Part shown: piece after piece, positions 1-33,393 of the stretch
Layout: every line of letters begins with the position of its first letter
Position numbering within the stretch: position 1 is the stretch's first letter
Notes under the pieces: model-generated
Seen by the model: the letters and a program-made list of their open reading frames with translations, nothing else
Told to the model about the DNA's origin: nothing
Databases searched by the model: none
Translations under genes and position numbers: made by a program
Source: Segetibacter sp.
GTDB taxonomy: Bacteria; Bacteroidota; Bacteroidia; Chitinophagales; Chitinophagaceae
Direction of reading: 5' to 3'
DNA length: 33,393 nucleotides
Assembly: GCA_025963675.1 (NCBI GenBank)
Contig: JAOQAJ010000157.1
Coordinates: forward strand, 1 to 33,393

Positions 1-603
1 GCCACCATTAATGTTTATGGACTGTCAAATAAAATCGGGCAAAAGAATAATATAGGTCAGGGAAGCTTGAGTTTACATTTGAACAAACTGTTTTTACAAA
101 ACAAGCTTCTTCTGGATGCAGGAGTTGACAACGTTTTATTCTGGGGCGAAGGAGATAACCAGCAGTATATCTCTTACCAACGAAGTTTCTACTTTTCGGG
201 AAATTATCTGGTCTACCTTAAATCAACGATTCGAAAATCTTTTAGTTATATAAGCATTACAGGAGGAGCAGGTAATGGTTATTTCAGAAGAGATGAGAAT
301 TATACCAAGGGCGAAAGCGGATCATTTGACCCTTTTTTTAGTTTAGCCACCCCTCTTTTTAAAGGAACAAATATTATTGCAGAGTGGAATGGTTACGATA
401 TTGGTGCTGGCATTTCTTCAATTCCTTTTCAAAAAATTCCTTTCGTGTTTACTTTAGAAGTGACAGATCTTGTATATGGTACACCACGCATTATTACTTC
501 AGTCGCCTTTCCATTTAACTTTATTAGATCTAATAAGGTAAAGACTAACTTCCCTACCAGGCCAATTGGCTTAAGACCCTTCCGCGCCGTTAGAACGATT
601 TGA
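1..603 (+). CDS. C-terminal part of a predicted outer-membrane beta-barrel protein (5' end outside window)
   Basis: The reading frame is open from the first base, so the gene starts left of the window; the TTG at 67 is internal, not a start. About 200 residues are visible, ending at a TGA after 'RAVRTI'. The segment alternates short polar turns with beta-type stretches rich in Tyr, Phe, Gly and Asn (for example 'VLFWGEGDN', 'SYISITGGAGNGYF', 'AEWNGYDIGAGISS'), the look of outer-membrane barrel strands. I do not recognise a named family, so the barrel assignment rests on composition and pattern alone. Because the mature N-terminus is missing, a signal peptide or plug domain cannot be judged. 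Confidence 0.6.
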   Translation, partial: ATINVYGLSNKIGQKNNIGQGSLSLHLNKLFLQNKLLLDAGVDNVLFWGEGDNQQYISYQRSFYFSGNYLVYLKSTIRKSFSYISITGGAGNGYFRRDENYTKGESGSFDPFFSLATPLFKGTNIIAEWNGYDIGAGISSIPFQKIPFVFTLEVTDLVYGTPRIITSVAFPFNFIRSNKVKTNFPTRPIGLRPFRAVRTI

Positions 604-727
604 TAACAGACGAAGAGTTTTTACTGGTCAGGACAACGGCGACATAATCTCCCGTTTACGAAAGATTGCATTCAACATTAGAACTATAATTAGTTATTAA
701 AAGCGACGGTATAACCTGGGTACAAGC

Positions 728-779
728 CAGCTCCTTTAGTAAAGCAATAGCTTTATGCCAAATTAGTCAATAGGAGCTG
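728..779. repeat. Nested inverted repeat at the 3' end of the small Cys/His gene
   Basis: CAGCTCCT at 728-735 is the reverse complement of AGGAGCTG at 772-779. Inside lies a second hairpin, TAAAGC (740-745) with GCTTTA (750-755). There is no T-run on either side, so it is not a typical intrinsic terminator. It covers the stop codon region of the minus-strand gene and might act as a 3' end structure. Confidence 0.4.
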
Positions 780-984
780 ATGGGGGCTCCTCACTTTCTT
801 CATTACTTGCGTTTTCAATTTGTCTTTCAATAAAACCCTGGATATGATCATGAAATTTATCGCAGCATGTTGTAATGATAATGACGTCTGACTCGATTTT
901 CAATAACGGGTGTTTCTTATGATGGATACACCTGAAGATCTCAGCTTTTTTGCGAATATGTTCTAAATCGATTTTAGCCGCCAT
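763..984 (-). CDS. Small conserved-type Cys/His protein of unknown function
   Basis: A 73-residue protein starting with ATG at 984. It has a basic, helical N-terminus (residues 1-17), then 'CIHHKKHP' near residue 19 and 'TTCCDKFHDHI' near residue 39, and an acidic Pro/Ser tail. The spacing Cys-x-His, beta stretch, Cys-Cys, then Phe-His recalls a family of about 70-residue hypothetical proteins common in Bacteroidota, but I recall this only loosely. The Cys/His pairs could bind a metal or a disulfide partner; no catalytic role is visible. It stands alone, convergent with the gene on its left. An inverted repeat (728-735 with 772-779) overlaps its 3' end. Confidence 0.6.
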   Translation of the reverse strand: MAAKIDLEHIRKKAEIFRCIHHKKHPLLKIESDVIIITTCCDKFHDHIQGFIERQIENASNEESEEPPSAPID

Positions 985-1117
985 GACGTACTTATTACAT
1001 TATAGCTTTTAACTGAATTAGTTTTAAGCTAATTAATGATTCATTAATTTATAAGTATTCTCATGTGCCAGGTTAAAACCGGTTGAAATTCTAACCCGTG
1101 GAAATATATATACGTGC

Positions 1118-1166
1118 AAAAAACAAAAAAGCCCCAACCCAATGCACAAATGAGAAGGGTTGAGGC
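1118..1166 (-). terminator. Rho-independent terminator of the tRNA-like RNA transcript
   Basis: On the minus strand a 10-bp stem (GCCTCAACCC with GGGTTGGGGC, one G-U pair) is followed by a T-run broken by a single G (1118-1130). It begins nine bases after the 3' end of the second tRNA-like RNA, so it most likely ends that transcript. Confidence 0.8.
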
Positions 1167-1174
1167 AAAGAGAG

Positions 1175-1338
1175 CTGTGGAAGAAGGGCTCGAACCTTCA
1201 CGAGGTAGTTAGCTAAAGTGCAATGTTGTGGTGGTCAACCCCAGTCTTTCTTGCGAAAAGGCATTACGCTTCGTTTATCCCATGATCCTCACCCCCGAGA
1301 CAAGAGGGCATGTCTGCCAAAAATTTCATCACTCCACA
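1175..1338 (-). ncRNA. tRNA-like structured RNA, copy B (promoter-distal), very long variable arm
   Basis: Reading the minus strand, 164 nt fold as a class II tRNA: acceptor TGTGGAG with TTCCACA (extendable to 8 bp by C1339 and G at 1175), U8-like 'TG', 3-bp D-stem ATG/CAT with GG in the D-loop, anticodon-type stem CCCTC/GGGGG with loop TTGTCTC (central triplet GTC at 1299-1301), and T-arm GAAGG, TTCGAGC, CCTTC. In place of a normal variable arm there are about 85 nt, closed by GAGG/CCTC, with an inner helix AAGCGTAATG/CATTGCACTT (one mismatch) and a hairpin CTTT/AAAG. CCA is not encoded. Base 37 of the loop is T, unusual for a decoding tRNA. It shares 50 consecutive identical bases with copy A. 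Not tmRNA: no tag reading frame and much too short. I do not recognise a known family. Confidence 0.75.
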
Positions 1339-1432
1339 GTATTAAAAAGAACAACTTATATAGTACCAGTGTACCCTCAGACAATCCAATTGATATTTAC
1401 AGCGGTCTTCAAAGGTATTGGATTTCATTTTG

Positions 1433-1604
1433 CTGTAGGGGGAGGGGTCGAACCTCCACGAGGCAGTTAGATTAAACGCAAAGTTTAGTGGTCAACCCTG
1501 GTCGGCCGAACGCAAGGAACAGTCGGCTCTACGCTTAACTTTATCCCGTGATCCTCACCCCCGAGACAAGAGGGCATGTCTGCCAAAAATTTCATCACCC
1601 CACA
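1433..1604 (-). ncRNA. tRNA-like structured RNA, copy A (promoter-proximal), very long variable arm
   Basis: A 172-nt relative of copy B lying 94 bases upstream of it on the minus strand. Acceptor TGTGGGG pairs with CCCTACA, T-arm is GGAGG, TTCGACC, CCTCC. Compared with copy B, one acceptor pair and one T-stem pair change from A-T to G-C on both sides at once, and G-U at the seventh acceptor pair becomes G-C: compensatory changes that support the fold. The D-arm and anticodon-type arm are identical. The variable region again has GAGG/CCTC at its base, an inner helix TTAAGCG/CGTTTAA and a hairpin GCCGA/TCGGC whose sequence differs completely from copy B while still pairing. The triplet GTC in the loop is at 1565-1567. 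Confidence 0.75.
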
Positions 1605-1642
1605 GTATTTCAAGACATCTGTTTCAATGAACTCTGATAACG

Positions 1643-1675
1643 CAATATTACAGCTAATTCTTCTTTTGTTACAAA
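1643..1675 (-). promoter_or_regulatory. Promoter candidate for the tRNA-like RNAs
   Basis: On the minus strand TTTG (1675-1672) is followed after 21 bases by TAATATTG (1650-1643), one mismatch from the Bacteroidota -7 element TAnnTTTG. Transcription would begin near 1639, about 35 bases before copy A. The identical -7 box occurs in the rluE leader promoter. The spacing is at the long end, so this is a candidate only. Confidence 0.5.
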
Positions 1676-1711
1676 TTGTTCAACTATTATTTTAAATATT
1701 TAGAAAAAATT

Positions 1712-1723
1712 TACATATTTGTA
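1712..1723. promoter_or_regulatory. Possible operator between the tRNA-like RNAs and the Lrp-type gene
   Basis: TACATATTTGTA is a dyad (TACA, four bases, TGTA) 36 bases before the start codon of the Lrp/AsnC gene. Lrp-family proteins often control their own gene, so it is a reasonable autoregulatory site, but such short AT-rich dyads arise easily by chance. Confidence 0.3.
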
Positions 1724-1759
1724 TAATAAATTAGAAAATATAAAATAGAAGAATATAAA

Positions 1760-2230
1760 ATGGCAGCTAAATTAAATCTTGACAAACTCGATTACCAGAT
1801 TATTTATGAAATGATGGAAACTGCAGAAATCTCCTACGCAGATCTTGGTAAAAAATTGTTCGTCTCGGGCGGTACTATACACGTTCGAATAAAGAAACTG
1901 CAGGAAATGGGGGTGGTAAAAGGTACGCGGTTAAATGTTGACCTGAAAGCAATGGGCTACGACGTAATTGCCTTCATTGGTATTTATCTTGAAAAAAGCT
2001 CGCTTTATGATGAAGTTGTAAAAGAACTAAAAAAGATACCTGAAATTGTGCGTTTAAATTATACAACCGGCAATTATAGCATGTTTGCTGAAATTGTGTG
2101 CAAAGATATAGCGCAATTAAGATCGGTGTTGCACGACCAACTTCAAAAAATAAAAGGAATCGAAAGAACGGAAACTTTTATTTCGCTTCAGGAAAGTTTT
2201 AGCAGGAATGTGGTTGTTACGAATAACTGA
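1760..2230 (+). CDS. Lrp/AsnC family transcriptional regulator
   Basis: A 156-residue protein of normal family length (about 150). Residues 5-65 form the AsnC-type winged helix-turn-helix: 'LDKLDYQIIYEMMETAEISYADLGKKL' then the recognition part 'SGGTIHVRIKKLQEMGVV' and the linker 'GTRLNVDLKAMGYDV'. Residues 70-150 form the RAM (ligand-binding, dimer/octamer) domain with 'TGNYSMFAEIVCKD', matching the usual G-x-x-D/Y-F region. It probably senses an amino acid or related metabolite; the target genes cannot be read from the sequence. It is divergent from the tRNA-like RNA transcript and shares the AT-rich spacer with it. Single gene, ATG start. Confidence 0.93.
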   Translation: MAAKLNLDKLDYQIIYEMMETAEISYADLGKKLFVSGGTIHVRIKKLQEMGVVKGTRLNVDLKAMGYDVIAFIGIYLEKSSLYDEVVKELKKIPEIVRLNYTTGNYSMFAEIVCKDIAQLRSVLHDQLQKIKGIERTETFISLQESFSRNVVVTNN

Positions 2231-2540
2231 CCTCATCTTCGTTCCTTCTCTAAGAGAGAAGATATCGCGGGCGGCAGCTTCGTTTTGTTTAATTCAACTA
2301 AAGTTTACCGTTAGCAGTAGTGGCTTTAAGCGTTCCCGGTTTTAGAACATTGAAGAGCTTATAAAACTGTTTGCTATAGTTGCCCTAAAAATCTAAAGTC
2401 GAAGTGAGTGACACAATCGGAGCTGCACAACGAACTGTTGCTGGTCCACAAAAAGAATAAAACGCAGCAAAAACAAATCAACCAGCAAAGGCTCAATTTC
2501 TAATTGCTAGTTGACTACTGCCCTTTCGGCTGCCAGTTCG
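2231..2540. other. Intergenic spacer, no gene seen
   Basis: The 310-base convergent spacer between the Lrp-type gene and the permease holds a short perfect hairpin just after the regulator's stop (CTTCTCT, three bases, AGAGAAG, from about 2246) without a T-run, and one copy of the dispersed repeat at 2402-2419. I see no convincing coding frame. Confidence 0.5.
2402..2419 (+). repeat. Dispersed short repeat, copy 1 (GTGACAC type)
   Basis: AAGTGAGTGACACAATCG matches the right part of the repeat core CAAGTGNGYGACRCAACGA; the usual GTAC start is lost. About 25 bases further on is 'GCTGGTCCACAAAAA', similar to a tail seen after several other copies. Confidence 0.65.
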
Positions 2541-3635
2541 TTATAATTTTCCCCTGACATTCATTGCATCTCTTAACCCGTTTCCGAGCAAATTAAATGC
2601 AAGTACTAAAATCATGATGGCTATCCCGGGGGCGAGCGCGAGCATCGGATTATGAGTAATGATGAAATTATAGTTTTCTTTTATCATTAGTCCCCAGCTT
2701 GGTTGCGGTGGTTGCACGCCCACGCCGAGAAAGCTAAGACCCGCTTCTATCACAATTGCAGACGCAAAATTACTTGCGGCAATTACCATAACGGGCCCAA
2801 GAATATTTGGAAGTATGTGAAATACAATGGTACGGGTATGTGAATAACCAAGTGCTCTTGTGGCTTCGATAAACTCAAGTTCACGTACGGCCAGAACCTG
2901 CCCCCGTACAAGTCTTGCTACGTTTACCCACATCGTTAAACCGACTGCTATAAAAACCTGCCAAAAACCTTTTCCTAATAAAAGCGTTAGTGCGAAAACA
3001 AGCAATAAAGTAGGAATGCTCCAAATGATGTTAATGAACCACATGATCACATCATCTATCCATCCTCTAAAATAACCCGCTAAAGAACCTAGCAATATTC
3101 CCAGTATTACTGAGATGGTTACAGCAATTAGTCCCACACTTAAACTTACTCTGATGCCAACGATCAAGCGGCTGAGAATGTCGCGGCCGAATTTGTCTGT
3201 GCCTAATAAAAATGTTTTAGTAGTGACATAACCTTTTTCCAGTGTTGAGACCGGGTAAGACTGCCGCTCGGAAATGCCTTCATCGATATACTTCTGAACA
3301 ATGACGCTGTCCTTTAGTTTTTGATAAGAGGTTATAGGTAACAGTGCATAGCTGTGCTCCCTGCCACCCAGGATCCACGAAAAAACAGAAACTTTTTCAG
3401 TAGTATTTGCATTCTTCAATTTCAAAAATTGCATCTTAAATCCCGGCTTTTCACCACCAATTTCTACTGTCATCTTGTTTGCATTAGGACTATGGTCGGG
3501 AGCAACCAGATAAGCAAAAACAGCCAAACAGAAAGCCAGGCAAATAACGATCAAACCTGACATAGCCCCCTTATTTTTTCTCAGGCGTTTCCAGAAGGCT
3601 TGTGAATATGAGCCGGATGAAGACATGTGTTGCAA
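2541..3635 (-). CDS. ABC transporter permease, OppC/DppC type
   Basis: A 364-residue inner-membrane permease of a peptide/nickel-type importer. Residues 1-25 are cytoplasmic and basic, the first membrane helix is about 26-46, and the family signature 'LLGTDKFGRDILSR' follows near 143. Four to five further helices occupy the C-terminal part. The ATPase-contact EAA loop is 'EATRALGYSHTRTIVFHILPN' near 258, and 'GLSFLGVGVQPPQPSWG' is the conserved C-terminal signature. The segment between helix 1 and the GTD motif is about 95 residues, longer than in Escherichia coli OppC/DppC (about 300 residues overall). No partner permease, ATPase or binding protein is in the window, so the substrate is unknown. 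Start could be ATG at 3635 or 3626. Confidence 0.93.
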   Translation of the reverse strand: MQHMSSSGSYSQAFWKRLRKNKGAMSGLIVICLAFCLAVFAYLVAPDHSPNANKMTVEIGGEKPGFKMQFLKLKNANTTEKVSVFSWILGGREHSYALLPITSYQKLKDSVIVQKYIDEGISERQSYPVSTLEKGYVTTKTFLLGTDKFGRDILSRLIVGIRVSLSVGLIAVTISVILGILLGSLAGYFRGWIDDVIMWFINIIWSIPTLLLVFALTLLLGKGFWQVFIAVGLTMWVNVARLVRGQVLAVRELEFIEATRALGYSHTRTIVFHILPNILGPVMVIAASNFASAIVIEAGLSFLGVGVQPPQPSWGLMIKENYNFIITHNPMLALAPGIAIMILVLAFNLLGNGLRDAMNVRGKL

Positions 3636-3712
3636 GTTAAATGTTTCAGGTTAAACCTGCGGCCGGTCACGGGTTACATGTGTAATGTTGAGCTCTTACG
3701 TTTCGCTCATAA

Positions 3713-3747
3713 AGCTAGCAGCTTGAAGCTAACAGCTAGCAGCTGTC
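3713..3747. repeat. AGCT-rich low-complexity repeat
   Basis: The spacer between the glycosyltransferase and permease genes contains four to five close copies of an AGCT-centred unit (AAAGCTAGCAGCT, TGAAGCT, AACAGCT, AGCAGCTG). A related stretch lies at about 9467-9498. AGCT is self-complementary, so the units can pair with each other in either strand. Confidence 0.55.
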
Positions 3748-3750
3748 TCC

Positions 3751-4902
3751 TCATCTCACTTCGCGGCCTTTCCACGAGTACTTGCCGAACTTACCGAGCC
3801 AACCGGCAATAATAGTATAAGCTATATGAAAGGGTTGCATAACAGGGAACCACCACAACAACTTTTCTTCTTTGAAAAACTTTGCCACAGGGATCATAAA
3901 TCTACAATCGATAATTGTTTTAGCAGCAAGCATAAGCAGCCAGTACGCAGCAATGTTATTTATCCAAATAGCCGCTATCGGAAGAAGCAGAAATGAAAGA
4001 TTAAAAAAGTACACGAAAATCAACACATACATTATTCTCTTGTCTTCAAATTTATCTGCCTTACTGGCCCATCGAATTCTCTGATTAAAAAATGCTTTCC
4101 AGGTTTCCATCGGTGTTGTTTCTACAATTGATTGTTGCGAAAACAAATAATGAACCCGTGTTTTATAGCGGCTATAAATCTTGTGCATCAAGAGCATGTC
4201 GTCTCCGCTTGCAATGTTGTCTATTCCTTTAAACCCGCCTACCTCATAAAATACTTTTTTGTTGTAAGCGAGGTTGGCACCATTGCACATAGTATGAAAG
4301 CCGGCATTGACAGAGGCTGCAGTTATGCCTTGCAAACTCATAAAATCGAGACATTGAAAAATAGAAACAAATGAACCTGTATTTATAAACTTAACCGGGG
4401 CAGCCACAAAAACAGAATCGTTTTCTTGAATAAAGTTTGACAAGTTGAACAACCAGTCTTTTGTAACAATACAATCTGCATCTGTTGTAACAATCCAGTC
4501 TCCTTTGGCTTCCTGAATTGCCAGTTCCAAAGCTTTCTTTTTATAGCTATTTAATTTTTTTTCTCCAAGCAATTTTTCTATTTGCAGCAGGTGTAAGTTC
4601 GCGTACTCAGCTGCCATGGCAGTAACAATCGCACCTGTATTATCAGTAGAGTAATCATCTGCAACAATCACTTCAAAAAGATTGGAAGGGTAATTTTGAT
4701 TAAGTACAGATTGAAGGCAGTTGCCAATTCTGTCTTCTTCGTTTCGTGCGGGGATGACGACTGTAAAAAAGATCGAAGGTGTTATAGACAAGTCAGCTTT
4801 AAAGGGCTTCACTTTTAAAAACCATCCCCTGTAGCTTTCTATAAGTACAGCGTGCCCAACAAGAAAAAACAAGATGATAACAATTACAATTACAGAGCCC
4901 AT
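3751..4902 (-). CDS. Family 2 glycosyltransferase, membrane-bound
   Basis: About 383 residues from ATG at 4902 (a TTG at 4920 would add six). An N-terminal helix ('VIVIVIILFFLVGHAVL') is followed by a GT-A domain: 'VVIPARNEEDRIGNCLQSV', 'VADDYSTDNT', the metal-binding 'TTDADC', 'GDDMLLMH' as the acceptor-side acidic motif, and 'QRIRWASK', the Q-x-x-R-W motif of processive GT2 enzymes. Two or three C-terminal membrane helices follow, with a short basic tail. This is the layout of inner-membrane enzymes that build polysaccharide or glycolipid; donor and product cannot be told. It sits 21 bases after the alpha/beta hydrolase gene on the same strand, so the two are probably co-transcribed. Confidence 0.9.
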   Translation of the reverse strand: MGSVIVIVIILFFLVGHAVLIESYRGWFLKVKPFKADLSITPSIFFTVVIPARNEEDRIGNCLQSVLNQNYPSNLFEVIVADDYSTDNTGAIVTAMAAEYANLHLLQIEKLLGEKKLNSYKKKALELAIQEAKGDWIVTTDADCIVTKDWLFNLSNFIQENDSVFVAAPVKFINTGSFVSIFQCLDFMSLQGITAASVNAGFHTMCNGANLAYNKKVFYEVGGFKGIDNIASGDDMLLMHKIYSRYKTRVHYLFSQQSIVETTPMETWKAFFNQRIRWASKADKFEDKRIMYVLIFVYFFNLSFLLLPIAAIWINNIAAYWLLMLAAKTIIDCRFMIPVAKFFKEEKLLWWFPVMQPFHIAYTIIAGWLGKFGKYSWKGREVR

Positions 4903-4923
4903 GTCAGGCAAAGAAAACAAGAA

Positions 4924-5739
4924 TTAATCATTAATTAGTTGTACTATTTTTCTAACATTTACTTCAGATAATAAGTTGTGCCCTGCTTCAACCACTTCAA
5001 CTGATGCAAACTCTTCAATTCCCTGCTTAAACCTTTCGCCACCCTGGTATGGAATTACTCTGTCAAACGCTCCAAATAACATACGAACGGGTATCCTGTT
5101 CTTTTTTATCAAACGTTTAAGTTTAGTAAGAGACGGTCTAAATTTTCGCATTGAAATCCACCGCCGGTACAATGTCTTACGATGCTCCTCGTCGTATATG
5201 TAGTAGCTGACAAACTCAGCCAGACTTCGAGGTATCACACGCCATTTTTCAGCCTTGTTTATTATCCATGTTAGCCAACCGGGATGATTAATAGTATAAT
5301 GAAGCAATTTACTTCCGATCCATGTTTCACTACCTAACCATCGCCAAAAATTAAATGATAAACCGTCAGGTGCTATCAGTATCAACCGCTCCACTTTTTC
5401 AGGCAAAAGCTGCGTAAGATATAACGCAATCCTTCCACCCATACTAAATCCTAGCAGGCTAAACTTTGCATTGTCTTTTTTAAGGGTACTTCTAATATCG
5501 AGTATAAATTCGGTGAAGTATTTCGGTTTAAAAATCAGCTCATCTTTCCATTCTGTTAATCCATGAAAAGGAATATCGATGGCGATAATTGTAAAACTGT
5601 TTCCCAGTCTTCTTTCAAGAAATGAAAAAGTGAAACTTTCTCTGCCGTAGCCATGAAAACAAAATAATAATTTAGCACCAACGCCAAACTGCCTGTAATG
5701 AATGGTGGAGTTTCTATGTGATATGTAATGGCTCTGCAT
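4924..5739 (-). CDS. Alpha/beta hydrolase
   Basis: A 271-residue cytoplasmic-type alpha/beta hydrolase without signal peptide. The oxyanion region is 'CFHGYGRE' (residues 27-34), the nucleophile elbow 'GFSMGG' gives Ser99, the acid is probably Asp226 in 'FGAFDRVIP', and the base is His254 in 'EAGHNLL'. A helical lid of about 70 residues (130-200), rich in Trp and Arg, separates core and C-terminal part. Overall it resembles the esterase/carboxylester hydrolases of the 2-succinyl-6-hydroxy-cyclohexadiene carboxylate synthase and haloperoxidase groups, but the substrate cannot be assigned. It is the first gene of a likely two-gene unit with the downstream glycosyltransferase. Confidence 0.9.
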   Translation of the reverse strand: MQSHYISHRNSTIHYRQFGVGAKLLFCFHGYGRESFTFSFLERRLGNSFTIIAIDIPFHGLTEWKDELIFKPKYFTEFILDIRSTLKKDNAKFSLLGFSMGGRIALYLTQLLPEKVERLILIAPDGLSFNFWRWLGSETWIGSKLLHYTINHPGWLTWIINKAEKWRVIPRSLAEFVSYYIYDEEHRKTLYRRWISMRKFRPSLTKLKRLIKKNRIPVRMLFGAFDRVIPYQGGERFKQGIEEFASVEVVEAGHNLLSEVNVRKIVQLIND

Positions 5740-6053
5740 TTATCGGTGCAAACGTTTCACACAATGTTGCAAAAATGGTGCTATGTGAAGACTGGGTTCG
5801 CTGCGAATACCCGACCATGCAAATGGCTATTTTTTGGTACAGGCTAATACCCCTGATGTTTCATCGTTGCGTCGCATTTCGTTCATCTTTTGGTAACATG
5901 GGCATCCTTGCTCCCGTTGTATGTATCAAAATTGTAGTTCTTTTCGATATTCCTTCAATTAAACATCCAAGGTGCTCTGTAGATGCAGAGACATAGCAAT
6001 TTTAGTTTGTAAAGCATAAACCCATTAAATTCACCATTATTAGAATTCCCGAT
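5740..6053. other. Divergent intergenic region
   Basis: This 314-base spacer separates the divergent hydrolase and M14 peptidase genes and must hold both promoters. The only clear structure is the dispersed repeat at 5861-5887 with an extended part down to about 5825. No coding frame looks real here. Confidence 0.5.
5861..5887 (-). repeat. Dispersed short repeat, copy 2 (TGCGACGCA type)
   Basis: Read on the minus strand this copy is identical over 28 bases (one base beyond the given end) to the copy at 27518-27544, including a left flank GATGAACGAAA that replaces the usual GTACAAG. Both are followed some 16-18 bases later by AGCCTGTRCCAAAA, so the unit is longer than its core. Confidence 0.75.
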
Positions 6054-8822
6054 ATGATAAGTAAACCCTTCATTGCTATTAGCATTGTCCTGCTCAATTT
6101 TTCCTTTTGTTTTGCACAAACAATACCTACACCAAAAGAACACTTTGGCTTTAACATTGGAGACGATTATCAGTTAGCAAATTATACTCAGACAGAAGCT
6201 TATTTCAAAAAGATAGCTTCGGTCTCTGATAGAACAAAGCTGCTCGATATAGGTTCCACCGAGGAAGGCCGACATCAATATATGCTCGCTGTGTCCTCGC
6301 CTGATAACCTACAAAACTTAAATCGCTACAAAGAGATTTCACAGAAGTTAGCACGTGCCGAAGACTTAACTGATCAGCAGGCTCATGCGTTAGCAACGGA
6401 AGGCAAAGCAATTGTTTGGATCGACGGAGGTTTACACGCAACAGAGGTCGTCGGCATTCATCAGCTTATTGAAACGATTTACCAGTTTGTAAGTCGGAAA
6501 GACCCGGAAACATTAAGAATTCTTGATAATGCCATTATACTGTTTGTACATGCCAATCCTGACGGGCAAGAGCTTGTTTCAAACTGGTATATGAAAGACG
6601 ATGATGTAAAAAAGCGAAAGTTAGATATTCCGCGATTGTATGAAAAGTACATTGGCCACGACAACAACCGCGATTTTTTCATGATGAACATGAAAGAGAC
6701 GCAGAACATCAGCAAGCAGCAATATATAGAGTGGATGCCGCAAATCATTTACAATCATCACCAGCCTGGCCCTGCAGGTTCTGTATTAGCTGGTCCACCA
6801 TATCGCGATCCTTTTAATTATGCTTTCGATCCGTTGCTTGTGACCAGCATAGATGCAGTAGGTGCTGCAATGAATAACAGGTTAAATTTAGAAGATAAAC
6901 CCGGTTATACTCAACGGGCAGGTTCCAGTTACTCTACGTGGTGGAACGGAGGTTTACGAACCACTGGCTATTTTCATAATATCGTTGGCTTGCTTACCGA
7001 AATTATTGGTGGTCCCACGCCAGCCACTATACCGCTTGTACCTTCACGCCTGGTTCCAAATGGTGCTACACCAAACCCGGTTGTACCTCAGCAATGGCAC
7101 TTCCGACAATCTATTGATTACTCAGTTTCTCTTAACTATGCTGTACTTAATTATGCGGTTAACCAGAAACATGATTTATTATATGCTATTTACAAAATGG
7201 GCAAAAATTCTATCGAAAGGGGTAGCAGGGATAACTGGTCGCTAACACCCAGATACATTGATTCAATTAGCAACTCTTATAAAAAAGATCAAAAAACAAC
7301 GGCACGACCAACTGAAAGTGAAAGAGTTCTTTCTGAGAGGGATTCCGTTCCGACAAAATACTTTAATGTAGTTTATCGAGACTCCTCGCTTCGCGATGCA
7401 AGAGGCTATATTATACCTGCCGATCAACCTGATTTTCCTACTGCAGTTAGATTTATAAATGCACTGATTTATTCCGGCATCGCTGTTCATAAAGCCACAA
7501 CCGATTTTGCAGTTGCAGGTAAAAAATATCCTTCCGGCTCTTATATCATTCAAACGAATCAAGCTTTTCGGCCACACGTTTTAGATATGTTCGAACCCCA
7601 GGATCATCCAAATGATTTTCAATATCCTGGTGGCCCACCAGTACGTCCCTATTACGCAGCCGGTTGGACATTGGGTTATGAAATGGGAATTAAGTTTGAT
7701 AAAATACTAAACGGTTTTGATGGTCCTTTTCTAAAGCTTCCCTATGGCAAATTGGAAGCACCAAAAGGATCAGTAAATGCTGCATCTGCTGAAGGCTATG
7801 TATTAAGTGCTGCTGCCAACAACTCCTTTATTGCTGTAAACGATCTGATAGAAAAAGGGGTTGATGTTTATCGAACGACTAGCGGTGACAATAGAAGCCT
7901 GCCACCAGGTTCGTTCTACTTTAGGGCAAATGCAAAAACAAAGTTGTTGGTTGAGAAATATGCAAATCAACTGGGACTAAAAGTAATGGGTTTTAAAAAC
8001 CGCCCTGCAGTCGGGGCTAAAGTTAAACCTACGAGAATTGGGTTGTGGGATACTTATGGTGGCTCAATTCCTTCCGGATGGGTTCGCTGGCTTTTCGAGC
8101 AGTATCATTTTCCTTACCAGGTGATTTATGCAAAAGAAATAGATTCTATCGAACTGCGTAAAAAGTATGATGTAATTGTTTTTGTTTCAGGTGGCATACC
8201 TGCTGTCCGGACGGCCGGAAGTTCAAACCGTGCAGGACCGCTGCAACCAAAGCCAAATGAAATACCAGCAGAATTCAGAGAAAGGCTTGGAAGAATTACT
8301 GCAGATACGTCTATTCCTAAGTTGAAAAAATTTATGGAGGCAGGTGGTAAGATTGTGACCATCGGCAGCAGTGCAAATCTTGCCTATCATCTTGGCTTAC
8401 CCGTTAGAAATGCTTTAGTTGAAGTGGTCAAAGGACAGGATATACCATTGGCCGGAGAAAAGTTTTACATACCGGGAAGTATATTGAACATTACTATCGA
8501 TACTGCCAATGCTGCCGCTTTTGGAATGCCTTCTAAAACCGATGTGTACTTTGATGCAAGCCCTGTATTTAAGATTGCCCCGGCCGCTATTGCTAACGGG
8601 GAAGTGAAAGCTATTGGATGGTTTGCAAAAGATAAGCCCCTAAGAAGTGGATGGGCCTGGGGACAAGCATATCTACAGGATGGTATAGTAGCATTTGAAG
8701 CAAAAGTAGGTTCAGGTAAGCTGGTTGTCTTTGGTCCGGAGATCACTTTTAGAGGCCAAACTCATGGAACTTTCAAGTTGTTGTTTAATCAACTTTACCA
8801 GCACGATACAGATAAGAAATAG
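6054..8822 (+). CDS. Secreted M14-family zinc carboxypeptidase-like protein
   Basis: A 922-residue protein with a signal peptide (residues 1-21, cut near 'CFAQ'). The M14 domain comes first: 'DGGLHATEV' gives the zinc ligands His128 and Glu131, 'GHDNNRDFF' near 201 is the substrate-carboxylate Asn-Arg pair, and 'IIYNHHQPGP' gives the third ligand at His235 or 236. 'LLTEIIGG' near residue 313 probably carries the catalytic glutamate. The remaining 550 residues are a large C-terminal region with a class I glutamine amidotransferase-like fold flavour ('RIGLWDTYGGSIPSGWVRWL'), as in other long M14 proteins of Bacteroidota. Likely periplasmic, trimming peptides. It starts at an ATG and is divergent from the hydrolase gene; no operon partner. 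Confidence 0.92.
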   Translation: MISKPFIAISIVLLNFSFCFAQTIPTPKEHFGFNIGDDYQLANYTQTEAYFKKIASVSDRTKLLDIGSTEEGRHQYMLAVSSPDNLQNLNRYKEISQKLARAEDLTDQQAHALATEGKAIVWIDGGLHATEVVGIHQLIETIYQFVSRKDPETLRILDNAIILFVHANPDGQELVSNWYMKDDDVKKRKLDIPRLYEKYIGHDNNRDFFMMNMKETQNISKQQYIEWMPQIIYNHHQPGPAGSVLAGPPYRDPFNYAFDPLLVTSIDAVGAAMNNRLNLEDKPGYTQRAGSSYSTWWNGGLRTTGYFHNIVGLLTEIIGGPTPATIPLVPSRLVPNGATPNPVVPQQWHFRQSIDYSVSLNYAVLNYAVNQKHDLLYAIYKMGKNSIERGSRDNWSLTPRYIDSISNSYKKDQKTTARPTESERVLSERDSVPTKYFNVVYRDSSLRDARGYIIPADQPDFPTAVRFINALIYSGIAVHKATTDFAVAGKKYPSGSYIIQTNQAFRPHVLDMFEPQDHPNDFQYPGGPPVRPYYAAGWTLGYEMGIKFDKILNGFDGPFLKLPYGKLEAPKGSVNAASAEGYVLSAAANNSFIAVNDLIEKGVDVYRTTSGDNRSLPPGSFYFRANAKTKLLVEKYANQLGLKVMGFKNRPAVGAKVKPTRIGLWDTYGGSIPSGWVRWLFEQYHFPYQVIYAKEIDSIELRKKYDVIVFVSGGIPAVRTAGSSNRAGPLQPKPNEIPAEFRERLGRITADTSIPKLKKFMEAGGKIVTIGSSANLAYHLGLPVRNALVEVVKGQDIPLAGEKFYIPGSILNITIDTANAAAFGMPSKTDVYFDASPVFKIAPAAIANGEVKAIGWFAKDKPLRSGWAWGQAYLQDGIVAFEAKVGSGKLVVFGPEITFRGQTHGTFKLLFNQLYQHDTDKK

Positions 8823-8878
8823 AAAGCGTTGAAGTGACAATAATTACCGAAGTGGGTTGCGCCGAGTTAGAAATAAAT

Positions 8879-8900
8879 GTACAAGTGTGCGACGCAACGA
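8879..8900 (+). repeat. Dispersed short repeat, copy 3 (TGCGACGCA type)
   Basis: A full-length core beginning GTACAAGTGTG, in the spacer between the M14 peptidase and the MarR-type gene. About 27 bases on is CGCTGAACCAAAAA, close to the tail of copies 2 and 8. Confidence 0.75.
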
Positions 8901-8958
8901 AAGTCAAATAGAATAACAACGCTGAACCAAAAACTTCCTAAAAAAATTATTATCAGAA

Positions 8959-9008
8959 TAGTTGTATCTAAAGAAAAAATTATTAAATTTGAAATAGTTG
9001 CATAACTA
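8959..9008. promoter_or_regulatory. Twin operator-like palindromes before the MarR-type gene
   Basis: TAGTTGCATAACTA (8995-9008) is a dyad with arms TAGTT and AACTA ending five bases before the start codon. TAGTTGTATCTA (8959-8970) is a degenerate second site starting 36 bases upstream. MarR proteins bind such dyads as dimers and usually repress their own operon; the position over the start region fits. Confidence 0.55.
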
Positions 9009-9013
9009 ACTAT

Positions 9014-9454
9014 ATGCCAAACAACCAATTTAAAAAAGGGGAATTATACAGCTTTATGACCGGGATGGCTTCAACGGCTGTTGCCAGGCGACTACAAAAA
9101 AATTTTAAGCAGGCAGGTATTGAAATAACCATTGAACAATGGAGCGTTTTGTATCACTTATGGAAGCAGGATGGCTTAAGTCAGCAGGAATTGTGTAAAC
9201 AAAGTTTTAGGGATAAGCCAAGCATCACAAGGCTTGTAGACAATCTTGAAAAGCTGAATTTGGTTAAGCGCGTCGCGTCGAAAGATGACCGAAGAATCAA
9301 CCTGGTGTATTTAACCGACGCATCAATAAAGTTGCAGGATGAAACAATGAATGTAGCTACCCGAACGTTGAATGAAGCTTTGGAAGGAGTAAGCAGCAAT
9401 GATATAGAAATGTGTAAAGCGGTATTACAAAAAGTGTATGATAACCTAAAATAA
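9014..9454 (+). CDS. MarR family transcriptional regulator
   Basis: A 146-residue winged-helix regulator of usual family length. The DNA-binding part spans about 45-105: 'TIEQWSVLYHLWKQDGLSQQELCKQSFRDKPSITRLVDNLEKLNLVKRVASKDDRRINLVYLT', with the wing 'KDDRRIN' (the D-x-R motif of MarR). Helices at both ends form the dimer interface. It is followed after 92 bases by an acyl-CoA dehydrogenase, so it probably controls fatty-acid degradation in response to an acyl-CoA or similar ligand. Palindromes directly before its start codon suggest autoregulation. Start is ATG at 9014. Confidence 0.93.
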   Translation: MPNNQFKKGELYSFMTGMASTAVARRLQKNFKQAGIEITIEQWSVLYHLWKQDGLSQQELCKQSFRDKPSITRLVDNLEKLNLVKRVASKDDRRINLVYLTDASIKLQDETMNVATRTLNEALEGVSSNDIEMCKAVLQKVYDNLK

Positions 9455-9466
9455 GCAGGGGAAAAG

Positions 9467-9498
9467 CTGCAAGGTTTTAGCTTCAAGCCTTAAGCTTT
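9467..9498. repeat. AGCT-rich low-complexity stretch
   Basis: Between the MarR-type and acyl-CoA dehydrogenase genes, AAAGCTGC, TTTTAGCTTCAAG and CTTAAGCTTTCATG repeat an AGCTT-type unit in both orientations. It resembles the stretch at 3713-3747. Confidence 0.4.
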
Positions 9499-9546
9499 CA
9501 TGTTATGTTTTAAAAAACTTAAAACCTTTAACTTCAAACTCCAAAC

Positions 9547-11337
9547 ATGGAAATCTCACAAAAAACATTGGTGATTAAAGGTGCGGAATGGCTGATTAAG
9601 GAAACACAACCTACTGAAACTTTTATTCCTGAAGATTATAATGAAGAGCAGCAAATGGTTAAAGACATGTGCCGCGATTTTTTAGACTCAGAGGTAATGC
9701 CGGTTGTTGATAGAATTGATAAACTGGAAGAAGGATTAATGCCATCACTGCTTGCGAAAGCAGGTGAACAGGGGTTGCTGAATGTCTCGATACCTGAAGA
9801 ACTAGGTGGGTTGGGAAAAGAATTTATAACCTCGACCCTGGTAAGCGAAGGCCTCGGCGGTGGTTTTAGTTTTTCTGTGGCAGTATCAGCGCATACGGGC
9901 ATTGGCACATTGCCTATTTTATATTTTGGCACAGAAGAACAGAAACAGAAGTTTATACCTAAACTTTCTACCGGTGTCTGGAAAGGTGCGTACGGTTTAA
10001 CAGAACCTAATAGCGGAAGCGATGCGCTCAGTGCAAAAACAACGGCAAGGCTAAGCGATGACGGAAAATACTATTTACTCAATGGACAAAAGTGCTGGAT
10101 CACAAATGGCGGATTTGCGGATGTTTATACAGTATTCGCAAAAATCGACGGCGAAAAATTTACAGCTTTCATTGTAGAAAGAGGTTTCGAAGGATTTTCT
10201 CAAGGTGCCGAGGAACATAAAATGGGCATTAAAGGATCGTCTACCGTTCAGTTGTTTTTCCAGGACTGTAAGGTGCCTGTAGAAAATGTGTTAGGAGAAA
10301 TTGGCAAAGGTCACATTATTGCATTCAACATTTTAAATATCGGCAGATTGAAGCTTTGTGCAGCAACACTTGGTGGTGCGAAAAGGGCATTAAATACATC
10401 TCTTGACTATGCAATAACCCGCGAGCAGTTTAAACAATCGATAAGCAATTTTGGAGCGATAAAACACAAGCTGGCGGAAATAGCAATTCAAAGCTGGGTT
10501 TGTGAAACTGCATTATACCGCACTGCCCATTGGATTGACGAAAAAGAAACAGAATTGGTAGAAAGTGGAAAACCATTTAATGAAGCCTTGCTTGGTGCAG
10601 CAGAAGAATACGCCATCGAATGCGCTATTTTAAAAGTCCTGGGAAGCGAGGTGCTCGACTTTGTGGTAGATGAGGGAGTACAAATACATGGAGGCAACGG
10701 CTACAGTGATGAGTATGTAATCTCGAGGGCTTACAGAGATAGCCGGATTAACCGAATTTATGAAGGCACTAATGAGATTAATCGTTTGCTGATTGTAGAT
10801 ATGTTGTTGAAGCGTGCAATGAAAGGCAGACTAAATGTAATGGGGCCGGCAATGGGCGTACAGAAAGAATTGATGTCAATCCCGGACTTTGGAAGTGGTG
10901 ATGAAGAAGCTTTTTCAAAAGAATTGAAAGCCGTAGCAAATTTCAAAAAAGCCATTTTAATGACAGCAGGCGCCGCGGTACAAAAACTGATGATGAAATT
11001 AGAAAGCGAACAGGAAATCCTGATGAATATTGCTGATATGATCATTAAGACTTTTACTGCAGAAAGCGCATTGCTACGGGTAATGAAACTGGCAGAAACC
11101 AGGGGTGAATCTGCAACACAATTTGAAAAGGACATGATGCAGGTTTATCTAAATGATTCAGCAGATAAGATCAACAAATTTGGAAAAGATGCAGTTAACG
11201 CATTTGCAGAAGGCGACGAACAAAGAATGATGCTTTTAGGAATTAAGCGTTTTACAAAACTTCAGCCTTTTAATACAAAAGACGCGAGACGAAGAATTGC
11301 AGAAAAATTAATCCGTGATGGCCGATATCCACTTTAA
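9547..11337 (+). CDS. Acyl-CoA dehydrogenase, long form
   Basis: A 596-residue flavoenzyme that makes the first double bond in fatty acid beta-oxidation. The N-terminal helical domain (about 30-150), the beta domain with 'AYGLTEPNSGSDA' and 'KCWITNGGFADVYTVFAK', and the C-terminal helical domain are all present. 'RIYEGTNEINR' carries the catalytic base Glu406. The extra 170 residues after the core match the very-long-chain (VLCAD/ACAD9-like) architecture found in Bacteroidota. In many relatives a 3-hydroxyacyl-CoA dehydrogenase and a thiolase stand between MarR and this gene; here they are absent and the MarR-type gene is directly upstream. Cytoplasmic; electrons would go to an electron-transfer flavoprotein. 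Confidence 0.95.
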   Translation: MEISQKTLVIKGAEWLIKETQPTETFIPEDYNEEQQMVKDMCRDFLDSEVMPVVDRIDKLEEGLMPSLLAKAGEQGLLNVSIPEELGGLGKEFITSTLVSEGLGGGFSFSVAVSAHTGIGTLPILYFGTEEQKQKFIPKLSTGVWKGAYGLTEPNSGSDALSAKTTARLSDDGKYYLLNGQKCWITNGGFADVYTVFAKIDGEKFTAFIVERGFEGFSQGAEEHKMGIKGSSTVQLFFQDCKVPVENVLGEIGKGHIIAFNILNIGRLKLCAATLGGAKRALNTSLDYAITREQFKQSISNFGAIKHKLAEIAIQSWVCETALYRTAHWIDEKETELVESGKPFNEALLGAAEEYAIECAILKVLGSEVLDFVVDEGVQIHGGNGYSDEYVISRAYRDSRINRIYEGTNEINRLLIVDMLLKRAMKGRLNVMGPAMGVQKELMSIPDFGSGDEEAFSKELKAVANFKKAILMTAGAAVQKLMMKLESEQEILMNIADMIIKTFTAESALLRVMKLAETRGESATQFEKDMMQVYLNDSADKINKFGKDAVNAFAEGDEQRMMLLGIKRFTKLQPFNTKDARRRIAEKLIRDGRYPL

Positions 11338-11558
11338 TTTTCCCGGAACTATCTACACACTATTTTTTTAAAGAGCGGACGAAAAAATTCTGGTTGAAAT
11401 TAAGGAAAGGACAAGAAGGACTTTTTACTTTATTATTCCTGAATTATCGGAATGTTTTACTAACAGATATTATGTACTTCTAAAGGTTGTTTTAATTATC
11501 TTTATTTATATCAATTTAAAAAAACGCCGGAAAAAGTTCCTTCTGTCCAGCTTTTATA

Positions 11559-12731
11559 ATGAAAGTACTTTCAATTCCCTTTTTACTTTTTTCATTCATA
11601 GCGACGGGCCAGCCAAAAGCTTTTGTAAAGTTTTATGCACGGTCTACCGGCAAACTTTCGATGTTGGCTTATGGGTTGGGAGAAGACAGGTTGGGCAGTG
11701 CAAAGGCCGGGTACATCGATACAGGTATTTTACTTCAAATAGCTGACACTGCTAAAGATAGTTACCTCGTTAATCTTTCAAAGCTGCATTCAGCGTGGAT
11801 CTCAAAAGCAGATATAAGGGCAGATACAAGTTTCAAATTAAAACCATTTTACCTAACCAACTCCATTAGCGTCAAAGGCGATGAGGATTATGATTACGTA
11901 AATGTAAATGTGGATGAGAAACTTCCTTATAAAAGTTGGATGGGCATAAATCCTGCTAAAATTTATATTGACTTGTATGGAGTACAAAGCAATACAAATT
12001 GGATAACGTCATTACGAAGCGCCAAAGAAATACAAAACGTCGTCTTAAGTCAGCAAGAAGATGACGTAGTAAGAATTACAATTGATTTAAAGCACGGTCA
12101 GCACTGGGGGTATTCGATTAACTACAAAAAGAATATTCTTTCAATACGGGTACGAAGACAGCCAACAGATCTTAAACTAAATCATTTGTCTATTGCTGTT
12201 GATGCAGGTCACGGCGGTACCAACAACGGGGCCGAGGGAATAACGACAAAATCGTTAGAAAAAAATTTTACGATAAGGTTTGCAAATGAACTGGAAAAGT
12301 ACCTGAAGCGAAAAGGAGCAACCGTAATTATGACAAGAACTTCAGACACTACTTTTAACAACGTCGATCGCGTTTTAATGTTACAGAAAACGATGCCTGA
12401 TTTATTCGTCAGCCTGCATTTAAATTCGTCCGGAAACCAAAATATAAAGGGGGTCAGCACTTATTATAAACACATCGGTTTTCGGTCGTTTACCTCAAGC
12501 ATCTTAGATAGAATGTTGCAGCTTAATTTAAGTGAATTTGGAAATGTGGGAGGTTTCAACTTTACCTTAAACGCCCCAACTGACTTTCCGGGAGCATTGG
12601 TTGAAATTGGCTTTTTAAGTAACGCCGAAGATGAAAAGAAAATACTTGATTCAAAGTTTCAAAAAGCTGTAGCAAAAAAGATCTATAAAGGAATTAAAGA
12701 CTGGTTGAAAGCAATCAGGAAATCGGCTTAA
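11559..12731 (+). CDS. N-acetylmuramoyl-L-alanine amidase (Amidase_3)
   Basis: A 390-residue exported cell-wall hydrolase. The signal peptide is about residues 1-17 ('FLLFSFIATGQ'). Residues 40-190 look like a beta-rich AMIN-type localisation region. The catalytic domain starts at 'LSIAVDAGHGG' with zinc ligand His218, followed by Glu in 'KSLEKNF', His in 'SLHLNSSG' and the catalytic Glu349 in 'LVEIGFLSN'. It cleaves the bond between MurNAc and L-Ala in peptidoglycan, probably in cell separation. No long regulatory helix as in AmiB/C is obvious between the second and third ligands. Its 3' end overlaps the convergent phosphogluconolactonase-like gene by 17 bases. Confidence 0.93.
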   Translation: MKVLSIPFLLFSFIATGQPKAFVKFYARSTGKLSMLAYGLGEDRLGSAKAGYIDTGILLQIADTAKDSYLVNLSKLHSAWISKADIRADTSFKLKPFYLTNSISVKGDEDYDYVNVNVDEKLPYKSWMGINPAKIYIDLYGVQSNTNWITSLRSAKEIQNVVLSQQEDDVVRITIDLKHGQHWGYSINYKKNILSIRVRRQPTDLKLNHLSIAVDAGHGGTNNGAEGITTKSLEKNFTIRFANELEKYLKRKGATVIMTRTSDTTFNNVDRVLMLQKTMPDLFVSLHLNSSGNQNIKGVSTYYKHIGFRSFTSSILDRMLQLNLSEFGNVGGFNFTLNAPTDFPGALVEIGFLSNAEDEKKILDSKFQKAVAKKIYKGIKDWLKAIRKSA

Positions 12732-13446
12732 TCAGCTTGCTTGCGGCTCCTTCATCGAGAAACCAATGTACGGCTGTATTAGCAGTCGTAATGAGTTGAG
12801 CAGGATATTTTTCAGGATTATATTTACCCTTCAATACCTGCTGAACAACGTCTTCTTTCTTTTTCCCTGTAACAAGAAAAGCCTTTACAGACGCTGCGTT
12901 GATTGCGGCGACGGTTAAGGTGATTTTAAATACATCTTCCTGTTTATCATAAACCGATATTACCCATTCCGATCTTCCACTTGTGTCTTCTTCATTTGGC
13001 GACATAGAAAGCACGTTCCCTTGTTCTCCCATAGACAAAATGACGAGATCAAAACTTTTTTTCCTGCCTTCAAAAAAACTATCTAGCAACTCTTCATATT
13101 GCTTCGTAGACTCTTCGGGTCCTACATCTGTTTTAATCAGATGAATTTGTTCTTTCGGCACAGGCAGTTCTTCAAAATTCTTACAAATCGTCGTTAGTCT
13201 ATCTCTTTCCGTGGGGTAAGAAACTAATCTTTCGTCGGCAACAAAAAGATGCACTTTGGTCCAGTCTATTTTTGCTTCAAAATCCGTTGCAAGTATTTTA
13301 TATACAAGTTTCGGCGCGTCAACCCCTGAAAAAGCGATAGTAAACCTGTCTTGCTTACCCAATGTTTCATTCACCAGATCGGCTACCCATCCGGCAAAGG
13401 CGTGACAGGTTTCTTTTTCGTTTTTGTATATATGAAGTTTCGGCAT
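12715..13446 (-). CDS. 6-phosphogluconolactonase-like protein with altered active-site motifs
   Basis: A 243-residue protein of the usual length for 6-phosphogluconolactonase (pentose phosphate pathway, cytoplasm). The fold signatures are clear: 'VHLFVADERLVSYP' (65-78), 'KITLTVAAINAASVKAFLVTGKKK' (174-197) and the C-terminal 'HWFLDEGAASKL'. Two normally conserved motifs are changed. The phosphate-binding 'SGGSTP' is 'SGVDAP' (40-45), and 'GMGxDGHTASLFP' is 'SMGEQGNVLSMSP' (138-150), so the aspartate and the putative catalytic histidine become Gln142 and Asn144. It may have lost the lactonase activity or have another substrate. No glucose-6-phosphate dehydrogenase gene is adjacent in the window. 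Confidence 0.85.
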   Translation of the reverse strand: MPKLHIYKNEKETCHAFAGWVADLVNETLGKQDRFTIAFSGVDAPKLVYKILATDFEAKIDWTKVHLFVADERLVSYPTERDRLTTICKNFEELPVPKEQIHLIKTDVGPEESTKQYEELLDSFFEGRKKSFDLVILSMGEQGNVLSMSPNEEDTSGRSEWVISVYDKQEDVFKITLTVAAINAASVKAFLVTGKKKEDVVQQVLKGKYNPEKYPAQLITTANTAVHWFLDEGAASKLIKPIS

Positions 13447-13580
13447 TTCCTCTTTTTATGCAACAAATAAAACTCTAATGTTATATAAGCAAAAAATAAG
13501 CCGCGCCGTATTTATCCTTTGTTTCCCAGCGCTTTATATGTTATTATTCTCAGGTAATTTTGCCAAAAAATCATATAATT

Positions 13581-13928
13581 ATGAGCAAGATGGTTGACGA
13601 GTTTAATGAGTATAGAATGAAAATGAATGACGTGATCCTGAGTAAGAATAACCTTGTGATGAAAAGGTTATGGAACCTCGACACAAATACCTACGAGGAG
13701 GGCGCCTTAGATAAGAAAACAAAAGAAATGCTTGGCCTTGTTGCAAGTATGGTGTTACGATGTGATGATTGTATAAAATACCATTTAGGCAAAAGCTTCG
13801 AACTGGGAGTAACAACAGAACAGGTGTACGAAATCTTTGCAGTTGCAAATATTGTTGGAGGCACCATAGTCATCCCTCATACCCGAAGGGCTGCCGAATA
13901 TTGGGAGGAGTTACAAAAGGGAAGCTAG
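13581..13928 (+). CDS. Carboxymuconolactone decarboxylase / AhpD-like protein
   Basis: A 115-residue all-helical protein starting with ATG at 13581; a TTG at 13560 would add seven residues without benefit. The AhpD-type motif 'RCDDCIKYHL' gives Cys61, Cys64 and His68, the redox pair and proton relay of AhpD-like peroxidase partners; the C-x-x-C with following His makes a redox role more likely than decarboxylation. 'AVANIVGGTIVIPHTRRA' is the usual end of the domain. It lies 228 bases before korB on the same strand; no direct link to that enzyme is known to me. Confidence 0.88.
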   Translation: MSKMVDEFNEYRMKMNDVILSKNNLVMKRLWNLDTNTYEEGALDKKTKEMLGLVASMVLRCDDCIKYHLGKSFELGVTTEQVYEIFAVANIVGGTIVIPHTRRAAEYWEELQKGS

Positions 13929-14156
13929 ATGGTTACCGGTTTCCCGGTAGCGGTCGTGGGTTATTGGCAACTGGAAACCTATCACCAATCTTTCCCGCAG
14001 AATTAAATTATGCAGCGTGCAAGCGAATTCTTATATTTAAAAAGCGTTTGTCAAACGATTGCATTTTATAGTAATAAATAGCTAAAAAAACGTAAAAGCA
14101 ACTGTTACTCGGTTTATTTTGCGAAATTTACAAGCTCAAATTAAGGGAGTGTCCTC

Positions 14157-15197
14157 ATGTCAACAATTACAGAAGCAAGGCCGGTAACATTAACAGCTAA
14201 AGATTTTGCTACCGACCAGGAAGTCAGATGGTGTCCAGGTTGTGGCGACTATTCAATTTTAGCCCAGGTGCAAAAAATAATGCCTGGTATAGGTGTTCCA
14301 AAAGAAAATATTGTAATTATCAGTGGAATTGGCTGTAGTAGCCGGTTTCCATATTATATGAACACGTATGGCATGCACAGCATACATGGTCGCGCTACTG
14401 CTGTAGCAAGTGGTTTAAAAGCAAGCCGTCCTGAGCTAAGTGTTTGGATCGTAAGTGGTGATGGAGATAGCCTTAGCATCGGTGGTAATCATACCATTCA
14501 TCTCTTAAGAAGAAACTTCGATGTTAACCTTCTTATGTTCAATAACCAGATCTACGGTTTAACTAAAGGTCAATATTCGCCCACAAGTGAAAAGAAAAAG
14601 GTTACCAAAAGTACTCCTTACGGAAGCATAGATCATCCATTTAACCCGCTTGCACTTGCGCTTGGTGCGGATGCTACTTTTATAGGTCGCAGCATGGATC
14701 GTGATCCTAAACATCTGCAAACTATGCTTACAAGAAGCCATCAACATAAAGGCGCTTCGTTTCTTGAAATCTATCAAAACTGTAACATCTTCAACGATGG
14801 TGCTTTTGAGATTTTTACAGAAAAGTCAACAAAGACCGAAGAGGCATTATTTCTTGAACACGGAAAGCCTTTAGTATATGGTGCAGCACGTGATAAAGGC
14901 ATTAAAATAGATGGCCTTCGTCCGGTAGTTGTGCAGTTAGGAAATGGTGTCAGTGAGGATGACCTTTGGATACATGATGAGAATGATTATTATAAAGCCC
15001 AGGTACTGGTAAGAATGTTTGATGATCCTCAGCAAACCGTTCATTTTCCAAGACCTTTTGGTGTCTTCTATGAGACTGAAAGAGCGTGTTACGAAGACAT
15101 CATGCAACTGCAGATAGAGGAAACAATTGCCGCTAAAGGTGCAGGAGATTTAGATAAATTATTACGTGGAAGAGAAATTTGGGAGATCGCAGGATAA
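14157..15197 (+). CDS. korB: 2-oxoacid:ferredoxin/acceptor oxidoreductase, beta subunit
   Basis: A 346-residue thiamine-diphosphate subunit of a KorAB-type 2-oxoglutarate (2-oxoacid) oxidoreductase. 'RWCPGCGDYSIL' gives iron-sulfur ligands Cys26 and Cys29, with a further Cys in 'SGIGCSSRFP'. The ThDP/Mg motif is 'GDGDSLSIGGNH' near 100, followed by 'MFNNQIYGLTKGQYSPTS'. C-terminal domain is complete ('LLRGREIWEIAG'). It decarboxylates a 2-oxoacid to acyl-CoA with transfer of electrons to ferredoxin. The alpha subunit, usually directly upstream, is not next to it: the neighbour is an AhpD-like gene. A strong terminator follows at 15219, so it is the last gene of its transcript. Confidence 0.93.
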   Translation: MSTITEARPVTLTAKDFATDQEVRWCPGCGDYSILAQVQKIMPGIGVPKENIVIISGIGCSSRFPYYMNTYGMHSIHGRATAVASGLKASRPELSVWIVSGDGDSLSIGGNHTIHLLRRNFDVNLLMFNNQIYGLTKGQYSPTSEKKKVTKSTPYGSIDHPFNPLALALGADATFIGRSMDRDPKHLQTMLTRSHQHKGASFLEIYQNCNIFNDGAFEIFTEKSTKTEEALFLEHGKPLVYGAARDKGIKIDGLRPVVVQLGNGVSEDDLWIHDENDYYKAQVLVRMFDDPQQTVHFPRPFGVFYETERACYEDIMQLQIEETIAAKGAGDLDKLLRGREIWEIAG

Positions 15198-15218
15198 GCA
15201 ACCATAAAGATCATTTTA

Positions 15219-15256
15219 AAAAAGCCAGTTCAGTTTTTGACCTGGCTTTTTCTTTT
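15219..15256 (+). terminator. Rho-independent terminator after korB
   Basis: AAAAAGCCAG (15219-15228) pairs perfectly with CTGGCTTTTT (15242-15251), loop of 13 bases, continuing into a T-rich tail. It starts 22 bases after the korB stop codon. Confidence 0.85.
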
Positions 15257-15320
15257 TATTCTAACGATCTTTTGTAGACAAAGACATTTATGTAGCCAGC
15301 TTAAGTTTTTCAAATGAACC

Positions 15321-15342
15321 TCGTTGCGTCGCACTCTTGTAC
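15321..15342 (-). repeat. Dispersed short repeat, copy 4 (TGCGACGCA type)
   Basis: On the minus strand it reads GTACAAGAGTG followed by the CGACGCAACGA end, a full-length core between korB and rluE. Confidence 0.75.
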
Positions 15343-15387
15343 TAAATTTTATTACCGCAGCCAGCTCGGTTTTTGTAATCCCGACCG

Positions 15388-15975
15388 TCACGGGATATTA
15401 AGTTTTTTATAAACTTCCTGCTTGTAAAGCTCTTTCATCCTACCCGGTTCAAGCCCTTCAACCGTTATCTTCTCAATCCTGTACCTGATCAATCTTAAGG
15501 TAGGAAAACCAACATTAGCAGTCATTCTTCTTACCTGCCTGTTCTTGCCTTCTGTAAGCGATAAACTTATCCAACTTACCGGAATATCTTTTCTGAATCG
15601 TATAGGTGGATTTCTTTCAAACACTCCTGGTTGTCCTTCAAATGCAAATGCTTTACAAGGTGCTGTCTTGTGTGTCTTACCATCTATTGCTATGGTTATA
15701 CCTGATCGCAATTCATTCAATGCCTGCTCTGTTATCGTGCCTTCAACCTGCACCCAATATTCCCTTTCATGCTTATGTTTTGGGTTCAATAACAAGTGGT
15801 TCAATTGAGTATCATTGGTAAGAATTAATAAGCCTTCACTATCATAATCTAACCTTCCTACAGGGTATACATCTTTAGGCACATCAAATAGTTCTGCAAG
15901 GCTTTTTTTAGAGCCTTCTGACGTGAATTGACTAAGTACCTGGTAGGGCTTGTAGATGATAAAATAACGTGTCAT
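15388..15975 (-). CDS. rluE: 23S rRNA pseudouridine synthase, RluE type
   Basis: A 195-residue pseudouridine synthase of the RsuA/RluB/E/F group without S4 domain, the length expected for RluE, which modifies a uridine in domain V of 23S rRNA. The opening 'YFIIYKPYQVLSQFTSEG', the catalytic motif 'GRLDYDSEGLLILTND' with Asp43, 'RNPPIRFRKDIPVSWISLSL' and 'EGKNRQVRRMTANVGFPTLRLIRY' all match the RluE pattern closely. Start is ATG at 15975. Unusually, a terminator ends only about eight bases before the start codon, with a promoter further upstream, so the gene seems to be expressed by readthrough or from a second start site. Confidence 0.93.
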   Translation of the reverse strand: MTRYFIIYKPYQVLSQFTSEGSKKSLAELFDVPKDVYPVGRLDYDSEGLLILTNDTQLNHLLLNPKHKHEREYWVQVEGTITEQALNELRSGITIAIDGKTHKTAPCKAFAFEGQPGVFERNPPIRFRKDIPVSWISLSLTEGKNRQVRRMTANVGFPTLRLIRYRIEKITVEGLEPGRMKELYKQEVYKKLNIP

Positions 15976-15983
15976 AGAGCAAT

Positions 15984-16011
15984 AAAAAAGCCCGGTATAA
16001 AACCAGGCTTT
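15984..16011 (-). terminator. Terminator hairpin directly before rluE
   Basis: On the minus strand AAAGCCTGG pairs with CCGGGCTTT (nine pairs, one G-U) around a 7-base loop and is followed by six T. On the plus strand the same place would hold a C-A mismatch, so the structure is meant for the minus strand. The T-run ends eight bases before the rluE start codon. Confidence 0.8.
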
Positions 16012-16054
16012 GATATATGGATGGGTTAGTAAGTACCAGGAAATAAATTTCCTT
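15984..16054 (-). ncRNA. Candidate short RNA or attenuator leader of rluE
   Basis: Between the promoter at 16058-16088 and the terminator at 15984-16011 lies a stretch of about 70 bases that starts with a perfect hairpin (AGGAAAT, TT, ATTTCCT at 16053-16038), followed by a 26-base unpaired linker and the terminator. It could be a stand-alone small RNA or a leader controlling rluE by attenuation. No known riboswitch or protein-binding leader is recognised. Confidence 0.5.
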
Positions 16055-16057
16055 ACA

Positions 16058-16088
16058 CAATATTAAAAATTGTTTTTTCTAACACAAA
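16058..16088 (-). promoter_or_regulatory. Promoter of the rluE leader / short RNA
   Basis: Minus strand: TTTG (16088-16085), exactly 19 bases, then TAATATTG (16065-16058). Spacing and elements fit the Bacteroidota consensus TTTG / TAnnTTTG with one mismatch. Transcription would begin near 16054. Confidence 0.6.
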
Positions 16089-16661
16089 AAATTTCTTTAA
16101 CTATTTTATACACATTTTTATTTTTTGTTGTTAATAAGGGTTCCGCAAAAGCAGTAAAATGTACGTCTCATGAGGATGATGTTGTATAAATAACAGCCTC
16201 CTTCTTTATCATTATTTAAACTTGTAAGGTCTTCTGAAACCATTGCTACTACTAGGTTCTGGCTTTTAGCTCGCTTATTATAGCAGTTATCATTAGTAGA
16301 AACATTGGTTGAACTTTTTATTAATAGCTGCTCATAATAATCGGCAGAAAACAGTAATTATACCCCTTATTTTTTTTCAGAAAAAAATCAAAAAATTTAT
16401 ATCAAAAGCACTGCACCGACGCCCTTATACTGCAATACATTTTATAATCATCTTTCGTTTCAAATACTTATGCGCTTTTGTCTTTAGCAGGAGACATTGA
16501 TATGGCTTTTTAAAGGGCTCTTTCTTAATAAACACAAACGTAGTTAACAGAAGAATTTTGTCTAAAAACAACTGGTTCAGCCAGCGATAACAAAAGGTAT
16601 AAAACAAGTACTGTTTTTACCCACTTATTTAATTAAATGTTCCTTTGCCTTGCCTGAATAT
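16089..16661. other. Long AT-rich intergenic region, no gene seen
   Basis: About 570 bases between the rluE promoter and the lpxD promoter. Open frames of about 60 codons exist on both strands (16309-16500 plus, 16425-16607 minus) but they overlap each other, are low in complexity and lack a convincing start, so I do not call them. Confidence 0.45.
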
Positions 16662-16669
16662 TACCTTTG
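16662..16669 (+). promoter_or_regulatory. -7 promoter element before lpxD
   Basis: TACCTTTG fits TAnnTTTG perfectly, 15 bases before the ATG at 16684. A -33 element at the usual distance is not clear. It supports the ATG at 16684 over the TTG at 16645, which lies upstream of the predicted transcription start. Confidence 0.45.
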
Positions 16670-16683
16670 CCAAAATCATAAGT

Positions 16684-17634
16684 ATGAAATTTCCATCTCC
16701 TGTTTCTGTTCAATTTATAAGTGAGTTAATAGGTGCCGAAGTCTTAGGAAATATGAGTGCTACTGCAACCGGCATTAATGAAATTCATCGGGTCGAAAAT
16801 GGAGATCTTTGTTTTGTTGATCACCCTAAATATTATAACAAGTGCTTAAATAGCGCTGCATCATTTATTATCATTAATACAAAAGAGGTTGCGATACCTG
16901 AAGGTAAAACGCTGCTGATTGTTGCTGAGCCTTTTGAAGCATATTTGAGAATTGCAAATCATTTCAGGCCTTTTGTTCCTTCAGAAAAAGCGATTAGCGA
17001 TACTGCAAATGTTGGAGCCAGAACTGTTATCATGCCTAATGTTTTTATAGGCAATCATGTAACTATTGGCAATGATTGTATCATACATCCAAACGTGTCA
17101 ATACTTGATCATACCATTATCGGAAACAATGTAGTTATACAGGCAGGTACAGTCGTTGGCAGCGATGCCTTTTACTATAATACCAAAAAGAACAGGGACA
17201 TTTGGTATAAGAGAATGGAGAGTTGCGGACAGGTAATTATTGAAGATTTTGTTGAGATTGGTGCCGGTTGTACTATTGATCGTGGAGTAACCGCTGAAAC
17301 CAGAATCGGCGCAGGAACTAAGCTCGACAACATGGTGCATCTTGGTCACGATGTTGTTACAGGAAAGAATTGTTTACTTGCTGCACAGGTGGCCATCGCC
17401 GGTGGAACTACACTAAAAGATGGCGTCGTCCTCTGGGGCCAGGTTGGGTTAAGTAAGACGTTAACGATTGGTAATAATGTTACTGTATTGGCACAGGCGG
17501 GTGTTGGAAAAGACCTTCCTGATAACACCGTTCATTGGGGCTCACCCTCTGAAGATGCTTTAACTAAAAAACGCGAATTGATCTGGATCAAACGAATTCC
17601 GGAATTATGGAAAAAGGTGATGGAAAGTAAGTAA
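16684..17634 (+). CDS. lpxD: UDP-3-O-acylglucosamine N-acyltransferase (LpxD family)
   Basis: A 316-residue acyltransferase of lipid A synthesis that adds a 3-hydroxyacyl chain to the amine of UDP-3-O-acyl-glucosamine. Residues 1-100 are the uridine-binding N-domain ('NGDLCFVDHPKYYNKCLNSAASFII'). Residues 105-285 form the left-handed hexapeptide helix ('VFIGNHVTIGNDCIIHPNVSI', 'CTIDRGVTAETRIGAGTKLDN'); His222 in 'VHLGHDVV' aligns with the catalytic His of LpxD. The C-terminal helix 'ELIWIKRIPELWKKV' is typical. It is somewhat shorter than the usual 340 residues, and no lpxA, lpxC or fabZ is nearby, so it may be a second LpxD-like copy with another role. The ATG at 16684 is preferred over a TTG at 16645. 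Confidence 0.88.
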   Translation: MKFPSPVSVQFISELIGAEVLGNMSATATGINEIHRVENGDLCFVDHPKYYNKCLNSAASFIIINTKEVAIPEGKTLLIVAEPFEAYLRIANHFRPFVPSEKAISDTANVGARTVIMPNVFIGNHVTIGNDCIIHPNVSILDHTIIGNNVVIQAGTVVGSDAFYYNTKKNRDIWYKRMESCGQVIIEDFVEIGAGCTIDRGVTAETRIGAGTKLDNMVHLGHDVVTGKNCLLAAQVAIAGGTTLKDGVVLWGQVGLSKTLTIGNNVTVLAQAGVGKDLPDNTVHWGSPSEDALTKKRELIWIKRIPELWKKVMESK

Positions 17635-17727
17635 AGGAAGGGGTAGATCAGGATGGTTTTCTTAGCTTATAGCCAGGTTAAATTATACACTGGAAAGTAC
17701 GGCTACTAGACTCGTGTTGTTATTTCC

Positions 17728-18693
17728 TTATTCATGAGGTCTTCCTTTTGTTGAACTATTTTTCCACGCCATATTTAATGTTTCAAATTCTTTTAGATCA
17801 TCCTCACTAAAAGATACCGGCTGCATTTTTTTTAAATCCGGCTGTCCTGCATTGACCCACGCCGTATACCAGAAACTGGCGACGGATGAAATTGCCAGGC
17901 GCATTCGTCGCTCAACCATTCCCTTCAATTGGTTATTATAAGCGATTGTAAAATCAGATGAATATTGCCTGATGATCTTGCCGTTTCTTTCCTCAAAAGC
18001 ATATTTTCTATCTGTTGAAAACTGCGCTGTTAGTCTGGCTTCAGTATGTAAAACTGTGTCAGCTTCTGACGCACTTTCTAAGACCCTTTTCCATGTATAT
18101 TGAGGAATATTTGAAATGTAGCTTGCCTTACCAATCATAAAGTCAAATTCCCTTTCAGCTAATAATTCAGGTACCCGGCTTTCCCAAAATCCGTGAATAC
18201 CTTTTTGATTTGTATGCTGTCCATCGTGGTTTGAATTTGCATGTAATGGAACATGCGCGTCGGCAATGTAATGTCCTATTTCAGCCGATAATTTTAAAAT
18301 TCTTACAGGATCCTTTTCTTTAAAAGCATTTGTAAGTCTACTTTCCATTATCTGTATCCACCATGGTACTATGCCGTTTTCGACAACCGTATCCTGAGAG
18401 AATTTGATTACCGCACTGTCATAATTATGAGGAAGCTGGCTGTAAGGATATGTGCCATAGCGATCGATGTCGATATAATGTTTAGGCGCTTCTGAGCTTA
18501 CAGCATATCGCCTTTTATCGGGGTCGACTGCATGGTCGGCAAGAAATTGAATATTTGGTTTATAGAAAACCATCATTTCAGGTGGCAGCAAAAAGACAGC
18601 GAAATAATTGATTCGCTGATGGGCATAAAAACCCCAGCAAAAGCTTTTGATAGTTAGCAGGCAACAGGTACCAAAAATCAAAGCTTTTTTCAT
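17728..18693 (-). CDS. Zinc-dependent phospholipase C / P1 nuclease-fold protein
   Basis: A 321-residue exported protein. The signal peptide ends at about residue 19, so the mature chain begins with Trp20, as in the P1 nuclease/phospholipase C superfamily where the first Trp coordinates zinc through its backbone. Further ligands follow in order: His25, His54/Asp57, His72 with Asp75, His141 and Asp145 in 'GHYIADAHVPLH', His151, and His160/167 with Glu171 in 'HTNQKGIHGFWE'. The three-zinc site looks complete, so it should be an active phosphodiesterase/phosphatase on lipid or nucleic acid in the periplasm. It lies nine bases after the DUF502 gene on the same strand and is probably co-transcribed with it. 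Confidence 0.88.
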   Translation of the reverse strand: MKKALIFGTCCLLTIKSFCWGFYAHQRINYFAVFLLPPEMMVFYKPNIQFLADHAVDPDKRRYAVSSEAPKHYIDIDRYGTYPYSQLPHNYDSAVIKFSQDTVVENGIVPWWIQIMESRLTNAFKEKDPVRILKLSAEIGHYIADAHVPLHANSNHDGQHTNQKGIHGFWESRVPELLAEREFDFMIGKASYISNIPQYTWKRVLESASEADTVLHTEARLTAQFSTDRKYAFEERNGKIIRQYSSDFTIAYNNQLKGMVERRMRLAISSVASFWYTAWVNAGQPDLKKMQPVSFSEDDLKEFETLNMAWKNSSTKGRPHE

Positions 18694-18702
18694 TGCAGAT
18701 TT

Positions 18703-19347
18703 TTAATGTGTTAGCTCTGCTACACCGCCGCTTAACGCAAACTTCATGGCTTCTGTAGAAGACACGTTATGCAGTAGCTTTACCTTTTCAACGGGAACGA
18801 TGTATACGATACCGCTTACTGCATAAGAGTGTGGGACGTACACAACTACATGATTTTCCAGTTCCAGTTTTGCTCCACTTTCCTGGGTCATGAATCCTAC
18901 TCTCCAAACATCAGCTGCATCAACACTTACAAGTACCGGCTTATCAAACTTGCGCTTTTCTCCGGCAAAAGCCTCTAAGAAGTCTTTTACAGCAGTGTAG
19001 ATAAATTTGATACCCGGTGTTCTTTCTAACACGTGACCGAAAAAATCTACCATCTTACCCACGATGTATGACGTAGAAACATAGCCTACCAGAATTATAA
19101 TTATGGTTATTACTAAAAAACCGACTCCTGGTATCTTTTCAATATCTCCATTTTCATCAGGCTTATAAAAAACGGGAAAAATAGAATGAATGAAATTGGG
19201 CAGAATATTGTCAATATAAATAAATAGAGAGACCACGGCCCAGGCGGTAATAGTAATCGGAGCTAAGATTATTAATCCCTGAAGAAAGTAATTGAACAAC
19301 TGACGCCAACGAAACTTCAACGGCTCCTTAACATTATTGATATCCAT
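18703..19347 (-). CDS. DUF502 family inner-membrane protein
   Basis: A 214-residue protein of normal DUF502 length. Two membrane helices are clear, about 20-47 ('FLQGLIILAPITITAWAVVSLFIYI') and 73-95 ('GVGFLVITIIIILVGYVSTSYI'), followed by 'ERTPGIKFIYTAVKDFLEAF', the family signature, and a soluble C-terminal part ('SGAKLELENHVVVYVPHSYAVSG'). The function of the family is not established; it has been linked to envelope maintenance. It is the first gene of a likely pair with the downstream P1-nuclease-fold gene. Confidence 0.92.
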   Translation of the reverse strand: MDINNVKEPLKFRWRQLFNYFLQGLIILAPITITAWAVVSLFIYIDNILPNFIHSIFPVFYKPDENGDIEKIPGVGFLVITIIIILVGYVSTSYIVGKMVDFFGHVLERTPGIKFIYTAVKDFLEAFAGEKRKFDKPVLVSVDAADVWRVGFMTQESGAKLELENHVVVYVPHSYAVSGIVYIVPVEKVKLLHNVSSTEAMKFALSGGVAELTH

Positions 19348-19642
19348 AGTGAAACAAATTAATAGAAAAATTAAAGAAATGCTATTGTAAGCGATTAGCT
19401 AATAAAACTGCTTTTTGCCTTCAAAATCGTCGTTTATTGATTTTGTGTTATACCCTATTAAAAAAAGTAATTGAATAGAATTAACACGGCAAATATTGAA
19501 AATGGCTGCTATAAATATACCGCACAAGTGAGTGACACAACCGGCGTCGAAATAAATTACAAATGCTGGCAAACAAAGAAAAATATCCAGATAAAAAATC
19601 GAAGCAAAATATTTAATGCCTCAGTTGTAGAGCTTTAAAAGT
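19348..19642. other. Intergenic spacer with one dispersed repeat
   Basis: Between the galE terminator and the DUF502 start codon. It should contain the promoter for the DUF502 gene on the minus strand, but I see no strong TAnnTTTG site. The repeat at 19522-19543 is the only recognisable element. Confidence 0.45.
19522..19543 (+). repeat. Dispersed short repeat, copy 5 (GTGACAC type)
   Basis: Reads GCACAAGTGAGTGA then CACAACCG, one base off the usual GTAC start. A looser 'GCTGGCAAACAAA' follows about 22 bases later. Confidence 0.7.
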
Positions 19643-19674
19643 AAAATGCACGATCACTACCGATCGTGCATTTT
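19643..19674 (-). terminator. Terminator after galE
   Basis: AAAATGCACGATC (19643-19655) pairs perfectly over 13 bases with GATCGTGCATTTT (19662-19674) with a 6-base loop. The T-stretch lies within the stem on both sides, so it may work in either direction. It sits 20 bases beyond the galE stop codon. Confidence 0.75.
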
Positions 19675-19693
19675 AAACGCAATCTTTAAAATC

Positions 19694-20749
19694 TTAATTA
19701 TATTGAAATTTCTGATTTTTTATAATTTCTTCGTCTTGTTTTACTTTCTGCTCCCATGCCCAGGCGGTTCTCATCATTTCATTTAAATCATATTTAATTT
19801 CCCAGCCTAAGGCAGTTCGCGCATAATTGTTATTAGCATAAATAGCGACCACATCACCGGGGCGACGAGGACCCATTTTATAATTCAATTTCTGGCCGCT
19901 AACCTCTTCAAAAGATTTAATTGCTTCTAATACCGTCACGCCGTTTCCTGTACCTAAATTAAAAATGTCGCAATTGGTTTTGTTCTTGTCGGCAATAAGA
20001 TATTGAAGAGCTAACGTGTGAGCATGGGCGATATCGGAAACATGAATATAATCGCGAATGTTGCTGCCATCGCGTGTTGGATAGTCACTTCCAAAAACCG
20101 TTAACTGTGGAATTTTTCCAATCGCCGTCTGAGTGATTGCAGGAACCAGGTTAGCTGGTTTACCCAACGGCAGTTCGCCAATTAAAACGGAAGGGTGCGC
20201 ACCGACAGGGTTAAAGTAACGAAGCAAAATTGCTTTTGCATCTGTTGCTTTCACAACATTGGTTATGATTTCTTCACCCATCTGCTTTGTGGAGCCATAT
20301 GGCGATTCAGCTTTTTTGATAGGAGATTCTTCAGTTACAGGAATTGTATCAGGACTTCCATAAACAGTACATGAAGACGAAAATACAAAATAGGGAACAT
20401 GAAATTCTTCAACGCACTTCAACAGGTTAATGAGAGAGAACAAATTGTTTTCGTAATACATTAGCGGCTCTTCAACCGACTCTCCCACAGCCTTGTATGC
20501 CGCAAAATGAATAATACCTGAAACATCTTCATTCTCCTGAAAGACTGCCCGAGTGTCGTTGTAATCTTTTAGGTCAACTTTGTAATTTTTTACTTTTTTG
20601 CCCGTAATTTTTTCAATGCCGTCTAACAGGTACTTTGTGCTCCGTGAATTATCATCGATAGAAATAACGTCAAATCCATTTTCTATTAGGTCAACAATTG
20701 TGTGGGAACCAATATAACCGCAACCGCCTGTAACCAGGATTTTTTTCAT
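19694..20749 (-). CDS. galE: UDP-glucose 4-epimerase
   Basis: A 351-residue short-chain dehydrogenase-type epimerase that converts UDP-glucose to UDP-galactose with bound NAD. The Rossmann motif 'TGGCGYIGSH' is at 7-16, the catalytic Ser lies in 'FSSSCTVYG' (124-126), and the Tyr151/Lys155 pair in 'SPYGSTKQ'. 'RYFNPVGAHPS' and 'RDGSNIRDYIHVSDIAHAH' are the substrate-binding signatures of GalE. Length is slightly above the usual 338 because of a C-terminal tail ('QDEEIIKNQKFQYN'). It is a single gene with its own terminator, and supplies galactose for envelope glycans or sugar use. Confidence 0.96.
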   Translation of the reverse strand: MKKILVTGGCGYIGSHTIVDLIENGFDVISIDDNSRSTKYLLDGIEKITGKKVKNYKVDLKDYNDTRAVFQENEDVSGIIHFAAYKAVGESVEEPLMYYENNLFSLINLLKCVEEFHVPYFVFSSSCTVYGSPDTIPVTEESPIKKAESPYGSTKQMGEEIITNVVKATDAKAILLRYFNPVGAHPSVLIGELPLGKPANLVPAITQTAIGKIPQLTVFGSDYPTRDGSNIRDYIHVSDIAHAHTLALQYLIADKNKTNCDIFNLGTGNGVTVLEAIKSFEEVSGQKLNYKMGPRRPGDVVAIYANNNYARTALGWEIKYDLNEMMRTAWAWEQKVKQDEEIIKNQKFQYN

Positions 20750-20817
20750 AAAAATTGTATTAGCATCTTTTACACACGCAAAATAAGCGTAAATAGTGTT
20801 TTAAATGCAGATATTTC

Positions 20818-21831
20818 TTATACAAATAATTTAAAAGCATAGAAGATTAGGGCTGCAATAGTGCCGCTAATTGGTATAGTTAAGATCCAGGCCCATAACA
20901 GGCTAACCGTAACACCCCACCGAACTGCTGAAAGGCGTTTAGTCGCACCAACACCGATAATGGAGCCTGTGATGGTATGAGTTGTACTGACTGGTATTTT
21001 AAGATGCTCGGTTAAGAAGAGTGTAACAGCACCAGCAGTTTCAGCTGCCACACCTTCCAGCGGAGTTACTTTTGTAATTCTCGTACCCATCGTCTTTACA
21101 ATTTTCCATCCACCGCTCATTGTGCCCAGGGCAATGGCTACGAAGCAGCTAAGCGGTACCCAATCAGGAATACTTTTAAGGTCAGGTATATAGTTGCTTG
21201 CAACCATTGCAACGCCTATAAGACCCATAACTTTTTGTGCATCGTTTCCACCGTGACCTATACTAAAGGCTGCTGAAGAAACCAATTGTAGTCGTTTAAA
21301 CCATCGCTCTGCCCGATACGGATTAGAACGTTTAAATAATTGTACAATCACCACTGTAATAAAAAAAGCGATGATCATACCTATCAAGGGAGCCGCTACA
21401 ATAAATAAGATCGTAGGTACAACCTTCGCTGCATTTACAACCGTAAACGTATGGTAGTGGGCTACAGCAGCACCGATGAGACCTCCAATTAAAGCATGAG
21501 ATGAACTTGAAGGAATGCCAAACCACCACGTAATCAGGTTCCAGATGATAGCAGATAAAAGGCCGGCAAGAATAACATACAACGCCAGTGGATCGCCTTT
21601 TTGTACGCTCACGCTTTTGGCTATAGTATCAGCTATTCCAAAACCACCAACGATATATTTGGAAATAAAAAATGCAGAAAAGTTGAAAAAAGCAGCCCAT
21701 AAAACAGCCTGGAAGGGTGTAAGAACTTTAGTAGAAACGATAGTTGCTATACTGTTTGCAGCATCGTGAAAACCGTTGATAAAATCGAAAATAAAAGCGA
21801 AAATGATTATAATAACCAATAACGGAAACAT
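20818..21831 (-). CDS. pit: Inorganic phosphate transporter, PiT family
   Basis: A 337-residue inner-membrane carrier with about ten helices. The two inverted PiT signature repeats are visible: 'FDFINGFHDAANSIATIVST' near residue 15 and 'PVSTTHTITGSIIGVGATKR' near 280, plus 'SSSHALIGGLIGAA' near 115 and 'IGHGGNDAQKVMGLI' near 195. PiT proteins import metal-phosphate with a cation gradient at moderate affinity. It follows the DUF47 gene by 30 bases on the same strand; DUF47-PiT pairs are a recurring unit in bacteria, where DUF47 is thought to regulate the transporter. Together they are the inner-membrane phosphate entry of this region. Confidence 0.94.
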   Translation of the reverse strand: MFPLLVIIIIFAFIFDFINGFHDAANSIATIVSTKVLTPFQAVLWAAFFNFSAFFISKYIVGGFGIADTIAKSVSVQKGDPLALYVILAGLLSAIIWNLITWWFGIPSSSSHALIGGLIGAAVAHYHTFTVVNAAKVVPTILFIVAAPLIGMIIAFFITVVIVQLFKRSNPYRAERWFKRLQLVSSAAFSIGHGGNDAQKVMGLIGVAMVASNYIPDLKSIPDWVPLSCFVAIALGTMSGGWKIVKTMGTRITKVTPLEGVAAETAGAVTLFLTEHLKIPVSTTHTITGSIIGVGATKRLSAVRWGVTVSLLWAWILTIPISGTIAALIFYAFKLFV

Positions 21832-21861
21832 AGGGGAAGTTTAAAATGATGTTAGAAGCAA

Positions 21862-22509
21862 TTAAGCATATTTAACAATAATTGACTCAATTACGTTCGC
21901 AGCATCCTCACACTTGTCTGTCGCCAGTTCTAATACCTGGTAGATCTCCCTTCTTTTAATAACTTCTTTAAAATCGTTTTCCTGGTTAAATAGTTTTTCA
22001 ATGCTCAGGTCAAAAATATCGTCTGCCTGGTTTTCTATATCATTAACTCTTACAAGAGCTTCTGTTATTTTTCTAAGATTTTTCATGTTGCGCAATTCGA
22101 CAACTGCACTTTGCACATGAATGGTTCCTTGTTCGATCAATTCAACCATTTTTTGAATGCCGGGATCATTTGGATTGACGCGGTAGAAAATGATTTTCTT
22201 AGCTGAAGAATAAATGTAGTCGGCAATATCATCTAAAGCAGAGGCAAGTGTATGAATGTCTTCCCTGTCAAATGGAGTGATGAAATTACGGCCGAGTTCG
22301 GTAAACAACTTATGCGTGTGGTCATCGTTCAGGTGCTCAAGGTCTTCAAGTTTGCTTGATAGAGATGCTCTTTTGTCAAAGTCTGGTTCATTTACCAGTT
22401 GCTTCAATACCCCGCCCATTGTGCGAACGGTTACAGCAACTTCCTCAAATAAATTGTAGAAGATCGTGTTTTTTGGCATGAACAGCTTACCTATAGAATT
22501 TAATCCCAT
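21862..22509 (-). CDS. DUF47 family PhoU-like regulator of the PiT transporter
   Basis: A 215-residue all-helical cytoplasmic protein, normal for DUF47 (PhoU-like). The N-terminus 'KLFMPKNTIFYNLFEEVAVTV' and the acidic metal-binding helices ('LEDLEHLNDDHTHKLFTELGRNFITPFDREDIHTLASALDDIADYIYSSAKKI', and 'ELATDKCEDAANVIESIIVKYA' at the end) are typical. PhoU-like E/DxxxD clusters bind metal and contact phosphate transporters. It starts with ATG at 22509, ten or so bases after a likely transcription start (TATTTTTG at 22526-22533), and precedes the PiT gene in one unit. Confidence 0.93.
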   Translation of the reverse strand: MGLNSIGKLFMPKNTIFYNLFEEVAVTVRTMGGVLKQLVNEPDFDKRASLSSKLEDLEHLNDDHTHKLFTELGRNFITPFDREDIHTLASALDDIADYIYSSAKKIIFYRVNPNDPGIQKMVELIEQGTIHVQSAVVELRNMKNLRKITEALVRVNDIENQADDIFDLSIEKLFNQENDFKEVIKRREIYQVLELATDKCEDAANVIESIIVKYA

Positions 22510-22525
22510 ACTATAAAATTTTAAG

Positions 22526-22533
22526 CAAAAATA
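22526..22533 (-). promoter_or_regulatory. -7 promoter element before the DUF47-PiT pair
   Basis: On the minus strand TATTTTTG fits TAnnTTTG exactly; a TTTG lies 22 bases upstream, a little farther than usual. It gives a leader of roughly ten bases before the ATG at 22509. Confidence 0.45.
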
Positions 22534-22671
22534 GATTTAAGCATTTTATCTAAGCCAAATAAAATATTACTTAATAATAAGATAATATTGAATCCATAAA
22601 TAATAAAATTCAAATCGTTATAATGTCTTTAAGGATTTGAATTAATCGGCTGATTAACCTGTTTCACCATT

Positions 22672-22691
22672 CTTGTGTCACTCACTTGTAC
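22672..22691 (-). repeat. Dispersed short repeat, copy 6 (GTGACAC type)
   Basis: Minus strand reads GTACAAGTGAGTGACACAAG, in the divergent spacer between the DUF47-PiT pair and the TonB receptor. Confidence 0.75.
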
Positions 22692-22813
22692 CGAATTAAC
22701 TTCCGTCACCGCCTGCCGTATAAACATGCAACTTTACCTGACAGGCAGTAAATATTAAACCGCCCTTTCTTCGCAGAAGTTTATTTAAGTCGTCATAAAA
22801 ATTCATTCCAGTG

Positions 22814-22875
22814 TTCACATTGCGGTAACACTAGGGTAACATTTAGTTAATATTGGCGTAATGATAGCATAACAC
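22814..22875 (+). promoter_or_regulatory. Six-unit direct-repeat array with 11-bp period (PhoB/PhoP-box-like)
   Basis: Units TTCACAT (22814), GTAACAC (22825), GTAACAT (22836), TTAATAT (22847), GTAATGA (22858) and ATAACAC (22869) start exactly 11 bases apart, each separated by four bases. Seven-base units with four-base gaps are the layout of the E. coli pho box, and the unit resembles the TTAACA of Bacillus PhoP. OmpR/PhoB-type response regulators bind such tandem half-sites head to tail. The array ends eight bases before a TAnnTTTG element and takes the place of a -33 element, as expected for an activator-dependent promoter of the TonB receptor gene. Confidence 0.7.
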
Positions 22876-22883
22876 AGTACTTC

Positions 22884-22891
22884 TAGTTTTG
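22884..22891 (+). promoter_or_regulatory. -7 promoter element of the TonB receptor gene
   Basis: TAGTTTTG fits TAnnTTTG exactly and has no TTTG partner near 19-21 bases upstream. Transcription would begin around 22895, leaving little or no leader before ATG 22897; ATG 22912 would have a leader of about 15 bases. Confidence 0.55.
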
Positions 22892-22896
22892 TGCCA

Positions 22897-25731
22897 ATGA
22901 AAACTACTATGGCCAAAATATCTCTACTCATCTTTCCAACCGTTTTCTCTCTCATTTCGTTCTCATCCTTTGCACAAACTTCTTCGAAAATAAGCGGCAA
23001 AATTCTTAATAGCAAGAATGATGCTCTTTCTGGAGTGTCAGTTACAATCGAAGGATTATCAAGCGGAACCTCTACAGACCTGGAAGGCAATTTTGTTATG
23101 TCCGTTCCTACTTCTAAACCTTTGACCATTAAAATATCTGCTGTTGGCTACAAGCAAAAGACTGTTGCGGATATAAATGTGGCAGCAGGTAAAACCGAAG
23201 AGCTTAATGTCATTTTAGAGGAGGTTAGTAAAAAACTCGAAAATGTTGTAGTTAAAGCTTCAGGTTCAAGAAGAGAATCTGTAAACGCTTTAATCTCCTA
23301 TCAAAAAAATACCAGTACGGTCGCACAGGTAATTTCAGCAGAAGCCATTAGAAGATCTCCTGATAAAAACACAGGTGAAATCCTAAAAAGAATACCTGGA
23401 ACATCAGTTCAGGAAGGTAAGTACTTAGTGGTAAGAGGCTTAAGTGACCGCTATAACCAGGCGATGTTAAACGGTGTTTTATTAAGCAGTACTGAACCCG
23501 ACAGGAAAACGTTTTCATTTGATATTTTCCCTTCAGCGATGATTGATAACATGATTATAAACAAATCATTCATCCCGGAGTTAAGTGGTGAGTGGGCTGG
23601 TGGATTGGTACAGGTAAATACTAAAGACGTTCCTTCGGCTAACTTTTTAAGCGTTCAGATCGGTTCTGGTTTTAATACTCAAACTATTGGCAGAGATTTC
23701 TATACTTATCGTGGCGGCAAACTAGATTGGCTTGGTATTGACGATGGCACCAGGGGCTTACCTGCCGGCTTACCTACAAAATCAAGGTTCAGTGACTTAG
23801 GCTCAACCAAAGCAGAACAAAACGCATTCGGAAGACAGTTCGCCAACGTTTGGTCTGCAGAAAAAAACGCAACAAACTTCTTTCCGGTATTAAATAAATC
23901 CTTCCAACTAAGTGGTGGATTGAATAAGCGTCTTTCAAATAATAATAAGTTAGGGGCAATATTCGCACTTACCTATAATCAACAAAACAAGCGAACAGAA
24001 TTTCATAACACGCTTTATTCGTTCCAGAATGATGTGCCGAGTATAAACTTTGATTACAATAATAATAAGTATAGCCAGGATGTGTTATGGGGAGCTTTAG
24101 GAAACTTAACGCTTCAGCTCGGGGCGAATCATAAACTTTCATTCAAGAACCTGGTTAACATAAATTCCAGTGATTATGTAACCAGGAGAACCGGAAAGGA
24201 TTTTGAATTCAATTCTTCTTTAGGTGAGAATATCAAGGCAACGGAATTAGCACTAAAGTCAAACACATTTTTCAATACACAACTTTCAGGAGATCATAAT
24301 CTTCCTGCACTACAATCGAAGTTGCACTGGTATGGAAGCTTCAACATTCTTGATCAATATATACCGGATCAGCGTCGCTTGCAATACAATCAAAACCCGG
24401 AAACGCCAAATGCACCTTACGTCGCATTAATAGCAACCTCTAAGACGTCGCAGAAGTCAGGGAGTCGTTATTACGGATTTTTGAATGACTATATTTATAA
24501 CACCGGTGCTGATGTTGCTACTGCTTTTAAATTGTTTGATTTAAATCAAATTGTAAAAGCGGGTTATTTCTTCCAGATAAAAGATCGGTTATTCGACTCA
24601 AGGCCATTTGCTATTTATATCCCTAGTGGTGAGAACCTTGCTTTACAAACCTTACCAGAAGAAACAATCTTTAACCCTGAAAATTTTGGCAACGGTGCAG
24701 ATCAAAAGTTTTCGTTTAATGAGCTTGCCGGTGACCGGTTCAGGTACGTTGCAAACACTATCCTTAACGCGGGTTTCCTGCAATTTGATAACCAGTTCTC
24801 AAATAAACTAAGAGCCACATGGGGTGTAAGAGTTGAAGATTACGACCAGGTTATTGGTAGTTTAAAACAAAGCGATCCAAGACATTTACATACCCGCACA
24901 ACCGATCTTCTTCCGGGCTTTAATCTTACTTATAAAGTTACCGGCAATGCTAATATTCGTTTGTCAGGATCTCAAACAGTTATCCGTCCCGAATTCAGGG
25001 AATTAAGTGACTTCCAGTTTTACGATTTTGAACTTGGGGCAACAGTAGCGGGCTACAGAAAGCTGGTTCGCACCAAAGTAACCAATGCAGACATCAGGTA
25101 CGAATTATACCCAAGAGCAGGAGAACTCTTTACCGTTGGTGTTTTTTATAAGTATTTTAAAAATCCTATAGAATCATACTTTAATGCAGTTGCAGGAGGG
25201 GGAAGCTCTTATAATTTTCTAAACGCAGACAAGGCCAATGGTTTTGGTGCAGAATTGGAAGTTAGAAAAAAGCTGGACTTCACCGAAGCGCTGCGCAACT
25301 TCACATTTCAAAGCAATCTCTCATATATATACAATAGAGTTGAAAGTCAGACAGCTCAAATCAAGCGACCAATGCAAGGTCAGAGCCCTTATGTTTTTAA
25401 TGCTTCATTGCAATATGATATTGAAAAAGCCGGTATAAACACAACACTCCTTTACAACCAGATTGGTGATCGCATCTTATATGTTGGTGGCGATAACACT
25501 CCACCTATATGGGAAGCTTCACGCCCCCTGATAGATTTCCAGGTTGCAAAAAAGATCCTTAAGAATAAGGGTGAATTAAAGCTAAACATGTCTGATGTTT
25601 TAAACCAGGCTACCAATTACTATATCGATGTAAATCAAAATAGCAAATACGATAAAGGCGCTGATGCATTGGCGATCAGGAGAAAATTCGGAACGAATGT
25701 AAGTTTCTCATTCGCCTACAACATACGATAG
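22897..25731 (+). CDS. TonB-dependent outer-membrane receptor with carboxypeptidase-regulatory-like domain
   Basis: About 944 residues from ATG at 22897 (GTG at 22891 lies inside the promoter box; ATG at 22912 also gives a good signal peptide ending 'SFAQ'). Residues 30-112 form the CarboxypepD_reg-like domain ('ISGKILNSKNDALSGVSVTI', 'GYKQKTVADINV'). The plug follows ('GEILKRIPGTSVQEGKYLVVRGLSDRYNQ', about 160-195), then the 22-strand-type barrel up to 'KFGTNVSFSFAYNIR'. Energised by TonB-ExbBD, it should import a ligand across the outer membrane. Unlike SusC it has no SusD gene after it; its partner is the lipoprotein 180 bases downstream. The 11-bp array and neighbours suggest a phosphate-related ligand, which is an inference. 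Confidence 0.93.
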   Translation: MKTTMAKISLLIFPTVFSLISFSSFAQTSSKISGKILNSKNDALSGVSVTIEGLSSGTSTDLEGNFVMSVPTSKPLTIKISAVGYKQKTVADINVAAGKTEELNVILEEVSKKLENVVVKASGSRRESVNALISYQKNTSTVAQVISAEAIRRSPDKNTGEILKRIPGTSVQEGKYLVVRGLSDRYNQAMLNGVLLSSTEPDRKTFSFDIFPSAMIDNMIINKSFIPELSGEWAGGLVQVNTKDVPSANFLSVQIGSGFNTQTIGRDFYTYRGGKLDWLGIDDGTRGLPAGLPTKSRFSDLGSTKAEQNAFGRQFANVWSAEKNATNFFPVLNKSFQLSGGLNKRLSNNNKLGAIFALTYNQQNKRTEFHNTLYSFQNDVPSINFDYNNNKYSQDVLWGALGNLTLQLGANHKLSFKNLVNINSSDYVTRRTGKDFEFNSSLGENIKATELALKSNTFFNTQLSGDHNLPALQSKLHWYGSFNILDQYIPDQRRLQYNQNPETPNAPYVALIATSKTSQKSGSRYYGFLNDYIYNTGADVATAFKLFDLNQIVKAGYFFQIKDRLFDSRPFAIYIPSGENLALQTLPEETIFNPENFGNGADQKFSFNELAGDRFRYVANTILNAGFLQFDNQFSNKLRATWGVRVEDYDQVIGSLKQSDPRHLHTRTTDLLPGFNLTYKVTGNANIRLSGSQTVIRPEFRELSDFQFYDFELGATVAGYRKLVRTKVTNADIRYELYPRAGELFTVGVFYKYFKNPIESYFNAVAGGGSSYNFLNADKANGFGAELEVRKKLDFTEALRNFTFQSNLSYIYNRVESQTAQIKRPMQGQSPYVFNASLQYDIEKAGINTTLLYNQIGDRILYVGGDNTPPIWEASRPLIDFQVAKKILKNKGELKLNMSDVLNQATNYYIDVNQNSKYDKGADALAIRRKFGTNVSFSFAYNIR

Positions 25732-25821
25732 AGGAAGCCCCAGCCCTAAAGGGAGGAGAGAAAAGACAATGGATGATGGTGGATTATAAGCTGAGAAGAA
25801 CCGCCGGGGAATAGGTCAGCA

Positions 25822-25842
25822 GTACAAGGGTGCGACGCAACA
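25822..25842 (+). repeat. Dispersed short repeat, copy 7 (TGCGACGCA type)
   Basis: Reads GTACAAGGGTGCGACGCAAC and sits in the 181-base gap between the TonB receptor and its lipoprotein partner, so it would be carried in the mRNA if the two genes are one unit. Confidence 0.75.
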
Positions 25843-25912
25843 GCTGTTCTATAGGAGTACAAATGACGGGTACATAAAAAATTAATAAAAAAACTAAAGT
25901 AAAAATAAACTC

Positions 25913-27319
25913 ATGAAAAAAATATTCTTTCTGATTATTGCAACAAGCTTGATTGCATCAGGTTGCCGTAAAATAGAGGTTGACGGGACTACAGTAATAA
26001 CAGATGGGAGTGGCAGTAATAGCAATGAGAATGTTATTCTTGAAGGCAGAATTACTGCCAACAGGACTCTAAAAGCTCAATACACTTACAAGCTCCGCGG
26101 TCTGGTATATGTAACCGGTGGAGCCATCTTAACGATTGAACCGGGAACTAAGATAGTGGGTGAAACAGGTAAGAATGGAGGATTAATTATAACAAGAAGT
26201 TCAAAAATAATAGCAGACGGTACTGCTGATAAACCGATTGTATTTACGTCTGAATCTTCTTCACCTCAACGTGGAGATTGGGCAGGTTTGGTAATATTAG
26301 GAAATGCACCAACAAATGCATCATTTAACGGTGTGCAAGGGGTAGGCGAAATAGAAGGTGGAATAAATAACAGTGATGGGTTAGGTTTATATGGTACACC
26401 GTCAAGCCAGGCGCAAAACCCGGCTGACAACAGCGGTATTTTAAGATATGTGAGAATTGAATATGCAGGATATGCGTTTTTACCTGACAAAGAAATTAAC
26501 GGTTTAACCTTAGGTGGAGTCGGTAATCAAACTGTTATTGATTACGTACAGGTTGCTTATGCAAACGATGATTCTTTTGAGTGGTTTGGTGGTACAGTTA
26601 ATTGCAGGCACCTGATTTCTTTCAGAACATTAGATGATGATTTTGATACCGATAATGGATATTCTGGTAAAGTACAATTTGGAATTGCTTTAAGAGATTC
26701 AGCCATTGCCGACATTTCAAAAAGTGAAGCGTTTGAAAGCGATAATGATGCTAACGGAAGCGCTCTCGCCCCGCAGACATCACCCGTTTTTAGTAACATG
26801 ACAATTGTCGGTCCAAGGGCCACTTCTGCATCAGTTGGTAACAGTTTATATTTAGGTGCTGCGCAAATACGCAGAAATTCCAGCCTTTCAATATTCAATT
26901 CAATTATTACCGGTTGGCCACAAGGTCTTATCATTGACGCTTCTAAAGGCGTTCCTACAGATCTGAATATCACATCTGCATCACCTTCATTATTCATTCA
27001 AAATAACATCATAGCAGGATGTGCCCAACCTGTCGTGTATTCGGCCAGTTCAACAGCCGCTACAGGTGCAACAAACGCTTCGATTGTAGCGTGGTTTAAA
27101 ACCGCTGGTTTTTCAAATTCTATTTTAAACAGCACTGAAGATGTTGGTCTGACTGCTGCATTCAATTATGCTTCGCCTGACTTCAGCCCGTCTGCTTCTT
27201 CACCTGCTGTAAACGGTGCAACATATACAAATGCAAGGTTGGCCGGGATGCAACAAGTAAGCTATAAAGGTGCAAGCGCTCCTGGTGATACGTGGTTTAA
27301 AGGATGGACGAGGTATTGA
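25913..27319 (+). CDS. Outer-membrane-type lipoprotein with beta-helix-like repeats, partner of the TonB receptor
   Basis: A 468-residue lipoprotein: signal 'MKKIFFLIIATSLIASGC' with the lipobox ASGC and lipidated Cys18. After a short Gly/Ser/Asn linker, residues 45-250 show parallel-beta-helix features with short repeated strands ('LVYVTGGAILTIEPGTKIVG', 'GGLIITRSSKIIADGTADKPIVFTSE', 'DWAGLVILGNAP', 'LRYVRIEYAGYA'). Conserved acidic segments ('ANDDSFEWFGG', 'LDDDFDTDNGYSG') could bind a metal. It is the only companion of the TonB receptor and may be the surface binding or lid subunit in place of SusD. Ligand unknown. A terminator follows at 27347. Confidence 0.88.
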   Translation: MKKIFFLIIATSLIASGCRKIEVDGTTVITDGSGSNSNENVILEGRITANRTLKAQYTYKLRGLVYVTGGAILTIEPGTKIVGETGKNGGLIITRSSKIIADGTADKPIVFTSESSSPQRGDWAGLVILGNAPTNASFNGVQGVGEIEGGINNSDGLGLYGTPSSQAQNPADNSGILRYVRIEYAGYAFLPDKEINGLTLGGVGNQTVIDYVQVAYANDDSFEWFGGTVNCRHLISFRTLDDDFDTDNGYSGKVQFGIALRDSAIADISKSEAFESDNDANGSALAPQTSPVFSNMTIVGPRATSASVGNSLYLGAAQIRRNSSLSIFNSIITGWPQGLIIDASKGVPTDLNITSASPSLFIQNNIIAGCAQPVVYSASSTAATGATNASIVAWFKTAGFSNSILNSTEDVGLTAAFNYASPDFSPSASSPAVNGATYTNARLAGMQQVSYKGASAPGDTWFKGWTRY

Positions 27320-27346
27320 TTAGGTAAGCCCTATTATAAATGAATT

Positions 27347-27380
27347 AAAGGCTGTCTCAATATTTGAGGTAGCCTTTTTT
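27347..27380 (+). terminator. Rho-independent terminator after the lipoprotein gene
   Basis: AAAGGCT (27347-27353) pairs with AGCCTTT (27371-27377); the stem continues through two G-U pairs into CTCA/TGAG, and six T end it at 27380. It closes the receptor-lipoprotein unit. Confidence 0.8.
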
Positions 27381-27517
27381 AGTTTAGAAAATTACAATTG
27401 AAAATGGTGTAAGTAACGGGGAGATTTTAAACAGATTTACACATTTTTATTAGAAAAGATTAATCAGGACATAACCGGTTAAGCAAAACACGAACAAAGA
27501 TTCAATGATAGTCTACA

Positions 27518-27544
27518 GATGAACGAAATGCGACGCAACGATGA
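27518..27544 (+). repeat. Dispersed short repeat, copy 8 (TGCGACGCA type)
   Basis: Identical over 28 bases (one more base at the left) to the copy at 5861-5887 and followed by a similar AGCCTGTGCCAAAA tail. It lies between the convergent lipoprotein and ppk1 genes. Confidence 0.75.
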
Positions 27545-27610
27545 CTCAGCAGAGTTACTTCAGCCTGTGCCAAAATTGTCCGACCAAATTTTTCTGAATC
27601 ATTAGTGCGA

Positions 27611-29716
27611 TTAAGTTAAGGTCGTTGCCGCATGTGGTTCAGGAACGCGGTCCTCCAGGTGCTGTGTTTTCGCTTGCAGGTAGTTATAGATTTCTATTTG
27701 GGACCTTACTTTATGATGTTCGTCCGTTTCTACATAATTGTTAGATAATTCCTTGTCAAGCCACCTGGCTTTTACATTGTCCTGAAGCTGTATCGATATG
27801 ATATCTTTCAACTCCTTTATGATGTCTTTATTCGTTACCGGAATAGCTGCTTCTACCCGATGATCCAGGTTTCTCACCATCCAGTCTGCTGAAGAGATAA
27901 AAACTTTTTCTTTACCATCATTGTGAAAAATCAATATTCTGGCATGCTCAAGATATTCATCAACAATACTGATCGCACTAATCGGTCTTTTAAATTTCGA
28001 ATTTTCAACAACAGCGCAAAAAATACCTCTGACAATCATTTTAACCACTACCCCAGCCTGCGCTGCTTCATATAATTTTTCGATTAGATCGGCGTCACTT
28101 AGAGAATTTAATTTTAGAATGATAGAAGCTTCTTTACTTGCTTTGGCATTCTTTATCTCCTTGTTTATCATTGCCGTTAATTCGTGCCGCATACTTGTCG
28201 GGCACACTAACAAGGTTTGACAAAGTTTCAAAGGTTCGAAGCCCGATTTCGGGTTTTCTAAAAAATTAAAGATCCGGTTAATATCCCCCATCACGTTCTT
28301 GTTGCTGGTAAGCAGGCAGTGATCTCCATAAACTTTTGCGGTTGACTCATTTAAGTTTCCCGTGCTTACAAATCCATATTGAATAACCTGGTCAGCGACC
28401 CGTTTTCTTATAATACAAACTTTTGCATGCACTTTCATGTTATCAACTCCAATCAAAACTTTAACGCCTTCCTCTTCCAGTCTTTCTTTCCATGCAAGGT
28501 TCGCTTCTTCATCAAAACGTGCCTTCAGCTCAAGCATTACAACGACCTCTTTGCCGTTACGAACGGCATTGATCAGTGCATTGATTATTTTAGAATTGCG
28601 CGCAAGCCGATATAACGTAATCTTTATTACAGTAACGTGTGGGTCTATCGCAGCTTCACGTAATAAATCAATAACCGAGTTGAATGAGTGATATGGAAAA
28701 CTTAGCAGGACATCTTTCTCGAGAATGACATCTGTAACCCTCAGTGACTGCGAAAGGTCAGGATGCATAAATGGACTGCGACGATGACTTTTAGCATTAA
28801 ACACATCAGGGAAATCCATAAAATGCCTAAAATTGTGAATACGGCCGCCTGGGATAATATTGTCTTTTCTCGAAAGGTTCAATTTCCTGATCAGGTACTC
28901 CAGCAATCCTGCATCCATTTCTTTATCGTATACGAAACGAACGGTTTTTCCTTTACGGCGGTTTTTAATGCCTTTTTCTATTTTCTGAATAAGCGAAGTT
29001 GAAATGTCATTGTCAATGTCTATTTCAGCATCTTTTGTCACCTTGAAGATGTGCGAGTCGAAATGATCAAATCCAAAATAAGAAAAGATGGAAGGAAGGT
29101 TAAACCTGATCACGTCTTCAAGCAAAATAATATACTGCTCGCCTGTAGTGTATGGTAGTAAGACAAACCTGCCCAAAGCGGTGGTGGGTATTTCTATCAG
29201 GGCATATTTCTGTTCATATGCACTATCTGTTTTACGCATCACTACACCCAGGTAGATGGATTTCTCTCGCAAATACGGAAATTGCGGAATACTTTCAACC
29301 AGCAATGGTATAACGTTGCTACGCACTTCTTCCTCAAAATACCTTCTTACAAATTGCTGCTGCCCGTCGGATAGCTGCTTTTCGTTTAAAATGAAAATCT
29401 TCTCATTTTCGAGTTCTTCAAGTATTCCCTCCCAAATCCGGTTAAATTCGTTTTGCTGTTGCAAAACCACCATCTGTATATCGTCGAGAATCTTTTGAGG
29501 ATCCTCTTCCATATGCATATTCTTCTTTCCGATCTGGGTCATTCGCTTAAGCGTTGCGACCCTTACTCTGAAAAATTCGTCTGTGTTATTTGAAAAAATT
29601 CCAAGAAAACGAATCCTCGATTTTAGTGGAACCGTTGGGTCATTTGCTTCCTGCAACACTCTCGCATTGAAACTTAACCAGCTAATATCCCTTGGAATGA
29701 ACTTACGTTTACTCAT
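27611..29716 (-). CDS. ppk1: Polyphosphate kinase 1
   Basis: A 701-residue enzyme of normal PPK1 length that reversibly makes polyphosphate from ATP. The N-domain starts 'FIPRDISWLSFNARVLQEA', the middle domain has 'FSNNTDEFFRVRVATLKRM', and the two phospholipase-D-like catalytic domains carry His430 in 'DNMKVHAKVCIIRK' (the phosphorylated histidine, His435 in E. coli) and His591 in 'EYLEHARILIFHND' (His592 in E. coli). 'YRLARNSKIINALINAVRNGKEVVVMLELKARFDEE' is the standard core. It stores incoming phosphate and is divergent from the phosphoesterase gene. ATG start at 29716; no ppx neighbour in the window. Confidence 0.96.
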   Translation of the reverse strand: MSKRKFIPRDISWLSFNARVLQEANDPTVPLKSRIRFLGIFSNNTDEFFRVRVATLKRMTQIGKKNMHMEEDPQKILDDIQMVVLQQQNEFNRIWEGILEELENEKIFILNEKQLSDGQQQFVRRYFEEEVRSNVIPLLVESIPQFPYLREKSIYLGVVMRKTDSAYEQKYALIEIPTTALGRFVLLPYTTGEQYIILLEDVIRFNLPSIFSYFGFDHFDSHIFKVTKDAEIDIDNDISTSLIQKIEKGIKNRRKGKTVRFVYDKEMDAGLLEYLIRKLNLSRKDNIIPGGRIHNFRHFMDFPDVFNAKSHRRSPFMHPDLSQSLRVTDVILEKDVLLSFPYHSFNSVIDLLREAAIDPHVTVIKITLYRLARNSKIINALINAVRNGKEVVVMLELKARFDEEANLAWKERLEEEGVKVLIGVDNMKVHAKVCIIRKRVADQVIQYGFVSTGNLNESTAKVYGDHCLLTSNKNVMGDINRIFNFLENPKSGFEPLKLCQTLLVCPTSMRHELTAMINKEIKNAKASKEASIILKLNSLSDADLIEKLYEAAQAGVVVKMIVRGIFCAVVENSKFKRPISAISIVDEYLEHARILIFHNDGKEKVFISSADWMVRNLDHRVEAAIPVTNKDIIKELKDIISIQLQDNVKARWLDKELSNNYVETDEHHKVRSQIEIYNYLQAKTQHLEDRVPEPHAATTLT

Positions 29717-30157
29717 TGTATTATTCTTCTATCTATCAATAACGATCTAAATAGCAATTAAATTTGATCTGTTATTTTAGTTCAATTTCTTTGTTCCTGA
29801 AAGATTTGTGCCATTGTAAAAAATGTGGCAGGAAAAACTGTTTTCAGGAAATTGATTGTCAGGACAGTTTTATCCTTTTAGGTCAGTTCTCCCCTTTATG
29901 ATACAACTTACACATAATTGACGCTTTTTCATAAAAGGCTAAAGAAAAATAATATATAAAGTAGAAAAGACAAAGTTTCATTTCAGGTATTCTTTGCCCT
30001 GGCAAGTATTCAGATAGTCTTTCCGGTTGAAAAACGTTTACGCCTTTTCTATTCTGTGCATTAGCGTTAACATTGTAAATCTTACATCACAGCGAATGCC
30101 CACTGGATCGATTTAGAGTATAGCAGAATGTTCTTATCATTTATTTTTAAAAAACTT
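29717..30157. other. Divergent spacer between ppk1 and the phosphoesterase gene
   Basis: About 440 bases that must hold both promoters. I looked for the 11-bp array found before the TonB receptor: a lone TTAACAT near 30065 and a minus-strand ATAACAG near 29770 occur, but no run of units at constant spacing. No gene or clear terminator is visible. Confidence 0.4.
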
Positions 30158-32874
30158 ATGCAAATCTCAATAAAAGGTTTCTTCATACTCTTAACCATAA
30201 CTCTCGCACTTCAGGCTACAGGTCAAAAGTTGCTACCTGTTCTAACCGTTCCGGGAAAGAACGCATACACACACATTGATAAGAATGGTAAAACCGTTTT
30301 GCCAAGTGGCAGGTACGTTACTCCGGCCGGAAAAACTATTCAAATAACACACGATCCTTTTGGGATGGCTGTTTCACCTGATGAGAAAAAACGGTGACTT
30401 TGCATAACGGGGTATTTACAATAATCAATAATTCTACATTAGATAAAATAAGAGTTCCTTCATATGACAACAGTATTACATCTCCTTTTTCTAACGGATC
30501 TTTTTTAGGCGTTGCATTTTCACCAGATTCTAAAACAGTTTATTTAAGCGGCGGTGATAATGGTGCAGTTATCATTTACGACATACAAAAACTTCGTCGG
30601 ATTGATTCTATCTCACTAAATGGTGTAATCAATGGGACGGAATATGATGATAGCTTTACATCAGATTTATTATTGAACAATGACAAGCAAGAATTATTGG
30701 TGCTTGACCGGGGTAACTTTCGTTTGGTTCGTATAGACATCAATACAAAGAAATTAACCTCCTCAATCAACACCGGCCGACAACCCTTTGGCCTCGCTGT
30801 TAGCCCCGATCATAAAACTGCTTTTGTAGCCAATGTAGGTGCTTATGATTATCCTTTGTTAGGTGGACTTACTGAAAAAAATAAGGATAGTGCCTTAATG
30901 CCTTTTCATCCTTATGCGGATAATTCAAAAGAAGCAATTGAAGGGTACGAATACAATGGCCGAAAAGTACCGGGTGTTGGAAGTCCGTTAGCGCCTGAAG
31001 CCATGAGTGTGTACACAATTGATTTAGCAACTAACAAAGTGATTGATAAATTTAAACCAGGTCACCAGGTGGGGCAAATGGTTGAGGGTGCAGAAGTAGT
31101 TGGCGGAGCGAGTCCGAATTCAATAGCTGTCGGAAACAGGTATGCATATGTAACTAATGCGACCAACGATAACATTTCAGTTATTGATTATCGTAATCAT
31201 AAAATTATTGGCCATATTCCAATAAAAGTCCATCGTTTAATCGATCAATATCGCGGCCTTTTACCTTTCGGCGTTTGCTTAAGCAAAGATGAAAAAACGT
31301 TGTACGTAGCACTGTTAGGCTTTAATGCTATTGCAGTAATTGATGTTGAAAAACGACGTACAACAGGATTGATACCGACAGGATGGGGACCGGCACGGGT
31401 TCAATTAAGCAACGACGAAAAGCAACTGTTTGTAATCACCTGTCGCGGTTATGGCGCTGGTCCTAATGGAGGAAAAGATTTTATTGAACCGGTTCAGGGA
31501 ACTTACATTGGCGATATTCAGTTGGGCACGTTTCAGAATATACCGGTGCCTGATGTAAAACAGTTGAGTGTTTTTACAAAGCAATGCATCGATAATACTT
31601 TCATTCAAACAACAGCAAGGGATGATATAAAAAATCCTGTTCCATTATTACCGGGGTTGAGAAACAGCCCGATTAAGCACATCGTGTACATTACCAAAGA
31701 AAACAGAACTTACGATGAAGTGATGGGGCAATTAACAACAGGTAAAGGTGATTCTACTTTGGCCCGCTTCGGTGTACGGGTCAATATAAGTGATACAGGT
31801 GGAGAAGTGAAAAATGTAGATGTTTCTCCAAATCATTTAAAAGTAGCTACAGAATTCGCTTTCGCTGATAATTTTTACTGTGACAGCGATGCTTCCATTC
31901 ATGGCCATCATTGGATGATGGGAGTGATACCGAATGAGTGGGTAGAAACAAATTCAAGCGTTGATAAAAAAGCAAACATATTTTCAAAAGCATCAGGAAG
32001 AAGATTTCCGGGATCTACGGGAAGTATAGATCCCGAAGATTATGCGGAACGCGGAGGCTTGTGGGAAGCTTTGGAAAGAAAAAAAGTTTCCTTTTACAAT
32101 TTTGGAGAAGCTAATGAAACGGCTCATGTACGCGAAGAATGGATGGATACAGCTACAGGGGCAGCCCACCGCGTAATGGTTCCGATGCAAAAAGCATTAT
32201 GGACTCGCACCAGTCACGATTATGCAGGATATAATACTAATATTCCTGACCAGTTCAGGATGGAGCAATTCGAAAGGAATTTTAAGAAGATGTGGTTAAC
32301 AGGCAAAAAGAAAATGCCGCAACTTATAACCATGCAGGTTCCAAACGATCATACTGCTTCAGTAAGACCTGCGGACGGCTATCCTTATCGTCATTCTTTT
32401 ATGGCGGATAATGATTTGGCTGTAGGCAGAATTTTACATTTTCTTTCCCGCACCCCTTACTGGAAAAATATGCTTGTTATTATAACTGAAGATGATCCTC
32501 AAGGTGGAGTTGATCATGTGGACGCCCATAGAAGTATTTTGATGATGGCAGGCCCTTATGTTAAGCGAGGGTATACTTCTCATACTCACGCCAACTTCGG
32601 CTCTATTTTAAAAACGATTTATAATATCCTGAATGTTCCTTACGTAAATCAGTATGATGCAACTGCTTCAGGTCTACAGGACTTTTTTACCGCCAAACCA
32701 AATTATACTCCATATACTTTGGTAATGCCTTCCAAAAAAGTATTTGATCCTACAAAGGCGATGAAGCGATATAACAGAGATATAGATTGGCGCAAGATTA
32801 TCAAAGGCCCGGAAATGGATGATGAAGATGACCAGCGAAAAGATCATTACAGCGAAAAGACCAACAATAAGTAA
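30158..32874 (+). pseudogene. YncE-like beta-propeller / phosphoesterase (alkaline phosphatase-like) protein, frame broken at 30386-30391
   Basis: Two overlapping frames make one gene: 30158-30397 (signal peptide 'GFFILLTITLALQATGQ', then 'TPAGKTIQITHDPFGMAVSPDEKK') and 30394-32874 ('TLHNGVFTIINN' onward). An extra base in the A6 run at 30386-30391 would join them as DEKK-TVTLHNG, matching the usual 'SPDG..AVT' of the family and the normal length of about 900 residues. The N-terminal half is a beta-propeller with YVTN-type repeats ('FGLAVSPDHKTAFVAN', 'NSIAVGNRYAYVTNATNDNISVID'). The C-terminal half is a phosphoesterase: 'ITKENRTYDEVMGQL', 'DASIHGHHWMMG', 'TEDDPQGGVDHVDAHRS' and 'THANFGSILKTIYNIL' with an intact metal site. 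It would release phosphate outside the cell. ATG 30128 is an alternative start. It could be a true pseudogene, a slippage gene or a homopolymer error. Confidence 0.8.
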
Positions 32875-32917
32875 CAAAGATTGGTTGTTGGTTGCAAGCC
32901 TGATAACTATTTGGTAC

Positions 32918-32940
32918 ATCGTTGTGTCACTCACTTGTAC
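32918..32940 (-). repeat. Dispersed short repeat, copy 9 (GTGACAC type)
   Basis: Minus strand reads GTACAAGTGAGTGACACAAC then GAT, directly after the phosphoesterase gene. Confidence 0.75.
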
Positions 32941-33069
32941 TTTTATTTTTTTATTCGTCAGATTTTTGCACGACCCAATGTACTTGAACTTAAACCGGAA
33001 CCTGGCTTCCTTTGAATCCAGGCAGCGACCGGGTTTTTAAAATGAAGATCGATCAATAACTAACTTAAA

Positions 33070-33393
33070 ATGCTAATGCCGAAATCAAGCGTTCTATTAT
33101 TTTTCTTACTGGGTGTCATCTGCCTGGAAGCAATGGCGCAAGGCAGACAAAAAAAGGTATTATTTGTTATTGCTGACGGTATACCTGCAGATGTTATTGA
33201 AAGGGTATCTACGCCAAATATTGACGCAATTGCAAAAGAAGGTAAATATATGAGAGCCTTTGTTGGAGGCGAAAACGGTGGTTATTCCCAAACTCCAACA
33301 ATTTCTGCCGTTGGTTACAATAGCTTGTTAACAGGAACCTGGGTGAACAAACACAATGTTTGGGACAATGACATTAAAGCGCCGAATTACAAT
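33070..33393 (+). CDS. Alkaline phosphatase superfamily protein (type I phosphodiesterase/nucleotide pyrophosphatase-like), 3' end outside window
   Basis: The gene starts at ATG 33070 (ATG at 33076 also possible) and runs out of the window; 108 residues are visible. A signal peptide of about 24 residues ends 'CLEAMAQG'. Then 'KKVLFVIADGIPADVIE' gives the first metal-binding Asp, 'TPNIDAIAKEGKYMRAFVGG' follows, and 'SQTPTISAVGYNSLLTGTWVNKHNV' contains the threonine expected as nucleophile. This is the N-terminus of the phosphodiesterase/nucleotide pyrophosphatase branch of the alkaline phosphatase superfamily. It lies 195 bases after the phosphoesterase gene on the same strand, adding a second exported phosphate-releasing enzyme. 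Confidence 0.88.
   Translation, partial: MLMPKSSVLLFFLLGVICLEAMAQGRQKKVLFVIADGIPADVIERVSTPNIDAIAKEGKYMRAFVGGENGGYSQTPTISAVGYNSLLTGTWVNKHNVWDNDIKAPNYN

Follow-up and report, generated by a model that had tools for sequence, protein, structure and literature searches.

The two tandem RNAs described here belong to an unannotated family of tRNA-like RNAs that is widespread in one bacterial class. They lie on the minus strand of a 33,393-nt stretch of Segetibacter sp. (contig JAOQAJ010000157.1, positions 1 to 33,393, hereafter the window), where the initial annotation had noticed them; that observation is confirmed, and the interpretation attached to it is partly supported. Judging from sequence features and gene content, we propose, with a probability of about 0.6, that these RNAs are dedicated non-decoding tRNA-like carriers on which AspRS and GatCAB would synthesize asparagine. 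To our knowledge, a separate RNA family for a tRNA-dependent asparagine pathway would be new, and a search of the open-licence literature found no description of this RNA.

Copy A (1604-1433, minus strand) and copy B (1338-1175, minus strand) cover tRNA positions 1-73 in 172 and 164 nt, respectively, the positions and lengths first assigned to them. They match our covariance model R1 with 184.9 and 174.7 bits, scores that are not independent because both copies are members of the model's own alignment. The acceptor, given previously as 7-8 bp, is present and has 7 bp in the canonical reading (UGUGGGG/CCCUACA in copy A, with U1-A72). Both copies carry U8 and G9, a 3-bp D-stem, a Leu-type D-loop and a T-arm with a 5-bp stem and a UUCGA loop. 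The 5-bp anticodon stem (CCCUC/GGGGG) closes the loop UUGUCUC in both, read from the sequence at 1563..1569 in copy A (GUC at 1567-1565, C38 at 1563) and at 1297..1303 in copy B. An identical run of 50 bases spanning the D and anticodon arms, as originally reported, is seen when the copies are compared. Both 3' ends have G73 and C74 (C74 at 1432 and 1174), and CCA is not encoded.

The variable arm is giant, as had been recognized, and in the canonical reading it measures 100 nt in copy A (1458..1557) and 92 nt in copy B (1200..1291) rather than about 85-95 nt. In copy A it forms nested helices, the covarying helices 4-8, with an internal loop GGATAAA/CTAAC and the hairpin GGGTTGACCAC; the arm of copy B is likewise supported by covariation. 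The pair is framed by a promoter and a terminator that are legible by eye. The putative promoter (1643..1675, minus strand), which we take to be of the Bacteroidota type, consists of TTTG (1675-1672), 21 nt and TAATATTG (1650-1643), and visual inspection shows resembling boxes ahead of many homologues. The putative terminator (1125..1166, minus strand) has a 10-bp stem, GCCTCAACCC/GGGTTGGGGC, with a 16-nt loop, followed by TTTTTT. Both elements had been proposed before; a consensus scanner (sigma-70 consensus, terminator loops of 3-8) listed neither and was uninformative here. Frames antisense to the RNAs were taken as chance, and a 73-aa frame downstream of the terminator (763-984, minus strand) has no Pfam match.

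ARAGORN called no tRNA in the window, and the Rfam 15 covariance models gave 0 matches there, none even at E<=10 on the locus, which rules out a known Rfam family. Together with the covarying structure described below, this bears out the suggestion of an unknown structured RNA family. Single-sequence folding was dropped as evidence, since minimum-energy folding gave z of -0.18 and +0.62 for the two copies and the structures were not cloverleaf. A phage origin was also set aside after one degenerate pattern, a narrow test, gave 0 viral contigs.

Relatives were found in the family, order and class of the window. A BLAST search with copy A hit 136 of the 195 genomes from the window's family. Searching named genomes for an exact pattern of the D and anticodon arms yielded 101 stretches; by MAG titles these are mostly Chitinophagaceae or the genera Segetibacter, Niabella, Flavisolibacter, Sediminibacterium and Ferruginibacter, with some labelled only Bacteroidetes or Chitinophagales, one Sphingobacteriales and one Flavobacterium. 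Model R1 matched 196 of 298 genomes of the order at E<=1e-3 and 171 at E<=1e-13, so that 25 matches are weaker than 1e-13; single genomes of the order have up to five matches, several of them in tandem.

Across the class, R1 matched 96 of 295 genomes at E<=1e-3, many of them weakly over about 85 nt. The two such matches that were read (L206 and L207) were called tRNA-Leu, and we therefore took the weak matches of this length as real tRNAs and rejected them as family members. The strict count is 50 of 295 genomes, requiring at least 100 nt and E<=1e-13, with the 79-nt form of G484 included and G583 (110 nt, damaged loop) excluded; G646 and G553 (weak matches, that of G553 beside asnC) were not counted either. 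ARAGORN, applied to 19 distant loci, called only the 79-nt form (L203), as tRNA-Asp(atc), besides the two real tRNA-Leu.

The structure of the family is supported by covariation. We aligned 64 rows under a structure set by us. Four truncated elements and three rows that contained N or had an incomplete end were dropped beforehand, as was any row more than 93% identical to one retained. Alignment A2 is without the 119-nt form (L119) and the 121-nt form (L015). Among the 64 rows, 96.4% of cells are paired, and 22 of 45 pairs have changes on both sides. Double-changed cells number 250, compared with 64.8 +/- 8.0 in shuffles (0 of 500 shuffles reach 250), and sliding the partner columns by 1-3 lowers the pairing to 44-53%. 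The acceptor, the T-stem and five variable-arm helices covary among the 64 homologues, and the paired differences between the two copies that had been pointed out (pair 7-66, pair 50-64 and a variable-arm hairpin) recur among them. Covariation says little about the D and anticodon arms, since they are nearly invariant in this alignment; in distant members the anticodon stem changes pairwise (CCCGC/GCGGG in L185). Over 114 unique rows the length ranges from 79 to 202 nt, counting one base 5' and two 3', and the variable arm measures about 35-130 nt in every member except the 79-nt form. Variable-arm motifs are conserved among the homologues, and short members mostly retain an inner core like GAYAAA.../...CTAA with the outer hairpins lost.

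The positions that matter for charging and amidation are nearly invariant. All 114 unique sequences have U1-A72, G2-C71, G73 and C74, in contrast to the variable pairs 3-70 and 4-69; position 20a is A throughout, so no member has U20a. G34 (111/114), U35 (113/114), C36 (113/114) and C38 (111/114) are also kept, as are the cloverleaf marks U8 (113/114), TTCGA (112/114) and the D-loop GG (114/114), the D-loop and T-loop signatures having been noticed in the two copies alongside the 3-bp D-stem. The available text of PMC9976931 lists G73, G34, U35, C36 and C38 as bacterial Asp determinants, and describes U1-A72 as permitting the amidation of Asp-tRNA-Asn and G1-C72 with U20a as blocking amidation in tRNA-Asp. 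The Asp-acceptor marks G73, G34, U35, C36 and C38 are thus in place, whereas G10 and G1-C72 are not (position 10 is A in 87, T in 18 and G in 9 of the 114 rows), and every sequence has the marks of a GatCAB substrate, with U1-A72 present and G1-C72 and U20a absent. Read by eye, the tRNA-Asp encoded by G113, a genome that carries the RNA, shows both G1-C72 and U20a; tRNA-Asn was not found in the part of G113 that was read.

The remainder of the molecule resembles tRNA-Leu. When rows stripped of the variable arm are compared with 29 tRNAs of G113, a tRNA-Leu is the nearest for 109 of 120; the comparison is crude, and the set is without several isotypes. This fits the earlier impression of a Leu-like body with an Asp triplet, and the marks on this body join aspartate identity to the pair that GatCAB needs for making asparagine from bound aspartate. 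Among the tRNA genes of G113, C74 is present in 30 of 30 and CCA is encoded in 4 of 30; C74 without CCA is therefore the norm, and the 3' end of the RNA resembles that of a local tRNA gene.

Position 33 is T in 93, C in 13 and G in 8 sequences, and position 37 is T in 107, G in 4, C in 3 and never A, so that the canonical combination of U33 and a purine at 37 is not kept. The doubt already voiced about ordinary decoding is upheld: the loss of U33 in 21 of 114 sequences argues against decoding, and together with position 37 it led us to reject a decoding tRNA. A working tRNA-Asp isoacceptor reading GAY codons would explain the GUC triplet and the cloverleaf, but it is hardly credible, because the variable arm measures about 35-130 nt in all members but one and G113 already has an ordinary tRNA-Asp.

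The RNA pair lies divergent from a regulator gene (1760..2230, plus strand). Its best NCBIfam family is AsnC (PRK11179.1, E 6.4e-47), and its best PDB chain is E. coli AsnC (2cg4); as its 159.2 bits are below the curated equivalog cut-off of 227, we call it AsnC-like, which corrects the previous assignment as Lrp-type while its divergent orientation stands. The link to this regulator is real and conserved across families. The RNA motif matches 202 loci; a regulator match is present at 180 of these and is divergent in 178 (156 of 157 distinct places once repeats are merged), and the regulator starts about 100-300 nt from the RNA. At 21 of 178 distinct places, some of them at contig ends, the stretch examined has no AsnC match, and three genomes (G224, G211 and G034) have their best AsnC on a contig other than that of the RNA. 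No other neighbour cluster exceeds 53 loci. With the threshold at E<=1e-42, which was chosen after the list was seen, AsnC is matched in 50 of 50 RNA-bearing class genomes compared with 19 of 245 others; adding G583 would bring the class count to 51, one of them without AsnC at 1e-42.

Several observations concern this neighbourhood. In G583, an AsnC match with five in-frame stops (L202, G583:C24:4198-5044) lies beside the damaged RNA copy, which looks like joint decay. Convergent to the window's asnC-like gene are an OppC-like peptide permease and a family 2 glycosyltransferase (2541-3635 and 3751-4920, minus strand), and permease-like frames cluster in 53 RNA loci. In two genomes of one genus (L278 in G113, and G014:C2:1309958-1317510), about 6 kb separates the RNA from an AsnRS gene.

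We read 15 of the 19 AsnC-bearing loci of RNA-negative genomes (all but G450, G553, G656 and G677) and found asparagine synthetases, over NCBIfam cut-offs and with PDB relatives, in the slot beside asnC at five of them: asnB in three (L254, L257 and L260) and an AsnRS-like asparagine synthetase A in two (L253 and L256). In E. coli, the gene adjoining asnC is asnA. The remaining 10 slots hold other genes or short non-coding stretches. Three RNA-negative loci of one family (L250, L259 and L261) have in this slot a common short conserved non-coding stretch, AACATAGGTTTATAATTGGTTAG..., followed by a hairpin; it might represent a further small RNA or else a relic. In L255 (G589, a genome without gatB), a short tRNA-resembling sequence with TTCGAGT lies on the divergent strand about 100-200 nt from the asnC start; ARAGORN did not call it.

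To analyze the relation of the RNA to amidation and asparagine synthesis, we scored GatCAB by gatB alone. In a sample of 99 genomes of the class, matches over cut-off were found for gatB in 73, asnA in 4, AsnRS in 97, GlnRS in 36, the AsnB family (TIGR01536) in 93 and true asnB (NF006949) in 12. All 21 RNA-bearing genomes of this sample have gatB, as do a further 39 of 39 (18 of the family, 21 of the class) from a list of 80 chosen by us, giving 60 of 60 overall. Conversely, 24 family genomes were scored RNA-negative (14 by R1, 10 by BLAST only), and 22 of them lack gatB; G031 lacks it as well. One of the two exceptions, G126, in fact carries the RNA, truncated where a contig ends. The other, G076, is a draft in 460 contigs, and the RNA is present in G152 of its genus. 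Joint presence and joint absence of the RNA and gatB contrast within the genera g101, g35 and g11. There are also genomes with gatB and no RNA: 52 of the 78 other sample genomes and 9 of 17 non-family RNA-negative genomes of the chosen list.

Where GlnRS is present, GatCAB should not be needed for Gln-tRNA. Of the 36 GlnRS-bearing sample genomes, 9 have an ordinary gatB, and every one of these carries the RNA. It is missing from the 24 genomes with no gatB over the cut-off (G485 has a partial match) and from the 3 whose gatB lies in a frame of 1112-1120 aa. Fisher's test, with phylogeny ignored, gives p = 2.3e-6, and 2.6e-8 once the three long-frame genomes are set aside. The 63 genomes without GlnRS show no association between the RNA and gatB (12/12 versus 49/51, p = 1). 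One long frame was read in part: in L390 (positions 1304-4000; from G438:C19, whose genome has GlnRS but not the RNA), GatB (15-476) is fused to a bacterial AspRS (518-896) within 899 aa of a frame that continues past the stretch, each part over its cut-off. This fusion suggests an Asp-to-Asn role there and is possibly a covalent asparagine transamidosome; similar fusions are suspected in G482 and G518 from frame length only.

True asnB and gatB are nearly exclusive (gatB in 1 of 12 genomes with true asnB versus 72 of 87 without), and true asnB is found in 0 of 21 RNA-bearing genomes versus 12 of 78 others (p = 0.065, phylogeny ignored). GlnRS is present in 9 of the 21 RNA-bearing sample genomes, and AsnB-family proteins over the TIGR01536 cut-off in 20. 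The genome G428 has the RNA, gatB, glnS and asnS and no asnA or AsnB-family match over cut-off, so GatCAB with the RNA would be its only visible asparagine source, while G031, which is without the RNA, gatB, an AsnC match, asnA or an AsnB-family match, may be an asparagine auxotroph; in both genomes the search for asparagine synthetases covered asnA and the AsnB family. G484, which has the 79-nt form, has asnA.

Together, the co-occurrence with gatB and the asparagine synthetases in the same slot elsewhere point to a role in asparagine synthesis. We then propose a mechanistic model. Transcribed from the divergent promoter, the RNA would be completed with CCA and loaded with aspartate by AspRS, which would recognize the GUC/C38 loop and G73. 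GatCAB would recognize U1-A72 and amidate the bound aspartate to asparagine, which would then be released from the RNA, and AsnC could control the divergent promoter according to asparagine. Both the degeneracy at position 33 and the giant variable arm may serve to exclude the RNA from translation. In its fullest form, which we favour only narrowly, the proposal is that a tRNA-Leu was reshaped into an Asp-accepting, GatCAB-amidated and ribosome-excluded RNA with asparagine as its only job, that beside AsnC it takes the place of an asparagine synthetase gene, and that it is the reason why GlnRS-bearing Bacteroidia retain GatCAB. Some observations speak against a carrier: the AspRS determinant G10 has mostly given way to A or T, and the pair G1-C72, an aid to E. 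coli AspRS, is replaced; the variable arm may get in the way of AspRS or GatCAB; many genomes have gatB without the RNA, and the RNA is not always beside asnC. The AsnB-family proteins of RNA-bearing genomes may also provide another source of asparagine.

The identity marks and the gatB association are also consistent with a charging sensor, an RNA charged by AspRS and amidated by GatCAB whose Asp-bound, Asn-bound or uncharged state signals to AsnC or another regulator, and the adjoining AsnC would suit such a role. We consider it unlikely, because in 5 of 15 loci elsewhere the slot is held by asparagine synthetases rather than sensors, and up to five copies per genome would better suit a bulk carrier. 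The mimicked tRNA-Asp loop, together with U1-A72 and G73, might instead make the RNA a decoy that binds AspRS, GatCAB or both unproductively and throttles Asn-tRNA formation. If the RNA were a decoy, genomes that keep GatCAB should be able to do without it, yet none of the 36 GlnRS-bearing sample genomes has an ordinary gatB and lacks the RNA, and C74, kept as in the tRNA genes of G113, suggests maturation to CCA; a decoy therefore seems quite unlikely.

It is also conceivable that the RNA regulates through base pairing or AsnC binding and that its tRNA likeness is a relic of tRNA-Leu descent. The nearest-tRNA comparison, crude and with isotypes missing, and the conserved variable-arm motifs are in keeping with this, but a relic would hardly have had its Leu acceptor and A73 replaced by Asp and GatCAB marks that are invariant (U1-A72 and G73), nor be absent jointly with gatB, and we regard it as improbable. 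Decoy and regulator roles had been named in the initial annotation and keep some probability; the genome evidence favours asparagine synthesis, which had not been named.

If asparagine synthesis on a carrier is the true function, the family would represent an RNA cofactor devoted to the production of a free amino acid, apart from translation. It would account for GatCAB in some Bacteroidia that have both AsnRS and GlnRS, and predictions of asparagine auxotrophy would change. It would also provide a natural hybrid for research on tRNA identity, with Asp identity for charging and an Asn-type pair for amidation. A GatCAB retention puzzle of a like kind is discussed for Bdellovibrio and others in the available part of PMC4206432.

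With class II tRNAs (tRNA-Leu and tRNA-Ser) the RNA shares the 3-bp D-stem, the Leu-type D-loop and a long variable arm. It differs in its G73, compared with A73 in the tRNA-Leu genes of G113, in the U1-A72/G2-C71 acceptor and the Asp loop, in a variable arm many times longer, and in being apparently non-decoding. Aminoacyl carriers outside translation have a precedent in staphylococci, in which a non-proteinogenic tRNA-Gly serves cell-wall bridges; unlike the RNA described here, that tRNA is of ordinary size and near-normal sequence and belongs to another amino acid and pathway. tmRNA and bacterial Y RNAs are structured non-coding RNAs with tRNA-like domains, whereas the present RNA keeps a full anticodon arm and has no Rfam match.

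The closest known system is tRNA-dependent asparagine synthesis on tRNA-Asn by a non-discriminating AspRS (ND-AspRS) and GatCAB, described for Deinococcus, Thermus and Bdellovibrio in the available part of PMC4206432. As in that pathway, GatCAB is kept beside AsnRS and GlnRS, the RNA has U1-A72 and G73, and asparagine would be made on the RNA (PMC4206432). The RNA described here differs in having a GUC/C38 Asp-type loop on a tRNA-Leu-like body with a giant variable arm, in lacking a fixed U33 and in lying beside an AsnC-like gene, and it would thereby allow the use of a discriminating AspRS.
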